From NCBI RefSeq assembly GCF_018623055.1, contig NZ_CP076019.1, positions 1,550,001 to 1,614,000 on the forward strand: a stretch of 64,000 bases of DNA, written 5' to 3'. This document shows positions 1 through 64,000 of the stretch, one piece after another. The position numbers were made by a program, and so were the translations under genes. Position 1 is the first letter of the stretch; every line of letters starts with the position of its first letter. The notes below the pieces were generated by a model. The model was not told the origin of the DNA. It saw only the letters and a program-made list of their open reading frames with translations, and made no database searches. This stretch comes from Halorubrum sp. 2020YC2 (GTDB taxonomy: Archaea > Halobacteriota > Halobacteria > Halobacteriales > Haloferacaceae).

Positions 1-11
1 CCGCTTCAGGA

Positions 12-758
12 TTGAACACGCCAGGAGGGTCTGAACCCGAGAGGGACCGAACGTGCGAGACGGACGAGAGTGTCGACTCGAACGCCGATAATTCGAACTC
101 GACTGCGGGGGACGTGCACGAAGGTGGAGGCGGGCAAAACAATCTTGAGAGGGACTACGAGTGTGAGTTTTGTGCAGAGCCATTTGCTAGGGAACGTGAG
201 TTGATGTCTCATCTAACGTCGTGTGCCGAGCGCCCTGATGGTGCTCGCTTCGGGTGCGATCACTGTGACCGCACATACCACTCTCAGCACGCAGTCGACC
301 GCCATGTCGAACGCACTCATGAGCCGGAGCCAGAGGAACAGACAGTACATCGCTGTGCTGACTGTGGAGATAAGTTCGATGCGCCGATGGATCTCCTCAG
401 GCACAAGGCGAGTCACACGGAACACTCGAACGATACCGCTGACACGGACGATTCCTCGGCCCCAACTGGCGGACAACAGCTAAACGACGGATTCGTGGCT
501 CGGGACGATGTCGGTATTGTTGACTACTCTAATCCGGAGGATGGCTATGGGTTCATTTCGACAAGTGAGGTGACTGATGATGTCTTCTTCCACATGAGCA
601 ACGTTGCAGGTCGATTCCCCACAGAGGATGACCTACTACAGTATGATATCCGGGAGACCGATCGTGGGTACGAAGCGGTCGATATCGAGCACAAAGAACG
701 GGCAGAGTCGTCAACCGACCCATTCGCCAGTACACGTACGCGCTGGGGAGGGAATTGA
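12..758 (+). CDS. C2H2-type zinc-finger protein fused to a cold-shock-like domain
   Basis: Seen: three zinc fingers, C51/C54/H67/C71 (CCHC), C82/C85/H98/H103 and C115/C118/H131/H135, after an acidic Ser/Asp-rich N-terminus. A cold-shock-like fold follows at about residues 163-225, with RNP1-like GYGFIS (178-183) and RNP2-like DVFFHM (190-195). Known: cold-shock domains bind single-stranded RNA or DNA, and C2H2 fingers bind nucleic acid or protein. Inferred: a nucleic-acid-binding accessory protein of the island. The only in-window start is a TTG at the very edge, so the gene may begin outside the window. Its base composition is more A+T-rich than the chromosome to the right. Confidence 0.8.
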   Translation: MNTPGGSEPERDRTCETDESVDSNADNSNSTAGDVHEGGGGQNNLERDYECEFCAEPFARERELMSHLTSCAERPDGARFGCDHCDRTYHSQHAVDRHVERTHEPEPEEQTVHRCADCGDKFDAPMDLLRHKASHTEHSNDTADTDDSSAPTGGQQLNDGFVARDDVGIVDYSNPEDGYGFISTSEVTDDVFFHMSNVAGRFPTEDDLLQYDIRETDRGYEAVDIEHKERAESSTDPFASTRTRWGGN

Positions 759-830
759 TTTCAGAGGCTCTGTTGAAATACTATTATTCAGACATAAATT
801 GAGATGAAACATCCGGCCCCTGAAGGGTGC

Positions 831-1001
831 TTATTTTTCGCGGCGTTCCCGACACATTCCACAAAAATCGTCGACCTCATCTACCGATGAAATCTCAATT
901 GTCTCCTCAAACGAATCCTCCTCTGTAAACGTCTGTGCCCACCCGCAGTGATCTGGTTCAGTGAAGTGCCACATCTTGTCTTCCTTACGTGAAACTCTCA
1001 T
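831..1001 (-). CDS. 56-aa small CxxC protein
   Basis: A short ATG-started frame encoding an acidic 56-residue protein. It has a DHCGW segment (C19) in the N-terminal third and a CGMC pair (C47/C50) near the C-terminus, suggesting a small zinc-binding mini-protein. It ends in a charged RERREK tail. The upstream gap to the next minus-strand gene is A+T-rich enough for its own promoter. I do not recognise the family. The codon usage and acidic composition look coding, but the short length leaves doubt. Confidence 0.5.
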   Translation of the reverse strand: MRVSRKEDKMWHFTEPDHCGWAQTFTEEDSFEETIEISSVDEVDDFCGMCRERREK

Positions 1002-1122
1002 ACGGTTTCATTACCAGCATTGCTGATAAGGATGTACCCTGTATTGACCGCAATCGGGGCAAAATAGATCACCTACTGAGGAACAGGGCCAATAATTCCT
1101 AACAGATTCTAACGAGTGTGGT

Positions 1123-1350
1123 TCACTCGTCGGGGTTCGCATCATCCAAGAGCAAGAAGCCCCTTTCAACGCGGATTACGACTTCATCTGTTTCTTCCGG
1201 ATCGATACCTTGCTGCTCAAGTTCCTCCGCGGTCAGGAATACCGGAACTCCAATCGCACCGTCTTTGTCGGTTCGATTAATCTTCGCTTTTCGCAGTTGC
1301 TCAAAGACGCTTTTTGAATCATCTATTTCCTGATCGATATGGCGGGTCAT
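1123..1350 (-). CDS. 75-aa acidic hypothetical protein
   Basis: Encodes a 75-residue acidic protein: an amphipathic N-terminal helix (about residues 1-25), then a segment with GAIGVPVFLTAEELEQQG and a C-terminal beta-like stretch EVVIRVERGFLLL. The layout resembles small swapped-hairpin or antitoxin-like proteins, but no diagnostic motif is visible, so function is not assigned. It lies upstream of, and divergent from, the recombinase operon, which could make it a regulator of that operon (inference). Confidence 0.55.
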   Translation of the reverse strand: MTRHIDQEIDDSKSVFEQLRKAKINRTDKDGAIGVPVFLTAEELEQQGIDPEETDEVVIRVERGFLLLDDANPDE

Positions 1351-1591
1351 GGAACTCCACTCGTGGCAGAGATAGTGTCTGGTTTCGATCCCTTGCGGAC
1401 TCTCGGTATCCTAATTTTAGCACAGTATTTCGGGCTAATTTGTGTTCACTTTTAAAACCTAGTAGCAGACACCCCCCGAAATTGAATCATCTCAACGCTC
1501 TGCTGTGGCAAGCGATGTGTGCTTAGTTAAATATCTTTGTCGACAAGAACTATATTTGTTGCTGGTGAACCTTTTCTTGAGAAATAGTTCG

Positions 1592-2020
1592 ATGACAAAA
1601 CATGTAGCGACCTACCCCACCGACGAACAGTTAGAGCGGTGGAAGTGTGAGGCCGCGGAGATGGATATGTCGTTCTCAGAGTGGATTCAAGCAATGGTCG
1701 AAGCAGGGATGAAAAAATTCAGCCCATCAGTTGAGCGAGACGAGGACATCAACGACCTTCGAAAACAACGGAACAATCTCCGCAAAGAGCTAGAAGCCAG
1801 GAGATCACGCGTCCAAGAGTTGGAAACCGCACTCTACCAAGGTGAGCGTGAAGCAATTGCCGAGTACATCGAGAACAACCCAGGGGCCGAGTACGGCGAA
1901 ATCATCCAGCATATGATGAACTCAACTCCCGAACGGGTGAGTCGTCAATTGGATGTCCTTGATGGAGAGCGGGTACGGCGAGATGAGGAGATGTTCTATC
2001 CAATCGAGAGTGAAAAATAG
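1592..2020 (+). CDS. Coiled-coil DNA-binding-like protein, first gene of recombinase operon
   Basis: Starting at the ATG for MTKHVATYPT gives 142 residues; an upstream in-frame start would add an unlikely hydrophobic leader. The N-terminal part (about 5-40, with SFSEWIQAMVEAGMKKF) looks like a ribbon-helix-helix or MobC-type DNA-binding unit. A strongly charged coiled coil follows (about 48-88), then a C-terminal helical part resembling a winged helix (about 95-135). The stop codon overlaps the next gene's GTG by one base, so the genes are probably translationally coupled. TATA-like AGTTAAATAT lies about 60 bp upstream. Inferred role: accessory or regulatory factor of the recombinase. Confidence 0.65.
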   Translation: MTKHVATYPTDEQLERWKCEAAEMDMSFSEWIQAMVEAGMKKFSPSVERDEDINDLRKQRNNLRKELEARRSRVQELETALYQGEREAIAEYIENNPGAEYGEIIQHMMNSTPERVSRQLDVLDGERVRRDEEMFYPIESEK

Positions 2021-2475
2021 TGGTCTCAACGAAGATCGAAGAGCGGTTGGGGATATACAAGTCACTATCAGAGGTACCGGAAGAGTACCGTTTCTACTCG
2101 TTTTCCCCCGGCATAGATGAGCAAAATATCTGGTCGGAGTGGAACGAAATCCACTCTGATTCTAAGTGGAAGCGTGCGGAGGCACGCCGCGTCAAAGACC
2201 GCTGGGGAGACCATCTCGAAGACACGGGGAGACATTACGCATTAGCGACACCAGAAGATGTCGAGTCTTTCATCAAGGGGCTTCTTGACGAGGTCCAAAT
2301 TGAGCGAGCGTACAAACCCTATTGGCTGTTCCTCAAGCGGTTCTACCACTGGCTCGTGTGGCACACTGAGTATCCACATCGATATAATCCGGTGCTAATG
2401 GCCTCAGCCAACTACCCAGCATGTAATGAAATCTGGGAGTTCGTCATGTCATTCGACAGGGAGTCATTCAAATGA
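2020..2475 (+). CDS. Stand-alone integrase core-binding-like protein
   Basis: A 151-residue protein starting at GTG, overlapping its upstream neighbour by 1 nt and its downstream neighbour by 4 nt (ATGA). The middle is all-helical, with aromatic-rich AYKPYWLFLKRFYHWLVWHTEYPHR at roughly 105-129 (quoted in parts: FLKRFYHWLVWH), reminiscent of the SAM-like core-binding domain of tyrosine recombinases. There is no catalytic domain. The next gene carries its own core-binding domain, so this one is extra: perhaps a directionality or DNA-bending partner (inference). The family is not recognised with certainty. Confidence 0.6.
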   Translation: MVSTKIEERLGIYKSLSEVPEEYRFYSFSPGIDEQNIWSEWNEIHSDSKWKRAEARRVKDRWGDHLEDTGRHYALATPEDVESFIKGLLDEVQIERAYKPYWLFLKRFYHWLVWHTEYPHRYNPVLMASANYPACNEIWEFVMSFDRESFK

Positions 2476-3572
2476 CAAACGAAAAACGCAGAGAGATCGC
2501 AGACGCCTTCGAGAAAGATTTAGATCCGCTCTCGACGCTCGAGGAGACCTTCATCAGAAAGGAACTTGAACCGTTTGAGGCGGCTCTTACCGACCTCATC
2601 GACTACGAAACGACGCCTCAAGGAACGATCAATAACTACACGGTACCAATCAAACAGTGGAAAAGCTTCATGGACAGATATGACCGTCACCCGGCATGCC
2701 CGGCTGAACACCATGTTGGTGCGTTCATTACATACCTCCGGCAAGAACGCGAAAATTCAGACAGCACCATTAAACCGAAGATCCGCCATTTGGATAGCGT
2801 TTTCAAACACTGGCAGTCCGACCCGGCCTTCCCCCACGACGACGCGTTCAATCCATTTTCGAAGGAACTACAGAGAGGTCACTTGTCACCAGAAGAAGCG
2901 AACGAACCGCCACGAATCTCTGTTCCTGAACTCCGTGAGAAGCTCCAAGACGTGAACCACTGGCGAGATCAGTGTATCATTGTGATGCAACTGAAACTCG
3001 GTCTCCGCGCAAGTGAACTGTGTAACATCAAGCTGTCAGAAATCAATCTCCGTCATCAAGAACTGACAGACCACTACGATGAGATGGGGACGCACAGACG
3101 AGTCCGCGACCGGCCCAACTGCGTCTACATTCCGCCTGACCGAGATCTGAACAAGTCAAATGTCCCCCGAGTGCTTCCACTCGACGATGAGATGCGGCTG
3201 CTCCTCATTGAGTATCTTCTCGTGAGGCCCGACAACGGAAAATCATGGCTGTTTCTCTCTCCGACCCGCCATAATCAGATGAACAACTCAAAAATCAACG
3301 AGATTTGGAAAGATTACTTCCACCCCGAATATAAGATGGATCCTGATGATCCATATCGGAGTCTAACCTCACACTTCGGTCGCCACCGGTTCTCAACGCA
3401 CTTCCGAAACGAACGGCAGTGGCCAGAAGAGAAAGTACAGTACATGACGGGCCACAAGGGTAGCTACGACAGCGATCAGCATGACTCACTTGCCACATAC
3501 GTCCACACGTACTACGAAGACATCAAAGACCGATACCTTGACGAGATCTACAAGTTCGGGCTTGGTATCTAA
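2472..3572 (+). CDS. Tyrosine recombinase / site-specific integrase
   Basis: 366 residues: an N-terminal core-binding domain (about 45-120) and a C-terminal catalytic domain (about 145-360). Catalytic residues can be placed: R179 in GLRASEL, K228 near NKSNVPR, H301-x-x-R304-H305, H328 in TGHKG, and nucleophile Y343 in the YVH motif. It catalyses DNA strand exchange at attachment sites through a 3'-phosphotyrosyl intermediate. It is the last gene of a three-gene overlapping operon. Its stop codon overlaps the stop codon of the opposing ATP-grasp pseudogene, so the integrase sits exactly at the 3' end of that gene, a likely integration target. Confidence 0.9.
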   Translation: MTNEKRREIADAFEKDLDPLSTLEETFIRKELEPFEAALTDLIDYETTPQGTINNYTVPIKQWKSFMDRYDRHPACPAEHHVGAFITYLRQERENSDSTIKPKIRHLDSVFKHWQSDPAFPHDDAFNPFSKELQRGHLSPEEANEPPRISVPELREKLQDVNHWRDQCIIVMQLKLGLRASELCNIKLSEINLRHQELTDHYDEMGTHRRVRDRPNCVYIPPDRDLNKSNVPRVLPLDDEMRLLLIEYLLVRPDNGKSWLFLSPTRHNQMNNSKINEIWKDYFHPEYKMDPDDPYRSLTSHFGRHRFSTHFRNERQWPEEKVQYMTGHKGSYDSDQHDSLATYVHTYYEDIKDRYLDEIYKFGLGI

Positions 3573-4885
3573 CTATCCGCAGGTCCTAGGTACCCCCACG
3601 CCTGTAGACGGTCTCCATCGCCGCTGATCCAACGTTCACCGATGTCATCGCGGTAGTACATATTCGGCATCACGATATCATCAATCCGGTCGTACGCTTG
3701 CTCACGCGCTGCCTGCATCGTCTCACCTTTCCCGGTCACAACGATGGGCATCCCATTGCCGCCGGCAACACGCCACTGGCCGTCAACCTTCTTTGCGTCT
3801 TCAAGATGAATCCCTTCGCGGCTCTCCGCCTCGAAGACCACTGCGGCGTTTCGAGAGTTCTCATCGTATGTCTTGTCGTCGTCGAACGGGAACGGTGGGA
3901 GGACAACCCGAATGGCGATCTGGTAACCATTGTGAACCTCTACGTTCGGGTCGTTTCCGTGTGCGAGGTCGTAGAAGAACTCGCCGGTAGACGACTCGAT
4001 TGACTCTTCTTGTAGCGCAATCGTCGGGTACCCGAACCGGGGTGTGAACTCTAGCGGATAGATCCCGCTTTCGTTGACGATACAGTTGATGTCAATGCTT
4101 CCAACGTACCCTTCGTTGGCGAGCCAGCCTTCGAGTTTGCCAAACGTCTCCTCGAACAGTTTGTTCTGCCCCGCCCAGAACATCGACGTTCCCATCTCAC
4201 CAGTCTGTGGACCGATGTTCCAGGGAATAATTTCTTATGCTCAAAATTGAAATTGACTTGGTCAATAAACGTCTCACCGTTGAAGAATCCGCAGATGGCG
4301 ACTTCGACGCCTTGGACTTTCCGTTGGAGTTGGAAGCCCTTCATTCGGTGACCCCACGCCTTCTTGTAAGCACGGAGTACGTCTATAACGTCACTCCCGT
4401 CATCCTCATTCCCGACATAGAGTAATCGTTTGACGTTCTGAACTTCGCCGAGTGGCTTGATGACGTATGGAGCCGGATTCTCTTTGACATGGTTGATGCC
4501 CTCGTCGAAGTCGTGGAAGATGTGGTGCTCAACGGTGTTGACGTCGTGCTCTTCGAGGACCTCCATCGCATAGCCACGATCTTCTTCAAGATGATCGGTT
4601 CGGGGTCCCACCAACGACAGCCTTCCCTTGCTCGCGGAGTTCCTGAGCGAGCTTGCCCGTCCCGATGTCCGGGCCCACCCAGATGTCGTCGAAAATGATG
4701 ACGTCGGCCCAGTCGACCTCCGCCCGCCAATCATCAGTCTTGGGCACGAAGCCATCACCGATTTCCTGATCTCCTTCCGATTCGATGTAGTATTTCACAT
4801 CGTGACCCTCGCGGTGGACTTGCCACGCGAGGTCAGTGATCAGTGCGGCATCGGCGGAAACGAAGAGGAAGTGTTTGGATTCCAT
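3569..4885 (-). pseudogene. Frameshifted foreign copy of a PurD-like ATP-grasp ligase
   Basis: Three overlapping reading frames together encode about 439 residues, the usual length for phosphoribosylamine-glycine ligase-like (PurD-like) ATP-grasp proteins. The N-terminal part (FLFVSADAALITDLAWQV) shifts frame near base 4597, where two bases seem lost after GGTPN. It shifts again near 4223, where one base seems lost after LFPG. The C-terminal part reads cleanly to the stop. It is clearly homologous to, but diverged from and more A+T-rich than, the truncated neighbour upstream, so it came from another lineage. A TATA box lies just ahead of its ATG. The exact substrate of this PurD-like branch is uncertain. 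Confidence 0.8.
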
Positions 4886-4894
4886 TGTTGTGGT

Positions 4895-5614
4895 TTAAGC
4901 AGCGGTGACAGCAGTTTGTCTCTCGGTACACTGCGGTGAGTTATATAATAGATCCCGGAAATAGTGCTCGAAGTTGAAGTTCACCCGGTCGACGAACTCG
5001 TTCCCGTCGAAGAAGCCGCAGACGGCGACCTCGACGCCCTCGACCTTCCGCTGGAGCTGGAACCCCTTCATCCGGTGGCCCCACGCCTTCTCGTACGCCT
5101 TCAGCACGTCGGCCACGTCGCTGCCGTCGTCCTCGTTGCCGACGTACAGCAGGCGCTTGACGTTCTGGACCTCCCCGAGCGGCTTGATCACGTACGACGC
5201 CGGGTTCTCCCGAACGTGTTGGATCCCCGCGTCGAACGCGTGGAAGACGTGGTGTTCGACGGTGTCGACGCCGTGGTCTTCGAGGACCTCCATCGCGTAG
5301 CCGCGGTCCTCCTCGAGACGGTCGGTGTTCGGCGTCCCCCCGACGACCGCGTGTCCCTCCTCTCGGAGTTCCTGCGCGAGTTTGCCGGTCCCCACGTCGG
5401 AACCGACCCAGACGTCGTCGAAGATTATCACGTCGGCCCAGTCGACCTCGGCGCGCCAGTCGTCCGTCTTCGGGACGAACCCGTCGCCTATCTCCCGGTC
5501 GCTCTCGGCCTCGACGTAGTACTTCACGGCGTGGCCCTCGCGGCGGACCTGCCACGCCAGGTCCGTGATCAGCGCCGCGTCGGCCGAGACGAAGAGGAAG
5601 TTCGCGGTGTCCAT
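4895..5614 (-). pseudogene. Native PurD-like ATP-grasp gene truncated at residue 217
   Basis: The G+C-rich, host-like copy: residues 1-217 match the N-terminal half of the neighbouring 439-residue copy (FLFVSADAALITDLAWQV, VIKPLGEVQNVKRLLYVGN, FQLQRKVEGVEVAVCGFF). After NFNFEH the match stops. A 22-residue unrelated tail follows, read out of the promoter region of the foreign copy. The C-terminal ATP-grasp half, including the carboxylate ligase site, is missing, so the product is very probably inactive. The break marks the right border of the integrated island. The lost 3' half might lie at the other end of the element, outside the window. Confidence 0.8.
4941..4950 (-). promoter_or_regulatory. 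TATA box of foreign ATP-grasp copy
   Basis: TATTATATAA on the minus strand, about 56 bp before the ATG of the foreign copy. It lies inside the tail of the truncated native gene, which shows that the incoming DNA brought its own promoter. Predicted from spacing and base composition only. Confidence 0.45.
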
Positions 5615-5734
5615 GCCGGGCCGTCGCCCGCGACGGACTTGAGTGTGAGTGCCGGCGCGCGCTTCCCGGTCGCCTCCGGGGAGGTTGAAACGTTAACGCT
5701 CGGGTTGATGGACCGTGCCGTGGTCGATACGGGT

Positions 5735-6541
5735 ATGCCAAGCGTGACACGCGACGGCGTGGCCATCGACTACGCCGTCGACGGGGACCCCGACGGACCG
5801 ACCGTGCTGCTGCTCGAAGGGCTCGGGTACGGCCGGTGGATGTGGCGGTGGCTCGCCGAGGCGTTGGCCGACGACTACGAGGTGCTCCGCCCGGACAACC
5901 GCGGCACCGGTGACTCCGACGTGCCGGAAGGACCGTACTCGGCGGCGGAGATGGCGGCCGACGCGGCCGCGGTCATCGACGACCGCGGCGTCGACGCGGT
6001 CCACGTCTGCGGCGCGTCGATGGGCGGGATGATCGCCCAGGAGCTCGCGCTCGCCGACGACCGCGTCGCCTCGCTGGCGCTGCTCTGTACGTCGCCGGGC
6101 GGCGACGAGGCGGCCCCGACGCCGCCGGAGGTGCAAGAGCACATCTTCTCCGCGCCCGAGGACGCGGACCCCCGCGAGCGGATCCGCTACCTGATGGAGC
6201 CGGCTGTCTCCGACGGCTTCTACGAGCGCGAGCCGGAGCTCGTCGACCGGATCGTCGACTGGCGGCTCGCGGGCGACGCGACGCCGACGGGCCGCGAGGC
6301 GCAGGTCGCGGCCGTGGCGGCGTTCGACGCGAGCGGTCGGATCGGCGACCTCTCCGTACCGACGCTCGTCCTCCACGGGACCGCGGACCGCGTCCTCCCG
6401 GTCGAGAACGCCGACCTGCTCGCGGAGCGCCTCCCGCACGCCGACGTTGAGCTGTTCGAGGGCGGGCCGCACCTCTTCTTCGTCGAGGAGCGCGAGCGCG
6501 TCAACGACCGCGTCCGGTCGTTCCTCGGCGGGGTCGCCTGA
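5735..6541 (+). CDS. Alpha/beta-fold hydrolase
   Basis: 268 residues from MPSVTRDGVAIDYAVDG. Seen: the oxyanion region LLLEGLGYGRWMW, the nucleophile elbow GASMGG, the acid region VLHGTADRVLP and the catalytic His in EGGPHLFF near the end: a complete Ser-Asp-His hydrolase set. It may hydrolyse esters or lactones, or act as a C-C hydrolase. It is one base away from the acyl-CoA ligase gene downstream, so they are co-transcribed, and the pair suggests processing of a carboxylic-acid substrate (inference). An ATG nine codons upstream is an alternative start. Confidence 0.85.
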   Translation: MPSVTRDGVAIDYAVDGDPDGPTVLLLEGLGYGRWMWRWLAEALADDYEVLRPDNRGTGDSDVPEGPYSAAEMAADAAAVIDDRGVDAVHVCGASMGGMIAQELALADDRVASLALLCTSPGGDEAAPTPPEVQEHIFSAPEDADPRERIRYLMEPAVSDGFYEREPELVDRIVDWRLAGDATPTGREAQVAAVAAFDASGRIGDLSVPTLVLHGTADRVLPVENADLLAERLPHADVELFEGGPHLFFVEERERVNDRVRSFLGGVA

Positions 6542-6542
6542 G

Positions 6543-8151
6543 ATGGCGACCGGAGACGATCCCCGGAGCGACGACCGCGCGGAGGGCGCCGGAGCGGAGT
6601 CCGCCGCCGACCCGCGACCGCATCCGCACGGCGACCGCGCCTACGACTGGGTCGGATCGCTGTCGGCCCGCCGCGCGCGGCTCTCGCCGGATCGGGTCGC
6701 CGTCACCGACACGGCCGCGAACGCCGAGTACACGTACGCGGAGTTGGACGAGCGCGCCAACCGGACCGCGCGGTTCCTCCGCGAGGCCGACGTCGAGACG
6801 GGCGACCGCGTCGCCGTCGTCTCGCGGAACCGCGTCGAACTGGTCGACCTGTTCTTCGCGACCGCCAAGACGGGAGCGGTGCTGGCGCCGCTCTCGCACC
6901 GGCTCGCCGAGCGCGACCTCGCCGCGGTGTTGGGCACGGTCGACCCCGAACTGCTCCTCGTCGAGGCCCCGTTCGGCGGCGACGTCATCGACGCGTTGGA
7001 GCGGGCGGACGTCGAGCCCGCGGTCCGATCGATCCCGACCGACGGGGACGACGCCTGGCGGCCCTACACGCGGGACCTGCCCGTCGACGGCTCGCCGGTC
7101 GAGACCGCCGACGTCTCGCTCGCGGACCCGCACCTCTTCTTGCACACCGGGGGGTCGACGGGGACGCCGAAGGAGACCGTCATCAGCCACGGGGCGATCC
7201 GCTGGAACGCGTTCAACACGATCACCGCCTGGGGCTCCGCGAGGACGACGTGACGCCGATGGTGTTCCCGATGTTCCACACCGGCGGGTGGAACGTTCTC
7301 ACCGTCCCCTTCTTCCAGATGGGCGGACGTGTCCTGTTGAGTCCGGAGGTGGACCCCGGCCGCGCCTGCGCGACGTGGAGCGCGAGTCGGCGACGACGCT
7401 CGTCGCGGTCCCCGCCGTGTTGCGGATGATGGCCCGCCACGACGAGTGGGCGGACACCGACCTCTCCTCGCTCCGATTCGTGAAGAGCGGCGGCGGGCCC
7501 TGTCGCGAGAGCGTCATCGCGGCGTGGCGCGATCGCGGCGTCGAGATCTCACAGGGGTACGGGCTCACCGAGTGCGGCCCGAACAACTTCGCGATGCCCG
7601 ACGACTTCCCGCCGGAGAAGACCGGCAGCGTCGGCGTCCCGGTGCTCGCGGTCGACGCGCGCGTCGTCGACGAGGACGGGCCGGTGCCCGACGGCACGGT
7701 CGGCGAACTGGAACTCGCGGGCCCGGCCGCGGCCGATCAATACTGGAACGAACCCGAGGAGACCGCGGCGACGTTCGGCGACTGGGTGTCGACCGGCGAC
7801 CTCGCGCGCGTCGACGAGGACGGCTACTACCACATCGAGGGACGCAAGAAGAACATGTTCGTCTCGGGCGGCGAGAACGTCTACCCGCCCCGCGTCGAGG
7901 ACGCGCTCACCGACCACCCCGCCGTCGAGGAGGCGGTCGTGATCGGCGTGGCCAGCGAGCGGTGGGGGACGGTCGGGAAGGCGATACTCGTCGGCGACGA
8001 GTCGCTCACGCTCGACGAGGTCGAGTCGCACCTCGCCTCGCGCGTGGCCCGGTACGCCGTCCCGAAGGAGCTGGCGTTCGTCGACGAGATGCCGACCTCC
8101 GGGCCCTCGAAGATTGACCGCGCGGCGCTGAAGGAGCGCTTCAGCGAGTAG
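6543..8151 (+). pseudogene. Acyl-CoA synthetase (AMP-forming) with two frameshifts
   Basis: The N-terminal part carries the ATP/AMP loop TGGSTGTPKETV. The C-terminal part carries YGLTECGP, STGDLARVDEDGYYHIEGRKK and the terminal SGPSKIDRAAL lysine loop. The family forms acyl-adenylates, then acyl-CoA thioesters. The frame breaks near 7232 (TAWG, then LREDD should follow) and again near 7365 (DPGRA, then LRDVERE should follow). Each break is explained by one missing base in a G/C run. Between them the middle frame reads MVFPMFHTGGWNVLTVPFF, a normal family segment. It is either a recent pseudogene or two sequencing errors; the rest of the protein is undecayed. Confidence 0.85.
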
Positions 8152-8178
8152 GTGGCGGGTATTCCACAGGAACAACCA

Positions 8179-8186
8179 TTATATAC
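8179..8186 (+). promoter_or_regulatory. TATA box of Bat-like regulator
   Basis: TTATATAC lies about 25 bp before the regulator's ATG, the spacing expected for an archaeal leaderless transcript. A purine-rich AAGGAGG sits only a few bases before the ATG and would fall at or upstream of the transcript start, so it is probably not used. Confidence 0.6.
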
Positions 8187-8206
8187 GCGGAAAATAAGGA
8201 GGGGGC

Positions 8207-8908
8207 ATGCTCGACGTCACGATGGATATGGAGCAGTTCGACTGCCCGTTCATCGACACCTCCGCCGACCACGACGTCTCCTTCTCCGCCATGCACTGGC
8301 AGCTGGACACCGCGTCGGAGCAGTTGGAGACGCGGCTGCTCGTGGAGTCGCCGGACCGCTACGAGCTCGGCGAGGGGCTCTCGGCGCTCCGCGACCACGA
8401 GAACATGGCCGAGTACCGGCTGTTCTCGAAGGAGGACGGCACCGCAATCGTCCGCACCGTCATCGAGGAGACGAACGCGATGTCGACGATAACGGACCAC
8501 GGCGGCTACATCACGGGCCCGTTCCTGATCGAGGACGGCTCCGAGCGCTGGCAGGTCGGGTTCGACGACGAGGCGACGACGGAGGCGGCGCTCCACGACT
8601 TAGAGAAGGGTAACGAGTTCGTCGTCGAGGACCGCTCGGAGCTCTCGATGGAGGCGCTGTTCGACACGATGCGGAACGCGAACGCGGCCTCGACGATGCT
8701 GGACGCGTGCCGCGACCTGACCGACGTCGAGCGCGAGACCATCGAGTCCGCGGCCGACGCGGGCTACTTCGAGTCGCCGCGCGAGGCGACGCTGTCGACG
8801 CTAGCAGACGAGTTCGACGTCTCGACCGCGGCCGTCTCGAAGAACATGCGCCGCGGCGAGAAGAAACTGCTCCGAAGCGTCGTCGCCGCGCTCGACGGAC
8901 TCGAGTAG
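8207..8908 (+). CDS. Bacterio-opsin-activator-type HTH regulator (HTH_10)
   Basis: 233 residues. The N-terminal two thirds is a sensor-like alpha/beta region of the BAT family without an obvious PAS or GAF signature. The C-terminal 55 residues (LTDVERETIESAADAGYFE through VSKNMRRGEKKLL) are a textbook HTH_10 domain, with the helix pair LSTLADEFDVSTAAVSKN. Such proteins are DNA-binding transcription regulators in haloarchaea. Sitting between the acyl-CoA ligase and the Liv transporter in the same orientation, it is the likely regulator of this block (inference). The TATA box predicts a leaderless message. Confidence 0.85.
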   Translation: MLDVTMDMEQFDCPFIDTSADHDVSFSAMHWQLDTASEQLETRLLVESPDRYELGEGLSALRDHENMAEYRLFSKEDGTAIVRTVIEETNAMSTITDHGGYITGPFLIEDGSERWQVGFDDEATTEAALHDLEKGNEFVVEDRSELSMEALFDTMRNANAASTMLDACRDLTDVERETIESAADAGYFESPREATLSTLADEFDVSTAAVSKNMRRGEKKLLRSVVAALDGLE

Positions 8909-9074
8909 TGTCGACCGAGCGACCCCCAGTCACCGGGAGCCACCGCGTTCGACCGCGCGCGGCGTTCGAAAAACGCGGTTTCGGCGCCGATTTCCGCCGT
9001 CTTCCGTCGAATCCGCGCGGACTGTTAACATCTTAACTCGGCCCTTCATGGTGGTGTCCGTCATCGGATAGTGT

Positions 9075-10481
9075 ATGCGAGACGAACACACACGGCGAGC
9101 GTATCTGCGGGGAACCGGTGCCGCGGTCGGCGCGGCCGGACTCACGGGACTGGCCGGCTGTTCCGGCGGGGGAGACGGCGGGGACGGCTCCGACGGATCG
9201 GACGGCTCCGACGGCAGCGGCGGTGGTGGCGGCGACCTCTCCGGCGAGACGATCCGGATCGGCGCGATCCAGCCGACCTCCGGGGATCTTCAGTACTACG
9301 GGCAGATCAGCCTCCGCGGGTTCTACTCCGGGCTAGCGTACAAACACGACCTCGACCCGATCGAGGAGGCCACGCCGGGGACGTACACGGTCGAGCCCGA
9401 GGGGGGGCCGACCTACGAGATAATCGTCGAGGACACCGGGTTCAGCCCGGACACGGCCCAAAGCGTCGCGACCGACCTCGTGGTCGACGAGGAGGTCGAC
9501 GTGCTGTTCGGGGCGTCCTCCTCGGACAGCGCGCGGCGCGTCATCGACACGGTCGTCGACGAGAGCGAAGTCCCGTTCCTCATCGGCCCCGCCGCGGACG
9601 CCGACATCACCGTCAGCGAGGAGTTCTGTCACCCGCTCGCGTTCCGCGCGAGCGAGCACACGGCGATGGACGCGCGCGCCGGCGGCACCTACGTCGCCCG
9701 CGAGTTCGACATCGACACGGTCGCCATCTTCGCGTCGGACAACGCGTTCGGGCAGGGGGTCGCGAACAACTACACCGAGGTGCTGGAGGCCGAGGGCGTG
9801 GAGGTCCTCGAACCCCGGTTCGTCGAGCAGGGGTACTCCGAGTTCGACGGGCTCTTCGAGCAGGCCGTCTCCGACGGCGCGACCGGCGTCGTCGGCGGCT
9901 TCACCGCCGCGACGCTGCCGCAGTTCCTCTCGGCGGCGGTGTCGTACGACATCCAAGTGTTCGGCGGCTTCGCTGCGCTTTTGACCACACAGCTCATCGG
10001 CGGGACCATCGAGTCCGCGCTCGGCGAGGACTTCACCGCGCAGGACATCGAAGAGGCGGGTCTCGGGCCGTTCACTACCCGATACCACTGGAACCAGTAC
10101 GACAACGAGATCAACGACGCGTTCATCGACATGCACACGGAGGCGTACGGCATCGTGCCCGACCTGTTCAGTTCGGGGACGTTCACGATGGCGTCGGCGC
10201 TCGCGCAGGCGGTGAGCGAGGCGGGCTCGACCGACGGCGCCGACGTCGCGGACGCGCTGCGCGGCATGACCGTCGCGGACACGCCGAAGGGCGCCGACGC
10301 GTACACGTTCCAGGAACACAACAACCAGGCGGCCTCGCAGATGACGGTCGCGTGGCCGGTGCCGACGACCGACGAGTTCGCCGACACCTGGGACGCGGCG
10401 ATCATGCCCGGCGAGCCGGAGCAGCGCCTCGACGCCGAGGACGTAATGGTCCCAGAAGAGGACGCGAGCTGCTCGCTGTAA
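9075..10481 (+). CDS. Liv-type ABC transporter substrate-binding lipoprotein
   Basis: 468 residues. A twin-arginine signal (TRRAYLRG) leads to the lipobox LAGC with C29 as the lipidation site, then a flexible Gly/Ser/Asp linker and a type I periplasmic-binding fold (SGETIRIGAIQPTSGDLQYYG, ASDNAFGQGVANNY). This family binds branched-chain amino acids, amides, urea or aromatic acids outside the membrane. It is the first gene of a five-gene operon; its stop codon shares a base with the next start. Given the hydrolase, acyl-CoA ligase and KAS III-like neighbours, a carboxylate or amide substrate may be more likely than leucine (inference). Confidence 0.88.
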   Translation: MRDEHTRRAYLRGTGAAVGAAGLTGLAGCSGGGDGGDGSDGSDGSDGSGGGGGDLSGETIRIGAIQPTSGDLQYYGQISLRGFYSGLAYKHDLDPIEEATPGTYTVEPEGGPTYEIIVEDTGFSPDTAQSVATDLVVDEEVDVLFGASSSDSARRVIDTVVDESEVPFLIGPAADADITVSEEFCHPLAFRASEHTAMDARAGGTYVAREFDIDTVAIFASDNAFGQGVANNYTEVLEAEGVEVLEPRFVEQGYSEFDGLFEQAVSDGATGVVGGFTAATLPQFLSAAVSYDIQVFGGFAALLTTQLIGGTIESALGEDFTAQDIEEAGLGPFTTRYHWNQYDNEINDAFIDMHTEAYGIVPDLFSSGTFTMASALAQAVSEAGSTDGADVADALRGMTVADTPKGADAYTFQEHNNQAASQMTVAWPVPTTDEFADTWDAAIMPGEPEQRLDAEDVMVPEEDASCSL

Positions 10482-11386
10482 TGCTGCTGGAGACCGAGGG
10501 GCTCACGAAGCGCTTCGGCGGCATCACGGCCGTCGACGGCGTCGACTTCGCGTTAGAGGCCGGCGAGCTCTGCTCGATCATCGGCCCGAACGGCGCGGGG
10601 AAGACGACGTTCTTCAACCTGCTTACGGGCGTGTTAGAGCCCTCTGACGGACGGATACGGTTCGACCCGGCGGGCGACGGGGACGGCGGATCGCCGGTCG
10701 ACATCACCGCCGCCTCGCCGGACGAGACGGCGCTCGCGGGGATCCACCGGTCGTACCAGATCACGAACCTGTTCCCGACGCTGTCGGTGCTGGAGAACGT
10801 CCGGGTGGCCGCGCAGGCGGGCCGCGGGAACGACTCCTGGAAACTCTGGCGCAACGTGGCCGACTTCGAGGCCCACTACGCGGAGGCGACCGCGATCCTC
10901 GAGCGGATCGGGCTGGCGGGGGAGGCGGAGACCGTCACGGAAAACCTGAGCCACGGCGAGAAGCGCAGCCTCGAGATCGGCGTCGCGCTCGCCGGCGACC
11001 CGGACCTCCTCCTACTCGACGAGCCGACCGCTGGCGTGTCGAGCGAGGGCGTCGAGGAGGTCGTCGCGCTGATCGAGGACGTGGCCGAAGACCACTCGGT
11101 GATGCTCATCGAGCACAACATGGAGGTGGTGATGGACATCTCCGACCGGATCGCCGTCCTCCACCGCGGCGAACTGATCGCCGACGGGCCGCCCGAGGAC
11201 GTGCGCGGCGACGAAGCCGTTCAGGAGGCGTACCTCGGCGGCTACGGCCGCGAGGAGTCCGAAGACGGACCCGCCGCGGGCGAGGGGAGCGGCGGCGACG
11301 CCGACCGCGACGACGCCGCCGACCGCGACGGCGACGCCGTGGCCGACGGCGGGCGCCGCGCGAGCGCCGGGGGTGAACCGCGGTGA
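10481..11386 (+). CDS. Liv-type ABC transporter ATPase (LivG-like)
   Basis: 301 residues. Walker A GPNGAGKT, Q-loop YQITNLFP, a signature motif in the variant form LSHGEKRSLEIG, Walker B LLLLDEPTAGV and the switch IEHNMEVV mark a LivG-type nucleotide-binding subunit that hydrolyses ATP to drive uptake. The start overlaps the previous stop by one base; the end overlaps the next GTG. The C-terminus has an unusual acidic low-complexity tail of about 45 residues rich in Asp, Ala and Gly, beyond the normal LivG end. Confidence 0.9.
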   Translation: MLLETEGLTKRFGGITAVDGVDFALEAGELCSIIGPNGAGKTTFFNLLTGVLEPSDGRIRFDPAGDGDGGSPVDITAASPDETALAGIHRSYQITNLFPTLSVLENVRVAAQAGRGNDSWKLWRNVADFEAHYAEATAILERIGLAGEAETVTENLSHGEKRSLEIGVALAGDPDLLLLDEPTAGVSSEGVEEVVALIEDVAEDHSVMLIEHNMEVVMDISDRIAVLHRGELIADGPPEDVRGDEAVQEAYLGGYGREESEDGPAAGEGSGGDADRDDAADRDGDAVADGGRRASAGGEPR

Positions 11387-12081
11387 GGACTCTCGAACTC
11401 GACGGCGTCCACACCTACTACGGCGAGAGCCACATCCTCCAGGGGCTGTCGCTGTCGGTCGAGGAGGGCGAGATCGTCGCCTTGGTCGGCCGGAACGGTG
11501 TCGGGAAGACGACGACGCTCCGCACCGCGCTCGGGCTGACGCCGCCCCGCGAGGGGACGGTCCGGTTCGACGGGACGGACGTGACCGGGATGGAGCCCCA
11601 CGAGATCGCGGCCCGCGGAATGGGGTGGGTCCCGGAGGAGCGTCGCGTGTTCTCGCATCTGACGGTCGCGGAGAACCTCCGCGTCGCCGCGCACTCGTCG
11701 GCCGACCCGGACGCGCGGATCGCGGAGGCGTACGAGCTGTTCCCGGCGCTCGACCGCTTCGCGGACAAGGAGGCCGGCGACCTGAGCGGCGGGCAACAGC
11801 AGATGCTCGCCATCGCCCGCGGGATGGTCGGGGACAACGAGCTACTGTTAGTCGACGAGCCGAGCGAGGGGCTCGCGCCGCAGATCGTCGAGGACGTCGT
11901 CGAGGCGCTGCGCGCGGCCTCCGCGGACACGACGATGGTACTGGTCGAGCAGAACTTCCGGCTGGCGATGGATCTGGCCGACCGGTTCTACCTCGTCGAC
12001 CACGGCGTCGTTGTGGAAGCTGGCGAGACGGCCGGCGTCACGAGCGAGGACGAGCGCATCCGGAGGTACCTCACCGCATGA
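11383..12081 (+). CDS. Liv-type ABC transporter ATPase (LivF-like)
   Basis: 232 residues, the normal LivF length, starting at GTG inside the end of the LivG-like gene. Seen: GRNGVGKT (Walker A), LSGGQQQML (signature), LLLVDEPSEGLAP (Walker B with the LivF-typical SEGLAP) and VEQNFRLAMDLADR. It pairs with the LivG-like ATPase as the heterodimeric motor. Its TGA overlaps the permease ATG by two bases, so translation is coupled. Confidence 0.92.
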   Translation: MRTLELDGVHTYYGESHILQGLSLSVEEGEIVALVGRNGVGKTTTLRTALGLTPPREGTVRFDGTDVTGMEPHEIAARGMGWVPEERRVFSHLTVAENLRVAAHSSADPDARIAEAYELFPALDRFADKEAGDLSGGQQQMLAIARGMVGDNELLLVDEPSEGLAPQIVEDVVEALRAASADTTMVLVEQNFRLAMDLADRFYLVDHGVVVEAGETAGVTSEDERIRRYLTA

Positions 12082-13133
12082 GCCCCGGAACGCTCGCCGC
12101 TCCCGTCGTCTCGCAGATCGCACCGCTCGTCGACCCGACCGCGCTCCTCGCGACCGGCGGCGCGGTGGAGGGACTTCAGACCGCGGCCCGCGTGCTCGCC
12201 GAGGGGATCGGCAAGGGCGCGGTGTACTTCACCATCGCCGTCGGGCTGACGCTCGTCTTCGGACTGATGGGCGTGCTCAACTTCGCGCACGGCGCGGTCG
12301 CGATGGTCGGCGCGTACCTCGGCGGGCTGGTGCTCGTCCTCCTCGTCGGCGCGAACACCGGGACGCTCGCGACGATACTCGTCTTCTTCGTCGCGCTGGC
12401 GCTCGTGTTCGCGGTCACGACCGCCGCCGGCAGCGCGATGGAGGTGGCGCTGATCCGACCGATCTACGACCGCACGCCCACCTACCAGATCCTGTTGACG
12501 TTCGGCGTCTCGCTCATCATCGAGGAGGTCGCCCGGATCGTCTTGACGCTCCGCGGGATCCAGCCGGACCCGCAGTGGCAGGCGCCGATGGCCACCGCGC
12601 CGGACGTGCTGCTCGGTCGGACCGAACTGCTCGGGGTCGGCGTCAGGCGGCTGTACCTCTTCGAGGTCGCGATCGGCGCGCTCGTCGCGGTCGCGGTGTG
12701 GGCGTTCCTGACGAAGACGCTGTACGGGCTCTACATCCGCGCCGGCAGCGAGGACACCGAGATGGTCCAGGCGCTCGGCATCGACGTGCGACAGGCGTTC
12801 ACCGTCGTGTTCGGCGTCGGCACCGGACTCGCCGCGGTCGGCGGCGTCCTGCTGATGTGGGACCCGATCTGGGGGCCGAGCGTCCTCCTGAGCGTCGACG
12901 TGCTGCTGTACGCGTTCGTCGTCGTCATCATCGGCGGGCTCGGGAGCTTCACCGGGACGCTCGTCGCAGCGGGCATCGTCGGGATCGCCGACTCGGTGAC
13001 GACGTGGCTGTTCACCACCGGGATCGTCACCTTCCCCGGCCTCTCCGAGGTGACCATTTTCCTCCTGCTCGTGGTGATGCTCATCATCCGCCCGCAGGGG
13101 CTCTACGGCGTCGAGGAGGTGGGGGGCCATTAG
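12078..13133 (+). CDS. Liv-type ABC transporter permease (LivH-like)
   Basis: 351 residues with about eight hydrophobic segments. The LivH signature region VGLTLVFGLMGVLNFAHG is near residue 55-75, and GSFTGTLVAAGIVG is in the C-terminal third. It forms half of the membrane channel. The N-terminal 40 residues extend beyond the first helix. It ends CAT-TAG, and those bases also form the proposed ATT start of the next permease. Confidence 0.9.
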   Translation: MSPGTLAAPVVSQIAPLVDPTALLATGGAVEGLQTAARVLAEGIGKGAVYFTIAVGLTLVFGLMGVLNFAHGAVAMVGAYLGGLVLVLLVGANTGTLATILVFFVALALVFAVTTAAGSAMEVALIRPIYDRTPTYQILLTFGVSLIIEEVARIVLTLRGIQPDPQWQAPMATAPDVLLGRTELLGVGVRRLYLFEVAIGALVAVAVWAFLTKTLYGLYIRAGSEDTEMVQALGIDVRQAFTVVFGVGTGLAAVGGVLLMWDPIWGPSVLLSVDVLLYAFVVVIIGGLGSFTGTLVAAGIVGIADSVTTWLFTTGIVTFPGLSEVTIFLLLVVMLIIRPQGLYGVEEVGGH

Positions 13134-14508
13134 CGACCCCGACCGTTCCGCCGACGAGGGCGCCTCGGTCGAGGGAGACGACCCCGGCGACGATGGCTCC
13201 TCGGCCGACGCGAACGCTCCCGTCGACGCGAACGCTCCCGTCGACGAGGCGGACCCGGTTCCGCCGTCGACCGCGACCGGCGGCCTCGGCGAGCACCTGC
13301 GGGACCACGTCGTTCACGCGGCCGTCATCCTCGGGTTCCTGCTGTATCCGCTGGTCTACGAGGCGCTGCTGGCGACGCCGGCCGCGCCGTTCGCGGAGGC
13401 GTTCCTCCCCGCGATCACGTTCATGGTCGTGGTGTTGTACATGGGGCTGTTCGCGATGAGCTTCGACTTCGTCAGCGGCTACACCGGCTACCTCTCGTTC
13501 GGCCACGCGGCGTTCTTCGGCACGGGCGCGTACTTCGTCGTCCTCGCCGCGAACGGGCAGGTGCCGGGGGTCCCCGGTGGGACGCCGTTCATGATCACGC
13601 TGCTCCTCGGCGCCGTGCTGGCCGGGGTGCTCGCGCTCGTCATCGGGTCGGTGTCGTTCCGGCTCACGGGCGTCTACTTCGCGATGATCACGCTCGGGTT
13701 CGCGCAGGTGATCTACGAGCTGATCCGGTCGTGGGGGTACGTCTCCAGCAACCCGACCGAGGGCGCGACGGTGAGCGGTGACGCGCTCGCCATCGGCGTC
13801 CCCTACGTCGACGCGCTGAGTCTCGACGTGGGGCGGCTCACGGGCGAGAGCGTCGAGAACCTGCTCGGGCTCGGGATCGACCTGTCGGCGACGGTGGTCT
13901 CGTACTACGCGCTCGGGGTCGTCGTGGTGGTCTGCTACTTCGCGATGCAGCGGATCATCCACTCGCCGTTCGGGCGCGTGATGATCGCGATTCGGGAGAA
14001 CGAGGAACGGGCGCGCGCCGTCGGCTACGCGACCTACCGGTTCAAACTGGCCGCGTTCGCCATCAGCGGCTTCTTCGGGGCGATCGCTGGCGGGGTCTTC
14101 GCCGCCTACTCGCGGTCGGTCGCGCCAGACGGGACGTTCTACTTCCTCGTCACCGCCGACGCGCTGATCACGACGATCGTGGGCGGGTTCGGCACCCTCG
14201 CTGGCCCGATCTACGGGACCCTGTTCAATCAGGGGTTAGCGGACGTCCTCTCCACCGAGAGCGGCGGGATCGCGACGCTGCTGCGCGAGGGACTCCCGGC
14301 GAGCGTCCTCGAAGCGGACCTCTTCGGGGTCAGTCTGGAGCTGTTCGTCAACACCGCGGTCGACGGGCGCGCCCCGCTGTACCTCGGGATCGTCTTCGTG
14401 CTGTTCGTGCTGTTCGTCCCGAACGGCATCCTCGGGACGCTTCGCGACCGGCTCGGCGGCACCGTCGGGAAGCGGCTCCCGGACTACCTGCGGCGCTATC
14501 GGAGGTAG
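13129..14508 (+). CDS. Liv-type ABC transporter permease (LivM-like), probable ATT start
   Basis: The conserved permease part (FDFVSGYTGYLSFGHAAFFG; LTGVYFAMITLGFAQVIYEL) is clear. The first ATG in frame (13423) falls inside the second hydrophobic segment, so it would delete the first helix (HAAVILGFLLYPLVYEALL). Upstream the frame stays open to a stop at 13075, and no ATG, GTG or TTG exists. The best start is ATT at 13129, seven bases after a strong GGAGGTG and overlapping the LivH stop. That gives 459 residues with an acidic N-terminal tail carrying the repeat DANAPV twice. A one-base error hiding an ordinary start cannot be excluded. Confidence 0.75.
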   Translation: MSDPDRSADEGASVEGDDPGDDGSSADANAPVDANAPVDEADPVPPSTATGGLGEHLRDHVVHAAVILGFLLYPLVYEALLATPAAPFAEAFLPAITFMVVVLYMGLFAMSFDFVSGYTGYLSFGHAAFFGTGAYFVVLAANGQVPGVPGGTPFMITLLLGAVLAGVLALVIGSVSFRLTGVYFAMITLGFAQVIYELIRSWGYVSSNPTEGATVSGDALAIGVPYVDALSLDVGRLTGESVENLLGLGIDLSATVVSYYALGVVVVVCYFAMQRIIHSPFGRVMIAIRENEERARAVGYATYRFKLAAFAISGFFGAIAGGVFAAYSRSVAPDGTFYFLVTADALITTIVGGFGTLAGPIYGTLFNQGLADVLSTESGGIATLLREGLPASVLEADLFGVSLELFVNTAVDGRAPLYLGIVFVLFVLFVPNGILGTLRDRLGGTVGKRLPDYLRRYRR

Positions 14509-14649
14509 CGTTGTGGGGCGCGGGCCTACCGGCTCGAACTCTGCGGTGTCAGTACGCACAACGGCGACGAATCACGATGCGGACACACGACACATGATCG
14601 ACACCACGCGACGCGGCGAACCGAATCGAACGCGACGTGGGGGACACCG

Positions 14650-15708
14650 ATGACCGTCGGTATCACCGGAATCGGGACGTACGTCCCGGACGAGATCATC
14701 ACGGGCGAGGCCATCGCGGCCGAGAGCGGTATCCCCGAGGAGGTGGTCGTCGAGAAGATGGGCGTCCGCGAGAAGCACGTCTGCCCGCCCGACGGCGACC
14801 ACGCGACCGACATGTCCGTGACGGCGGCCGAGGCCGCGCTCGCGGACGCGGACGTGGACCCGACCGACCTCGACGCCGTCGTCTACCACGGATCCGAGTA
14901 CAAGGACCACGTCGTCTGGTCGGCGGCGGCCGCGATCACCGACCGCTTGGGCGCGACGAACGCCTACGCGACCGAGAGTTACACGCTCTGTGCGGGCGCG
15001 CCGATCGCGTTGCGACAGATGACCGCGCAGCTAGAGACCGAGCCGATCGACACCGCGCTGCTCGTCGCCGCCAGCCGCGAGGAGGACCTCGTCGACTACG
15101 GCAACGAGGACAGCTCGTTCATGTTCAACTTCGGCAGCGGCGCGAGCGCGTTCGTCGTCGAGGCGGCGGACGACGAGGCGTCGGACAACGGGGTCGAAAG
15201 CGATCCCTTCGACGGCCGAGCGCGGGCGACCGTCCTCGCCAGCGCGGCCGAGACCGACGGCTCGTTCGCCGACGACGTGGTGATGCCCGCGGGCGGGTCG
15301 AAGCGCCCGGCGAGCGGGGAGACGGTCCGCGAGGGGCTCCACACACTCGACGTGCCCGACCCCGAGGGAATGAAGGAACGCTTGGGGCCGGTGTCGCTGC
15401 CAGCGTACCTCTCCGTCGCCGACACCGCCTTGGAGCGGTCCGGGTTCGACCGCGACGACCTCGACTTCGTCGCGCTCACGCACATGAAGCGGTCGTTCCA
15501 CGAGCGCGTCCTCGACGAGCTCGGCCTCGACCCCGCGGGCGACGGCTACTACCTCGACGAGTACGGCCACGTCCAGAGCGTCGACCAGGCGCTCGCGGTG
15601 GAGCGCGGCGCCGAGACGGGTCGGCTCAAACCGGGCGACCTCGTCTGTCTGCTCGCGGCCGGGACCGGCTACACCTGGTCCGCGACCGTGCTCCGGTGGC
15701 GAGGCTAA
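14650..15708 (+). CDS. KAS III / HMG-CoA-synthase-like condensing enzyme
   Basis: 352 residues of the thiolase superfamily. Seen: the nucleophile C114 in ESYTLCAGAPIAL, a His in ALTHMKRSFHE, a second His in DEYGHVQS, and a C-terminal glycine loop LLAAGTGYTW. Such enzymes (3-oxoacyl-ACP synthase III or HMG-CoA synthase-like) join an acyl-thioester to a second acyl unit. The second His-x-x-Asn region is not the classical FabH form, so the reaction is uncertain. It follows the Liv operon by about 140 bp in the same direction and may belong to the same pathway (inference). Confidence 0.8.
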   Translation: MTVGITGIGTYVPDEIITGEAIAAESGIPEEVVVEKMGVREKHVCPPDGDHATDMSVTAAEAALADADVDPTDLDAVVYHGSEYKDHVVWSAAAAITDRLGATNAYATESYTLCAGAPIALRQMTAQLETEPIDTALLVAASREEDLVDYGNEDSSFMFNFGSGASAFVVEAADDEASDNGVESDPFDGRARATVLASAAETDGSFADDVVMPAGGSKRPASGETVREGLHTLDVPDPEGMKERLGPVSLPAYLSVADTALERSGFDRDDLDFVALTHMKRSFHERVLDELGLDPAGDGYYLDEYGHVQSVDQALAVERGAETGRLKPGDLVCLLAAGTGYTWSATVLRWRG

Positions 15709-15710
15709 CC

Positions 15711-15824
15711 GCTTATAAATAGTTGACTGTGGGTCGGTGGCGGATACCTCCGAAACCTCGACCGCTCGCTTATAAATGGCTGAGAGCGGATCGGCGACGA
15801 ACACCTCCAAAGCCCCAGTCGCGA
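15711..15824 (+). repeat. Two tandem 57-bp TATA-bearing head units of copy A
   Basis: Two consecutive units each begin GCTTATAAAT and run through a GATCGG-CG-GAACACCTCC-AAGCC-like stretch. The period is exactly 57 bp, the same as in copy B. The first unit has drifted, while the second leads directly into stem I. Each carries a TATA-like box, so the head could be a duplicated promoter (inference). Confidence 0.65.
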
Positions 15825-16150
15825 GGACTCGCGCGGCTCGTTGCGCGCCTCACTCGGTCGCTCCGCTCCCTCGTTCCGGTGTCGGCGGCGGCGGCGCCGC
15901 CGGCTTTCCGTGGCGCGTAGCGCCACGCTACTTACGTCGCCGTGCTTCGCCCTCGCGACTGCCCCTTTGAGTCCCGCCCCGCACAGCACCGAAGCCTCAC
16001 GCCTCCCCAGCCTCGTCGGCCGGTCTCCGCTTCGCTCCGACCGGCCGACTCCAGCGAGAATCGAAGATTCTCTGGCAGCCGGCGGCTTCGCCGCCGGCGA
16101 CCTCGCGCGTGCGACTCGCGCCCTGTGGGCGCTCGTCGGCACGCGCCACC
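15711..16150 (+). repeat. Dispersed covarying stem-loop element, copy A (candidate structured RNA)
   Basis: Fills the gap between two convergent genes. Layout: two 57-bp head units with TTATAAAT, stem I arms at 15816-15826 (CAGTCGCGAGG) and 15951-15961, the C-rich core GCCCCTTTGAGTCCC with CCTCCCCAGCCTCGTC, stem II at 16015-16023/16041-16049, and stem III GCGCGTGC/GCACGCGC at 16105-16112/16139-16146. It also holds copy-specific hairpins such as GAGAATCGAAGATTCTC and GCCGGCGGCTTCGCCGCCGGC. The arms differ from those of the other four copies but stay complementary, which favours a selected structure. No reading frame is shared by the copies. The element ends 57 bp before the MaoC gene's stop. 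Confidence 0.8.
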
Positions 16151-16206
16151 TCCCCCTCTTTTCGTTTATTTATAAGCCGTATTGGCCGAGCGTCCGCCGT
16201 CGTGGG

Positions 16207-16617
16207 TCACTCACCGCTTCCGTGCGGCACCGACAACACCGTCGCCTCGCCCGAGAGGACGCGCTCGTCGCGCTCGGGGACGGTCGCGGTGGTCTCGACC
16301 GCGAGCCGGTCGTCGCCCAGGTCCTCGGTGACGCGGACGGTCGCCTCGACCGTCTCGCCGGGGAAAACCGGCTTCTCGAAGGACAGGTCCTGCGAGAGGT
16401 AGACGATGTCGCCGGAGAGCCGCGCGAGCGCGCCGGAGACGACCGCCGCCGACAAGATTCCGTGCGCGACGCGGCCGCCGAACATCGTCTCGGCGGCGTA
16501 CTCGTCGTCGAGGTGGATCGGGTTCTCGTCGCCGGAAACGGCCGCGAACGTCTCTATCGTCTCATCGGTGATCGCTACCTCGTGGGTCGCCGTCTCGCCG
16601 ACCGTCGCGACTGGCAT
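16207..16617 (-). CDS. MaoC-family (R)-enoyl-CoA hydratase-like protein
   Basis: 136 residues, the normal length for a single hot-dog hydratase. The hydratase-2 motif is complete: SGDENPIHLDDEYA with the catalytic pair D30 and H35, followed by FGGRVAHGILSAA. It adds water to trans-2-enoyl-CoA, as PhaJ-type enzymes do in fatty-acid breakdown or polyhydroxyalkanoate supply. Its 3' end faces copy A of the dispersed element; upstream is a GlpA-like dehydrogenase on the same strand. Confidence 0.88.
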   Translation of the reverse strand: MPVATVGETATHEVAITDETIETFAAVSGDENPIHLDDEYAAETMFGGRVAHGILSAAVVSGALARLSGDIVYLSQDLSFEKPVFPGETVEATVRVTEDLGDDRLAVETTATVPERDERVLSGEATVLSVPHGSGE

Positions 16618-16711
16618 ACCGATCGGTCGCGCCGTCGGGCCCTCAACCCCGTGGTTCAGCCTCGAACCCGCGTCGGCACGCGGCCGCGACGCGCCCGGAG
16701 GCGTCCGTCGG

Positions 16712-17944
16712 TCAGTCGTCCGCCGGCGCGTCGACCACGCCGGCGTCGGTGGGGTTCGCCCCGCCGTACTCCTCGACGAGTTCGTCCAGCCGCTCGGGGT
16801 CGTCGGCGTGAGCGAGGGGCTCTTCGGCGGTCTCGCAGTCGGCCTCGACCCCCAGCCGGTCGCAGACGCGGTCGACCGTCGTCTCGGCCATCTGCCGATA
16901 GGTGGTCAGTTTCCCGCCCACGACGCTGTACAGCCCGGCCGCGCCGTCGCGCTCGTGGTCGAGCAGCGTGAAGCCGCGCGAGATGCCGCGACGGTCCTCC
17001 CCCGACTCGTCGGGCGCGTATAGGGGTCGGACGCCCCACCACGTCCGAACGGTCGGCGCGTCGGCAACGGCGGGGAGCATCGCGGCGCACTCCTCGACCG
17101 AGCGCTCGACCTCCCAGTCGGCGCGCTCGTAGTCGTCGGGGTCCGAGACGGGGACGCTCGTCGTCCCCAACACGACCTCGCCGTCGTGGGGCACGACGAT
17201 ATCGCCGTCGTCGGGGTCGCGGCACCGGTTCAACACGGGGCCTAACCCCTCGTGTTCCACCGAGACCATCACGCCGCGGCTCGGCGCCATGCCGACCTCG
17301 ACGCCGGCCATCTCCGCGATCGAGTCCGCCCACGCGCCGGTGGCGTTGACGACGACATCGGGCGAGAGCGCCGCGTCCACGTCGCCGCCGACGCGGACCG
17401 ATTCGACCGCGCCGTCGCGGACCGTCACGTCCTCGACCGGCGCGTGCGGGTGGACGGTCGCGCCGCGGCGCTCGGCGTCAGCGGCGTTGGCGGCGACCAG
17501 CCGAGAGGGGTAGATGACGCCGTCGGGGACGCGGAACGCCTCCTCGACGTCGTCCGCGAGCCCCGGCGCCGCCTCGCGGGCGGCGTCGGCGTCGAGCCGC
17601 TCCGTCTCGATCCCGACCGCCTCGCAGGCCGCGACCTTCTCCTCGAAGTAGTCCGGGTCGTCGCCGGCGAGTCGGACGAACAGGCCGCCCGTCTCGCGGA
17701 CGCAGGCGCCGGCGATATCGCGGAGCGTCCGGTTCTCCTCGATGCACTCGCGGGCGCCCTCGGCGTCGGCCTCCGCGTAGCGGGCCCCGCTGTGGAGGAG
17801 GCCGTGCGAGCGCCCGGAGGTCCCGCTCCCGAGTCCGCCGCGGTCGACGAGCGTCGCGTCGACGCCGCGCGCGGCCAGGTCCCGGGCGATCCCGGTCCCC
17901 GTCGCGCCGCCGCCGATCACGAGGGCGGTCGGACCGTCGCTCAC
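16712..17944 (-). CDS. Short FAD-dependent glycerol-3-phosphate dehydrogenase-like protein (GlpA-like)
   Basis: 410 residues from a GTG start. The FAD-binding GGGATGTGIARDLAARG (about 11-27) and the DAO-type core follow, with GTSGRSHGLLHSGARYA and VVGGKLTTYRQMAE typical of glycerol-3-phosphate dehydrogenases. Full GlpA proteins are usually 550 residues or more, with a C-terminal cysteine-rich domain; this one ends shortly after the catalytic domain and has no cysteine cluster. It oxidises glycerol-3-phosphate or a related hydroxy acid. No glpB, glpC or glycerol kinase is adjacent, so it is probably a paralogue of the main enzyme. Confidence 0.78.
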   Translation of the reverse strand: MSDGPTALVIGGGATGTGIARDLAARGVDATLVDRGGLGSGTSGRSHGLLHSGARYAEADAEGARECIEENRTLRDIAGACVRETGGLFVRLAGDDPDYFEEKVAACEAVGIETERLDADAAREAAPGLADDVEEAFRVPDGVIYPSRLVAANAADAERRGATVHPHAPVEDVTVRDGAVESVRVGGDVDAALSPDVVVNATGAWADSIAEMAGVEVGMAPSRGVMVSVEHEGLGPVLNRCRDPDDGDIVVPHDGEVVLGTTSVPVSDPDDYERADWEVERSVEECAAMLPAVADAPTVRTWWGVRPLYAPDESGEDRRGISRGFTLLDHERDGAAGLYSVVGGKLTTYRQMAETTVDRVCDRLGVEADCETAEEPLAHADDPERLDELVEEYGGANPTDAGVVDAPADD

Positions 17945-18135
17945 GCGGCGGTCACCCCGGTTCGGACCCGACCGCGTTCCGCGGCGCGACGCCGTCTGCT
18001 CGGCTCGGTGTCGAACATGCGATCGGTACGCGCTGCGGTCACTTGAGGCTGCCGTCGGACATGTACGAAAACCAACGTTCCAACGGCTCTGTAGTCGGAA
18101 TATCGGTTATCCTGAAGCGAAGGAGAACGGGACTA

Positions 18136-18369
18136 TCAGCGCGAGCCGCCGGCGTCTGCGGGGCAGGTGTCGACGCCGAGCAGGGCGTACAGACCGCAGG
18201 TCCCGGTCGCGGCGGTCGCGAGCATCGCGAGCGCGACGACGCCGAGGACCGGGGCCGCGAGCGCGGGGAGGGGCGCGGCGCCCGCGAGGGTGGCTATCGA
18301 GGCGACGCCGGCGAGGGCGCCGACCGCTGTCCTGACTCGCTTGTCCGTCGCGCCGACGTTTTGTGTCAT
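18136..18369 (-). CDS. DUF2892-like small membrane protein
   Basis: 77 residues from MTQNVGATDKRV. Two hydrophobic helices (VGALAGVASIATLAGAA and APVLGVVALAMLATAATG) end in CGLYALLGVDTCPADAG, the conserved cysteine-containing tail of the DUF2892/YgaP-type inner-membrane family. The function of that family is poorly known; some members are fused to rhodanese domains. The longer in-frame start upstream adds residues unlike the family. Confidence 0.75.
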   Translation of the reverse strand: MTQNVGATDKRVRTAVGALAGVASIATLAGAAPLPALAAPVLGVVALAMLATAATGTCGLYALLGVDTCPADAGGSR

Positions 18370-18450
18370 AACGCACAATACGACGCACAACCGTATGAAG
18401 CTTTCCACCACGGGGGCACCGCCCGCCCTCCTCGGGATTCGACCACCCGT

Positions 18451-18975
18451 TCACCCGAACTCGTCGAGGCCGGTCTGGGCGGACTCGTCGGCGTCGCTCG
18501 CGCCCGACCCCGCCGGCTCGCCGTGTTCGGCTGCGATCGACCGCGCGCCCTCGATCCCGCCCGAGAGCGACGCGCGACGCGCGATCTCCTCGTCACCGAG
18601 GCGCGTGGCGGCCGCGTCGAAGGCGTCACCGTAGCGCTCGCGGAACTCCAGGCGCGCCCGCTCGTAGTCGACGACCCGGCGCGGGTAGTCCGCGCCGACC
18701 TCGACGCCCGCCTCGCGCTGGACCGCGAGCGGCGCCTTCTCGGGGGCGTCGAGGTGTGCGGCGGGCAGCGGGTCGAGTTCGGGGACCCACCGTCCGATGA
18801 ACTCCCCGTCCGGGTCCTGATCGCGCACTTGCTTGCGCGGATCGTACAATCGCAGCCCGGGGCGGCCGACCAGCCCGCACTGCGACTGCCATTGCGTGTA
18901 GTTGATCGCGGCGTCGCCGTCGATCAGGTGCTCGTAGAAGTGGTCGGCGCCGCCGGAATCCGACCAAAATCCATT
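18451..18975 (-). pseudogene. C-terminal remnant of a cryptochrome/photolyase-family protein
   Basis: From WSDSGGADHFYEHL onward the sequence matches the FAD-binding C-terminal end of photolyase-family proteins: LIDGDAAINYTQWQ, YDPRKQVRDQDPDGEFI and WVPEL, followed by a normal acidic C-terminus. The N-terminal antenna domain and most of the FAD domain, about 300 residues, are absent. Upstream, the frame runs antisense into an unrelated membrane-protein sequence. It is a deletion remnant, not a functional photolyase. The junction lies near 18970-19005. Confidence 0.75.
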
Positions 18976-19008
18976 TGTGAAATCCCTACAAAAAGGCCCG
19001 TGAACTGA

Positions 19009-19356
19009 GCCCTCCGCTACGGTATCGCGCTGATCGTCGGACTGTCCGTCACCGGTCTCGTGGCGCGATTCTCCCCCGGTGACCCGTTCGTGACCGCGGC
19101 GATTTTTCCCGTCTGCGCGGCGGCGACTTCGCTTGTCGTTTCCCATCGGAAGACGTGGCGGGAAACGTCGCGCGGTGAGACGAATCGGCGGGCGCGGTTC
19201 CGAGGGGCCATGGGCGCCGGCGTCGAGACGTTCACCACGAACGTCATCGCGAACATCTCCCTTGCGGCCGGCGTCGCGACGCTCGGCCTCATGCTGTTCG
19301 GGATGGCGCTCGGTCTCGCGGAGTTGGACCGCGTCTCCGAGTCGTCACCCGTCTGA
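19009..19356 (+). pseudogene. 5'-truncated small membrane protein
   Basis: The plus-strand frame begins right after a stop with no ATG and reads three hydrophobic segments: LRYGIALIVGLSVTGLVARF, FVTAAIFPVCAAATSLVVS and ISLAAGVATLGLMLFGMALG, then an acidic end. The first helix lacks any start codon before it, which suggests the 5' end was lost in the same rearrangement that truncated the neighbouring photolyase. A GTG inside the frame (19060) would give a 98-residue protein with two helices, which could still be expressed. Family not recognised. Confidence 0.45.
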
Positions 19357-19436
19357 AGGTGTCGGAACCATCGCGCCACGCGCGCATCGACTCTCCGGGA
19401 AACGTTCAAGACGGTTCCGCCGCCCGTTCTACTCGG

Positions 19437-21335
19437 ATGTCAGAGACCGAGGAACCCGACGTACTCCGCGAACTGGCGGAGCTTCCGACCTTCTCCAGTC
19501 CCCGAGTGTCGCCCGACGGCGAGACGGTCGCGCTCTACTACGACGCGACCGGCCGCAACGAACTCCACCTACTCGACCCGGCCGACGGGTCGCTGACCCA
19601 GCTGAGCGACGGCGACGTGCCCCGCTCGGTCCGCGCCGGGTTCGAGTGGGACCCGAGCGGCGACCGCCTCTTCTACCACCGCGACGAGGGCGGCGACGAG
19701 CAGCACGACGTGTGGGCGATGTCGCTCGACGGCGAGAGCGAGCCGGTCGTCGAGATGGACGGCCAGACCTACCTGCTGGACGCGGGCGAGGACGGCGAGA
19801 CGCTCCTGCTCGGCTCCAGCCGCGACGGGCAGATGAACCTCTACCGCCACGACCTTCCGAGCGGCGAGACGGCGAAGCTCACCGAGTACGAGCGCGCCAC
19901 CGGGTCGGGGCAGCTGTCGCCCGACCGCGACCGGATCGCGTACGCGACGAACGAGACCGACGCCTACGAGAACGAAGACGTCTACGTCGCTGACGCGGAC
20001 GGCTCGAACCCCCGGAACCTGAACGTTGGCGAGACGGGCGCCGAGGCGGCCCCGGTCGACTGGGGACCGGACGGCGGTCGACTGCTCGTGAGCGACAACA
20101 CCACCGACTTCGGTCGGTCCGGGGTCGTCGACCTCTCGGACGGCGTCGACGGGGCGACCGTGACGTGGTTCGGCGGCGACGACTCCGAGGAGTCCCCGAG
20201 CCACTTCCTCGACGGCGGCGACCGCTTCGTCGCGAGCCGGACGCGCGGCGCCGTGACGGTCCCCGTGGTCTACGACGTCGAGACTGGCGAGGGCCGCGAA
20301 CTCGACTTCCCGGCCGGCGTCGCCGGCGTGCTGGAGGGGCGGCTGACCGACGACCGCCTGCTGGCGACTCGGACCACGTCGAGCCGGCGCCCGGAGCTGG
20401 TCGCGTACGACCTCGAAAGCGACGCCACGGAGACGGTCTTCGAGGCGGAGTACGGCCCGTTCGACCCCGACGACTTCGTCGAGCCGGAGACGGTGTCGTT
20501 CGTCTCCGACGGCGTCCCCGAGACCCCGGCGCGGGCGGTCGACCACGACCCGTACGAGGCGTTCGAAATCGAGGGCCTGCTGTTCGACTCCGGCCGACGC
20601 CCCTCGCCGCTTATTATCAACCCGCACGGCGGCCCGCGGCACCACGACGCGCGGCGGTTCAGCTACCGGGTCCAGTTCCTGCTGTCGCGCGGCTACTCCG
20701 TGCTTCAGGTGAACTACCGCGGCTCCACGGGGCGCGGCCGCGAGTTCGTCGAGGAGCTGTACGACGACTGGGGCGGCGCCGAGCAGGGGGACGTGGCGGT
20801 CGGCGCCGAGCACGTCCTCGACGAGTACGACTGGCTCGACGAGGAGCGCGTCGCCGTGTACGGCGGCTCCTACGGCGGCTACTCCGCGAACTGGCAGCTG
20901 GTCCAGTACCCGGACCTGTACGCCGCCGGGATCGCGTGGGTCGGCGTCAGCGACCTGTTCGACATGTACGAAAACACTATGCCGCACTTCCGGACGGAGC
21001 TCATGGCCAAGAACCTCGGTGACCCCGACGAGAACGAGGCGCTCTACCGCGAGCGCAGCCCCGTGACCCACGTCGGGAACCTCGACGCGCCGCTCCTCAT
21101 CGTCCACGGCGTCAACGACCCGCGGGTGCCCGTCTCGCAGGCCCGGATCCTCCGGGACGCCCTCGACGACGCCGGCTTCGAGGCGGGCGTCGACTACGAG
21201 TACGAGGAACTGGGCGAGGAGGGCCACGGCTCCGGCGACATCGACCAGAAGATCCGCTCGCTGGAGCTGCTCGACGACTTCCTCGACCGACGGATCGGCG
21301 CGGAGCGGACCGCGGTCGCGTCGCTGGACGACTGA
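19437..21335 (+). CDS. S9-family (prolyl oligopeptidase-like) serine peptidase
   Basis: 632 residues from MSETEEPDVLRELAELPTF. The N-terminal 370 residues form a TolB/DPP-like beta-propeller with repeated SPDGE and DGS blades. The C-terminal alpha/beta-hydrolase domain has the nucleophile S478 in YGGSYGGYS, D561 in HGVNDPRVPV and H597 in EEGHGSGD, a complete catalytic triad. It is an acylaminoacyl-peptidase-type cytoplasmic enzyme degrading short peptides; no signal peptide is seen. An upstream in-frame start would add residues unlike the family. Confidence 0.92.
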   Translation: MSETEEPDVLRELAELPTFSSPRVSPDGETVALYYDATGRNELHLLDPADGSLTQLSDGDVPRSVRAGFEWDPSGDRLFYHRDEGGDEQHDVWAMSLDGESEPVVEMDGQTYLLDAGEDGETLLLGSSRDGQMNLYRHDLPSGETAKLTEYERATGSGQLSPDRDRIAYATNETDAYENEDVYVADADGSNPRNLNVGETGAEAAPVDWGPDGGRLLVSDNTTDFGRSGVVDLSDGVDGATVTWFGGDDSEESPSHFLDGGDRFVASRTRGAVTVPVVYDVETGEGRELDFPAGVAGVLEGRLTDDRLLATRTTSSRRPELVAYDLESDATETVFEAEYGPFDPDDFVEPETVSFVSDGVPETPARAVDHDPYEAFEIEGLLFDSGRRPSPLIINPHGGPRHHDARRFSYRVQFLLSRGYSVLQVNYRGSTGRGREFVEELYDDWGGAEQGDVAVGAEHVLDEYDWLDEERVAVYGGSYGGYSANWQLVQYPDLYAAGIAWVGVSDLFDMYENTMPHFRTELMAKNLGDPDENEALYRERSPVTHVGNLDAPLLIVHGVNDPRVPVSQARILRDALDDAGFEAGVDYEYEELGEEGHGSGDIDQKIRSLELLDDFLDRRIGAERTAVASLDD

Positions 21336-21451
21336 GGAGGCAGTAGCGCCTCCCGGTCTAACGGTCGTCCGGTAAACGCGCCGACCGCGGACTCAACAAA
21401 TATATCTTGGTCGCAGAAAGAAATATGTAGTTTTGTCTCGTCGTGCGAGGT

Positions 21452-21970
21452 ATGGCAGATGAGGCGCACCGCGACGACCCGCCCTCGTTCGAGCGACCTT
21501 TTGAGAACGAAGACACGAAGGGGCGCGTGTACGGCGCGGTGTTACATGCTCGGGAGCCGATGACCGTCTCCAAAATCGCTGAGCGGGCGGACTGCTCGGA
21601 CGAGTCGGCGCGGGCGCACCTGTCGTTCTACGCCGACCTCGGCATCGTCGTTCGTCACGAGGGGCGGCCGGTCCGGTACGAGCGCAACGACGACTACTTC
21701 GAGTGGCGGCGGGTGAGCGAACTCGCGCGCAAGCACACCATCGACGAGTTACGGGTCCGCGTGTCCGAACTGACCGACCGGATCGAGGGGTACCGCGACG
21801 AGTACGACGCCGACTCGCCCGCCGACGTCGACGCCCTCGCGTTCGACGCGCCGCGGATCGACGACGTGTACGCGGACCTCGGCGACTGGGCCACCGCCCT
21901 CGAGGCACGCCGCCTTCACGAACGCGCTCGGCGGAAGGCGGCCGGATCCGCGGTCTCGTCGCACGGCTGA
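21452..21970 (+). CDS. Winged-HTH regulator, upstream partner of a TumE-like protein
   Basis: 172 residues from MADEAHRDDPPSFERPFEN. The winged helix covers roughly 25-85 (GAVLHAREPMTVSKIAERADCSDESARAHLSFYADLG), followed by a charged C-terminal half resembling haloarchaeal HTH families of unknown role. A TATA box (AATATATC) lies about 50 bp upstream. The gene ends 2 bp before a TumE-like gene. Inferred: antitoxin and autoregulator of a two-gene toxin-antitoxin-like module. A GTG three codons earlier is an alternative start. Confidence 0.75.
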   Translation: MADEAHRDDPPSFERPFENEDTKGRVYGAVLHAREPMTVSKIAERADCSDESARAHLSFYADLGIVVRHEGRPVRYERNDDYFEWRRVSELARKHTIDELRVRVSELTDRIEGYRDEYDADSPADVDALAFDAPRIDDVYADLGDWATALEARRLHERARRKAAGSAVSSHG

Positions 21971-21972
21971 CG

Positions 21973-22404
21973 ATGGCACCGGCAGACGACGGCGCCAGTC
22001 CCGCACCGATAGACCGATCGGTGTTGGAGCGGATACGGTCTCGATGCGCCGGTAGTCGCACCGTCGAGTCCGCGGAGTTACTCGAAGCGGGGAACACGCA
22101 CCTGCGCGTCGAGTTGTCCCCGGAGTACTACCTGAATGAGGCGGCCGCTCGGTTCGAGATTCGCTGGTACCGCAACGACGACTTCGCCGTCCACTACCAG
22201 GAGGACCGACGGGGTACCGCGTGGAAGTGTCGGTGGGACCGGCACCAGAACGCGCACAACTCGCGGGACCACTTCCACCCGCCGCCGACCGCGGGCCGCA
22301 CCGACGCGCGGGACGCCGAGTGGCCCTCGGACCACCGGGACGTGATTCGGATCGCCTTCGATCGAGTGGAGGATCGTATCGAGACGCTGTGGGGGCGACG
22401 GTAG
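21973..22404 (+). CDS. TumE-like (DUF6516-like) protein, putative toxin
   Basis: 143 residues. Features: ESAELLEAGNTHLRVEL, an aromatic and charged core FEIRWYRNDDFAVHYQEDRRGTAWKCRWDRH (seen as WKCRWDRHQNAHNSRDHFH), then PPP and a terminal amphipathic helix. The pattern resembles the TumE/DUF6516 family placed with HTH partners in toxin-antitoxin modules. His/Arg/Asp-rich residues could form a nuclease-like site (inference). It is separated by 2 bp from the HTH gene, so co-translation is likely. The assignment rests on pattern memory and could be wrong. Confidence 0.6.
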   Translation: MAPADDGASPAPIDRSVLERIRSRCAGSRTVESAELLEAGNTHLRVELSPEYYLNEAAARFEIRWYRNDDFAVHYQEDRRGTAWKCRWDRHQNAHNSRDHFHPPPTAGRTDARDAEWPSDHRDVIRIAFDRVEDRIETLWGRR

Positions 22405-22413
22405 GGTCCGTCT

Positions 22414-22628
22414 TCACCCGACGAGCAGTTCGATCGCCCCCGGAAACGCCATTCCGATCCCGACGACGCGCGTGAGTGTCACCTTCCACTCCGCGGGTTC
22501 GACCTCGGACCACGCGCCCGCTTGCTCCCGATCGAGTCGAGTCGCTCTTCGAACCGGGCGAGCCGGTACGGCCAGACGGCCTGCGGGATCCCGAACGCGA
22601 GGAGGAAGAGGGCGAGCGCGGGGTACAC
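22414..22628 (-). pseudogene. Frameshifted small two-helix membrane protein
   Basis: From a GTG the minus strand reads YPALALFLLAFGIPQAVWPY, a transmembrane helix, then LARFEERLDSIGSKRA. It then jumps by one base near 22525 into the frame reading AWSEVEPAEWKVTLTRVVGIGMAFPGAIELLVG, a second helix and the stop. Together they make about 70 residues typical of small haloarchaeal membrane proteins of unknown role. An ATG-started reading in the second frame alone gives an Arg-rich nonsense N-terminus. The IS-like remnant lies immediately upstream. Confidence 0.6.
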
Positions 22629-22662
22629 GGTTGTGCTTGATCGAGTTCGCTAGTGACCTCCT

Positions 22663-23027
22663 CCTCGCCGTAAACGGCGAGGCTTCCCACGGCACTACAC
22701 CGCTGGGTTGGGATATTTGCTGGTTCACGGCCTGTCGGCATGACAGGCCGATGGCGGGGCCACACCGCCGTTACTCCTATCCCGGCAGGGGACTCGGAGT
22801 TATCTTGACCGAGACACCACAGCGGTTCGAGAGTGTGTCTCGAACGTTCTGGGCCTCGGAGTCCCGATATTGTGCATTTGAGTGGGCGGTGTGACCGCCT
22901 CGGTGTACGTCATGCTACGATACACTATTAGTTAAATATCCGTATTGTTGCTGAACGTAGGTTGTGGAGGCGATGTCGGATTCACGCCCGCCGTGAACGG
23001 CGGGATTCTCTCCTCGAAGAAAGATAG
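22663..23027. mobile_element. Transposase-less remnant of an IS200/IS605 (IS1341-type) element
   Basis: A 365-bp non-coding stretch bounded by two nearly identical subterminal hairpins: CCTCGCCGTAAACGGCGAGG at the left and CCCGCCGTGAACGGCGGG at the right. The right one is followed by ATTCTCTCCTCGAAGAAAG, an end I associate with haloarchaeal IS1341-type elements. Inside are more hairpins (GGCCTGTCGGCATGACAGGCC) and a short A+T-rich block. No tnpA or tnpB remains. It may be a deletion derivative or the omegaRNA-like end region of a TnpB element. The rest of the gap to the sulfurtransferase gene (23028-23155) shows nothing further. Confidence 0.5.
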
Positions 23028-23155
23028 GCCTTCTGGGGGTCGTTCGAGACGCGCGTCGAGGCGGTCAGGGGTCGACGGAGATGCGCCCGGTTGACGCCCC
23101 TCTGCCGGATCGGTGTCGGAAAGAGGAAACGTCGGTCAGCGACCGCGAGCCTCGC

Positions 23156-24034
23156 TTACTCGCCCGTCTCGATCGGCGCGCCGATGAGGTTGCCCCACTC
23201 GGTCCAGGAGCCGTCGTAGTTGCTGACGTCGTCGTAGCCGAGCAGCTCGTGCAGGAGGAACCACTCGATCGACGAGCGCTCGCCGACCCGGCAGTACGTG
23301 ATCGTCTCCCCGTCGCCGTCAGCGCCGGCGGCGTCGTACAGCTCGCGGAGCTCGTCCGGGCTCTTGAACGTCCCGTCGTCGTTCAGCGTGGTCCCGATCG
23401 GCACGTTGCTCGCGCCGGGGATGTGGCCGCCGCGCTGGGCAGTCTCGTTGAGCCCCTCGGGAGCGATGACCTCGCCGGAGAACTCCTCGGGCGAGCGGAC
23501 GTCGACCATCGGGATCCCCTCTTGGATCGCTTCGTCGATGTCGTCTTTGTACGCGCGGATGTCCTCGTGGGGGCCGCTCGCCTCGTACTCGCGGGGCGTG
23601 AAGTCGGGCTCATCGGTGGAGAGCGGGTAGTCGTTGTCGACCCAGTACCCCTTCCCGCCGTCGATCACGCGGATGTCGTCGTGGCCGTAGTACTTGTAGA
23701 TCCAGTAGCCGAACAGCGCGAACCAGTTCGGGACGCGACCGCCGCCGTACACGACGACCGTCGTGTCGGCGTCGATGCCGCCCTCGCCGTTTCGTTTGGC
23801 GAAATTCTCCTTCGAGACGATGTCTCGCTCCGTCTCGTCGGTGAACACGGCGTCCCACTCGAAGTTCAGCGCGCCGGGGATGTGGCCCTCCTCGTAGGGC
23901 GTGTACTCCGACTCGTCCGTGACGGTCGGGTTGTTGATCTCGACGAGCCGGTGATCGGAGTCGTCGTCTTGGAACGCGTCGAGGTTCGATTCCACCCAGT
24001 CCGCCGTGACGAGTACGTCTTCGGGCATCAACAT
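23156..24034 (-). CDS. Thiosulfate/3-mercaptopyruvate sulfurtransferase (two rhodanese domains)
   Basis: 292 residues. The N-terminal rhodanese domain (about 10-140) is inactive, with GGGR where the active cysteine would be. The C-terminal domain (about 155-290) has the active C248 in the loop TYCRVGERSS. It transfers sulfane sulfur from thiosulfate or mercaptopyruvate to cyanide or thiol acceptors in the cytoplasm. The CRVGERS loop is of the thiosulfate-using type. The start could also be the second ATG, two codons in. Confidence 0.92.
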   Translation of the reverse strand: MLMPEDVLVTADWVESNLDAFQDDDSDHRLVEINNPTVTDESEYTPYEEGHIPGALNFEWDAVFTDETERDIVSKENFAKRNGEGGIDADTTVVVYGGGRVPNWFALFGYWIYKYYGHDDIRVIDGGKGYWVDNDYPLSTDEPDFTPREYEASGPHEDIRAYKDDIDEAIQEGIPMVDVRSPEEFSGEVIAPEGLNETAQRGGHIPGASNVPIGTTLNDDGTFKSPDELRELYDAAGADGDGETITYCRVGERSSIEWFLLHELLGYDDVSNYDGSWTEWGNLIGAPIETGE

Positions 24035-24122
24035 CCGTTAGGCACCCAACCGGTTTTGAAGGCCCGATAACGGTGGTCCTTGCCAGCGTCTCTGACGCTC
24101 CTCCCGATTGCGACCCGTGGAC

Positions 24123-24545
24123 CTAGCGGATCACCGTCACGGGAACGCTCGCCTTGTCGACGACGCTCTTCGCGACGCTGCCGACGACCTGCTCGCGCTC
24201 TTCCGAGAGGCCGCGGTGGCCGACGTAGATGGCGTCGACGGACTCCGCGGCCGCGTGATCGGTGATCGCGTCCGCCGGGCGCCCCGTGAGCAGTTGGGTC
24301 TCGACGGTGATCGGCTCGTCGACCGCCTCCTCCGCGACGCCGCGGGCGCTCTCCAAGACGCCCTGTCCGGCCTCGACGGCGGCCTCCTCGCCCGGGAGGA
24401 TGATCGTCCCGTCGACCAGCTCCGAGTCCGGCGTCAACACGTGGGCGATCTCGAGCGTCTCGTAGAACGCGACCGCCTGTCGCGCCGCGTACCGGACGGC
24501 TTCGTCGCTCTCCGTCGACCCGTCGGTCGCAACGAGGTAGCTCAT
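24123..24545 (-). CDS. Universal stress protein (UspA family)
   Basis: 140 residues from MSYLVATDGSTESDEAVRYA, the typical Usp opening with the first Asp. The ATP-binding motif G-x2-G-x9-G-S is present in GHRGLSEEREQVVGSVAKSV near the C-terminus, ending SVPVTVIR as expected. A cytoplasmic ATP-binding stress-tolerance protein. A longer in-frame start would add only a non-conserved leader. Confidence 0.9.
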   Translation of the reverse strand: MSYLVATDGSTESDEAVRYAARQAVAFYETLEIAHVLTPDSELVDGTIILPGEEAAVEAGQGVLESARGVAEEAVDEPITVETQLLTGRPADAITDHAAAESVDAIYVGHRGLSEEREQVVGSVAKSVVDKASVPVTVIR

Positions 24546-24614
24546 ACGCGGAGATGGGTCCGAGGGACACATAATTCCTGCCGGGCGTTCCCGCCCCGCG
24601 ACGGCGCGGTCCGA

Positions 24615-25601
24615 CTATCTCCCGTCGCCCGCTCCGGGTCGAACCCGGTCCCCCTCGGAGGCATGTATCGCGTCGAGCACCTCTTGGACCCGCGTCGCCT
24701 CGACGAAGGAGACGAGGTCGCCGCCGTCGCCCTCGACCGCCCCCGCGAACTCCGTCAGGAGCGCGCGCACCGTGTCGCCGCGCTCGTCGACCAGCGTCTC
24801 CTCGTCCCCGCGGCCGCGGTTCCGGATGAGCCGATACCACTCCGTCAGCGACAGCGACGCCTCGTCGCCGCCGACGGTAATGTCGTTCGCCCCCTCGCCC
24901 TCGTGGTCGCAGAGCAGGTCGATCGTTCCTCGGACGCCGTCCGCTCGGAACGTGCCGACCACGTCGTCCTCGTAGGCCTCCGGTCCGGAGTAGCCGACGT
25001 CCGCGGAGACGGCCTCTATCGGACCGAACAGCTCCTGAACGCCGAACAGGAAGTGCGTGCCGACCTCGCGCAGCGGGCCGCCCTGCTCGCGCGACTCCAG
25101 CCACGTCACGTCCTGCCACTCGCGGGGCCACTCCGGGAACCGGAACCGGAGTTCGACACGGCGCGGCTCGCCGACCTCGCCCGCGGCGATCGCCTCGCGC
25201 AGGCGGACGAACCCCGTCGTGTAGCGGAACGGGAGGTTCACGGCCGTGACGCGGTCGGTCTCCGCCGCGAGCGAGACGAGTTCGCGGCCCGTCTCCGCGT
25301 CGGCCGCGATGGGCTTCTCGCAGATCACGTGCCTGTCGGCCGCGAGCGCGTCCGCGACCACCTCGCGGTGCGCGAGCGGCGGTACGCCGACGTACACCGC
25401 GTCGAGGCCGTCGGTCTCGACGAGCGAGGCGTGGTCGGTCGTCGTCGCGGTGCGGTCGGTGCCGTGGTCGGCCGCGAGCGATGCGGCGCGCTCCGGGTCG
25501 AGGTCGCAGGCGGCGGCCAGTTCGTACCGGTCGTGCTCGTCTATCGCGGCCGCGAGGCGGTTCCCGATGACGCCGCAGCCGACGATACCGATCTGTATCA
25601 C
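24615..25601 (-). CDS. Gfo/Idh/MocA-family NAD(P)-dependent oxidoreductase
   Basis: 328 residues. An N-terminal Rossmann fold (IGIVGCGVIGNRLAAAI) and the family signature CEKPIAADAETG, with the conserved Lys in EKP, sit before the beta-sheet substrate domain (FRFPEWPREWQDVTWLES, GGPLREVGTHFL). It oxidises or reduces a sugar, inositol or related polyol; the exact substrate cannot be read from sequence. No sugar-pathway neighbours are present. Confidence 0.88.
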   Translation of the reverse strand: MIQIGIVGCGVIGNRLAAAIDEHDRYELAAACDLDPERAASLAADHGTDRTATTTDHASLVETDGLDAVYVGVPPLAHREVVADALAADRHVICEKPIAADAETGRELVSLAAETDRVTAVNLPFRYTTGFVRLREAIAAGEVGEPRRVELRFRFPEWPREWQDVTWLESREQGGPLREVGTHFLFGVQELFGPIEAVSADVGYSGPEAYEDDVVGTFRADGVRGTIDLLCDHEGEGANDITVGGDEASLSLTEWYRLIRNRGRGDEETLVDERGDTVRALLTEFAGAVEGDGGDLVSFVEATRVQEVLDAIHASEGDRVRPGAGDGR

Positions 25602-25695
25602 GGCCGTCGAGAGCGGTCGGACGCGCTTGTAGCTTCGGGAGTCGGAACGGATTTGCGACGGATCCGCGGGGCGGCTCCGCCCGGCGGCCGCCGGT

Positions 25696-26229
25696 TCAGG
25701 CGTCGTCCAGCGGCCGCGCGGCCATCTCGCCCCACGGCTCGAAGCCGCGGCGGTCGTAGAATCCCTGCGCGCGCTCGTTCGCGGGGTCGACGTCGAGGAC
25801 CATCCGGTCGAGCGGGAGGTCCTGGTCGGCCGCGAGCGCGAGCGCGGCGTCCAGCAGGTCGTCCGCGACGCCGGTGCCGCGGTGCTCGGGCGCGACGTAC
25901 AGCTCGTTCAACACCGCCGCGTCCCAGACCATCGCCAGCCGCTCGGGAAGGACGAAGACGTAGCCGACCACTTCCTCGCCCTCCGCGGTGCCCTCATCGC
26001 TCGCCCCATCGTCGACCGCGACGGTCACGCACCGGGGGTCGTCGTCGACGCAGCGGTCGACCCAGCGGAGCCACCGCTCGCGGTACGCGTCGGTGAGCTT
26101 CCCCTCGTAGGCGGCCGCCTTCCCCTCGCCGCCGGTGTTCGCGCCGAGACCGCGCTCGAAGGCGACCTTCGACGCGTACAGTCCCTCCGCGTCGCGCTCG
26201 CGGTCGTACGGGCGGATCTCGAGCGTCAT
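25696..26229 (-). CDS. GNAT-family N-acetyltransferase
   Basis: 177 residues from MTLEIRPYDRERDAEGLY. The acetyl-CoA-binding motif A is seen in LNELYVAPEHRGTGVADDLL (R-G-T-G-V), followed by NERAQGFYDRRGFEPWGEM. The ATG overlaps the stop of the upstream ornithine cyclodeaminase gene by four bases (ATGA), so the two are co-translated. The substrate is unknown; the context would fit an amino-acid-related amine (inference). Confidence 0.88.
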   Translation of the reverse strand: MTLEIRPYDRERDAEGLYASKVAFERGLGANTGGEGKAAAYEGKLTDAYRERWLRWVDRCVDDDPRCVTVAVDDGASDEGTAEGEEVVGYVFVLPERLAMVWDAAVLNELYVAPEHRGTGVADDLLDAALALAADQDLPLDRMVLDVDPANERAQGFYDRRGFEPWGEMAARPLDDA

Positions 26230-27470
26230 TCCCCTCCCTCCAGCACGAACTCCGCGAGCGTCGGGACGAAGGTTCCGATGTCGGTCACCATCCCGATCGC
26301 CTGCGCGGAGCCGCGGTCGAGCAGCTGGGTGACGGTGGCGGGGTCGATGTCGACGCAGACGGTCTTCGTCGTCGACGGGAGGCAGTTCCCGACCGCGACG
26401 GAGTGGAGCAGCGTCGCGAGCATGATAACGAGGTCGGCGTCGTGGGCCTGCTCGCGGATCGCGTTCTGCGCCTCGACCGCGTCGGTGACCGTGTCCGGGA
26501 GCGGGCCGTCGTCGCGGATCGACCCCGCGAGGACGGTGTCGACGTCGTTCGCGACACACTCGTACATCACGCCCTCCGTGACGATTCCCTCCTCGACGGC
26601 GGCCTCGACCCCGCCCGCCCGGATGATCTCCGAGATGGTCCAGATGTGGTGTTTGTGGCCCTTCCGCGGGTGTTCGAGCGTCTCGACGTTCATCCCGAGC
26701 GAGGTGCCGTAGATGGAGCGTTCGAGGTCGTGGGTGGCGAACCCGTTGCCCGCGGAGAGCGCGTCGACGTAGCCCCCCGCGACGAGATCGGCGAGCGCGT
26801 CGCCCGCGCCCGAGTGGATCACGGCCGGCCCCGCGACGACCATCACGTTACCCCCCTCTTCTTTCACCGCGCGCAGCTCCGCTGCGACCTCCCGGATCGT
26901 CGACTCCGAGGGGCGCTCGGCGGAGACGCCGCCCTGCATGAAGCCGAACGCGCCGCCGCCGCTCCGCGGGCGCTCGGGCGGGTTCACGCGGATCCCGGAC
27001 TCGTCGGTCGCGATGAGGTCGCCCGCCTCGACCGCGTTGAGCGTCTTGGTGTAGGCGCGCGGGGAGCCGTCGACGGCACCTTCGGGGTCAATAACCAGCG
27101 CGCAGTCCATCTCGATCCGCTCGACGTCGATCCACTCGCCGTCGTACAGCACCTCTGTCGGGTGGTTGGTCGTCGAGTAGAAGTCCGGCGGGACCACCTT
27201 GTCGGCGGGCGCCGCGACGAGTTCCACCTCGGAGGGGTCCTCTAACACCGCCCCGTTCTGGTGGAGTTCGTGGAGGATGTCCCGCAGCGTCTCGGGGTCG
27301 TCCGCGGAGACGGTCAGCCGGCAGTACGACTCCTCGGTCTCGTGTTTCCCGACGTCGAACCGCTCGACGTCGAACGAGCCGCCCAGGTCCATCACCGCGC
27401 CGAAGCAGCGCTGTATCGTCCCGCTGTCGATGATGTGGCCCTCCAGCTCGACCGTCCGCGAGTGGGTCAT
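26226..27470 (-). CDS. Archaeal-type ornithine cyclodeaminase (TIGR00300 family)
   Basis: 414 residues, N-terminal LOR/SDH-like domain (about 1-110) plus a C-terminal NAD-binding domain (MVVAGPAVIHSGAGDALADLVAGGYVDALSAGNGFATHDLE; GHKHHIWTISEIIRAGG; GNCLPSTTKTVCVDIDP). This archaeal family converts L-ornithine to L-proline and ammonia with NAD and is unrelated to the bacterial enzyme. It is translationally coupled to the downstream acetyltransferase. It was formerly annotated as an LOR/SDH bifunctional enzyme domain protein. Confidence 0.82.
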   Translation of the reverse strand: MTHSRTVELEGHIIDSGTIQRCFGAVMDLGGSFDVERFDVGKHETEESYCRLTVSADDPETLRDILHELHQNGAVLEDPSEVELVAAPADKVVPPDFYSTTNHPTEVLYDGEWIDVERIEMDCALVIDPEGAVDGSPRAYTKTLNAVEAGDLIATDESGIRVNPPERPRSGGGAFGFMQGGVSAERPSESTIREVAAELRAVKEEGGNVMVVAGPAVIHSGAGDALADLVAGGYVDALSAGNGFATHDLERSIYGTSLGMNVETLEHPRKGHKHHIWTISEIIRAGGVEAAVEEGIVTEGVMYECVANDVDTVLAGSIRDDGPLPDTVTDAVEAQNAIREQAHDADLVIMLATLLHSVAVGNCLPSTTKTVCVDIDPATVTQLLDRGSAQAIGMVTDIGTFVPTLAEFVLEGGE

Positions 27471-27617
27471 ACGGGGGCGTCGCGTCGACGGGGGAAACGC
27501 GTTTCCCTCGCTCTGTTACGACTCTTCAACGGAGAGGAGTCCGACGTATCTCTCGCGCGGTACGGAAACGCCGGCGAACGGTAGCGAGGAAGGATGAAGT
27601 AGTGTTGTTGTTCGGTT

Positions 27618-28051
27618 GTTTATAAATCGGATTGTGGTGTTGCCGTCGGCTACTTATCCGTGAACGACGGCGCGGTGACGATCTCGAAAGGGTCAGCCGT
27701 TCGCTTATAAACGGCTACCAACAGATCGGTGGAGAACACCGCTGAAGTTCCAGCCATCCACTTATAAATGAGTGTCAGTAGATCGACCGCGAACACCGCC
27801 AAAGCCCCAGCCGGGAGGGCGCCGTACGCTCGCTGTGCTCCTCGCTCAGTCACTTCGTTCCTTCGCTGCGGTGCTTACGTCGCCTACGGCGCCCTCCCGG
27901 CTGCCCCTTTGAGTCACACCCCGCCCCGCACGGCACCGCGCCTCACACCTCCCCAGCCTCGTCGGTGGTCCTCCGCTTCGCTCCGGACCACCGACTCCCT
28001 CGCGCGTGCGGTGCGCGCCGCGATGCGGCGCTCACCGGCACGCGCCACCGC
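27618..28051 (+). repeat. Dispersed covarying stem-loop element, copy B (candidate structured RNA)
   Basis: Three TATA-bearing heads begin at 27618, 27703 and 27760, the last two spaced 57 bp. Stem I is a perfect 19-bp pair, CAGCCGGGAGGGCGCCGTA (27808-27826) with its complement at 27885-27903; both arms differ from the other copies, with compensating changes. The core is GCCCCTTTGAGTCACACCCC, stem II is GTCGGTGGTCC/GGACCACCGAC (27961-27971/27985-27995), and stem III is GCGCGTGC/GCACGCGC. Copy B ends directly at the stop codon of the site-2 protease gene, which it faces head-on. It is the only copy whose 5' flank is a gene start rather than a gene end. Confidence 0.8.
27703..27816 (+). repeat. 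Two tandem 57-bp TATA-bearing head units of copy B
   Basis: Units beginning GCTTATAAAC and ACTTATAAAT share the stretch GATCG-(G/A)-GAACACCGC-(T/C)-AAG-CCAGCC at the same offsets. The exact 57-bp period is identical to that of copy A. A further drifted TTTATAAAT lies 85 bp upstream. Confidence 0.65.
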
Positions 28052-28052
28052 C

Positions 28053-29954
28053 TCAGATCATCCCGAGCGCGGTGAGGATCTGGTTGCCGAAGATCATCGC
28101 GATCAGCCCGGCCAACATGACGAGTCCGGACGAGACCGTGATCGTCCGCACCGCGGCGTGTCGGTCGCTGATCGGGACCCGGCTGATCACCGCCTCCGCG
28201 ACCATCCGGAGGATGCGGCCGCCGTCGAGCGGGAACGCCGGGAGGCAGTTGAAAAGCGCCAGCTGGATGTTGATCCACCCCGACCAGAAGAGGAGGTTCG
28301 CGAGCAGGAAGACGCCGCCCCCGAGCGCCGCGAGCGGCCCCTCGACGACGAAGAAGTTGGTCAGGTCGCCGGTGAACCCCGCGAAGTTGAACGGGAGCCC
28401 GAACAGGCTGCCGAGCGGGAGGATGAGCGCGACGAACACTAAGCCGAGCGGCGAGTCCGTGATCCCGCCGAGCGGGAGCCCGTCCGCGGCCTCCTGCCCG
28501 CCGTCGCCGCCGAGCAGTTCGAGGTACGCGCCGGCCGGGTACTCGGTGACGCCGACGTCGTCGAGCGCCAGCCCGCTCGTGCCGGGGAAGACGCTGACGC
28601 CGATGAACCCGCCGTCGCGGTTCGGGTGCGGGTCGAGTTCCACGTCGTAGGTGTCGCGCTCGCCGTCGCCGTCGTAGACGGTGACGGGGACGGTCTCGCC
28701 CGGCTCGCGCTCCCCGAGGACGGCCGAGAGCGCCTCGTTGTCGACGACGCGCTCGCCGTCTATCGAGACGACCGTCAGCGGTTCGCCAAGCGTCGCGCCC
28801 GCGTCGTGGAGCGGGCCGTCCTCCTGAACCCCGACGACGTACGCGCCGATCGGCGCGTCGGAGACGGTGACGGCGCCCTCGTCGTCCGCGGTCTCGACGC
28901 CCGTCGCGTTCTCGGCGCCGGGCGCGTCGCGGACCTGATCGAGCACGGTCTGGTTGCCGGTCACGGTCAGCGTCGCGCGCTCGTCGCCGCCGACCGCGGC
29001 GAAGAAGTCCGACTCGGTCGCGACCGGGTCGCCGTTCACGGCCGCGATCGTCACCGGCTGCTCCTCGATGGTCACCCCGAGGGGGTTGCCGCCGGCGGAG
29101 CCGACCACCTGTAGCTCGCGGTCGACGGTCAGCGTCTCCCGTGTCTCCCCGTCGTCGACGGTGAGCGCGACGGAGTCGCCGGCGTCGGCTATCGCGGACT
29201 CGAACTCGCCGCTCGTCTCGACCGGGGCCCCCGCCACCTCGACGATCCGGTCGCCCTGCGAGAGGTCGGCCGCGGCCGCGGGGGAGTCGGGGTTCACCTC
29301 ACCAACGGCGTAGCCCGCCGCCGGCGAGATGGCGCCGACGACCGGACCGAAGAGGAGCGCGAAGACGACGACCGTGAGCACCGTGTTCGCGGTGACGCCG
29401 GCCGCGAACATCCGGGCGCGGGCGCCGCGGGAGGCCTCCTGCGTCGCCTCCTCGTCCGGTTCGACGAACGCGCCCACCGGGAGCAGCGCGAAGAAGACCA
29501 GCCCCATCGAGTCGATGTCGATGTCCTCGACCCGACAGAGCAGGCCGTGGGCGCCCTCGTGGATCACCATCGCGCCGGCGAGGCCGGCGACGATCTCGGG
29601 CGCGACCGACAGCGGGAGGAAGTCGTTGACGCCGGGGATGATGAGGAAGTTCTGCGGCTGCTGGATCGCGGAGGGCTGCGCGTTCGTGAACGCGGACATC
29701 GCGGACGAGAGGATGAGCGCGAACGACGCCACCATCGCCACCAGGGCTCCGCCGAGCCCGAGGTTCGCGACCGCGCGCCAGAGCCGCTTCGGCGCCGCGA
29801 GCCGGCCGAGGAAGGCGCGTCCGCGGAGGGTCCGGAGGGTCAACACCGGCCCGGAGACCCTGAACGCGTCCGGGAGGGCCCCCCTGTTCCGCAGCCACAT
29901 CGCGACCGCGGAGTAGGCGAGGACCCCCGTCAGCACCCAGAACAACGTGTTCAT
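28053..29954 (-). CDS. Membrane site-2 metalloprotease with PDZ domains (M50)
   Basis: 633 residues. The zinc motif HEGAH (H132, E133, H136) lies in an early membrane helix, and the third ligand motif NCLPAFPLDGGR is near the C-terminus, both typical of S2P/RseP proteases. Between them are PDZ-like segments (SPAAAADLSQGDRIVEV; DGPLHDAGATLGEPLTVV). The membrane topology has about six to eight hydrophobic helices. It cleaves membrane-bound regulators or signal peptides inside the bilayer. It is larger than a minimal S2P because of the duplicated PDZ insert. Its stop codon abuts copy B of the dispersed element. Confidence 0.92.
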   Translation of the reverse strand: MNTLFWVLTGVLAYSAVAMWLRNRGALPDAFRVSGPVLTLRTLRGRAFLGRLAAPKRLWRAVANLGLGGALVAMVASFALILSSAMSAFTNAQPSAIQQPQNFLIIPGVNDFLPLSVAPEIVAGLAGAMVIHEGAHGLLCRVEDIDIDSMGLVFFALLPVGAFVEPDEEATQEASRGARARMFAAGVTANTVLTVVVFALLFGPVVGAISPAAGYAVGEVNPDSPAAAADLSQGDRIVEVAGAPVETSGEFESAIADAGDSVALTVDDGETRETLTVDRELQVVGSAGGNPLGVTIEEQPVTIAAVNGDPVATESDFFAAVGGDERATLTVTGNQTVLDQVRDAPGAENATGVETADDEGAVTVSDAPIGAYVVGVQEDGPLHDAGATLGEPLTVVSIDGERVVDNEALSAVLGEREPGETVPVTVYDGDGERDTYDVELDPHPNRDGGFIGVSVFPGTSGLALDDVGVTEYPAGAYLELLGGDGGQEAADGLPLGGITDSPLGLVFVALILPLGSLFGLPFNFAGFTGDLTNFFVVEGPLAALGGGVFLLANLLFWSGWINIQLALFNCLPAFPLDGGRILRMVAEAVISRVPISDRHAAVRTITVSSGLVMLAGLIAMIFGNQILTALGMI

Positions 29955-30085
29955 TACCGACCCCTACGGCTCGGCCGTCCCTAAGGGGTTCGGTTCCGGG
30001 AACCCTCGGCCCGGCCGCGCCCGCGCCGCGGCGGACCCCGGTTCGATCGGGAGGACTGATAGGCGTCCCGCTCGTGTGCCGAGAC

Positions 30086-30598
30086 ATGACCGACACAGGC
30101 CGACCCGGATCGACCGACTGCGACGCCGCGCGCCCCGATTCGTCGGGGCCCTCCGAGCCGACCGAATCGCGGGGCGACGGGTCCGGGAGTTCCGGGCGGT
30201 CGCTCGCGCCGCTCATGGGAGCGGTGTACGTCGTCGCCGGGATCGCTCACTTCCTCGCCCCGAAGCGGTTCGCGGAGGCGGTCCCGCCGGCGTTTCCCCG
30301 CCCGGTCGGACTGGTGTACCTCTCCGGGATCGCGGAGATACTCCTCGGGGTCGGCGTCGCGCTGCGGCGGACCCGTCGCGCGTCGGCGTGGGGGGTCGTC
30401 GCCCTCCTCGTGGCGGTGTTCCCGGCGAACGTCCACCTCGCCCGCCGCGAGGTCCTGAGCGACCTCGTGCCGGACCGACTCGTCGGACCGGCGCGGCTCG
30501 CGGCGTTGGTCCGGCTCCCGTTTCAGGGCGTCCTGATCGGCTGGGCGCTGCGGTACGCGCGCTCGGACGACGACCCGGCGTCGGAGGCGGAGGCGTAG
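30086..30598 (+). CDS. DoxX-like membrane protein
   Basis: 170 residues from MTDTGRPGSTD. An acidic, Ser-rich cytoplasmic N-terminus of about 45 residues is followed by four hydrophobic helices (LMGAVYVVAGIAHFLAPKRF; GLVYLSGIAEILLGVGVAL; WGVVALLVAVFPANVHLA; a C-terminal helix). The AGIAHF and SGIAEILLGVG signatures match the DoxX/DoxD-like family. The physiological role of that family is unclear (quinone-linked in some). A GTG four codons earlier is an alternative start. Confidence 0.78.
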   Translation: MTDTGRPGSTDCDAARPDSSGPSEPTESRGDGSGSSGRSLAPLMGAVYVVAGIAHFLAPKRFAEAVPPAFPRPVGLVYLSGIAEILLGVGVALRRTRRASAWGVVALLVAVFPANVHLARREVLSDLVPDRLVGPARLAALVRLPFQGVLIGWALRYARSDDDPASEAEA

Positions 30599-30667
30599 CC
30601 GGGCGAGCGGGGACCGCGCGGCGCCGCGAACTCAACACCCAAGTACCCCCCGGCCCAACCGTGGTCC

Positions 30668-30907
30668 ATGATCGCGCTCATCGACTTCGTCTCTCGGGTG
30701 GTCGGAGACATCGGTCGGTTCGTCGACATCTTCCTGAACGACCTAATCTTAGGCGCGGGCGACCCGCTGTCGGCGCTGCTCGTCGTCGTCGGACAGGTGA
30801 TCCTCTTCGGCGCCGTCGCCGCGTTCGGCTACGCCGCTGTCGGCGCGCTCCTCGGTGAGATCGGCGTGAACCTCCCCTCGCTCGGCGGTCGCGGCCGCTC
30901 AGAATAG
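30668..30907 (+). CDS. 79-aa small membrane protein
   Basis: 79 residues: an amphipathic N-terminal segment (FVSRVVGDIGRFVDIFLNDL), then one or two hydrophobic helices (LSALLVVVGQVILFGAVAAFGYAAVGALLGEIG) and a short basic tail. It resembles small haloarchaeal membrane proteins of unknown function. It is oriented with the DoxX-like gene upstream, about 70 bp away. Confidence 0.65.
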   Translation: MIALIDFVSRVVGDIGRFVDIFLNDLILGAGDPLSALLVVVGQVILFGAVAAFGYAAVGALLGEIGVNLPSLGGRGRSE

Positions 30908-30945
30908 CCGGGCCCGCGACTTCGCTCGATCTCAGACCCCGCTCC

Positions 30946-32667
30946 TCAGTCGTCGTCTCCCGTCGCCGGCCGCGGCCCCGGGCCGCCCGCCGGACCGCCG
31001 GTCGTGTCCGCGGGCGCGCCGTCCCCGCTCGGCACTTCGAACTCGGTGAGCCGCGCCAGTAGCTCGTCGGACTGGTCGGAGAGGGTGTGAACCCGCCCCG
31101 TCACCTCGGAGACGGTCGCGGTCTGTTCCTCGGCCGCGGCCGCGACGGTCTCCGCCTCGGTCGCGGTCTGTCCGCTCACGGAGGCGACCCCGTCGACCAT
31201 GTCGACGACCTCCTGCGTCGTGCGCGCCTGGTCGTCGGTCGCGTCGCTGATCTCTTGGACCGTCTCGTCGACGGTCGTCACGTCCTCGACGACCCCCTCG
31301 AACTCCCGCAGCGTCGACTCGATCGTCTCGACACCCTCGGCCACCTCCGCCTCCATCGCCTCGGCGTCGGCCGCGGTCTCCGCGGACGCCCGCTGGACCT
31401 GCTCGATGCGCCCGGAGATCTCCGCTGCGGACTCGCGCGTCTCCTCCGCGAGCGACTTCACCTCGTCTGCCACGACCGCGAACCCGTCGCCGGAGCCGTC
31501 CGCGCGGGCCGCCTCGATGGAGGCGTTCAGCGCGAGCAGGTTGGTCTCCTCCGCGATCTCGTCGATCACGGCCGCGATCTCGTCGATCTCGCCCACCCGC
31601 TCCGCGAGGTCGGTGACCGCGGCGGCCGTCTCGCCGATCCGCGTCTCCAGCGTCTCCAGCTCCGCGATCGCCTCCGCGGCCTCCTCGCGGCCGGACCGAC
31701 CGCGCTCAGCGGCGTCGCGCGCCGTCTCGGCCGCGTCGTCCGCGCTCGCCGCGATCTCTTCGACCGTCGCGGACAGCGTGTTCATCTCGGCGGCGATCGC
31801 CTCCAGCTCGTCGGTCTGTTCGGCCGCGCCGTCGGATATCTCCTGAACCGAGCCGGCCATCTCGCCGCTCGCGTCGTCGACCTCGTCCATGCTCGCGCGC
31901 ACGTCGTCGGCGGTGTCGGCCACGTCGGCCGTGAACGCGCCGACGTCGCCGATCGTCCCGCCGAGCGTCGCGACGAGCCGGTTGTAGTTGTCGACGAGCT
32001 CCGCGTACCGCCGCTCGTCGGTCGCCAGCGCGTCCTCGTCGATCGTGGCCGTCAGGTCGCCGTTCTGGGCGCGCTCGGCGGCGTCACCGAAGGCGTCGAC
32101 GAGGGCCTCCAGCTCGGTGGTGTAAGCGGCGAGGTTCCCGGCCATCTCGTCGAGCGACCGACCGAAGGAGCCGGGCACTTCCTCGTCGAGCGCCGGGTCG
32201 TCGAACTCCTGCGCCGCGAGCGCCTCCGCCTGCGCGGAGACCGTCGTGAGGTAGCCGCGGACCTCGTCGAACGCGCCGACGAGGCTGCCGATCTCGTCGG
32301 GCTGAGTCGGGTCGAGCGCGTCGCCGGCCTCCCGGTCGTCCCCCTCGATCTCTCCCGCGGCGATCGCCTCCGCCTCGCGCTCTAACGCCCGAATCGGACC
32401 GGAGAAGTCGCGCCGGACGATGAGCAGGGTGTTGTAGATGGCGACGACGGCCCCGAGGAACAGCGCCCCGGAGACGACGTACGCGGCGGTTCCGGAGACG
32501 AGAAACTGCGTGAGGAAGATGCCGACGGTGACGAGGAACTGGATGCCGACGGCGGTGACGACCTTGCGCTCTATCGATTCCGTGACGTTGAGCGCGTCCA
32601 TCGTCCGCCAGAGGAGGGCCTCGTACCGCCCGCGTACCCCCGGGCGGCGCTGCCGTGTCGTAGACAT
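30946..32667 (-). CDS. Methyl-accepting chemotaxis (transducer) protein without extracellular sensor
   Basis: 573 residues. Two adjacent membrane helices ([21 protein letters not shown] and [21 protein letters not shown]) have almost no loop between them. A HAMP domain follows, then a long coiled-coil signalling domain with the conserved hairpin tip [19 protein letters not shown]. Transducers relay signals to CheA and CheW. Without an external ligand domain it may sense membrane state, an intracellular cue, or signal with a partner protein (inference). The C-terminal tail is Gly/Pro-rich. Confidence 0.9.
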
Positions 32668-32838
32668 GATCGGGTCTCGATGAGAACGGGTTATGAATCC
32701 CTCGGCAGCGTTATCACGAGCGATTCTCGATTGTCAGGGGGCGAGAATCCGCCGACCGCACGAGCGTCGGCTGCGAGACCAAGCGGGACCGATTCAGAAA
32801 GGCCAACGGGACAGATCAGCGAGGCTCGTCGCGCCCGA

Positions 32839-33822
32839 TCAGAACAGCCCGTCGACCGCCTCGGCCGCGAGGTCGACGGCCGCCTCCAGGTCCGGGCCGA
32901 GCGGCGAGCCGACGACGAGTCCGTCGGCGTGGTCGGCCACGGCGGCAGCGCGTTCGCGCACGGTCTGGGGGGTGCCCGCCATACAGAACGCGTCGACCAT
33001 CTCCGGGGTCACGCGCTCGAAGGCGGCCGAGAACTCGCCGGCGGAGACGCGGTCGCCGATCTCCGAGGCCGCGTCCGGGTCGATCCCGTGACGCTTCAGG
33101 ACGGGCGGGGCCGCGCCCGCGGCGATGAACGCGACCGGCGGACGGGCGGCCTCGCGGGCGGCGGTCTCGTCCTCCGCGACCGAGACGGCGGCGTACGCGA
33201 CGAGGTCGAAGTCGCCGCGGTCGTCGGGGCGGTCGGAGAGTCCGTCGTCGACCTGTTCGCGGGCCCACGCGAGGTCCTTCGGGTGCGAGCCGTTGTACAG
33301 CAGACCGTCGGCGTGCTTCGCGGCCATCCGGCACATGTGCGGGCCCTCGCCGCCGACGTGGACCGGGATTGCGGCGCCCTGCGGCGGCTCGTAGTTGAGC
33401 CCCGCGTCCGCGGCGTCGAAGGTTCCCTCGTGGTCGACGCGCTCGCCGGCCCACAGCTTCTGGGCCGTCTTGAACGCCTCCAGCACGGGGCGGAGGCCGC
33501 GCTCGTCTGCGAGTCCGAGATTCGCGAGCGTCGAGGGGTCGCCCGGGCCGAGTCCGAAGACGGCGCGGCCCCCGGAAGCCTCGTCGAGGGTGGCGACCTT
33601 CGAGGCGAGCGTCACGGGGTGGGTCTCGTAGGGGTTGGCGACACCCGGGCCGAGCCGGACCGAGTCCGTGGCGGTCGCGAGCCGCGAGAGGAACGCCCAC
33701 GGGTCGCGGTTGTTGTAGTGACACGTCGAGTAGACGGCGTCGTAGCCGGCGTCCTCGGCGCGGACGCCGAGGTCGACGAGGCGGGACAACTCGTGTTCGG
33801 GGGTGAGTTCGATACCGAGCAT
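32839..33822 (-). CDS. mer: F420-dependent methylene-tetrahydropterin/folate reductase (Mer family)
   Basis: 327 residues of the luciferase-like (LLM) F420 family: MLGIELTPEHELSRLVDLG, TCHYNNRDPWAFLSRLA, RLGPGVANPYETHPVTLAS and FGLGPGDPSTLANLG match Mer. The enzyme uses reduced F420 to convert methylene- to methyl-tetrahydropterin/folate; in non-methanogenic haloarchaea it probably serves methionine or C1 metabolism. It starts 2 bp after the F420:glutamate ligase gene, so cofactor and enzyme genes form one operon. Confidence 0.88.
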   Translation of the reverse strand: MLGIELTPEHELSRLVDLGVRAEDAGYDAVYSTCHYNNRDPWAFLSRLATATDSVRLGPGVANPYETHPVTLASKVATLDEASGGRAVFGLGPGDPSTLANLGLADERGLRPVLEAFKTAQKLWAGERVDHEGTFDAADAGLNYEPPQGAAIPVHVGGEGPHMCRMAAKHADGLLYNGSHPKDLAWAREQVDDGLSDRPDDRGDFDLVAYAAVSVAEDETAAREAARPPVAFIAAGAAPPVLKRHGIDPDAASEIGDRVSAGEFSAAFERVTPEMVDAFCMAGTPQTVRERAAAVADHADGLVVGSPLGPDLEAAVDLAAEAVDGLF

Positions 33823-33824
33823 GG

Positions 33825-34580
33825 TTACTCCTGAAACTCCCACTGTCGGAGGGCCTGTCGCACGAAGTCGCCCTCGACGTCGCGGAAGTGATTGTCCGAG
33901 CCGTCGTGGTCGCCGAACGCCCAGTCGCGGACGACGACGACCGGGGTGCCGCCGGCGCCCTCGCCGGCGACGAGGTTGGCGGCCGCGGCGAGTTCGTCGA
34001 TCACGTTCTGGACGGTGACGCCCATCTCCCGGCCGTCGCGGTCGCGCTCGCCGCGCCAGTCGCGGCTCGCGGGCGTCCCGGCCCACCCGATCGCGACCCC
34101 GCGCTGGCCGTGTCGGAACGGGCGGCCGCAGGTGTCGCTGACGACGACGCGGTCGGCGGCGAGCCCGTCGCGGATTCGCTCCGCGCTCTCGGTGGGGCGC
34201 TCCGGGAGCAACAGCAGGTCGCCGTCGGGGACGTTCGACCGGTCGATCCCGGCGTTGACGCCGATGTGTCCGAAGCGGGTCGCGGTGAGGAGGAAGGGGG
34301 CCTCCATGATGAGCTCCGTCGACTCCTCGATGACGGCCTGCGCGAAGCGTGGGTCTTTCTCCTCGCCGGCGACGTCCGCGAGCCGGTCCGCGACCTCCTT
34401 TGCGCGCGGGCTCGCCGGGAAGTCGTCGAGGTCGAAGACCCGTCCCTCGGCCTTCGAGACGACCGTGCTGGCGACGACGACGACGTCCTCGGCGCGGACG
34501 TCGACGCGCTCGTCGATCATGGCCGCCAGATCGTCTCCCTCCCGGATTTCTGGGAGGTCCGGGACCGCGAACAGCTCCAT
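33825..34580 (-). CDS. cofE: Coenzyme F420:L-glutamate ligase
   Basis: 251 residues, normal CofE length. Seen: VRAEDVVVVASTVVSKAEGR near the N-terminus, ATRFGHIGVNAGIDRSN, SDTCGRPFRHGQRGVAIG and GMPV-like GTPVVVVRD. It adds L-glutamates to F420-0 with GTP. It is first in a two-gene operon with the F420-dependent Mer reductase, 2 bp downstream. The promoter probably lies in the A+T-rich segment upstream. Confidence 0.92.
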   Translation of the reverse strand: MELFAVPDLPEIREGDDLAAMIDERVDVRAEDVVVVASTVVSKAEGRVFDLDDFPASPRAKEVADRLADVAGEEKDPRFAQAVIEESTELIMEAPFLLTATRFGHIGVNAGIDRSNVPDGDLLLLPERPTESAERIRDGLAADRVVVSDTCGRPFRHGQRGVAIGWAGTPASRDWRGERDRDGREMGVTVQNVIDELAAAANLVAGEGAGGTPVVVVRDWAFGDHDGSDNHFRDVEGDFVRQALRQWEFQE

Positions 34581-34817
34581 GCAATCACCTGCGCGGCGAC
34601 GAGGAAAAACCCCGCCGGTACCGGGTTGGCTTGACGCTACCTAGGGCCGAGCGGCCGGAGCGCGAAGACGAATCCATCTATCAGATAGTTATTTCGATAT
34701 ATCTACGTGGAACGTGAATACTCTTCGCAATACGGTGAACGAATATTAGGTGATACGCTGAATATCGATTTATTTGGCCAAACAGTTTTCTGCGGCGAGC
34801 GGCGACCGCCGACCGCG

Positions 34818-34928
34818 ATGCGAGACCCAACGAGCGACGACGAATCCGAGCCGATAGAGACGCGGACGCGCGTTCCGTCGAAAAGCGACGACTCCGAGCC
34901 GATCGCGACCACGACCCGCGCCCCGTGA
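34818..34928 (+). CDS. Possible 36-aa acidic peptide with internal duplication
   Basis: The gap between cofE and the Tsr3 gene (about 430 bp) contains an A+T-rich block (34680-34795, with TATA-like TTTATTTG) followed by a short ATG frame. Its product repeats itself: SDDESEPIETRTR then SDDSEPIATTTR. The duplication and acidic composition look protein-like, but the length is minimal and no family is known. It may be a small ORF, or the region may be only a promoter zone. Confidence 0.25.
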   Translation: MRDPTSDDESEPIETRTRVPSKSDDSEPIATTTRAP

Positions 34929-35009
34929 CGGGCCGCGGGCGGTCGTCTCGTCTATTTTTCCGCCGAATCCGTCCGCACCGCTTATAGGCGGCTCCGTCGA
35001 ACCCGGGGT

Positions 35010-35513
35010 GTGGAACTCCACGTCCGGTACGAGGGCGACGACGACCCCGACAAGTGCACGGCCCGGAAGCTCTCGCGGTTCGACCTCGCGGAGCTACACC
35101 GCTCGGACCGCGCGACGCCGTACGGAGTCGTCCTCAACCCGCACGCCGAGCGGGCGCTCTCGCCGGCGGACGCCGACCTCGCGCGCGAGAACGCCCTGGT
35201 CGCGCTCGACTGCTCGTGGGAGTCGGCCGGCGAGAAGATGTTCTCGCTGCCGGGCGAGCACCGCGCGCTCCCCTACCTCGTCGCCGCCAACCCCGTGAAC
35301 TTCGGCCGGCCGATGCGGCTCACGACGGTCGAGGCGTTCGCGGCCGCGCTGATCGTTCTGGGGGAGCGCGACCGCGCCGAGCGGGTCCTGTCGAAGTTCA
35401 CGTGGGGCGAGACGTTCCTCGAACTCAACGCGGAGCCGCTCGGGCGGTACGCCGACTGCGAGGACTCCTCGGAGGTCGTCGCGATCCAGCAGGAGTACCT
35501 CGACCGGGGGTAG
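35010..35513 (+). CDS. tsr3: rRNA aminocarboxypropyltransferase Tsr3 (DUF367)
   Basis: 167 residues from a GTG placed about 28 bp after the TATA-like CTTATAGG, so probably leaderless. Family motifs seen: [59 protein letters not shown] and [15 protein letters not shown]. Tsr3 transfers the 3-amino-3-carboxypropyl group of SAM to a modified uridine in small-subunit rRNA. Confidence 0.9.
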
Positions 35514-35604
35514 CTCTCGCCCGTCTCGAAGCGTCCCGCGCCGATACCGGCACCGAACGGGGTCGCGACAAGCCTTTTGCCTGAATCGGCCGTACGAGCG
35601 ATCG

Positions 35605-36078
35605 ATGGTATCCACAGGCGACGCCGCACCCGCGTTCACCGCGACGGTCGGCACGAGCGACCACGAGCCGTTCGACCTCGACGACGAGATAGGCGACGGG
35701 CCGGTCGTGCTCGCGTTCTTCCCCGGCGCGTTCACGCCGCCGTGTACGAACGAGATGATCGCGTTCCAGGAGCGCGCCGACGCGTTCGCGGAGGCCGGCG
35801 CGACGCTGTTCGGGGTCAGCGCCGACTCGCCGTTCTCGCAGGGCGCGTTCCGCGAGGAGCACGGGATCGAGTTCGACCTCGTGAGCGACATGGCCGGCGA
35901 CGCGATCCGCGCGTACGACCTCGAGATCGACATCGCGGACCTCGGGCTTCACGGCATCGCGAATCGGGCGGTGTTCGTGATCGACGACGACGGTCAGGTC
36001 GTCTACGACTGGGTGGCCGACGACCCGACGAACGAACCGGACTACGACGCGGTGCTCGACGCCGTCGAGAGCGCATAA
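35605..36078 (+). CDS. Peroxiredoxin (AhpC/TSA family, single cysteine)
   Basis: 157 residues. The peroxidatic C47 lies in GAFTPPCTNEM, with the conserved Thr and Pro; a thioredoxin fold surrounds it (VVLAFFPGAF; VFVIDDDGQVVYDW). No other cysteine is present, so it is a 1-Cys enzyme needing an external thiol or partner for resolution. It reduces peroxides in the cytoplasm. Its 3' end is followed by copy C of the dispersed element. Confidence 0.9.
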   Translation: MVSTGDAAPAFTATVGTSDHEPFDLDDEIGDGPVVLAFFPGAFTPPCTNEMIAFQERADAFAEAGATLFGVSADSPFSQGAFREEHGIEFDLVSDMAGDAIRAYDLEIDIADLGLHGIANRAVFVIDDDGQVVYDWVADDPTNEPDYDAVLDAVESA

Positions 36079-36184
36079 GAAGTAGCTGCTCTCGGAGTAG
36101 TTGGTTCCGTTGCCGTTCCAGTCATTCTTTTGTGAAACGTCGAGGCACTCGTAGTGATATCCTTCTTCAAGCTCCCGACCGTTC

Positions 36185-36531
36185 TCTTATAAATGTCTGC
36201 TGCTGGATCAGCAGAGAACACCTCCAAAGCCCCAGCCGCGAGGCGGGCGCACGCTCGCTGCGCTCCTCGGTCGCTCACTTCGTTCGCTCCCTGCGGTGCT
36301 TACATCGCCTGCGCCCACCTCGCGACTGCCCCTTTGAGTCCCACCCCACCCCGCACAGCAACCGCACCTCACACCTCCCCAACCTCGTCAGTCGCCCTCC
36401 GCGTTGCTCCGGGCGACTGACTCCAGCGAGGGACCGAAGGTCCCTCTGGCAGCCGGCGGCTTCGCCGCCGGCGACCTCGCGCGTGCTCCTCGCGGCCGCC
36501 TTCGGCGGCCCCTCGGAGGCACGCGCCACCG
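36185..36531 (+). repeat. Dispersed covarying stem-loop element, copy C (candidate structured RNA)
   Basis: The shortest copy. One head with TCTTATAAAT at 36185, stem I CAGCCGCGAGGCGGGCGCA (36233-36251) against 36310-36328 (17 of 19 paired), the core GCCCCTTTGAGTCCCACCCC, stem II GTCAGTCGCCC/GGGCGACTGAC (36387-36397/36411-36421), and copy-specific hairpins GAGGGACCGAAGGTCCCTC and GGCCGCCTTCGGCGGCC. It sits between convergent genes and ends 51 bp before the stop of the facing membrane-protein gene. The 36079-36184 lead-in shows nothing else. Confidence 0.8.
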
Positions 36532-36581
36532 AAAAAGGCCCTCCTACGACTCGGTAAATCGCACAATCTCGAAAAACGGTC

Positions 36582-36944
36582 TCACTCCCCGACGACGCCG
36601 CCGATGGCGCCCGCGAGCGCCGAGTCGACCGCGAACAGGAGCGTGAGGAACAGCCCGACGACGAACACGCCGGCACCGCCGAGCAGGCTCCCGAGCGGCC
36701 CGCCGGCCAGCCCGACGAGGCTTCCGAACGCGGCGAGGACGAGGGTCACGGCGACCCCACTCACCGACCCCGCCAACAGGCCGTGCCAGAACCCGGAGAG
36801 CAGGCCGCCGCCGGCGAGGTAGCCCGCGACGAACCCCCCGACCAGCCCGGCGGCCGCGTGTCCCACGACCGGGACGGCCGTCGCCAGCACGCCGGCGATC
36901 AGCATCACCGCGAACCCGTACCCGACGGCGCGCCAGTCTGTCAT
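36582..36944 (-). CDS. DUF5518-like membrane protein
   Basis: 120 residues, almost entirely hydrophobic and glycine-rich, with four helices (YGFAVMLIAGVLATAVPVV; AAAGLVGGFVAGYLAGGGLL; LLAGSVSGVAVTLVLAAFG; AGVFVVGLFLTLLFAVD). It opens MTDWRAVGYGF, as DUF5518 proteins do. The function of the family is unknown. A TATA-like palindrome GTATAAATAC about 26 bp upstream predicts leaderless transcription. Confidence 0.75.
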   Translation of the reverse strand: MTDWRAVGYGFAVMLIAGVLATAVPVVGHAAAGLVGGFVAGYLAGGGLLSGFWHGLLAGSVSGVAVTLVLAAFGSLVGLAGGPLGSLLGGAGVFVVGLFLTLLFAVDSALAGAIGGVVGE

Positions 36945-37014
36945 GGCCCGCGGTAGCCGACCCGTGTATAAATACTCGCGGGTGATTTGCTATTTATAGT
37001 ACCAAATTTAATAA

Positions 37015-37026
37015 CTATTTATAAAA
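37015..37026 (+). promoter_or_regulatory. Promoter region of metal P-type ATPase
   Basis: CTATTTATAAAA is the nearer of two TATA-like boxes (the other is CTATTTATAG about 26 bp earlier) in an A+T-rich island before the ATPase gene. A strong AGGGGGAGG lies just ahead of the ATG, unusual here, where most genes look leaderless. Two boxes about 26 bp apart could mean two start sites or a metal-responsive operator between them (inference). Confidence 0.5.
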
Positions 37027-37081
37027 CATCGGCCGAGAATGGTAGCCGAATTAATAACGCTGCGACCGGTAGGGGGAGGCA

Positions 37082-39478
37082 ATGAGCGCCTCACGCGAAT
37101 CGACCGGTCCCGACGACGGGGCGACGGACCGTCCCGAGGGAGGAACCGCCGACCGCTCCGACGGCACGAAGCTCCGGCTGGCGGTGCCGGACATGGACTG
37201 CTCGTCGTGCGCCGGCAAGGTCGAGGGCGCGCTCGACCGCGAGGGCGTCCTCTCGGTCGATACGCGGCCGACGACCGGGGTCGTCGTCCTCACCTACGAC
37301 CCCGACACGACGGACGTCGAGGCGCTGACGGCGGCCGTCGAGGGCGCCGGCTACGCGGTCGCGGACGCCGAGTCCGACGGCGTCGCAGACGACCTGTTCA
37401 CGAGCCCCCGCGCGGTCGCGACCGCGGTCGGCGGCGTCTTCCTCGCGGTCGGACTCGCCTTGGAGTGGCTGCTCCCCGGGCTCGACCCGACGTTCGCGAC
37501 CGTCGGCGGCGTCGGCTTCCTCGGCCCGTGGGCCGTCACCGGCGCGTCGGTCGCGTACCTCGTCGCCGTCGCGGTCGCCGGACCGCCCATCCTCCGGAAC
37601 GGCTTCTACTCGCTGCGGGGGCTGAGCCTCGACATCGACCTGCTGATGAGCGTCGGCGTCGTCGCCGCGCTGCTCGTCGACCTCCCGTTCGAGGCGGCGA
37701 CGCTCGCGGTGCTGTTCTCGGTCGCGGAGCTGCTCGAACGCTACTCCATCGACCGGGCGCGGACCTCCCTGCGCGAGCTGATGGAGCTGTCGCCCGACGA
37801 GGCGGTCGTGATCCGCGACGGCGACGAGGAGACGGTGCCCGTCGAGCGCGTCGCGACCGGCGAGCGGCTGGCGGTGCGGCCCGGCGAGCGCGTCCCGCTC
37901 GACGGGGTCGTCCGCGAGGGGTCGGGCGCGGTCGACGAGTCCCCGATCACCGGCGAGTCCGTCCCGGCGGAGAAGGAGCCCGGCGACGAGGTGTACGCCG
38001 GCTCGATCAACGAGGCCGGCTACCTCGAGGTCGAGGCGACGGCGGCCGCGGAGGACTCGACCATCGCGCGGGTCGTCGAACTCGTCGAGGCCGCCAACGG
38101 CGAGGAGACGCGCGCCGAGCGGTTCGTCGACCGCTTCGCGAGCGTCTACACCCCGATCGTCGTGGCCGGGGCGATCGCCACCGCGACGCTCGGGCCGGTC
38201 CTCCTCGGCGGCGGCGCGGAGACGTGGTTCGTCCGCGGGCTCACGCTGCTCGTGGTCGCGTGCCCGTGCGCGTTCGTCATCTCGACGCCCGTCAGCGTCG
38301 TCTCCGGGGTGACCGCGGCCGCCCGGAACGGCGTCCTGATCAAGGGCGGCGAACACCTGGAGGCCGCCGGCGACGTCGACGCCGTCGCGCTCGACAAGAC
38401 CGGGACGCTCACGCGCGGCGAGCTGTCGGTGACCGACGTGGTCCCGCTCGGCGGCCGCGACGCGGGCGACGTGCTGGCGTGCGCGACCGCCATCGAGCGC
38501 CGGAGCGAGCACCCGGTGGCGGAGGCCATCGTCGCGCGCGGCGAGGAGGCCGGCCGCGAGTCCGACGGCGAGACCGCGGTCACCGGCTTCGAGGCGCTGA
38601 CGGGCGAGGGCGTCCGCGCCGACCTCGACGGCGAGACCCACTACGCCGGGAAGCCCTCGCTGTTCGAGGAGCTCGGCTTCGACCTGAGCCACGCCCACGT
38701 CCGGTCGGACGGCGGCGTGGTCCGGGAGCGCGACGGAGACTCGAAGGCCGCCACCGAACCCGAACCCTGCGACCACGGGCAGTACCTCGACCTGGCGAGC
38801 GAGACGATCCCGCGGTTACAGGCCGAGGGGAAGACGGTCGTCCTCGTGGGGACCGAGACGGAGCTGGAGGGCGTCATCGCGGTCGCGGACACCGTCCGCC
38901 CGGAGGCGGCGTGGGTCGTCGACCGCCTCCACGAGCTCGGGATCGACCGCGTCGCGATGCTGACCGGCGACAACGAGCGGACCGCCCGAGCGATCGGTGA
39001 CCGCGTCGGCGTCGACGAGGTCCGCGCCGAGCTGCTCCCCGACGAGAAGGTCGCCGCCGTGCGCGAACTCGCGGCCGAGACGGAGGGCGGCGTCGCGATG
39101 GTGGGCGACGGGATCAACGACGCGCCGGCGCTCGCGGCCGCGGACGTCGGGATCGCCATGGGCGCCGCCGGCACCGACACCGCCATCGAGACCGCCGACG
39201 TGGCGCTGATGGCCGACGACCTGACGCGGCTCCCGTACGTGATCGACCTCTCCTCGCGCGCGAGCGAGACGATCCGGACGAACATCGGCGCCTCCCTCGC
39301 CGTGAAGGCGGTGCTCGCCGCCGGCGCCCCGCTCGGCTACGTGAGCGTCGCGATGGCCGTGGTCGTCGGTGACATGGGGATGAGCCTCGGCGTCACCGGG
39401 AACGCGCTCCGCCTCGGGAACGTCGAGCCGGCGGAACCGCCGGAAGCGGGGGCGGAATCCGCCGAATCGAGCGCGTAG
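37082..39478 (+). CDS. Heavy-metal P1B-type ATPase (Zn/Cd/Pb-type)
   Basis: 798 residues. N-terminal HMA domain with C40-x-x-C43 (MDCSSCAGK), eight membrane helices, translocation motif C394-P-C396 in ACPCAFVISTP, phosphorylation site D438 in DKTGTLT, hinge GDGINDAPAL and a GDMGMSL motif in the last helix, typical of ZntA/CadA rather than copper pumps. It exports divalent soft metals using ATP. The nucleotide-binding domain carries an insert (HAHVRSDGGVVRERDGDSKA through CDHGQYLDL) with His and Cys that could bind metal. Its promoter region has two TATA boxes. Confidence 0.92.
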   Translation: MSASRESTGPDDGATDRPEGGTADRSDGTKLRLAVPDMDCSSCAGKVEGALDREGVLSVDTRPTTGVVVLTYDPDTTDVEALTAAVEGAGYAVADAESDGVADDLFTSPRAVATAVGGVFLAVGLALEWLLPGLDPTFATVGGVGFLGPWAVTGASVAYLVAVAVAGPPILRNGFYSLRGLSLDIDLLMSVGVVAALLVDLPFEAATLAVLFSVAELLERYSIDRARTSLRELMELSPDEAVVIRDGDEETVPVERVATGERLAVRPGERVPLDGVVREGSGAVDESPITGESVPAEKEPGDEVYAGSINEAGYLEVEATAAAEDSTIARVVELVEAANGEETRAERFVDRFASVYTPIVVAGAIATATLGPVLLGGGAETWFVRGLTLLVVACPCAFVISTPVSVVSGVTAAARNGVLIKGGEHLEAAGDVDAVALDKTGTLTRGELSVTDVVPLGGRDAGDVLACATAIERRSEHPVAEAIVARGEEAGRESDGETAVTGFEALTGEGVRADLDGETHYAGKPSLFEELGFDLSHAHVRSDGGVVRERDGDSKAATEPEPCDHGQYLDLASETIPRLQAEGKTVVLVGTETELEGVIAVADTVRPEAAWVVDRLHELGIDRVAMLTGDNERTARAIGDRVGVDEVRAELLPDEKVAAVRELAAETEGGVAMVGDGINDAPALAAADVGIAMGAAGTDTAIETADVALMADDLTRLPYVIDLSSRASETIRTNIGASLAVKAVLAAGAPLGYVSVAMAVVVGDMGMSLGVTGNALRLGNVEPAEPPEAGAESAESSA

Positions 39479-39576
39479 CGGGGCGAAGCCGGTCTCCCCG
39501 TAAGCCGCCCTCCCCCGCGTCGATCGGCTCCGACCGCCCTCACGCTTTTTATTCAACCGGCGACAAGCCGACTCGT

Positions 39577-40611
39577 ATGCCCTCCGAGAGCGGAACCGCT
39601 TCCGCGGCCGCGGACGCCGTCGATTCCGCCGAGCGCGTCCTCGCGGACGACGACCGGGACGAAACCGGCGACCGCGACGAACTCGACGACGGCGAGGAGA
39701 CCGAGTCCCGCGACCGCGAGGCGACCGCCGACCGCGGGGCGACCGCCGACCGCGACCCGATCGAGTGGGGACCGGTCCGGCACGACCGGATCCGGTCGCT
39801 CGCGGCCGGGGCGACGGTCGGAATCGTCGGCGCGGTCCTCGTCGGGGTCGCCGCCGTCGTCGCCGCGATGGTCCCGCGGGTCGCGGCCGGGGAGATCGCG
39901 CTGCCGGGCGTCGGTCTCGGCGCGGGGGCCGTCGCCGCGGGGGTCGCGGTCGCGGTCGCCGTGACCCTCGCACCGGCCCTGTACCTCTGGTACCGCGAGA
40001 CCTCGGCCGACGAACTGACCGGCGCTCGGCTGCGCGAGACCATTGGGGCGCTCAGCCCGGGCTGGACGCTCACCGGATTCGGCGGCGTCGTCGCGGTGAT
40101 GCTGGCGCTGCCGACCGACTTCCTCCCCGCCTTCTGGTCGCTGTTCTGGCTCGTCTGGTTCGTGCCGGCCGTCGTCCAGTCGTCGGGCGTGGGCGTGCGG
40201 GTCGACCTGACCGAGGGGACGGTCGAGCGGACGTATCCGAGCCAAGAGCGGACCCGGAGCGACGACCTCGGCTCCGCGGTCCGGACGCGGCGGATAGACC
40301 TCCCGTGGACGACGCTGTTCCTGCTCGCGTACCGAGGGAACGCGTGGTACCGGTCGACGCCGTGGCTGTTCGTCCCGTCCGGCCGGGCCGACGAGGTCGA
40401 GTCCGCGCTCGACGCGGTACTCTCGGAGAGCGACGGCCCGGACCGTGCGAGCGTCCCCGAGCGGGTCACCCTCGCCGTCTTGGGGTCGTTCTCGCTCGTC
40501 GTCGGTCTCCTGATGACAGTCGCGGGCGGCGAGGGGGCGGGCGGGCTGGCGCTGGCGCTGCTTTCGGCCCCGTTCTCGGTCCTGTTCCTCGCGCTGGCCG
40601 CGCGGCTGTGA
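39577..40611 (+). CDS. Hypothetical membrane protein with acidic N-terminus
   Basis: 344 residues. An Asp/Glu/Arg-rich disordered N-terminal 60 residues is followed by paired helices (LAAGATVGIVGAVLVGVAAVVAAM; AGAVAAGVAVAVAVTLAPALYLW), a further pair around 165-210, a soluble beta-rich PH-like stretch (VRVDLTEGTVERTYPSQERT; STPWLFVPSGRADEVE) and a C-terminal helix pair. The soluble part recalls bacterial PH-domain (YdbS-like) proteins, but this is uncertain. TTTTTATT about 28 bp upstream would serve as a TATA box. Confidence 0.65.
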   Translation: MPSESGTASAAADAVDSAERVLADDDRDETGDRDELDDGEETESRDREATADRGATADRDPIEWGPVRHDRIRSLAAGATVGIVGAVLVGVAAVVAAMVPRVAAGEIALPGVGLGAGAVAAGVAVAVAVTLAPALYLWYRETSADELTGARLRETIGALSPGWTLTGFGGVVAVMLALPTDFLPAFWSLFWLVWFVPAVVQSSGVGVRVDLTEGTVERTYPSQERTRSDDLGSAVRTRRIDLPWTTLFLLAYRGNAWYRSTPWLFVPSGRADEVESALDAVLSESDGPDRASVPERVTLAVLGSFSLVVGLLMTVAGGEGAGGLALALLSAPFSVLFLALAARL

Positions 40612-40704
40612 GCCGGCTACGCGCCCGCGTCGCGGTCCCTCCGCGACACCGGACGTGACACCCCCTATCACGCGACTCATATACCCGCGTCCCCTAGGTC
40701 GGGT

Positions 40705-41004
40705 ATGGACAGACAGCGCCTCGAAAGCGCGCTCGACGACGAGTTCGGCGGGACCGAGGCCGAGCGGCGCGCCGTCTCGCGGGCGGCCCGCGACCTCGTC
40801 GACTCCGAACGGCCCTCCGAGGACCGCGGCCACGGCCTGACCGTCACCGGCGTGATCGGGCACCTGGAGGACGCGCCGGACGGCTCCTCGCTGGTCGAGC
40901 GGTGGAACTGGTGGATGGGCGCGCTCGACGCCGCCTACGGCGGCTACGACTACTTCACGGTGCGGTTCGTCGAGGACGACGAGGCGACCGGTCTCCGCCG
41001 GTGA
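40705..41004 (+). CDS. 99-aa haloarchaeal hypothetical protein
   Basis: 99 residues: a helical, charged N-terminal half (LESALDDEFGGTEAERRAVSRAARDLVDSE) and a Trp/Tyr-rich C-terminal half (LVERWNWWMGALDAAYGGYDYFTVRF). No catalytic motif is seen and the family is not recognised. TATA-like CATATACC lies about 28 bp before the ATG, within an inverted repeat ATACCCG/CGGGTAT that could be an operator. Confidence 0.65.
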   Translation: MDRQRLESALDDEFGGTEAERRAVSRAARDLVDSERPSEDRGHGLTVTGVIGHLEDAPDGSSLVERWNWWMGALDAAYGGYDYFTVRFVEDDEATGLRR

Positions 41005-41134
41005 GGCGAGGCGGAGCCCGGTCGTCGGCCGCCGACCGCGTTCGGATCGCACGGTAACGACTCGCAGCCGTCCACTTTCACTTTCACTCCGCGGATGGCT
41101 CGCTTATAGGGGCGTTCCGGACCGATTCGGAGGT

Positions 41135-41311
41135 ATGAGCGCAGTCACCGCCGACCGACCGCGGTACGCGACGCCGACGCGCGTGGACGTCACCGACTGT
41201 CGAACCGACCGCCTGCCCGAGCGGGTCAGAGCGAACCGCGTCGACGGCAGCGAGGTCCACCTCGAACGCCGCGGCGGGCGGACGTTCCTCGTGACGCGAC
41301 CGACGGAGTGA
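41135..41311 (+). CDS. 58-aa hypothetical protein
   Basis: A short ATG frame, 58 residues, beginning MSAVTADRPRYATPTRVDVTDCR and ending RGGRTFLVTRPTE. It is arginine-rich for a haloarchaeal protein. CTTATAGGGG about 30 bp before the ATG is a good TATA box at leaderless spacing. The beta-like pattern is reminiscent of small haloarchaeal proteins of unknown role; function not assigned. Confidence 0.5.
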   Translation: MSAVTADRPRYATPTRVDVTDCRTDRLPERVRANRVDGSEVHLERRGGRTFLVTRPTE

Positions 41312-41355
41312 CCGTCGGGTCGAAACGGTAGCGCGAAAGAGACCGGTCACCGCCC

Positions 41356-42423
41356 TCAGTCGTCGGCCGTCAGTCCCGCCCGCACGAGTTCGCCGTCCCC
41401 GAGTCGGCTTTCGAGACCGACGCCGAGCGTCTCGTTCGTGCGCGCGATCGACTCCGCGGCGCCGACGTCGGTCGCCATCGCGCGGATCGCGTCGACGTTC
41501 TCGGGGACGACGTCCGCCTCCTGGTGGACGTTCTGGAAGAGGTACAGGTCCCGCCCCGTGACGCTTATCGACTCCTCCCAGACGCAGTTCTCCCAGAGGT
41601 CGCCGCGGGGGCGGCCGGCGTCGGCGGCGTACTCCTTCAACGCGCCCGCGCCGTCGATGCCGGCGGCCTCGGGGACGAGGAAGATCCGGCCCTCGTCGGC
41701 GAGGAGGTCGCGGACGGCGGCCGGGTCCGGGTCGGTCGCGAGGGTGACGTTGACGCTGTGGGTGTGCATCCCCGTGACCGGCGCCTTCAGCGCCGCGGTG
41801 TCGACCGCGACGTCGGGGAGGACCTCGTTCACGTCCGGGCCGTGGTGGGAGGGGACCGTCGCGGGGTCGGGGACGATGTCGTTTATCGGGCCGCGGTCGG
41901 TCTCGCTCGGGTCGCCGCCGCGGCGCACGAGCGTGACGCGCGCCTTCTCGACGCCGAACCGCTCGTCGAGCGGCGCGAGCAGCCGCGAGAGCGCGGTCGT
42001 GTTGCAGGAGACGACGCGGACCGTCTCGGCGCCGCGGGCGGCCTCGAACCGGCCGCGCGCGTTGAACGAGGTCTCCGCGACCGCTGCGTCCTCGCCGCCC
42101 TGGAACACCGCCGGGGTGTCGTGCGCCTCGTAGACGGGGGCGTTGCGCTCCCCGATCCCGGAGGGCGCGCAGTCGACGACGACGTCGACCGCGTCGAGTA
42201 AGTCGGTCAGGGTCCCGGAGAGGTCGACGCCGGCCGCCGCGAACTCGTCGGCGCGGTCGTCGACCGCCGCGTACAGGTCGTAGCCCCGCCGGGTCGCGGC
42301 CTCGACGCCGTAGTCCGGCGACGCCTTCGTCACGCCGACGAGATCCATGTCGGGCTGGGCAGCGACGGCGTCTGCGACCCGTTTCCCGATCGTGCCGTAG
42401 CCGTTGACGCCCACGCGTGTCAT
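41356..42423 (-). CDS. Type II (archaeal) glyceraldehyde-3-phosphate dehydrogenase
   Basis: 355 residues from [20 protein letters not shown]. The dinucleotide fold leads to catalytic C140 in [11 protein letters not shown], the archaeal SCNTT form, with MHTHSVNVT in the second domain and ENCVWEESI near the end. It interconverts glyceraldehyde-3-phosphate and 1,3-bisphosphoglycerate with NAD(P). In haloarchaea the type II enzyme is linked to gluconeogenesis. A start nine codons earlier adds a non-conserved leader. Confidence 0.92.
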
Positions 42424-42607
42424 ATCCGCTCGTCTCTCGGGCACCGACATAATGTTTTCGAGGAACGCAAAATGAAATTAACTACCCCACGAGTAAGCTG
42501 TCGGTTAATTCGACGCCGATCGGCACCGGACGTAAATAATTCAATTACGGAATAGAGTAAAAACGGCGATGACAAGGCCTAACGCCCGTCCGTTCGGAGA
42601 CGCGCAC

Positions 42608-43558
42608 ATGGCAGCCGACCTCTCGGAGGGCGCGGCGACCGCGGTCGAACAGTGTCTGAACGTCTCCCCGGGCGAGTCCGTCGTCGTCGTCACCGACGAC
42701 GCGCGCGAGCCGATAGGCGAGGCGCTGTACGCGGCCGCGAGCGCCGTCACGGACGACGCGACGATACTGCGCTACCCGCCGGCCGGGCAACACGGGACGG
42801 AGCCGCCGGCGCCGGTCGCGGCCGCGATGCGGGAGGCGGACGTCTTCCTCGCGCCGACGACGAAGAGCCTGAGCCACACCCGCGCCCGCGGCGCGGCCTG
42901 CGACGCCGGCGCGCGCGGCGCGACGCTCCCGGGGATCACGGAGGCCGTGTTCGCGACCGGTCTCGACGCCGACTACGCCGCCATCGACGCCGCCTGCGAC
43001 GACGTGCTCGAAGGGGTCGCGGGCGCCGACGAGGTCCGCGTCACCGCGCCCGCCGGCACCGACATCACCTTCGGGACCGGCGACCGCGAGTGGCTCGCGG
43101 ACACGGGCATGGTTCACGAGCCGGGCGACTTCTCGAACCTCCCCGCCGGCGAGGTGTTCGTCGCGCCCGAGACCGCGACCGGGACGTTCGTCGTCGACGG
43201 GACGATGATGCCCCACGGGCTCCTCGACGACGACCAGACGCTCGCCTTCGAGGTCGAGGACGGCCTCGTGACCGACATCTCCGACGACGCGATCCGCGCC
43301 GACGTGGAGGCCGCGGCCGACGAGGTCGGGGACGCGGCGTACAACCTCGCTGAGCTGGGAATCGGGACCAACGGCGGCGTCGAGGAACTGGTCGGCTCGG
43401 TCCTCTTAGACGAGAAGGCGGGCGGCACCGTCCACATCGCCATCGGGGACAACGCCGGCATCGGCGGCGAGACGGACGCGCCGCTCCACCTCGACGGCAT
43501 CATCCGGAACCCGACCGTCTACGCCGACGGCGAGCCGATTGACCTGCCGAGCGCGTAA
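42608..43558 (+). CDS. M29-family aminopeptidase-like metallopeptidase
   Basis: 316 residues from MAADLSEGAATAVEQCLNV. Family features: PGESVVVVTDDAREPIGEALY, THFG-like segments, ITFGTGDREWLADTG, FSNLPAGEVFVAPE, NLAELGIGTN, the metal-ligand stretch LLDEKAGGTVHIAIGDN and the C-terminal HLDGIIRNPTVYADGEPI. M29 enzymes are divalent-metal aminopeptidases. This member is somewhat shorter than the thermophilic enzymes (about 400). Its 3' end is faced by copy D of the dispersed element. Confidence 0.82.
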   Translation: MAADLSEGAATAVEQCLNVSPGESVVVVTDDAREPIGEALYAAASAVTDDATILRYPPAGQHGTEPPAPVAAAMREADVFLAPTTKSLSHTRARGAACDAGARGATLPGITEAVFATGLDADYAAIDAACDDVLEGVAGADEVRVTAPAGTDITFGTGDREWLADTGMVHEPGDFSNLPAGEVFVAPETATGTFVVDGTMMPHGLLDDDQTLAFEVEDGLVTDISDDAIRADVEAAADEVGDAAYNLAELGIGTNGGVEELVGSVLLDEKAGGTVHIAIGDNAGIGGETDAPLHLDGIIRNPTVYADGEPIDLPSA

Positions 43559-43603
43559 GGCGGCCCAGAACGAGAATCTAACTTTTCAGTTATAAATGAA
43601 CGA

Positions 43604-44003
43604 GGCGGTGGCGTCGCCGGCGGCTCTGCCGCCGGCTGCAAGAGGCGCGTCGCGCCTCCCTGCGTGCCGACGAGCGCCCATCGGGCGCGAGTCGCACGCG
43701 CGAGGGAGTCAGTCGGCCGGAGCGTAGCGGAGGCCGACTGACGAGGCTGGGGAGGTGTGAGGTGCCGTGCGGAGCGGTGCGGGGTGGGACTCAAAGGGGC
43801 GGCTGTGAGGCGGGCGCAGGCGACGTAAGCACCGCAGGGAGCGAACGAAGTGAGCGACCGAGGAGCGTGGTTCGAGACGCCAAAGGCGTCTCGCCATCAC
43901 GAAAGGCGCAAAGCGCCTTTCGAACGACAGCGAGCGTGCGCCCGCCTCACAGCCGGGGATTTAGAGTGAGCCGCCGCCGATCCGCCCCCGACCATTTATA
44001 AGC
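43604..44003 (-). repeat. Dispersed covarying stem-loop element, copy D, reversed (candidate structured RNA)
   Basis: Read on the minus strand: head GCTTATAAAT at 44003-43994, stem I perfect over 19 bp (CGGCTGTGAGGCGGGCGCA at 43800-43818 against 43937-43955; note the TGTGAGG change matched on both arms), copy-specific hairpins GAGACGCCTTTGGCGTCTC and GAAAGGCGCTTTGCGCCTTTC in the stem I loop, the C-rich core GCCCCTTTGAGTCCCACCCC, and stem II GTCAGTCGGCC/GGCCGACTGAC. The head has lost the AACACC block seen elsewhere. It lies between convergent genes and ends 45 bp from the stop of the facing aminopeptidase gene. Confidence 0.8.
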
Positions 44004-44046
44004 GATCGACGGGAGATACGGTGGATCGCAACACCCGATCGACGAC

Positions 44047-44928
44047 CTATTCGACGACCGCGAGCGCCACGCCGTTCACGTCTCGAACGCCGACCACCTG
44101 GTGGCGCCAGCCGTCACCAGCATCCACGCAGAGCGTGCCGGCGTCCGTGACGGCGACCGAGACGCCCGGGCCGTAGCCGAGCGCGACCGCCGTCTCGTCC
44201 ACCGGAAGCTCAGCGACCGCCCACGTCTCGCCGTCCCACTCGCTCCCGCCGGAGTGAACCAACAGGTCGCCGTCGACGACCGCCATCGCGTGGCCGTCGC
44301 CGTCGCTCGCGACCGCGTCCGCGGCGCGCTCTCGCGCCGTCATCCACCCGTTGCCGAGCCAGTAGAGTCCGGAGCCGGTCGCCGCGAGCGGCATCCCGGC
44401 GCCGGCCGCGTCGCGCGCATCGTCCAGCCCGACGTCGACGAGGGTACCGTCGGTGACCCGGTACACGCCGTCCGCGGCCGCGACGAGGGACGCGTCGACT
44501 GCTCGCGGATCCGCGACAGTTCCGAGTCCCGTCGTCGACGCGACCGCCGCCCCGCATTCCTCGAACGCGACGCGCTCGACCGTCCCGTCCTCGCGGGCGA
44601 CGATCACCCCCTCACGACCGCCCGCCGCGCCGACCGCGACCGCCGGGTCGTCGTCGACGAGCGCGAAGTCGGGGTCGTCCGCCACCGCGGCGACGGAGAG
44701 CCCCCCGGGCGTCGCGGCGGCGACGAGGTCCGGCGCGTCGCCGCACGCGAGGACGGCGACGTCGCGCGCCGGGTCGCGCGAGACCATGTCGAACGCGCCG
44801 ACCTTGTCGGCCGACAGCGAGACGCGGACAGTCCCGGCCGCCGTCGCGACGTAGGCGTCGGTGCGGCCGGCGCTGCCCGCGTACACGCGCTTTTCCTCGA
44901 TCGAGATGTCGTCCTCGGCGGGAGCCAT
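44047..44928 (-). CDS. Haloarchaeal beta-propeller-like protein
   Basis: 293 residues from MAPAEDDISIEEKRVYAGS. The whole protein is made of short beta-strand repeats of Ala/Asp/Gly type (VAVLACGDAPDLVAAATPGGLSVAAVADD; VIVAREDGTVERVAFEECG; LYWLGNGWMTARERAADAV), typical of beta-propellers. No signal peptide or catalytic motif is visible. It fits a haloarchaea-specific beta-propeller family of unknown function. A longer in-frame reading upstream runs through a tandem repeat and is not credible as coding. Confidence 0.7.
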   Translation of the reverse strand: MAPAEDDISIEEKRVYAGSAGRTDAYVATAAGTVRVSLSADKVGAFDMVSRDPARDVAVLACGDAPDLVAAATPGGLSVAAVADDPDFALVDDDPAVAVGAAGGREGVIVAREDGTVERVAFEECGAAVASTTGLGTVADPRAVDASLVAAADGVYRVTDGTLVDVGLDDARDAAGAGMPLAATGSGLYWLGNGWMTARERAADAVASDGDGHAMAVVDGDLLVHSGGSEWDGETWAVAELPVDETAVALGYGPGVSVAVTDAGTLCVDAGDGWRHQVVGVRDVNGVALAVVE

Positions 44929-44959
44929 CGCCCGGGGATTCACCGGCGGGAGGCATAAG

Positions 44960-45037
44960 CCCCGCGCGGCGCGGCCACAGTCTTCCCCCGCGCGGCGCGG
45001 CCACAGTCTTCCCCCGCACGGCGCGGCCGCAGCCCTC
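44960..45037. repeat. Three 26-bp direct repeats in a divergent promoter region
   Basis: Three head-to-tail 26-bp units (44960, 44986, 45012), each built as CCCCGCGCGGCGCGGCC followed by (A/G)CAG and a pyrimidine tail. The first two are identical and the third has three changes. They lie about 30 bp upstream of the beta-propeller start codon and before the divergent membrane-protein gene. Each unit holds the palindrome CCGCGCGG-like core, so they could be tandem protein-binding sites or a slippage array (inference). Confidence 0.75.
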
Positions 45038-45120
45038 CCCAGCGCGGTCGCGACCTCCCGGACCCCGGCGCGGCCGCGCGTTCCGACGACCCGAGAACGC
45101 CCGCGCGTTCCGACGGCCAT

Positions 45121-46131
45121 TTGGTCGCCGCCGACCTACCGCGGCGCGTGCAATCGGTCGCCGCCGACCTCTCGACCCTGCTCGCGGACGTGGTCCCCCG
45201 GCTGGCCCGGATCACGGCGTTCATCGCGGGCGGCGTCTTCGCCGCCAACGTCGCCGTCGCGTTCGGCTTGGTCCGGTACGTCGCCGGGATCGCGGGGTGG
45301 CTCACCCGGCCCGCGAACCTCCCCGACGAGGTCGGCACGGCGATCCTCACGACCGCGGCGTCGACGACCGCGGGCTACGCCACCTTGGCGGAGTTCCGCG
45401 AGTCGGGGCTGCTCGACGACCGAGCGACGCTCGTCGCCGTGGTGATGAACACGTTCTTCGGGTTCGTTCAGCACGTGTTCACCTACTACGTCCCGGTGTT
45501 GATCCCGATCCTCGGGGTCACCACCGGCGCTGTCTATGTCGGCGCGCGCGCCGGTATCGCGCTGCTCATCACGGTCACGGGCGTGCTCGCGGGCGGCCTC
45601 CTCCTCTCCGAGGCGAACGTCGACCGGGCCGCGCTCGACGACGTCGACGCGACCGGGCCCGAGGACGACGACCGCACCGACCGGGAGCGCGTCCGCGACG
45701 CCGCGGGGAAGTCGTGGAAGACGCTCCGCCGGATCGTCCCGCGGCTCGCGGTCGTGTACACGCTGGTCATCTGGCTCGTGACGGCCTACGACGTGGCGGC
45801 GCTGACGAGCGTCGCGGAGCCGATCACGGGCGTGCTGGGGTTACCGGGCGAAGCGGTGCCCGTCATCGCGGTGTTCACGCTCGACACGACGGCGGGCGCG
45901 GCGACGCTCGCCGGGACGGAGGCGGGCACCTTCACCACGCGCACCGCGGTCGCGTCGCTGCTCATCGGGAGCATCCTCTCTTTCGCCGTCTCGACGTTCC
46001 GCCGCTCGATCCCGTTCCAGTACGGGATCTGGGGCGCGTCGTTCGGCACGAAGGTGATCGTCGTCAACACCGCCCTGAAGCTCGTCTTCATCTCCGCGAC
46101 GGTCGCGCTGCTGCTCGCGCCGGTGTGGTGA
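45121..46131 (+). CDS. Nucleoside-recognition (Gate) domain membrane protein
   Basis: 336 residues from TTG, or 327 from an in-frame GTG at 45148. About eight helices; two Gate-like halves are visible, one around VGTAILTTAASTTAGYATLAEF and one around VPVIAVFTLDTTAGAATLAG, separated by an acidic loop (ATGPEDDDRTDRERV). Gate-domain proteins relate to nucleoside transporters and spore-maturation membrane proteins; the cargo is unknown. It is divergent from the beta-propeller gene across the 26-bp repeats. Confidence 0.75.
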   Translation: MVAADLPRRVQSVAADLSTLLADVVPRLARITAFIAGGVFAANVAVAFGLVRYVAGIAGWLTRPANLPDEVGTAILTTAASTTAGYATLAEFRESGLLDDRATLVAVVMNTFFGFVQHVFTYYVPVLIPILGVTTGAVYVGARAGIALLITVTGVLAGGLLLSEANVDRAALDDVDATGPEDDDRTDRERVRDAAGKSWKTLRRIVPRLAVVYTLVIWLVTAYDVAALTSVAEPITGVLGLPGEAVPVIAVFTLDTTAGAATLAGTEAGTFTTRTAVASLLIGSILSFAVSTFRRSIPFQYGIWGASFGTKVIVVNTALKLVFISATVALLLAPVW

Positions 46132-46229
46132 GGCCGCCGGTTCCGAGGAGCCGACGGCCGCGGCGACCGACCGCGGACCGCGTCGCCCGAATCAGTAGGT
46201 TCAACACCGCCGCCGACGGATCGGCGCAC

Positions 46230-46394
46230 ATGGCGCTCGAAAAGGACGTGGACTGTCCCGCGTGCGGCGAGACCCGTTCGTTCTACCGGACCGCGGCGAT
46301 GACGCTCCACTTAGGCGAGAAGACGAAGTGGCGCTGTCCCGACTGCGGCTACGGCTACGTCGAGATCGACGGCATCGACACCCTGCCGGCCTGA
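46230..46394 (+). CDS. 54-aa zinc beta-ribbon protein
   Basis: 54 residues from MALEKDVDCPACGETRSFY. Two CxxC knuckles (CPAC at 9-12; CPDC near 36-39) flank LHLGEKTKWR, giving a classic four-cysteine zinc ribbon of the kind common in haloarchaea. No enzymatic domain; probably a protein- or nucleic-acid-interaction module. The small size is normal for such proteins. Confidence 0.75.
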   Translation: MALEKDVDCPACGETRSFYRTAAMTLHLGEKTKWRCPDCGYGYVEIDGIDTLPA

Positions 46395-46507
46395 CCGGAC
46401 CCTTCTCCCCGTCCCTCGCTTCCGACGCTCCCGCAAGGCTCACTAGCCCCGCGGCTGAGGCGGATGCATGAACCGGACACGGCGGCGGTCCGCGGAGGCG
46501 ATACCGC

Positions 46508-47776
46508 GTGGTCGGTGAGGCCCGCGAGCCCGAGGGCGACGTCGGCCCGCTCGACGGGCTCACGGTGCTGGACCTCTCGCGCGTGCTCGTCGGCCCGTTC
46601 TGTACGATGCAACTCGGCGACCTCGGCGCGGAGGTGATCAAGGTCGAGCGTCCCGGGCAGGGCGACCAGACCCGGACGTGGGTCCCGCCGGCGTTCAGTA
46701 AGGGCGACGCGGACGGGGGAGACGGCGAGGGCGCCGCGAGCGCCTACTACGTCAGCGTCAACCGTAACAAGCGGTCGGTCCAACTGGACCTCACCACCGA
46801 GGCGGGCCGCGCGGTCGTCCGCGACCTCGCGCGCGAGGCCGACGTGCTCGTCGAGAACTTCCGGGTCGGCAAGACCGCGGGGTGGGACCTCGACTACGCC
46901 GACCTCGCGGAGGAGAACCCCGGACTCGTCTACTGCGCCATCTCCGGGTACGGCGAGTGGGGGCCCGACCGCGACAGGCCCGCCTACGACATCATGATGC
47001 AGGCGCGGGGCGGGTTCATGTCGTTCACGGGCGTCGAGGGCGGTCCCCCGGTCCGGATCGGGGTCGCGCTCGCGGACGTCGGCGCGGGGATGTACGCGAC
47101 GCAGGCGGTCCTCGCGGCGCTGCTCGAACGCGAACTCGGGGACGGGCGCGGGCAGAAGATCGACGTGAGCCTGCTGGACGGGCAGGCCGCCTGGACCAGC
47201 TACATGGCGACGAACTACTTCGCCAGCGGCGACGTGCCGGGCCGCATGGGGAGCAAACACCCGAACATCGTCCCCTATCGGGCGTTCGAGACGGCGGACG
47301 ACTACGTCGTCGTCGCCTGCTCCTCGGACCGGTTCTGGCCGCCGCTCTGCGAGGCGCTCGACCGACCCGACCTGCTGGCCGACGAGCGCTTCGAGACGAA
47401 CGAGGGGCGCGTCCGGAACCGCGAGGTCCTCGACCGCGAGTTAGAGGAGACGTTCGCCGCGATGACGACGGATGACGCGGTCGCGGCCCTCGACGCGCAC
47501 GACGTGCCCGCGAGCCGCGTCCGCGACGTGAGCGAGGTGTTCGAGGACCCGCAGATCGAGGCGCGCGGCATGCTCGCGGAGGCCGAGCACCCGACCGCGG
47601 GCACGGTGCGGTTCCCCGGCTCGCCGATGCACTTCTCGCGGACGCCGACGACCGTCCGCCGCCACCCGCCGGCGCGTGGCGAACACACGGAGTCGGTGTT
47701 ACGCGAGTACGGCTACGGGGACGACGCGCTCGACGAACTGCGGGACCGCGGGGCGATCTCGGAACGCTCTGAGTGA
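46508..47776 (+). CDS. CaiB/BaiF-family (type III) CoA-transferase
   Basis: 422 residues from GTG. Family features: LTVLDLSRVLVGPFCTMQLGDLGAEVIKVE, SVNRNKRSVQLDL, the catalytic Asp in RPAYDIMMQARGGFM, and GRGQKIDVSLLDGQAAW. It moves CoA between carboxylic acids. It is convergent with isocitrate lyase and might act on a C4/C5 dicarboxylate such as mesaconate or succinate (inference from neighbourhood only). An Asp/Gly-rich insert (DADGGDGEG) follows the N-terminal domain. Confidence 0.9.
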   Translation: MVGEAREPEGDVGPLDGLTVLDLSRVLVGPFCTMQLGDLGAEVIKVERPGQGDQTRTWVPPAFSKGDADGGDGEGAASAYYVSVNRNKRSVQLDLTTEAGRAVVRDLAREADVLVENFRVGKTAGWDLDYADLAEENPGLVYCAISGYGEWGPDRDRPAYDIMMQARGGFMSFTGVEGGPPVRIGVALADVGAGMYATQAVLAALLERELGDGRGQKIDVSLLDGQAAWTSYMATNYFASGDVPGRMGSKHPNIVPYRAFETADDYVVVACSSDRFWPPLCEALDRPDLLADERFETNEGRVRNREVLDRELEETFAAMTTDDAVAALDAHDVPASRVRDVSEVFEDPQIEARGMLAEAEHPTAGTVRFPGSPMHFSRTPTTVRRHPPARGEHTESVLREYGYGDDALDELRDRGAISERSE

Positions 47777-47779
47777 GAT

Positions 47780-47799
47780 AAAAAAGTCAGCGCGACCGG
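47780..47799 (-). terminator. T-tract terminator of isocitrate lyase gene
   Basis: On the minus strand CTGACTTTTTTATC follows about 15-25 bp after the isocitrate lyase stop codon. A run of six T is the usual archaeal transcription terminator. It lies in the 33-bp gap between two convergent genes. Confidence 0.5.
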
Positions 47800-47809
47800 T
47801 ACCGTCTCG

Positions 47810-48850
47810 TCAGTCGTCGTCGTTCTCGGCCGTGATCGGGTCGTTCTCCTCCTCGGTGAAGCCCGCGGACTCCTCCTGACGCTTGCGCGCCTCGGGGTCG
47901 AACTCGGCCTCGATGTCCTGATAGCGCGGGACGAAGGAGAGCTCGTGGTGGCTCTCGGTCTCGTGGCCGATGTACCGCTCTTCGAGGTCGAACTGCGCCT
48001 CCTCGTCGTTCTCCGCGATGTTCGCGAAGTCCTCGTAGGCGGCGTGAGCGCCCGAGTGAAGCCCGTACAGCGTGATGAAGATGTACTGGTAGCCCAGATC
48101 GCCCAGCTCCTCGAAGGTGAGCGGGTCCTCCTCGGCGCCCCACTCGAACGAGGAGGAGTAGTTGAAGGCCAGATCCAACTCGGGGTGGGTCTCGTGGATC
48201 GTCTCGGCGTACTCGACCGCGTCCTCGCGCGACGGGTCGGGCATTTCCGGCCAGACGAGGTCGACCCCGGCGTCGGCGTAGATCCGGCCGCGTTCGAGGT
48301 GCTCCTCCCAGTCGCCGTTGGCGGAGCCGTACGCGTCGGTGCGCGCGATGATGACGGTGTCCTCGCTCTGCTTGGCGTCGACGGCGGCCTCGAACCGCGA
48401 GCGGGCCTGCTCGCGGGAGACGATCTGCTTGCCCGCGATGTGGCCGCAGCGCTTGGGGGAGGTCTGGTCCTCGATGTGGATCGCCGCGACGCCGGCCTTC
48501 TCGTACTCGCGAACCGCGCGCCGGACGTTGTGGACCCCGCCGTAGCCGGTGTCGCAGTCCGCGATGACGGGGAGGTTCGTTGCCTCGACCATGCGCTTCG
48601 CGTTCTCGACCATCTCGCTCATGGTGACCATCTCCAGGTCGGGGAAGCCGAACTGGCCGAGGACGGTCGAGTAGCCGCTCATGTAGGCCGCGTCGAGGCC
48701 CGCCATCTCCGCGAGGCGGGCGTCGAGCGCGTGGTAGATCCCGGGCGCGAACGTGTAGTCCTGCTCCTCGAACAGCTCGCGGAGCCGGCGGCCGGCCGGG
48801 TTGTCGATATCTCTCCGAAAGACGTCGTCGTCGAGTTCGTTGGGGTTCAT
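47810..48850 (-). CDS. aceA: Isocitrate lyase
   Basis: 346 residues. The isocitrate lyase signature K133-R-C135-G-H137 is exact, in the loop [10 protein letters not shown], preceded by [12 protein letters not shown] and followed by [18 protein letters not shown] and WPEMPDPSR. It splits isocitrate to succinate and glyoxylate in the glyoxylate bypass, allowing growth on acetate or fatty acids, consistent with the acyl-CoA and thiolase genes nearby. It is preceded by two small frames with coupled spacing, 4 bp and ATGA overlap. Malate synthase is not adjacent. Confidence 0.92.
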
Positions 48851-48854
48851 CGGA

Positions 48855-49079
48855 TTACTGCGTGGTGGCGTCGTCTGCGGTGCGGTTCGCCGTCGCCCGT
48901 CGCCCGTCGGCGCGGGAGCCGTTGGTACCGTGTCCGCCGGCGGTGTGGCCCGCGGGCGCGAACGTCGTGGCGTCGGGTCGCGGGCCGTCGCCGGTCCCCG
49001 CCATGGGGACGGCGCGACGGAACGACCCCTCGGATCGGGTCGAGCCGTCGCTGGGGCGGCGCGTCGCGTTCGCCGTCAT
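48855..49079 (-). CDS. Possible 74-aa leader ORF directly upstream of isocitrate lyase
   Basis: 74 residues, ATG-started, ending 4 bp before the lyase ATG and sharing ATGA with the ORF upstream. The product is Thr/Ala/Arg/Gly-rich and low in complexity ([20 protein letters not shown]), unlike normal acidic haloarchaeal proteins. Either a real disordered mini-protein or a translated leader that couples ribosome flow to the lyase gene. No family recognised. Confidence 0.35.
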
Positions 49080-49438
49080 CGCGACCCCCCGTCCGTCCGC
49101 GTCCGCGAGGCGGGACGCAGGTCGGGGACGAGCGGGGCGTCGCGCTCGCCGTCGGTCGGCGGGCGCGCGGACGCGCGGCCCTCGGTTCGCGGCTGCGGGC
49201 CGGGAGACTGGGAGCGCGTTCCCGTCGCTCGGCGGGTCGTGATCGTCGGGACCAGCGGCGCGCCCGCCTCTTCGGTGAGCGGGGTGCGGCCGGGGACGGT
49301 CCGCGGAGGTGTAGTCGTCTCGGGCCGGTCGGCCGAGTCGGTTGAGTTCGTGTTGGTCGAGGCCGAGTCGGTCGATCGAGCGGTCGTGCGGTCGGTGCGT
49401 CGGGTCGTGTCGTCGGGCGTGTCGTTAGGTGTCGTCAT
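49076..49438 (-). CDS. Possible 120-aa disordered protein, first ORF of the isocitrate lyase transcript
   Basis: From MTTPNDTPDDTTRRTDRTT the frame gives 120 residues, extremely Thr/Asp/Arg/Pro-rich and predicted disordered. A motif APLVP followed by an Arg/Thr cluster occurs twice (around GAPLVPTITTRR and DAPLVPDLRPAS). The end overlaps the next ORF's ATG (ATGA). A TATA-like box lies about 110 bp upstream. Expression is plausible because of the coupled architecture; function unknown. Confidence 0.35.
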   Translation of the reverse strand: MTTPNDTPDDTTRRTDRTTARSTDSASTNTNSTDSADRPETTTPPRTVPGRTPLTEEAGAPLVPTITTRRATGTRSQSPGPQPRTEGRASARPPTDGERDAPLVPDLRPASRTRTDGGSR

Positions 49439-49545
49439 CGGGTCGTGTGGGCGGTTGCGGCGGTCGTCTGGTGGTCGGGTCTGTGCGTGTGCCTGCGTGC
49501 TCGGATACGGGTACTGCCATTGCGACCGGTACAAATCGAAGGGCG

Positions 49546-49552
49546 GTAATAA
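49546..49552 (-). promoter_or_regulatory. TATA box for isocitrate lyase transcript
   Basis: TTTATTA on the minus strand in a strongly A+T-rich block (49540-49610) between the divergent lyase and ThiL transcription units. Start of transcription would fall near 49522, leaving a leader of about 85 bases before the first small ORF. Position inferred from composition and spacing. Confidence 0.4.
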
Positions 49553-49725
49553 ACATAATGATTGATAATGATAATATTCGTTATGTTGTTTTATTTGGTT
49601 AAATGTTTCATGACAACACGCACCACGGATCGGGGTCGATCTCGACGGGAGCAAAGGTGTCGAGTTCGGGGACGACGCCGGCTCGGACCGATCGCTTATT
49701 GGCTCCACGCGCGGAGCGTGGGGTA

Positions 49726-50637
49726 GTGAACGAGCGCGACGCCCTCCGAGCCATCGCGGCCGACCTCCCGCACGCGGGCGACGACGCCGCGGTCGTCGAC
49801 GGGACGGTCATCACGACGGACATGCTCCACGAGCGGACGGACTTCCCGCCCGGGACGACGCGGTACACCGCCGGCTGGCGCGCGGTGGGCGCGTCGCTGT
49901 CGGACGTGGCCGCCACCGGCGCCGCCGCGAGCGCCGCGGTCGCCGTCTACGCCGACGAGGGGTTCGACCGCGAGGCGCTGACCCGGTTCGTCGCGGGCGC
50001 GGTCGACGTCTGCGAGGCGGTCGACGCCGAGTACGTCGGCGGCGACCTCGACGAGCACGTCGAGTTCACGACCGCGACCACCGCGATCGGCGACGTGACC
50101 GACGCCGGCCCCGTCACTCGGAGCGGGGCGCGACCGGGCGACGCGCTCTGCGTCACCGGCGAGTGGGGGCGGTCCGCGGCGGCGCTGCGGTTGTTTAAAA
50201 GGGAAGGCGACGAGTACGTCGAGCGCGCCAACGAGCTGTTCCGGTTCACGCCGCGCGTGGCCGACGGGCTGGCGCTGGCGCCGAGCGCGACCGCGATGAT
50301 GGACTCCTCGGACGGGCTGGCGCGGTCGTGTCACCAGCTCGCGGAGGCGAGCGAGGTCGGGATCGAACTGGAACGGGGAGCGGTTCCGGTTCACCCCGCG
50401 GTCGAGGAGGTGGCCGAGGATTCGGCGGAGCGGTTCGAACTCGCGGCGCACTTCGGCGAGGACTTCGAGTTGCTCTGTACGGTGCCGGAAGAGGAAGTGG
50501 AGGTAGTCGAAGGGGCGTGTCCCGCCGGGCTAACGCGAGTGGGAACCGTGATCGAGGAGCCCGGCGAGGAGGAGCCGCGCGTCCTCGCCGACGGCAAACC
50601 TCTGCCCGACCGCGGCTTCACGCACGGGGACAAGTAA
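49726..50637 (+). CDS. thiL: Thiamine-monophosphate kinase
   Basis: 303 residues from a GTG giving MNERDALRAIAADL; CTTATT about 28 bp upstream fits leaderless transcription. ThiL motifs: AGDDAAVVDGTVITTDMLHERTDFPPGTT, GWRAVGASLSDVAATGA, GGDLDEH, CVTGEWGRSAAAL, AMMDSSDGLARS and HFGEDFELLCTV. It phosphorylates thiamine monophosphate to thiamine diphosphate with ATP. An upstream ATG in frame would add a non-conserved N-terminus. Copy E of the dispersed element follows closely. Confidence 0.9.
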   Translation: MNERDALRAIAADLPHAGDDAAVVDGTVITTDMLHERTDFPPGTTRYTAGWRAVGASLSDVAATGAAASAAVAVYADEGFDREALTRFVAGAVDVCEAVDAEYVGGDLDEHVEFTTATTAIGDVTDAGPVTRSGARPGDALCVTGEWGRSAAALRLFKREGDEYVERANELFRFTPRVADGLALAPSATAMMDSSDGLARSCHQLAEASEVGIELERGAVPVHPAVEEVAEDSAERFELAAHFGEDFELLCTVPEEEVEVVEGACPAGLTRVGTVIEEPGEEEPRVLADGKPLPDRGFTHGDK

Positions 50638-50659
50638 GTCGGCGAAGTTCCAGCCGCTC

Positions 50660-51186
50660 GTTTATAAATAACCAACTGCTGCTCGGCGGCGAACACCGCC
50701 GAAGCCCCGGTCGCGAGGCGGGCGCACGCTCGCTGTCGCCCGAAAATCTCCGATTTTCGGGATGACGAGAGTGCTTCGCTCTCTCGAACCACGCTCCTCA
50801 CTCAGTCGCTCGCGCTGCTCGCTCCTTCGTTGCGGTCCTTACGTCGTCATCAGAACGCTTCGCGTTCTGATTGGCTCACGAGAGCTCCGCTCTCGTGAAC
50901 GCCTGCGCCCGCCTCGCGACTGCCCCTTCGAGTCCCGCCCGGCACAGCACCGCAGCCTCACACCTCCCCAGCCTCGTCGCTCGCTGCTCGCGGTTCCACC
51001 GCTCGCAATCGAGGTGCTCGCTTCGCTCGCACCTCGCACCGCTCGCACCTCGCACCGCTCGCACCTCGCACCGCTCGCGACTCCCTCGCGCGTGCGACTC
51101 GCAGCCTACGGCTGCTCGTCGGCACGCAGGGAGGCGCGACGCGCCTCTTGTAGCCGGCGGCAAGGCCGCCGGCGACGCCACCGCAG
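50660..51186 (+). repeat. Dispersed covarying stem-loop element, copy E, expanded (candidate structured RNA)
   Basis: The longest copy. Head GTTTATAAAT at 50660, stem I CGGTCGCGAGGCGGGCGCA (50708-50726) against 50904-50922 (18 pairs plus one G-T). The loop is swollen by four extra palindromes: CCGAAAATCTCCGATTTTCGG, GAGAGTGCTTCGCTCTC, CAGAACGCTTCGCGTTCTG and CACGAGAGCTCCGCTCTCGTG. The core is GCCCCTTCGAGTCCCGCCC, one base changed. Stem II is replaced by an expanded region with 16-bp repeats but still closes with GTCGC/GCGAC. It ends 23 bp before the stop of the facing thiolase gene. Confidence 0.8.
51029..51076 (+). repeat. Three perfect 16-bp direct repeats inside copy E
   Basis: The unit GCACCTCGCACCGCTC occurs three times without change, inside what is stem II of the other copies. 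The array shows recent slippage expansion at a hairpin position and explains part of the extra length of copy E. Confidence 0.85.
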
Positions 51187-51209
51187 AAATGTACTGCTTC
51201 TCGCGGCTT

Positions 51210-52352
51210 CTACCGCAGGAACTCGATCGCGGCGCCCTGCCCGAAGCCGACACAGAGCGTCGCGAGGCCGCGCTCGGCGTCGCGCTTTTCCATCTCGTGG
51301 AGCAGCGTGACGGGGAGCCGCGCGCCCGAGGCGCCGAGCGGGTGACCGAGCGCGATGGCGCCGCCGTTGACGTTATAGATGTCCTCGTCGATGCCGAGTT
51401 CGCGGCGCGCGTACTCGCATTGGGACGCGAACGCCTCGTTCAGTTCGACCAGGTCGTAGTCGTCGATGTCGGTGCCGGCGCGTTCGAGGAGCCCGCGGGT
51501 GGCCGGCACCGGGCCGATCCCCATCACGGTGGGGTCGACGCCGGCGACGGAGTTCGTGCCCACCTCCGCGAGCACGTCGAGGCCGTGCTCCTCCGCGAAC
51601 GCCTTGCTCGTCACGACCGTGAGCGACGCGCCGTCGGAGATCTGCGAGGAGTTCCCGGCGGTCACCGTGCCGTCGCCGGTGAAGGCGGGCGAGAGGCCCG
51701 CGAGCTTCTCGGCGGTCGTGTCCGGTCGGATCCCCTCGTCCGCCTCGACCAGTCCGTCCTCGGTCTCGACGGGGACGATCTCGTCGTCGAACCGGCCCGA
51801 TTCGGTCGCCTCCGCCGCGCGCTGGTGACTGCGGGCGGCGTACTCGTCTTGCGCCTCGCGGCTCACGTCGTACTCCTCGGCCACCTTCTCGGCGGTCATC
51901 CCCATCTGCAACTGGAAGATGTTGTACCGCTCGGAGAGCTCCGGGTGGAGGTGCTCGTAGGAGTCGCCGTCCATCGGGACGCGGCTCATGTTCTCGACGC
52001 CGCCCGCGATGATACAGTCGCGGTTGCCCGCGGCGATCGCGTCCGACGCCGAGATGACCGCCTGCATCGAGGAGGCGCACCAGCGGTTGATCGAGGTGGC
52101 GGGGACGGACTCGCCAAGCTCCGACAGGAGGGCGATGACGCGCGCGACGTTGTTGTCCTGCTCGGTGCGCTGCTGGGCGACGCCCCACATCAGGTCGTCG
52201 ACGTGGTCGCTGGTCAGCCCCGTCTCGTCGAGCGCGTGGTCGATGAGCGTCGTCGAGAGGTCCTCGCTGCGGACGTCCTCGTAGACGCCGCCCTCTCTCC
52301 CCTGCGGCGTTCGGTAGGCGGCCGCGATCACCGGCGTGGTCTCGTCTGTCAT
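51210..52352 (-). CDS. Acetyl-CoA C-acyltransferase (thiolase)
   Basis: 380 residues. Acyl-accepting C92 in NRWCASSMQA, H337 in GGAIALGHPLGASGAR and C367 in CVGFGQGAA complete the thiolase active site. It cleaves 3-ketoacyl-CoA in beta-oxidation or condenses acetyl-CoA. The full set of thiolase loops is intact, including ENMSRVPMDGD. Its 3' end faces copy E of the dispersed element. Upstream, 63 bp away, is phosphoglycerate mutase on the same strand. Confidence 0.92.
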   Translation of the reverse strand: MTDETTPVIAAAYRTPQGREGGVYEDVRSEDLSTTLIDHALDETGLTSDHVDDLMWGVAQQRTEQDNNVARVIALLSELGESVPATSINRWCASSMQAVISASDAIAAGNRDCIIAGGVENMSRVPMDGDSYEHLHPELSERYNIFQLQMGMTAEKVAEEYDVSREAQDEYAARSHQRAAEATESGRFDDEIVPVETEDGLVEADEGIRPDTTAEKLAGLSPAFTGDGTVTAGNSSQISDGASLTVVTSKAFAEEHGLDVLAEVGTNSVAGVDPTVMGIGPVPATRGLLERAGTDIDDYDLVELNEAFASQCEYARRELGIDEDIYNVNGGAIALGHPLGASGARLPVTLLHEMEKRDAERGLATLCVGFGQGAAIEFLR

Positions 52353-52415
52353 GAACGATTACAGGCGAGTCGCCGTATTAAAACGCCGTGGAACGAGCGA
52401 GAATCGATCCGAAGT

Positions 52416-53984
<1,569 letters not shown>

Positions 53985-54180
53985 ACGACCCGTTTCGCTC
54001 CCCCGACTAACTACCCTTCGCTCCGGCCGACCGGTCGGTGAGGACCACGCGACCCGTCGCGGCCAGTCGTGGCGTGGGAGTTGCGGATTCCGTCGATAGC
54101 GTGTGTGACCACGCGCCAGATATATCGTCTTCGTGTAACTATCCGATATCCTTATTATCCGGAAATCAAACAATTTTCGC

Positions 54181-56211
54181 ATGTCAGACTCGGTCCCTCC
54201 GATAACTCGTCGTCGACTGCTACAGACCGCGGGAACCGGAGCCGCGGTATCGGCCGGCTTGACGCCCTTTAGTGGAGGTGTTTCCGCACAGGACGGTAGC
54301 GAGGGACTCGTCTTCGAACAGCAGGAATCCGACGGGGACTCGATTACTGTCGCGTCGGTGTCGGTAGAAAGTGAAGGGACGCTGATGATTCAGGATCAGG
54401 CCGAGAGCGACAACACCCTGTTCGCGATGAAGTCCCTTCCGGCCGGAACGGACGAGACGGATCTGGTCGTCGAGTTGGACGAGCCGCTCGGAGAGACGCA
54501 GGTCGTCGAAGCCTGGCTCTGGGACGGGCCGGCTCACGAATCGGAGGTTATCACGGTGAAACAGGCGCTGGTCGCCGTCGGAGAGGAGCTCGACGAGACG
54601 ATCGGGATCACCCTCGTCGAGGCGGCCCCCGAGTCCGGATTCAACTACCCGTACTACCTCTTCAGCCCGATCGACCGGCGCGACGGTCGCATCCCGATGC
54701 TCGTCGAATCGAACAACACGGGGACCGCGACGGACGACTTCGAGGAACACAGGTCGGCGGCGAAGTCGCTCGTCCGTCGGGGGTCGTCGCGTCCGATCAG
54801 CGAGGCGCTCGGCGTGCCGCTCTTGGTGCCGGTGTTCCCGCGTCCGGCCGAGGAACCGGTGGACTGGTCGCACTACACGCACCAGTTGGACAGGCAGACG
54901 GTGGCTATCGAAGAGGGTCCGTTAGCGCGGATCGACGAACAGCTCCTGCGGATGGTCGAGGACGCGAAGGACCGGTTGGCGGGCGACGAGTACGCGTTCA
55001 CCGACGAGATCATGCTCAACGGGTTCTCCGCGTCCGGGAACTTCGCGGACCGGTTCACGGCGTTACACCCCGACCGCGTGCTGTCGGTCACCGCCGGCGG
55101 ACTCAACGGCATGGCGCTGCTCCCGCACGAGGAGTGGAACGGGCACACGCTGGAGTACCACGTCGGTGTCGCGGGGCTCGAATCCCTCACCGGAGACTCC
55201 GTCGACGTCGGCGGGCTCGCCGATGTGAACCAACTGCTGTACATGGGGGTCGAAGACACCAACGACACGATCCCGTACGACGACGCTTGGAGCGAGGACC
55301 TGCGGGAGTTAGCGCTGGCGGTCTACGGCGAGGACATGATCAACGACCGGTTCCCCCGGTGCCAGCGGGCGTACGACGACGCCGACGTCGAGGCCCAGTT
55401 CAGGATATACGACGACCGCGGGCATCGCCCCGCGGACACCGAGGACCTCGTCGAGTTCCACCGGCGGAGCCTCGCCGGGGAGGACGTCAGCGAGTTCGGG
55501 GAACGGCTCGGGACAGTAGCGGACATCCAGGCCTCGCCGGCTAACCCCCGCACCGGAGACGCCGTGACGTTCGACGCGAGCGACTCCCGACCGAACGTGG
55601 GCGAGCTCGTGAGCTACTCGTGGGAGTTCGGTGACGGGCAGACGGCGGCCGGTGAGACCGTGACGCACGCGTACGAGGAGTCCGGTTCGTATCGAGTAAC
55701 GCTCTCGGTGACGAGCGATCAGGGGACGACGGGGGAGACGACGCGGGAGATCACCGCCCGAACCTCGGACGACGACGGCGACGCCGAGGACGCCTCTGCC
55801 GAGTCGGCGGTCACCGCGTCGTTCACGGTCTCCCCGAGCCGGCCGTCGGCCGGAGAGGAGGCGGCGTTCGACGCCGGAGCGTCGAGCGCGGAGACCGGCG
55901 AACTCATCAGTTACACGTGGGACTTCGACGACGGGGATACCGCCGCGGGCACCGACCCGCGACACGCGTTCAGCGACCCCGGCACGTATCGAGTCACGCT
56001 TTCGGTCGTGAGCGACGACGGGGACTCGGCGGAGACAACGAACAACGTCACTGTCGAGGAGGCGACGGCCGACCCGCAGACCGAAGACGCCGACGGGTCC
56101 GACTACTCGACGCCCGGATTCGGGGTTCCGGGGGCCCTCGCAGGCATCGGCGGAGCGGTTCAGCTGCTTCGGCGCCGACTGGGCGAGGCGGGCGACGACC
56201 GGTCCGACTGA
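54181..56211 (+). CDS. Secreted hydrolase-like protein with two PKD domains and PGF-CTERM-like tail
   Basis: 676 residues. Tat signal TRRRLLQTAGTGAAVSAG at the N-terminus; an alpha/beta-hydrolase-like domain (about 150-430) with the nucleophile-elbow-like NGFSASGNFADRF; PKD domain 1 (about 445-530, YSWEFGDGQTAAGETVTHAYEESGSYRV); PKD domain 2 (about 545-625, YTWDFDDGDTAAGTDPRHAF). It ends TPGFGVPGALAGIGGAVQLLRRR, a PGF-CTERM-like signal for archaeosortase. Inferred: exported, anchored to the cell surface, acting on an extracellular ester or polymer. A TATA-like segment sits about 60 bp upstream. Confidence 0.85.
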   Translation: MSDSVPPITRRRLLQTAGTGAAVSAGLTPFSGGVSAQDGSEGLVFEQQESDGDSITVASVSVESEGTLMIQDQAESDNTLFAMKSLPAGTDETDLVVELDEPLGETQVVEAWLWDGPAHESEVITVKQALVAVGEELDETIGITLVEAAPESGFNYPYYLFSPIDRRDGRIPMLVESNNTGTATDDFEEHRSAAKSLVRRGSSRPISEALGVPLLVPVFPRPAEEPVDWSHYTHQLDRQTVAIEEGPLARIDEQLLRMVEDAKDRLAGDEYAFTDEIMLNGFSASGNFADRFTALHPDRVLSVTAGGLNGMALLPHEEWNGHTLEYHVGVAGLESLTGDSVDVGGLADVNQLLYMGVEDTNDTIPYDDAWSEDLRELALAVYGEDMINDRFPRCQRAYDDADVEAQFRIYDDRGHRPADTEDLVEFHRRSLAGEDVSEFGERLGTVADIQASPANPRTGDAVTFDASDSRPNVGELVSYSWEFGDGQTAAGETVTHAYEESGSYRVTLSVTSDQGTTGETTREITARTSDDDGDAEDASAESAVTASFTVSPSRPSAGEEAAFDAGASSAETGELISYTWDFDDGDTAAGTDPRHAFSDPGTYRVTLSVVSDDGDSAETTNNVTVEEATADPQTEDADGSDYSTPGFGVPGALAGIGGAVQLLRRRLGEAGDDRSD

Positions 56212-56262
56212 TCCGGCGCGGGTAGATCACCCTTTTATATTGTCGACGCTAACCATACGTTA

Positions 56263-56922
56263 ATGGACTCCGCGGTACTGCTCGATCTCCTCGGTAACGA
56301 GAACCGGCGGCGCATCCTCCGGCTTCTCTCCACCAAGCCCTGTTACGTCACGGAGATCTCGGAGTACCTCGACGTGAGCCCGAAGGCGGTGATCGACCAC
56401 CTGCGGAAGCTGGAGGAGGCCGGTCTCGTCGAGTCGACGACGGACGACCAGCGGCGGAAGTACTTCCGGATCGCGCGCAGCCTCCGGCTGGAGGTGAGCG
56501 TCTCGCCGTACGGGTTCGGCGCGAAGAGCGCGTACCCGGCGAAGAACAGCCTCGACATGTCCGGGCGGTGCCCCCACCTCTCGATCGAGGTCCCGGACGG
56601 GTCGGGGACGACCGGCGACCTCGCGGAACTGGCGGAGGAGTTCGCGCGCCTCCAGGACCTCGACCGGGAGCTGTCGCTCGCCCAGCGGTGGGTCCAGGGC
56701 CGCGTCGAGGACGCGCTGGCCGAGATCGACGAGCGGCTGGGCGGGCAGGCCGACAGCCGCTTCTTCGCGACCGTCATCGCCGCGGTGGTCGAGACCGACG
56801 GGACGCCCGCGGCGGTGGCCGACGAGATCGGCGCCCGGGAGTCGACGGTTGAGGATGCCCTCCGCCGCCTCTCCGACGTGGGCGTCGTCTCCCGCGACGC
56901 CGACGGGTACCGGGTTCGGTAG
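56263..56922 (+). CDS. ArsR-type winged-helix regulator with second HTH
   Basis: 219 residues. The N-terminal winged helix (NENRRRILRLLSTKPCYVTEISEYLDVSPKAVIDHLRKLEEAGLV, about 12-58) is ArsR-like. The middle has SGRCPHLSIEVPDGSGTTGD, then a helical region, and a second HTH-like end (GTPAAVADEIGARESTVEDALRRLSDVGVV, about 180-212). A Cys near position 28 and one near 102 might sense metal or redox (inference). TTTTATATTG lies about 28 bp before the ATG, so it is probably leaderless. Confidence 0.82.
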   Translation: MDSAVLLDLLGNENRRRILRLLSTKPCYVTEISEYLDVSPKAVIDHLRKLEEAGLVESTTDDQRRKYFRIARSLRLEVSVSPYGFGAKSAYPAKNSLDMSGRCPHLSIEVPDGSGTTGDLAELAEEFARLQDLDRELSLAQRWVQGRVEDALAEIDERLGGQADSRFFATVIAAVVETDGTPAAVADEIGARESTVEDALRRLSDVGVVSRDADGYRVR

Positions 56923-57001
56923 CCGGTACTCCCCCCGGAGCGAATCCAGCGAACGCGACCGTTTCCGGAACCTTTTGGCACGGCGCCGGGAGAGGGCGGA
57001 C

Positions 57002-57922
57002 GTGAGCCGTCTCAGAAACCTCTCGCTGTTCTTGGTCCTCGCGGCCGCGTGGGGCTCGGCGTTCGTCGCGATCAACGCGGGGCTGGCGTACTTCCCGCCG
57101 GTGCTGTTCGCGGCGTTCCGGTTCGACGTCGCCGGCGTCGCAATGCTGTCGTACGCCGCGTACGCGGTCGACGACCCGATTCCCCGCGGCCGCGACGCGT
57201 GGGCGGAGGTCCTCTCGGGCGCCGTGTTCATCATCGCCGCCTACCACGCGTTCCTGTTCGTGGGCGAGAGCGACCCCGCGGTGACCAGCGCCGTCGCGGC
57301 CGTCATCGTGAGCCTCTCGCCGCTCTTGACCACCGTCTTCGCGCGCGCCTTCCTGCCCGCCGAGCGACTGACCGCCGTCGGCGCGCTCGGACTGGGGATC
57401 GGTCTCGTCGGCGCGGTCGTCCTCGCGAACCCGGACCCCGCGAACCTCGCCGGGGGCGGCACGGGCGCGAAGCTGCTCGTGCTGCTCGCGGCGGCCTCGT
57501 TCGCGCTCGGCTCCGTCCTCTCTCGGGCCTCCGAGGCCGACATCTCCATCGAGACGATGGAGGCGTGGTCGATGCTGCTCGGCGCCGGTCTCACCCACCT
57601 GGTCGCGCTCGCGCTTGGCGAGTCGGTGGCCGACGCGGTCTGGAACGCGGAGTCGCTGCTCGCCTTGGGCTACCTCTCTATCGTCGCCAGCGGGATCGGC
57701 TTCCTCATCTACTTCGACCTGCTCGACCGGCTCGGCCCGATCGAGATCAACCTCGTCTCCTACGTCGCGCCCGTGTTCGCGGCCGTCGTCGGCTGGCTCG
57801 TCCTCGACGAGGGGATCACCGCCACGACGGTCGCCGGCTTCCTGATCATCTGCGTCGGCTTCGCCCTCGTGAAACGCGACGCGATCCGCGACGAGCTGCG
57901 GGCGGCCGGCGTGGTCGGGTAA
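57002..57922 (+). CDS. EamA/DMT-family transporter
   Basis: 306 residues from GTG with ten hydrophobic segments in two halves: LFLVLAAAWGSAFVAINAGL at the start and SYVAPVFAAVVGWLVLDEGIT in the second half, the typical EamA signatures. It is a drug/metabolite transporter, probably an exporter of amino acids or related metabolites. It lies downstream of the ArsR-like regulator in the same direction, about 80 bp apart, so regulation by it is possible (inference). Confidence 0.88.
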   Translation: MSRLRNLSLFLVLAAAWGSAFVAINAGLAYFPPVLFAAFRFDVAGVAMLSYAAYAVDDPIPRGRDAWAEVLSGAVFIIAAYHAFLFVGESDPAVTSAVAAVIVSLSPLLTTVFARAFLPAERLTAVGALGLGIGLVGAVVLANPDPANLAGGGTGAKLLVLLAAASFALGSVLSRASEADISIETMEAWSMLLGAGLTHLVALALGESVADAVWNAESLLALGYLSIVASGIGFLIYFDLLDRLGPIEINLVSYVAPVFAAVVGWLVLDEGITATTVAGFLIICVGFALVKRDAIRDELRAAGVVG

Positions 57923-57995
57923 ACGACGCGGCTCTCCCCGCTCCCCGGCGACCCCGCCGCAACCGTCTTGTCGGCGGGCCGACGACGCTCCGGGC

Positions 57996-58931
57996 ATGAG
58001 CGCCGCCGACCGGATCGATCCCCAAGCGAAGCGCGCCGCGGCCCGCCAGTCGCGGATCCCCCTCCCGCACGGCCGCTACAAGCTGCAGCTGCTCCGGCTC
58101 CTGACCGACCCCCTGGCGCGGTTTCAGAACCGGAACCCCCCGAGCGTCGGGGAGACCGAGTCGATGACGGTTCCGGGTCCCGCGGGCGAACTGGACGCCC
58201 GCCTGTACCTCCCCGACGCAGAGCCGCCGCACCCGACCGTCGTCTTCTTCCACGGCGGCGGGTTCGTCCTCGGGAGCGTCGAGACTCACGACCGGCTCTG
58301 TCGGTACCTGACGCGGGAGAGCGGCTGCGCGGTCCTCTCCGTCGAGTACCGGCTCGCGCCCGAACACCCGTTCCCGGCCGCGGTCGCGGACGCGTACGCC
58401 GCCGTCGAGTGGGCCGCTGACGCGACGGAGCGCCTCCGCGGGACCGGTGACGTCGCGGTCGCGGGCGACTCCGCGGGCGGCACCCTCGCGGCCGTGACCG
58501 CGCTCATGGCCGCCGAGCGCGACGGTCCCGAAATCGCCCACCAAGCCCTGCTGTACCCCGGGATCGGCGTCGACACCGAGCAGGAGTCGGTGCGCGAACA
58601 CGCCGGGACCGTCCTCTCGCGGGCGGACATCGAGTGGTTCTCATCGTGCTACTACCGGAACGAGATCCACCGGCGGAACCCGTACGCCGACCCGATCAAC
58701 GCCGGCGACCTCTCCGGCGTCGCGCCCGCGACGGTCGTCACCGCGGGCTTCGACCCGCTCCGCGACGGCGGGAAGGCGTACGCGGAGAAGCTGGTCGCGG
58801 ACGGCGTGGCGACGCGGTACGAGAACTACCCGTCGATGGTTCACGGCTTCATGACGATGCGGGAGGTCGACCGGGCGCGCGAGGCGATCGCGAGCGTCGG
58901 CGCGGACCTTGCGGACGCACTCGACGCGTGA
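57996..58931 (+). CDS. HSL-family alpha/beta-hydrolase (esterase/lipase)
   Basis: 311 residues. Oxyanion HGGGF (FFHGGGFVLGSVE), nucleophile in GDSAGG, Asp in FDPLRD and His in MVHGF are the complete hormone-sensitive-lipase-type active site. It hydrolyses short to medium-chain esters in the cytoplasm; no signal peptide. Conserved YRLAPEHPFPA and MTMRE blocks are intact. It follows the transporter gene by about 70 bp. Confidence 0.92.
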   Translation: MSAADRIDPQAKRAAARQSRIPLPHGRYKLQLLRLLTDPLARFQNRNPPSVGETESMTVPGPAGELDARLYLPDAEPPHPTVVFFHGGGFVLGSVETHDRLCRYLTRESGCAVLSVEYRLAPEHPFPAAVADAYAAVEWAADATERLRGTGDVAVAGDSAGGTLAAVTALMAAERDGPEIAHQALLYPGIGVDTEQESVREHAGTVLSRADIEWFSSCYYRNEIHRRNPYADPINAGDLSGVAPATVVTAGFDPLRDGGKAYAEKLVADGVATRYENYPSMVHGFMTMREVDRAREAIASVGADLADALDA

Positions 58932-59045
58932 CCCCGTCCGGGTCGGCGCTCGCCGTCGCGCGACCGCCGAGTCGGCCCGCCTCGGTGTGCGACCGAGCCC
59001 CGCACCGGCGGGAGAGTTTATCCGGCCGACGACGATCGGTCTCGT

Positions 59046-59639
59046 GTGTTCCCCGAGACCATCGAGACGGACCGGCTGCGATTGGAGGCGAGGGGTCCCG
59101 AGGCGGTCGACCTCGACGAGTGTTACCGGGTCTGCTCGTCGGACCCCGGCATCGAGGAGGTGACCGAGCACGTCACGTGGGGTCCCCATGAGACGAAAAA
59201 GGAGACGCTGGAGTTCCTCGAACGCGGCCGCGAGCGCTTCGAGGACAGCGAGGCCGCGACCTACGTGATCCGTCCCCGCGAGGGCGAGGACGGCGCGGGC
59301 GAGATAGCCGGCTTCGGCGGCTTCGACGTCGACTGGGAGACGCGAACCGCGAACCTCGGCGTGTGGCTCCGGAAGCGGTTCTGGGGCCGCGGCTACTCCG
59401 GCGAGCGCGCCGCCGCGCTCGTCGCGGTCGCGCTCGACGACCTCGACCTGGACGTCGTCGCCGTGAGTCACCACCCCGACAACGAGGCGTCGCGGCGCGC
59501 CATCGAGCGGTACGTCGACCGCCTCGGCGGGCGGCGCGAGGGTCGCCTCCGCAACACGCTCGCCTTTGCCGACGGGAGCGTCCACGACGAGGTGCGGTAC
59601 ACGATATCGCAGGCGGAGTGGCGGGAGGCGACCGACTGA
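59046..59639 (+). CDS. GNAT-family acetyltransferase (RimJ/RimL-like)
   Basis: 197 residues from GTG, opening FPETIETDRLRLEARGPEAVDLDE as in RimJ/RimL-like proteins. The acetyl-CoA motif is seen in VWLRKRFWGRGYSGERAAALV; the substrate-site end reads HPDNEASRRAIERYVDRLGG. It likely acetylates an N-terminal or side-chain amine of a protein or small molecule. The ATG/GTG choice rests on the family start pattern. Confidence 0.88.
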   Translation: MFPETIETDRLRLEARGPEAVDLDECYRVCSSDPGIEEVTEHVTWGPHETKKETLEFLERGRERFEDSEAATYVIRPREGEDGAGEIAGFGGFDVDWETRTANLGVWLRKRFWGRGYSGERAAALVAVALDDLDLDVVAVSHHPDNEASRRAIERYVDRLGGRREGRLRNTLAFADGSVHDEVRYTISQAEWREATD

Positions 59640-59749
59640 GACGAGCAGAGAACTGCGCCGGAAACCGCTCTCGCCGGCGGAATTTGTCGATCGGCGCCGC
59701 ACGGTACGTCCCAACAGGCACTTACCGCGTCCGAAACGATACCGGGCGC

Positions 59750-60355
59750 ATGTCCTCGTCACCGACCGGCGCGACGGCCGCAACGACAGGCTCGGACCAG
59801 AGCATCGCCCGAGACGCGATCGGCGGCGCGGTCGCGGGCGCCGCCGCGTACCTCCTCGGCTACCTGACCGTCTACCTCACGCAGAGCGGCCGGATCGAGG
59901 AGGGGCTGTCGGGGCTGAACTTCCTCGCTGAGCTGTTCGGCGGTGACCCCATCTCGGCGTGGCAGGTGTCCGGCTGGCTGTTCTACAACGCCCACTTCGT
60001 CGAGACCGCGTCTCCCGGACTGCTCGGCGGCACGGAGTCCCGGAACCTCCTCATGCAGGCCGACGGGGGGTCGTTCCTGTTCGTCGTTCCGCCGCTCCTC
60101 CTGCTCGTCGCGGGCGTCGTCGCCGGCCGAGTCGCCGGCGCGCGAACTCCCGCCGAGGGCGCCCGCTCGGGAGCGCTCGTCGCGGCCGGCTACCTCCCGC
60201 TCGCGGTCGTCGGCACGTTCCTGTTCCGGTACGCGGTCACCGGCGGCGGGAGCGTGGCGCCTGACATGGTCACGGCCGCCCTCCTCGCCGGCGCCGTCTA
60301 CCCCGCCGCCTTCGGTGCGATCGGCGGGACGGCCTCGTCGCTGTTGAGCGGCTGA
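59750..60355 (+). CDS. Haloarchaeal four-to-five-helix membrane protein
   Basis: 201 residues: a Ser/Thr-rich N-terminus, then helices IGGAVAGAAAYLLGYLTVYLT, LVVAGVVAGRV-type (FVVPPLLLLVAGVVAGRVAG), GALVAAGYLPLAVVGTFLF and a terminal pair. An exposed aromatic loop (SAWQVSGWLFYNAHFVE) lies between the first and second helices, as in haloarchaeal membrane families of unknown function. No transport signature is recognised. Confidence 0.68.
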   Translation: MSSSPTGATAATTGSDQSIARDAIGGAVAGAAAYLLGYLTVYLTQSGRIEEGLSGLNFLAELFGGDPISAWQVSGWLFYNAHFVETASPGLLGGTESRNLLMQADGGSFLFVVPPLLLLVAGVVAGRVAGARTPAEGARSGALVAAGYLPLAVVGTFLFRYAVTGGGSVAPDMVTAALLAGAVYPAAFGAIGGTASSLLSG

Positions 60356-60384
60356 ATCCGAGACCCCCTTCGACGGCTCTCGCC

Positions 60385-60837
60385 TCAGTAGTCTCCGTCC
60401 TCGGGGTCGAAGCGGTCGCCGTACTCGCGGACGGGGTCGACGGGCTGGCCCTCGTCCGTCTCGGGCGCGACGTAGTCGACGAACGACTCGACGTCCGGTT
60501 CGCGGACGCGCACATCGACGTCGATCTCGCCCAGCTCGTCCGGTTCTCCGACCGCGAAGTTGACGACGCCTTCGAGCGCTGCCTGCTTTTTCAACGAGAA
60601 GGCGAACCCCTCGTCGGTGCTGTTCTGCCGGAAGACCCGGCGGGCGGTGTCGAGGATCTCCTGTTCGTGGAGGACGTCGGAGAAGGCGTCGAGGCTGTGC
60701 GTCTCGGAGACGAGCCGCCCGTCCTCGTGGACCGGCTCCGCGTCCGGGAAGACGTTCTCGACGGCGTCCGCGACGCGGTCGGTCACCTCGGTGTCGTGGA
60801 CCGGCGTCTCGATCCGGACGTCGACGCTGTAGATCAC
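60385..60837 (-). CDS. UPF0201 family protein
   Basis: 150 residues: IYSVDVRIETPVHDTEVTDRVADAVENVFPDA, LEVL-like mid part (DVLHEQEILDTARRVF) and SLKKQAALEGVVNFA are the conserved UPF0201 core, a small alpha/beta RNA-binding-like fold. It overlaps the UPF0200 kinase gene upstream by four bases, a pairing often seen in archaea. An acidic C-terminal tail is present. Confidence 0.88.
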   Translation of the reverse strand: MIYSVDVRIETPVHDTEVTDRVADAVENVFPDAEPVHEDGRLVSETHSLDAFSDVLHEQEILDTARRVFRQNSTDEGFAFSLKKQAALEGVVNFAVGEPDELGEIDVDVRVREPDVESFVDYVAPETDEGQPVDPVREYGDRFDPEDGDY

Positions 60838-61475
60838 GCGCCCTCACCCCCGGCGTCGGCGGCGTCGGTGGCTTCGGCGGCGTCGGTGGCTTCGGCGGCG
60901 TCCGTGCCGTTCTGGTCGGCCGCCTCGACGCCGAGCACGTCGCGGACGCGGTCGCGGAACGCCGCGAGGCTGTCGGTGTTGTCGATCTCGACGTCGGCCC
61001 GTTCGAGGGTCTCCCCGAGTCCGAGTTCGATCTCGCGGTCGTCGCGCTCGCGAAGCGCCTCGAGGTCGGAGTCGGAGTCGTCGCGGCCGCGCTCGCCCAG
61101 CCGCTCGGCGCGGACCTCGAACGGCGCCCGGATCGCGACGAGCGTGAAGTCGTTACCGAACGCCTCGCGGAAGCGGTCGAGTTCGACGGTCGACCGGAGA
61201 CCGTCGACGAGGACGGTACCGTCGTCGCGGTCGCTCTCGGCGGCGGCCTCTCGAATTCGGGGCAGGGTCCGGGTCGCGATGGCGTCGTCGCCCTCCTCTT
61301 CGCGGAGCGCCTGCGCGATCCGGCCGTGGTGCTCGGCGGGGTCAAGGTCGCGGCGGCGACACTCGGCGCGGATCACGTCGCCCATCACGACGACGGGGAT
61401 GCCCGCCGCCTCGGCCACGTTCGCCGCCTCCCCCTTCCCGCTGCCGGGGAGACCGACGGTTCCGATGACGTTCAT
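60834..61475 (-). CDS. UPF0200 family nucleotide kinase-like protein
   Basis: 213 residues. Walker A GLPGSGKGE at 8-16, VVMGDVIRAECRRRDL in place of the dephospho-CoA-kinase-like region, VDGLRSTVELDRFREAF and VAIRAPFEVRAERLGERGRDDD mark the UPF0200 P-loop kinase family, related to dephospho-CoA kinases. It is translationally coupled to UPF0201 (ATGA overlap). The C-terminus carries a short repeat DAAEAT three times, likely a disordered spacer. Confidence 0.88.
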   Translation of the reverse strand: MNVIGTVGLPGSGKGEAANVAEAAGIPVVVMGDVIRAECRRRDLDPAEHHGRIAQALREEEGDDAIATRTLPRIREAAAESDRDDGTVLVDGLRSTVELDRFREAFGNDFTLVAIRAPFEVRAERLGERGRDDSDSDLEALRERDDREIELGLGETLERADVEIDNTDSLAAFRDRVRDVLGVEAADQNGTDAAEATDAAEATDAADAGGEGA

Positions 61476-61619
61476 TACCGGGCGCTACTCCGCTCGCGGA
61501 CTTAGGTCTGCTGTTGGCGCCTCCCGGGCGAGGGCGGACCGCCGCGCTCCCGACGGGACCGCTGCGCGACCGGACTCCGGATCCCCCTAATCTCTGGATC
61601 CTTCCGGACCGCTCCCGAG

Positions 61620-61662
61620 CGCTACGTACTCGAATACATAATCTCGTAGCGTTAGTATAAAA
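61620..61662 (+). promoter_or_regulatory. Inverted repeat and TATA box upstream of a secreted-protein gene
   Basis: CGCTACG and CGTAGCG form a 7-bp inverted repeat separated by 18 bp, followed at once by TATAAAA. This looks like an operator overlapping a promoter. The region between the divergent UPF0200 gene and the secreted-protein gene (about 350 bp) is otherwise free of genes. An ATG sits 27 bp after the TATA box (61683), so a leaderless longer product is possible, although the Tat-start ATG further down fits better. Confidence 0.5.
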
Positions 61663-61823
61663 TTATTTAAACTACCCGGCGGATGATGTGGCCGTGGCTG
61701 ACGTGTGACAGTACGGAAACGTATTCCCCTCGCGCTCGCTCTCCGGTCTCGGGGGCCTCGTTTCTCACGGCTCCGTTCGGACGGTGGAGAGTCGCGACGG
61801 CACGCGACGGCCGCGGACGATTC

Positions 61824-62934
61824 ATGCGACGACGAACACTTATCACGGGAGCGGCGGCCGGCGGTATCGGCGGCATAACACTCATCGGCACGGGCGCGTT
61901 CGACGCGGCGAGCGCGGAGCGGACGGCGACGGTGAACTTCGCGGACGACGAGGCGGCGTACCTCGGGCTGGTCTCGAAGAGCGCGTACGCGACGACGGAC
62001 GGCGACGGCGAACTCGCGCTCGCGTTCGGGGACGTCTCCGGCGACGGCGACGGCATCGGGCGCAACGCGCAGTTCTTCTTCGACGAGGTGTTCGCGATCG
62101 CGAACCAGGGGACCGAGACGGTCTCGATCACCGCGACGAGCGACACCGACGCGTTCGACGGCGAGTTCCGACTCTACCCCACCGGCGACCGGGACGGCAC
62201 CCTCGACGACCCCGACAACGCCGTGGTCTTGGAGACCGGCGCGGAGCAGTCGGTCGGCACCCACGTCGAGACGGGCGACGTCGACGTCAGCGAGGAGCTC
62301 GACATCGACATCACCATCGAGGCGGCCTTCGAGGAGGGCGACGACGAACCGGACGACCCCGAGCCGGAGCCGCCCGAGACGATCGACTCGATACAGTTCC
62401 GTTCCACGGCGAGTCAGATCGCGGCCGACGGCGAGAGCGTACTCACCGACGAGTCGGTGATCGCGGTGACTGCTGCCGACACCGCCGCGAACAGCGACGA
62501 GAACGGTACAGACCCGGTCATATACGAAGACAATCCGATTCCGCTCGTATCGATCGACGGGGACGTCCCGGTCGCGGGACTCGGAACCATGCAGTCGCTC
62601 GACGACGAGAGAAGCGACTTCACCACCGGTGTCGAGGAGTTCGTGTTGAACCTGATGGACGATCTCATCGGTTCGGGAACCGTCCTCTGGGACGAGAGCC
62701 ACGGACAGTTCTGGACGCTCGAAGACGACGGACCGAACTCGTTCGGTCAGTTCGTCGACTACGTTGACGATAACGGGTACACGCTCGAAGCGACCGACGA
62801 CCTCGAAGCCGATCTCTCCGACGCTGACGGGGTCGCGATTGGGACGCCGGCGGAGGGGTTCACCGCGAGTGAACTCGACGCGCTGAGCGACTTCGTCGAC
62901 GACGGCAGCGGCGTACTGCTCTTCGACCAGCGCT
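61824..62934 (+). pseudogene. Tat-exported module protein, 5' part, disrupted by IS1595-type insertion
   Basis: From MRRRTLITGAAAGGIGG: a Tat signal, then a DUF1102-like N-terminal domain (NFADDEAAYLGLVSKSAYATTDGDGELALAF, about 30-160) and an acidic linker (DDEPDDPEPEPPE). Next comes a DUF4350-like module (FRSTASQIAADGE; IPLVSIDGDVPVAGLG; VLWDESHGQFWTLEDDG). The frame ends at LLFDQ, where foreign DNA begins and a stop follows within seven codons. A second, related module resumes after the insertion. Probably exported; partners unknown. Confidence 0.75.
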
Positions 62935-63766
62935 CTTGTGTAGCACATTGTTGATTTCAGAGAGTGGCTTTGACGGCATGTTTGAGCGCTTCTCGTCCAG
63001 GTTTGCGGTAGAGTTCTCGTCTGAGTTGGAACGCGCGGAAATACTGTGTGAGACGATCTTTTGAGATGCCTCGATGCGGCGAGAGCCACCGTCGCGCCAG
63101 CGACGCGTGGCTCTCGCACGTGTTCACGTGAACCGTCTCATCGGCGTACTCACCGTCTCCGTGAACGACGTATTCGCGGTCGAATGTTTCGTCTTCTGTA
63201 AGCGGATCGTACGCGCAAAATCCGTCGGTATAGACGGTGAGAGGCTCCTGCTGGCGGTCAGCCAGCAGGAGCCGAATCGTCGATTCGTCTGCGGATTTCG
63301 CTGGCACAACGTACCGCTGATCGGTGCCGCGATCCACGAGTACGAACACGGGCGGTTTGTCTTGCTCATACGTCCCGCGCCCGCGTCGACAGAGACCGCG
63401 AGAGCGCGACCAGCGGTCGCGCTCGCGGCCTTTCAAGCCGGCTGAGACGTAGAACTCGTCAATTTCGACTGGTCCGACGAGCTCGAGTGACGGCGCGTCG
63501 AGCGCTTCGCGAAGCGCTCGACACGCCTGTGGATCGTTTTGTAGGTGACCTCGATTTCGCACTGTAACTGCTGAGAGTCGTGTTAAACCGCAAAACGCGT
63601 AGATCGAAAACAGCCACTTGCGGAGCGCGATCTTCGAATGAGCGAAGATCGTGCCGGTTTTATCGTTGAACGTGCGGCCGCAATCCTTACACAGATACCG
63701 CTGAAAGTGCCCGTAGCTGCCGTTTCTGACCGTTCGGTCAGAACGGCAGCGAGGACAAGAAACGCC
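62935..63766 (-). mobile_element. IS1595-family (ISH4-like) insertion sequence
   Basis: About 830 bp between two parts of the module-protein gene, filled by one transposase frame on the minus strand. The ends are approximate: the left lies just after the host LLFDQ codons, the right just before the host frame resumes (VTEPLPLMAVDQD). A partial terminal match is seen (GCGCTCTTGT at the left against GCGTTTCTTGT at the right, reversed). No clear target duplication was found, so the end points carry several bases of uncertainty. Confidence 0.75.
62957..63763 (-). CDS. IS1595-type transposase with internal compensated frameshift
   Basis: Zinc ribbon CPRC near the N-terminus and CKDCGRTF, then KTGTIFAHSKIALRKW, the DDE region EIDEFYVSAGLKGRERD, VFVLVDRGTDQRYVVPAKSADE, VYTDGFCAYDPL and a C-terminal RRELYRKPGREALKHAV. 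The stretch after IYAF (FCGLTRLSAVTVRN through RALREAL) is not family-like, while the neighbouring frame reads QLQCEIEVTYKTIHRRVERF there. Small indels that cancel out thus garble about 35 residues of the linker. No standard start codon lies close upstream, so expression is doubtful. Confidence 0.7.
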   Translation of the reverse strand, partial: VSCPRCRSDRTVRNGSYGHFQRYLCKDCGRTFNDKTGTIFAHSKIALRKWLFSIYAFCGLTRLSAVTVRNRGHLQNDPQACRALREALDAPSLELVGPVEIDEFYVSAGLKGRERDRWSRSRGLCRRGRGTYEQDKPPVFVLVDRGTDQRYVVPAKSADESTIRLLLADRQQEPLTVYTDGFCAYDPLTEDETFDREYVVHGDGEYADETVHVNTCESHASLARRWLSPHRGISKDRLTQYFRAFQLRRELYRKPGREALKHAVKATL

Positions 63767-64000
63767 GTCACCGAGCCGCTGCCGCTGATGGCGGTCGACC
63801 AGGACCGCCCGGTGGTCGCGTTCGGCTTCCCGTTCGCGCAGAACGGGCTCACGTTCGGCGAGTACGGCAACGAGGAGGTGCTGTTGAACGTCCTCGACGA
63901 GTACGCGGACTCGGAGACCGTGCTGTGGGACGAGGGCCACGGGCAGTTCTACGACCTCGACAGCCACTCGGCGTTCGCGGACTACGCCGAGGACAACGGG
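63767..64000 (+). pseudogene. Downstream module of the IS-disrupted secreted protein, runs off window
   Basis: Reads VTEPLPLMAVDQDRPVVAFGFPFAQNGLTFG then VLWDEGHGQFYDLDSHSAFADYAEDNG to the window end. It closely parallels the module before the insertion (IPLVSIDGDVPVAGLG; VLWDESHGQFW), so the original protein carried tandem copies of one DUF4350-like unit. It has no start codon or promoter of its own and is probably silent unless read from inside the IS. Confidence 0.7.

Follow-up and report, generated by a model that had tools for sequence, protein, structure and literature searches.

A haloarchaeal integrative element that splits a PurD-like gene and carries a complete, recoded copy of it

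Results

The window analysed in this work, a stretch of 64,000 nucleotides (positions 1550001-1614000) of the single 3.06-Mb contig of a Halorubrum genome (G000), contains the right end of a 117.5-kb integrative element, which interrupts a native PurD-like ATP-grasp gene at mid-length and carries, next to its integrase gene, a complete second copy of that gene. We consider it quite probable that this is a self-rescuing element with a mid-gene target, whose complete copy of the target is apparently protected from the element's own integrase, and that in G000 this copy has decayed. It should be kept in mind that all the evidence comes from sequence, and that each species was represented by one genome.

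Ends of the element and the interrupted host gene

The host gene lies on the minus strand and is interrupted after codon 217 of about 438, at window position 4964. Codons 1-217 (4964-5614) are followed in frame by 22 codons of element DNA, the two parts forming the ORF 4895-5614. The rest of the gene was found by a whole-genome DNA search at C1:1436820-1437482, in the same orientation and 113 kb left of the window, which is why the window must hold the right end of the element (positions 1-4963), with the remainder on its left (genome 1437476-1550000). This C-terminal half is 81% identical to the island copy, and when the host flanks are joined at the core, the reading frame is continuous over the junction. 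In most relatives the gene is intact and uninterrupted. The displaced half has no stop codon at the expected end; its frame is open into the next genes (C1:1434767-1437505), which is a sign of decay or of a third lesion.

From core to core the element extends from 1437476 to 1554964 of the genome, these being the positions of a directly repeated 7-bp sequence, GTGCTCG (attL and attR, respectively; attR at window 4964-4970). The left junction reads CTTCTT-GTGCTCG-TATTTCCAAGATCTATTATA, the right one TATATAATAGATCCCGGAAATA-GTGCTCG-AAGTTGAAG. The core is flanked by inverted arms of about 20 bp, the right arm (4942-4963) being the inverted partner of the left one, and this combination of short core and inverted arms at both junctions is the architecture expected for a tyrosine recombinase. 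The attR arm pattern occurs in exactly five of 392 genomes of the order, every time at an attR junction. The GC content is about 54% inside the element and about 70% outside.

A first-pass annotation of the window had described an island border with an integrase beside a complete foreign homologue of a native gene cut after residue 217 near 4963, and had advised looking for the native 3' half to the left and defining the att sites by comparison with island-free strains. These proposals were borne out, and its reservation that a native 3' half might never have existed can be dropped. The target was wrongly taken to be the 3' end of the gene, the site being near its middle.

The host gene has a GARS_A domain, and its score against the PurD equivalog model TIGR00877 is 93.6 bits (cut-off 288); the true purD of G000 is elsewhere (C1:1207429, score 392). 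In 56 of 167 genomes of the family the PurD-like gene is lacking or was not detected, hence it is apparently useful but dispensable, which fits the decay of the element-borne copy in two hosts. This dispensability, and the presence of a canonical purD in G000, count against the rescue interpretation. Trees of haloarchaeal ATP-grasp genes cross genus boundaries, with copies and native genes of several genera intermixed, and this suggests frequent replacement in place.

The element ORFs that were scanned, a minority of the total, included a HerA-like ATPase and no clear conjugation or capsid gene. Part of the cargo (C1:1493233-1519917) consists of QueC-, viperin/QueE- and DpdA-like genes beside a large helicase cluster of the SNF2/Dru/Dpd type, resembling a 7-deazaguanine DNA-modification defence island. 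Window positions 3-758 belong to a gene for a protein of 359 amino acids, counting the part left of the window, in which a C2H2 zinc-finger protein and a cold-shock domain are fused.

Integration module and recurrence of the element

The integrase gene (2472-3572, plus strand) encodes a tyrosine recombinase with a Phage_integrase domain (PF00589, E 7.5e-18), it is intact and lies near the right end of the element, 1.4 kb from attR. No match to this integrase was found in viral contigs, phages or plasmids. The start of the gene is overlapped by the gene for a conserved 151-aa partner protein (2020-2475, plus strand), which matched no Pfam, NCBIfam or PHROG family and is preceded by a small conserved protein of 142 aa (1592-2020, plus strand, from the ATG at 1592); this order is kept in G038 and in related modules. 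With their overlapping starts, the genes for the small coiled protein, the partner and the integrase form a three-gene recombination module (1592-3572), and recognisable relatives of it are found at many haloarchaeal integrase loci.

A search of 170 genomes of the family identified two close relatives of the integrase, one in Halorubrum cibi DSM 19504 (G111, contig NZ_FXTD01000007.1; 95% identity), the other in a different genus (G038; 85%), the next best matches being at about 45-47%. Searching 392 genomes of the order with the copy added G248, which belongs to another family and whose integrase is 84% identical. We considered that the attR match of G248, having one mismatch, might be due to chance; this was rejected, it is a real fourth element. 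The integrase clade is thus present in four of the 392 genomes, in two families, and all four elements have a complete copy and share the insertion codon, 217. They also have the same layout: integrase gene, full-length copy arranged stop-to-stop with it, attR, the host gene interrupted at this codon and, at the far end, its C-terminal half. The element measures 117.5 kb in G000, about 74 kb in G038, 76.5 kb in G248 and, calculated from contig positions, about 135 kb in H. cibi. At ten loci with more distant integrases (41-46% identical) no ATP-grasp copy was found beside the integrase gene, the partner genes being usually recognisable.

What the G000 and G038 elements have in common is mainly the 3.5-kb segment corresponding to window 1482-4970, which ends at the core and is 79-81% identical. 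Judged from this comparison, the integration module and the copy together are a conserved unit, while the other cargo differs. Over their leftmost 3.2 kb, the elements of G000 and H. cibi are 99.6% identical, whereas the N-terminal halves of the host genes share only 85% identity; the transfers were hence recent and independent.

The element-borne copy

The copy (3569-4885, minus strand) is full length, and its stop codon overlaps that of the integrase gene. Its GC content is below that of both native halves. Relative to the H. cibi copy it has lost 2 nt near 4599-4602 and 1 nt near 4219-4223, and is therefore frameshifted near 4600 and 4221. Both indels are outside long homopolymers; in spite of this, they may be due to sequencing error. 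The H. cibi copy has neither indel, but has an IS-like interruption at a contig break, whereas the copies in G038 and G248 are intact. With the native gene split and the copy frameshifted, neither version is predicted to be functional in G000. The first-pass annotation had arrived at the same picture: a more A+T-rich second copy with two frameshifts, meeting the recombinase gene stop-to-stop, and a host that lost both versions. Since the copy is broken in two of the four complete elements (G000 and H. cibi), rescue is not strictly required.

The copy in G038 does not derive from its present host, whose own gene is merely 53-60% identical to it. No copy was found in viral contigs. Among plasmids the best match (Halarchaeum) proved to be an ordinary uninterrupted gene with an unrecoded core.

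Synonymous recoding of the att site

The 7-bp core falls in codons 215-217 of the gene. At the equivalent site of the copy (4237-4243) ATGCTCA stands in place of GTGCTCG, a synonymous difference which escaped the first-pass annotation. Read on the coding strand, all nine element-type copies (G000, G111, G038, G248, G012, G091, G411, G093 and G421) have TTT GAG CAT, i.e. the core TGAGCAT, whereas the seven occupied host genes have CGAGCAC, CGAACAC or CGGGCAC and never TGAGCAT (Fisher p about 9e-5, ignoring relatedness).

The recoding might be a by-product of the low GC content and shared ancestry of the copies, which are mutually related and have lower GC3 values (0.66-0.83) than the host genes. 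We regard this as unlikely, because the G248 copy, with a GC3 of 0.83, still has the recoded site, and because the site stands out within the gene. When synonymous identity was scanned in 12-codon windows among four divergent copies, codons 210-225 were the gene-wide maximum (0.92 versus a mean of 0.55, sd 0.11). In 52 uninterrupted host genes the att site is the global GC3 minimum, and it remains so with amino acids matched (-0.18; the lowest value elsewhere is -0.11, sd 0.044). It could also be that the recoding has another cause, such as the target of a second integrase, or a DNA or RNA signal.

Among these 52 uninterrupted genes 29 have the core CGAGCAC and 10 have intermediates; the remaining 13 are fully recoded to TGAGCAT. 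Across genes, a change in one of the two codons tends to go with a change in the other (p about 9e-7, with relatedness left out of account). Upstream of the recoded host genes the sequence is of host type, and their resemblance to the element copies is confined to the site; the idea that they are recently domesticated element copies therefore found no support. The absence of any further similarity also counts against the interpretation that we favour. Their high mutual synonymous identity was likewise dismissed as a special signal, it is unexceptional, as GC-rich genes are alike everywhere. They may represent resistant alleles, conversion tracts or an older history. A broader interpretation, namely a natural recoded-rescue system in which the copy is immune to the integrase and integration-resistant recoded alleles were left in many uninterrupted haloarchaeal genes, is possible, and we put it forward tentatively.

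In G119 the PurD-like ATP-grasp gene is interrupted a few codons away from the att site (C1:2275581-2276302). This insertion was examined as a possible trace of the element and rejected, because the inserted DNA is an IS that is unrelated to it and apparently produced an 8-bp target duplication.

Junction, proposed expression and probable scars

In G000 the truncated host ORF ends with an in-frame tail encoded by the element (YFRDLLYNSPQCTERQTAVTAA followed by a stop; 4895-4963, minus strand). This tail or variants of it (HFRDLLYNSPQSVATQTEITAA and similar sequences) are present in G000, G111, G038, G012 and G248, and in all five the stop codon is 9 nt before the ATG of the copy. The arm of G411 is different, yet the distance between tail stop and copy start is the same 9 nt. 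The conserved in-frame tail and spacing suggest that the host promoter would drive expression of the copy, by way of reinitiation. The TATA box noted in the first-pass annotation was also recognised, as the TATA-like sequence TTATATAATAG upstream of the copy and within the att arm (4941-4951), and could allow independent expression.

In G012, G091 and G411 an intact copy follows a gene truncated at codon 217-220, the surrounding DNA being GC-rich. No close integrase was detected in the roughly 10-18 kb fetched around them, and no C-terminal half was reported. The first-pass annotation reasoned that such a tandem in an uninterrupted relative, without the island, would refute its interpretation. 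The tandem does exist in these three genomes, but the truncation and the GC-rich flanks make them look like scars left after loss of the element. G012 has kept the exact attR arm, and the protein encoded by its copy is 98% identical to that of G038, a member of another genus. The G012 sequence matches the G038 copy up to the last codons and is host-like beyond them; scars of this type would result if the copy recombined with the displaced C-terminal half. In G093 a decayed copy and an integrase remnant are present, and an intact native gene is found elsewhere.

These observations could also be understood if the copy were not for rescue and served as a homology arm, or as allele-spreading cargo, promoting recombination and gene replacement. 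The nearly identical copies of G038 and G012, located beside far more divergent truncated native genes, and the scars, in which the copy became the resident gene, speak for this explanation. We nevertheless find it rather improbable: the element integrates site-specifically at exact att cores and not by homology, at the DNA level the copies often share no more than about 80% identity with host genes, and the tail with its constant spacing suggests expression after integration.

The first-pass annotation assumed that the element had carried its donor's copy along. On such a view, the element once excised or recombined with the donor gene attached, and the copy is a neutral passenger next to attR. 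The copy is indeed foreign, adjoins the att site, and has decayed in G000 and G111. Passive carry-over is nonetheless very doubtful, as the copy is present in all four elements of the clade, across two families, is intact in G038, G248 and the scars, and belongs to the module that was kept while other cargo was exchanged. In pairwise comparisons among the elements the dN/dS of the copy is 0.034-0.077, that of the integrase 0.09-0.24; by this measure (0.03-0.08) the copies are under strong purifying selection, and appear to be a conserved, selected part of the module.

It is extremely unlikely that this is a regulated gene-intervening element, whose programmed excision would restore the host gene with the copy being incidental: insertion in mid-gene with exact att sites kept is also seen with the gerE element of Bacillus cereus (PMC5595907), but here a complete copy is brought along, most hosts have no element at all, and once separated the host halves decay (the C-terminal half of G000 lacks a stop at its end, the N-terminal half of G012 has an internal deletion).

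Discussion

The scheme that we favour for the self-rescuing element is as follows. Its tyrosine recombinase would recombine the 7-bp core in codons 215-217 and cut the host gene in two, and the complete second copy supplied beside the integrase gene could allow the host to keep the function. The cut host frame runs into the short tail and stops just before the start codon of the copy, whose expression might depend on the host promoter, on reinitiation or on the TATA-like box of the att arm. As the copy preserves the protein but has a synonymously recoded att site, the integrase of the element should spare it. Subsequent homologous recombination of the copy with the displaced C-terminal half could remove the element, so that the copy becomes the resident gene, as the scars suggest. 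In G000 the copy has decayed by the two frameshifts, so that neither version should work.

It is instructive to compare this arrangement with known systems. Integrative elements and prophages of the icd, prfC and tRNA types rebuild the end of the gene that they target. They are similar in having a site-specific recombinase and in that element sequence at the att junction preserves the function of the target. They provide, however, only the lost part beyond the core, whereas the element described here cuts its target at mid-length and provides a whole, separately started gene; the N-terminal half is not completed, it ends at the element stop after 22 codons, and the C-terminal half is 117 kb away. 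Synthetic home-and-rescue gene drives use a recoded target gene. The likeness to these drives is an analogy only: in both cases a gene is disrupted by an insertion that also supplies a recoded version, resistant (here putatively) to the enzyme responsible. Our element is, in contrast, natural, recombinase-based and prokaryotic, and we do not claim drive or homing.

Archaeal elements with protein-coding targets are known. According to the portions available of two papers (PMC8371274, PMC6563490), Halorubrum virus BJ1 integrates in the HMG-CoA reductase gene, thaumarchaeal integrated mobile elements (iMGEs) use protein-coding genes, and one of the latter as well as a casposon also target phosphoribosylamine-glycine ligase. 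The thaumarchaeal sites are 3'-distal, unlike the mid-gene site found here, and in the same portions a complete recoded replacement copy is not mentioned for BJ1 or the thaumarchaeal iMGEs. The suicidal integrases of the SSV type (PMC8371274) are likewise archaeal tyrosine recombinases, but their gene contains attP and is split on integration, whereas the integrase gene found here stays intact, with the att site 1.4 kb away. A complete recoded replacement copy was not encountered in the literature searched, the coverage of which is incomplete and does not prove novelty.

If our interpretation is correct, target repair by integrative elements would be widened from regeneration of part of a gene to supply of a whole, recoded replacement gene, and by supplying a whole gene such an element would gain access to mid-gene target sites. 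Integration, followed by loss of the element with the copy remaining as the resident gene, would provide a mechanism by which a chromosomal gene can be replaced horizontally in place. At the att site, the synonymous signal would offer a directly testable case of selection exerted by a recombinase on synonymous codons.

Follow-up and report, generated by a model that had tools for sequence, protein, structure and literature searches.

The question raised by this locus is whether the short perfect palindromes found in a repeated intergenic element of Halorubrum arise separately in every copy or belong to a common stock from which all copies are furnished. Five copies (A to E, Table 1) lie in the window, i.e., the whole stretch of 64,000 nucleotides that was analysed, and the original prediction had described their loops as holding unrelated hairpins, specific to each copy, at equivalent positions, as if generated or inserted at hairpin tips, on a skeleton that stays. 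All hairpins named there were located in the window, including the one shared by A and C, and the proposed 16-bp slippage array in copy E was confirmed with 3.4 perfect copies.

Table 1. Positions of the five copies in the window and of their cassettes, domains and hairpins.
Feature	Position	Strand	Remarks
Copy A	15702..16150	+	gamma-type two-hairpin cassette within domain I
A cassette delta	16052..16100	+	
A hairpin	16056..16072		GAGAATC-GAA-GATTCTC
Hairpin common to A and C	16078..16098 and 36452..36472		
Copy B	27694..28046	+	no cassette; minimal skeleton
Copy C	36176..36530	+	
C cassette delta	36424..36474	+	between domains II and III
C hairpin	36428..36446		GAGGGACC-GAA-GGTCCCTC
Copy D	43605..44010	-	
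D cassette delta	43614..43662	-	orthologue without it, exact junction
D cassette alpha	43868..43927	-	two hairpins including the predicted D hairpin; orthologue without it
D hairpin	43874..43892	-	GAGACGCC-TTT-GGCGTCTC
Copy E	50641..51182	+	between presumed thiL (ends 50637) and presumed thiolase gene (minus strand, ends 51210), names assumed from reading of the sequence
E domain I	50711..50919	+	paired outer stems; encloses cassettes alpha and beta
E cassette alpha	50736..50791	+	two hairpins; missing in the H. xinjiangense orthologue
E cassette beta	50847..50901	+	the two predicted E hairpins; missing in the orthologue
E hairpin 1	50851..50869		CAGAACGC-TTC-GCGTTCTG
E hairpin 2	50877..50897		CACGAGAGC-TCC-GCTCTCGTG
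E core	50920..50936	+	conserved, CTGCCCCTTCGAGTCCC
E domain II	50977..51084	+	enlarged; contains the 16-bp tandem array (51024..51078)
E domain III hairpin	51096..51121	+	
E cassette delta	51127..51175	+	two hairpins at GCACG^CGCCACC; orthologue without cassette, no target duplication

All five copies are members of one intergenic family of multi-hairpin elements that numbers about 150 in this genome (G000), where the core CTGCCCCTTTGAGTCCC was matched 155 times with at most three mismatches and the same pattern read backwards eight times; the contig holding the window comprises 3,063,515 bases. With at most two mismatches, core matches were obtained in all 34 other Halorubrum genomes searched, with 2 to 181 per genome as against no more than 3 for the control, while among 24 genomes searched outside the genus only three stood out by their counts (G041, 59; G052, 14; G036, 12). 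Halorubrum xinjiangense CGMCC 1.3527 (G028) displayed 157 core matches and served for comparison, and 148 copies of the own genome and 113 of H. xinjiangense were analysed, altogether 261 copies in two species, with about seven of the 155 and at least 44 of the 157 core matches lying outside this set. A downstream anchor was present in 253 of the 261, and a few of the eight without it may be chance matches. The copies are spread over both strands (133 plus, 128 minus). Convergent genes flank 55 of the 137 copies whose gene context was resolved by a simple codon-composition rule used without a genome-wide control (124 of 261 not being resolved by it), and a role strictly between converging genes was rejected on this count. 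No Rfam family matched within the window at gathering score and no phage matched the element query; three plasmid records, two of Halobaculum and one of Halorubrum, matched partially (29–46% of the query). In the literature found, including the available parts of PMC5018182, PMC3119063, PMC12306157 and PMC3733652, no description of this family was recognised.

Read from 5′ to 3′, the element of about 350–550 nt shows a TATA-like motif in a first unit some 57 nt long, then the long helix of domain I, followed after a conserved linker by domains II and III, and lastly a conserved end (GCACGCGCCACC). The motif TTATAWA occurs in 157 of 250 copies and in none of the reversed controls, and the 57-nt unit is often found in tandem, in runs of up to seven under a loose pattern; these tandem units across the genome raise the possibility that a promoter has itself been multiplied. 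In the stems, 94–97% of paired positions are Watson–Crick, as against 64–82% when partners are reshuffled and 21–33% after a slide by one base, with one length class each counted for domain II (68) and domain III (79) and with 70 of 249 copies, those of an imperfect module class, omitted for the second stem. Copy B, which is without cassettes, folds well as RNA (27750–28046, z = -6.0), and copy E as DNA (z = -6.6).

Strong covariation, good folding and the TATA-like box would all suit an ordinary structured-RNA gene family, in which compensatory drift under folding selection shaped the stems with neither exchange nor template switching. A preponderance of A.C over G.T pairs in the core stems (108 versus 32; 60 versus 30 distinct types) also hints at a selected RNA, located on the minus strand. 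The TATA-like box, however, suggests the plus strand, opposite to the wobble bias, and 37 of the A.C cells fall on one pair position in a tally with domain II arms one base short. If a plus-strand RNA were true, its transcript would start 20–30 nt past TTATAAAT. Given this discordance, and the evidence on modules and loops presented below, a plain RNA family is regarded as unlikely.

With regard to the hairpins themselves, the observation exceeds chance, since among perfect hairpins with stems of at least 8 bp a 3-nt loop was found in 349 of 416 near the core and in 81 of 441 more than 1 kb away, and since copy E folds as stated. They are neither unrelated nor copy-specific: with any 3-nt loop, the stems of the window recur in 14 to 40 of the 261 copies of the two species (E hairpin 1, 36; E hairpin 2, 33; D, 19; C, 28; A, 14; hairpin common to A and C, 40; windows of eight copies overlap another copy), and the exact hairpins in 10, 17, 4, 20, 14 and 14 copies, respectively, with that of copy A found in the own genome only. 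The search for the hairpins elsewhere in the genome thus spoke against copy-specificity, and copy-unique palindromes were rejected as a candidate. The recurring hairpins are organised in cassettes, each with one to four of them, which occupy fixed helix junctions. Cassettes alpha and beta reside inside domain I. Delta is found upstream of the core, between domains II and III or ahead of the 3′ end, and its inverted form, gamma, within domain I as well as at other places. A pattern rule assigned one or more cassettes to 63 of the 148 own copies and to 37 of the 113 copies of H. xinjiangense. In the stretches examined, signatures of alpha and beta occur only within 600 nt of the core, and those of delta also elsewhere.

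The expected equivalence of positions accordingly holds for A versus C and for D versus a further hairpin of E, but not across the set, the E pair belonging to beta, the D hairpin to alpha and the A and C hairpins to delta. Similarly, placement at hairpin tips suits alpha, beta and gamma, all three of which lie within domain I; it does not suit delta, whose sites are helix bases and genes. That every copy grows its own palindromes at such tips would fit the position of the former three cassettes and the slippage array in E; it is largely refuted by the recurrence of the hairpins in different copies and in both species, within cassettes whose linkers are constant, as well as by the sites of delta, and we consider it hardly credible. 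Of the notion that palindromes are generated or inserted, independent generation is not supported in view of the shared repertoire and the constant linkers. In one respect something resembling generation on the spot is seen, namely loops that reverse and arms that are kept matched, as would result from template switching.

Delta was also detected within protein genes. At position 232671 of the own genome a gene contains a 45-bp delta that keeps its reading frame and has unchanged ends (CAG...CGA), and H. xinjiangense is without it and without a target duplication. In a comparison with a readable stretch in 16 of 21 loci, the same coding site has two hairpins in the own genome, three in G006 and G002 each and four in G007; G016, G017, G004, G005, G015, G003, G012 and G008 have no hairpins there, and G009, G019, G014 and G001 display longer stretches without such hairpins by eye. 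Delta-like stretches in open frames were also seen at 247337 and 2759442. A further delta at about 2447988 (G000:C1:2447600–2448900) is separated by about 250 nt from the core of copy 2447739 and adjoins a stretch that resembles a tRNA end by eye.

Comparison of orthologous sites revealed how the elements change in place. The flanks of 90 of the 148 own copies were located in stretches of H. xinjiangense; 83 of these copies have a partner, 70 of them a one-to-one partner by both flanks, which are 90.0% identical by length. Both flanks on one such stretch were found for 71 own copies, all with a partner except 2704903, where no core match is present, in a set biased against empty sites as the stretches outside contig C5 were picked for holding copies; the matching required the same strand, and orientation is not independent evidence. 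In the contiguous comparison of C5, all six own copies in or beside syntenic blocks have a partner. Two copies of H. xinjiangense (154513 and 65147) correspond to places without a core match in the own genome.

The contents of these shared sites are nearly as unlike as those of shuffled pairs, and so the earlier statement that the skeleton stays and the hairpins come and go is borne out at the 70 sites. Likeness between orthologues amounted to 66.0% in domain I (70–300 nt; shuffled 64.4%, highest of 20 shuffles 67.2), 61.5% in domain II (59.1%, 61.3) and 70.5% in domain III (66.7%, 68.8), the latter two measured with both anchors, in 63, 57 and 50 of the 70 pairs, respectively; the outer arm of domain I retains a weak vertical signal (81.0% versus 76.1% shuffled). 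After cassettes had been stripped by pattern (n = 63, 53 and 45 pairs for domains I, II and III), at least one near-identical module was kept in 12 of the 70 pairs, and all three in one of 39 pairs with all measured. In pair 38717 domains II and III are identical and domain I is different, in pair 445247 domains I and II are identical and domain III is different, a block replacement that argues against drift within an RNA family. The E site is occupied in all eight readable species (the own and seven others; 11 of 80 loci were read, four of them without a readable gap), with domain I missing in one species and the TATA-like motif in one, and the hairpins of E were found at this site in none of the seven others. 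Identical hairpins in orthologous copies, as expected without turnover, were found neither there nor generally at the 70 sites. In D, E and F the partner is without the delta cassette at the exact junction, with no duplication. It is well supported that the sites of the element are inherited and stable and the contents are not, hence turnover, and whole elements look sedentary. Elements that entered the same intergenic hot spots independently and more than once, in which case ‘orthologous’ copies would never have been one copy, would equally produce near-random contents at shared sites; such a history is very improbable in view of the pairs that retain identical modules and the E site filled in all readable species.

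The copies are mosaics. In H. xinjiangense, outer stem, domain II and domain III are unassociated (238 to 317 of 500 shuffles reach the value), and in the own genome some association was found between second stem and domain II (16 of 500 shuffles), domains II and III (9) and outer and second stem (7). For paired arms of the same stem, the coupling seen in each species was reached by none of 500 shuffles. Modules thus reassort almost freely and stem arms stay matched. Between the two species 25 domain II sequences are identical, and identical modules at non-orthologous sites in both species are a further point against an RNA family that evolves without exchange. The simplest cause of the mosaic is exchange between copies. 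Gene conversion in haloarchaea is very efficient, with long tracts in Haloferax according to the available parts of PMC8223754, and such long tracts are a poor fit to short module swaps.

The loops of the hairpins are equally peculiar. Of the 349 triloops near cores 343 are closed by C-G (36 of 81 away from cores), and read in element direction they comprise 98 GNA, 123 TNC and 128 others; GNA or TNC was found in nine of the 81 distant ones. Because inversion of whole cassettes contributes to this mixture, evidence for reversal of single loops rests on constant contexts and on the coding site. Beta hairpin 1 in constant context (n = 32) shows GAA 12, TTC 9, GGA 3, TCC 2 and others 6 times; TTC and GAA being unlike at all three bases, reversal explains them better than stepwise change, which again tells against drift in an RNA family. 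At the coding site, the first loop reads TAC in G000 and GTA in G002, and another reads TTC in G006 and GAA in G007. Both orientations of some loop were found in 10 of 16 cassette contexts and a single orientation in six. In 21 of 22 cases delta hairpin 1 (stem GGACC) kept GAA when read along its cassette. The loops of the core domains form a contrast: domain II loops (n = 105) are TTC in 79 and GAA in none, with a short loop-adjacent stem, and domain III with GGCCGCC (n = 75) carries GAG 15, GGG 13, GGT 12 and GAT 7 times, none of these reversed, besides TTC 13 and GAA 1, TCC 4 and GGA 3. Domain I is wholly inverted in three of 250 copies, forward in 242 and without assignment in five.

GNA triloops of DNA closed by G-C pairs are described as extraordinarily stable mini-hairpins in the accessible text of PMC4686876, and with tips that are mostly C-GNA-G or its complement C-TNC-G, one of the two strands would form such a structure. 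This leads to a tentative reading of a genome-wide shuffling of the DNA hairpins themselves, in which the roughly 150 fixed elements swap both stem modules and cassettes, the cassettes are shaped as single-stranded DNA and flip often, and delta moves alone into genes and adds in-frame peptides; we hold it for possible, if rather doubtful.

Taken together, the elements share a hairpin repertoire, gain and lose cassettes exactly, reassort their modules, keep covarying arms, present both loop orientations and contribute in-frame delta arrays. We consider it fairly probable that this is a genus-wide archaeal interspersed mosaic element which turns over by inter-copy recombination, template switching and insertion of a mobile hairpin module. 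The conserved linkers would serve for ectopic recombination or gene conversion that hands modules from copy to copy; arms might be kept identical, and loops reversed, when the template is switched at a perfect hairpin; and delta may also insert by itself. These steps are drawn from a comparison with one genome per species and 90% identical flanks in the closest pair, in which no single event was caught. Insertions are probably limited to helix junctions by selection for a strand, RNA or single-stranded DNA, that can fold, and our best guess for the cellular role is a structured transcript or an intergenic DNA landmark.

In yeast genes, inverted repeats have their arms homogenised and their short spacers inverted by template switching (TCC to GGA and TTC to GAA among others), with 10 spacer inversions solely at arms longer than 9 bp (PMC8604942, available parts), whereas many arms of the Halorubrum element measure 7–10 bp. 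In the portions available of PMC8794818 template switching is proposed to create and maintain RNA hairpins in rRNA and microRNA, with 69 loop inversions in rRNA trees. The cassettes resemble these cases by reversed spacers with constant arms and flanks, in the 10 of 16 contexts and the coding site, and differ in that both orientations are common within one repeat family, as opposed to the counted inversions in those texts.

Among palindromic repeats, BIMEs and REPs share with the element more than 100 mosaic palindromic copies in intergenic DNA, a context only roughly assessed here (PMC2817692 and PMC3116915, as far as their accessible text goes), and in REP families stems vary and end tags persist (PMC3733652, accessible part). 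The Halorubrum element differs by its length, its three covarying domains and its fixed sites with changing contents; a GTAG/CGTC end tag as in REPs was not noticed by eye, and the link of REPs and REPINs to a RAYT/Y1 transposase was not found, PF01797 being absent in five genomes with 63–104 core matches. From Haloquadratum, PATEs with near-terminal palindromes and no duplications are known (PMC3119063, in excerpts), which are likewise haloarchaeal, palindromic, free of target duplication (delta in D, E, F and the gene) and without visible coding capacity; judged by these excerpts, they are distinct from the Halorubrum element, in which whole elements look sedentary, the movable part is a small cassette and Y1 does not seem to be needed. 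Non-autonomous elements of this IS200/IS605 type, moved as single strands by a hairpin-reading Y1 transposase, would account for insertions without target duplication and for the entry of delta into genes, and three Y1 transposase matches exist in the own genome. The five genomes without a PF01797 match (G002, G004, G005, G016 and G019, some of them draft assemblies), the partners of 70 of the 71 copies with both flanks, in stretches mostly chosen for copies, and the flanks of delta sites, which show no clear common motif by eye, make this explanation improbable. As copy number does not track PF01797, Y1 transposase was rejected as the driver.

MITEs differ by the duplication lacking at delta junctions and by terminal inverted repeats, which were not noticed by eye for the whole element. 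Rickettsia palindromic elements comprise a palindromic unit that occurs both in intergenic DNA and, in frame, within genes for proteins. Delta is comparable, by description, in being in frame in a protein gene (G000 232671, with arrays in G006, G002 and G007), and differs as an array of two to four small hairpins nested in a larger element.

Template switching, the route proposed for the origin and upkeep of long perfect stems, has been documented mainly through rare events. With more than 100 fixed loci per genome, paired arms, reversible loops and fast turnover, Halorubrum could serve to measure arm copying, loop reversal and module exchange. The genus also provides an archaeal example of a large mosaic palindromic element, and one of a hairpin module by which a protein gains in-frame peptides.

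Three neighbouring features were observed besides. In H. xinjiangense a gene with hairpins near its ends (G028:C5, about 99650–101000, loci L095 and L096), which we take by eye to be a stand-alone TnpB-type gene (IS1341-like), adjoins the orthologue of copy C. In the window a 26-bp tandem repeat with 3.5 copies and 89% matches lies outside the element at 44960–45052, and at 4238–5614 two adjacent stretches of about 300 nt are repeated at a spacing of 727–729 bp with 76–78% identity, which looks like a tandem gene duplication.
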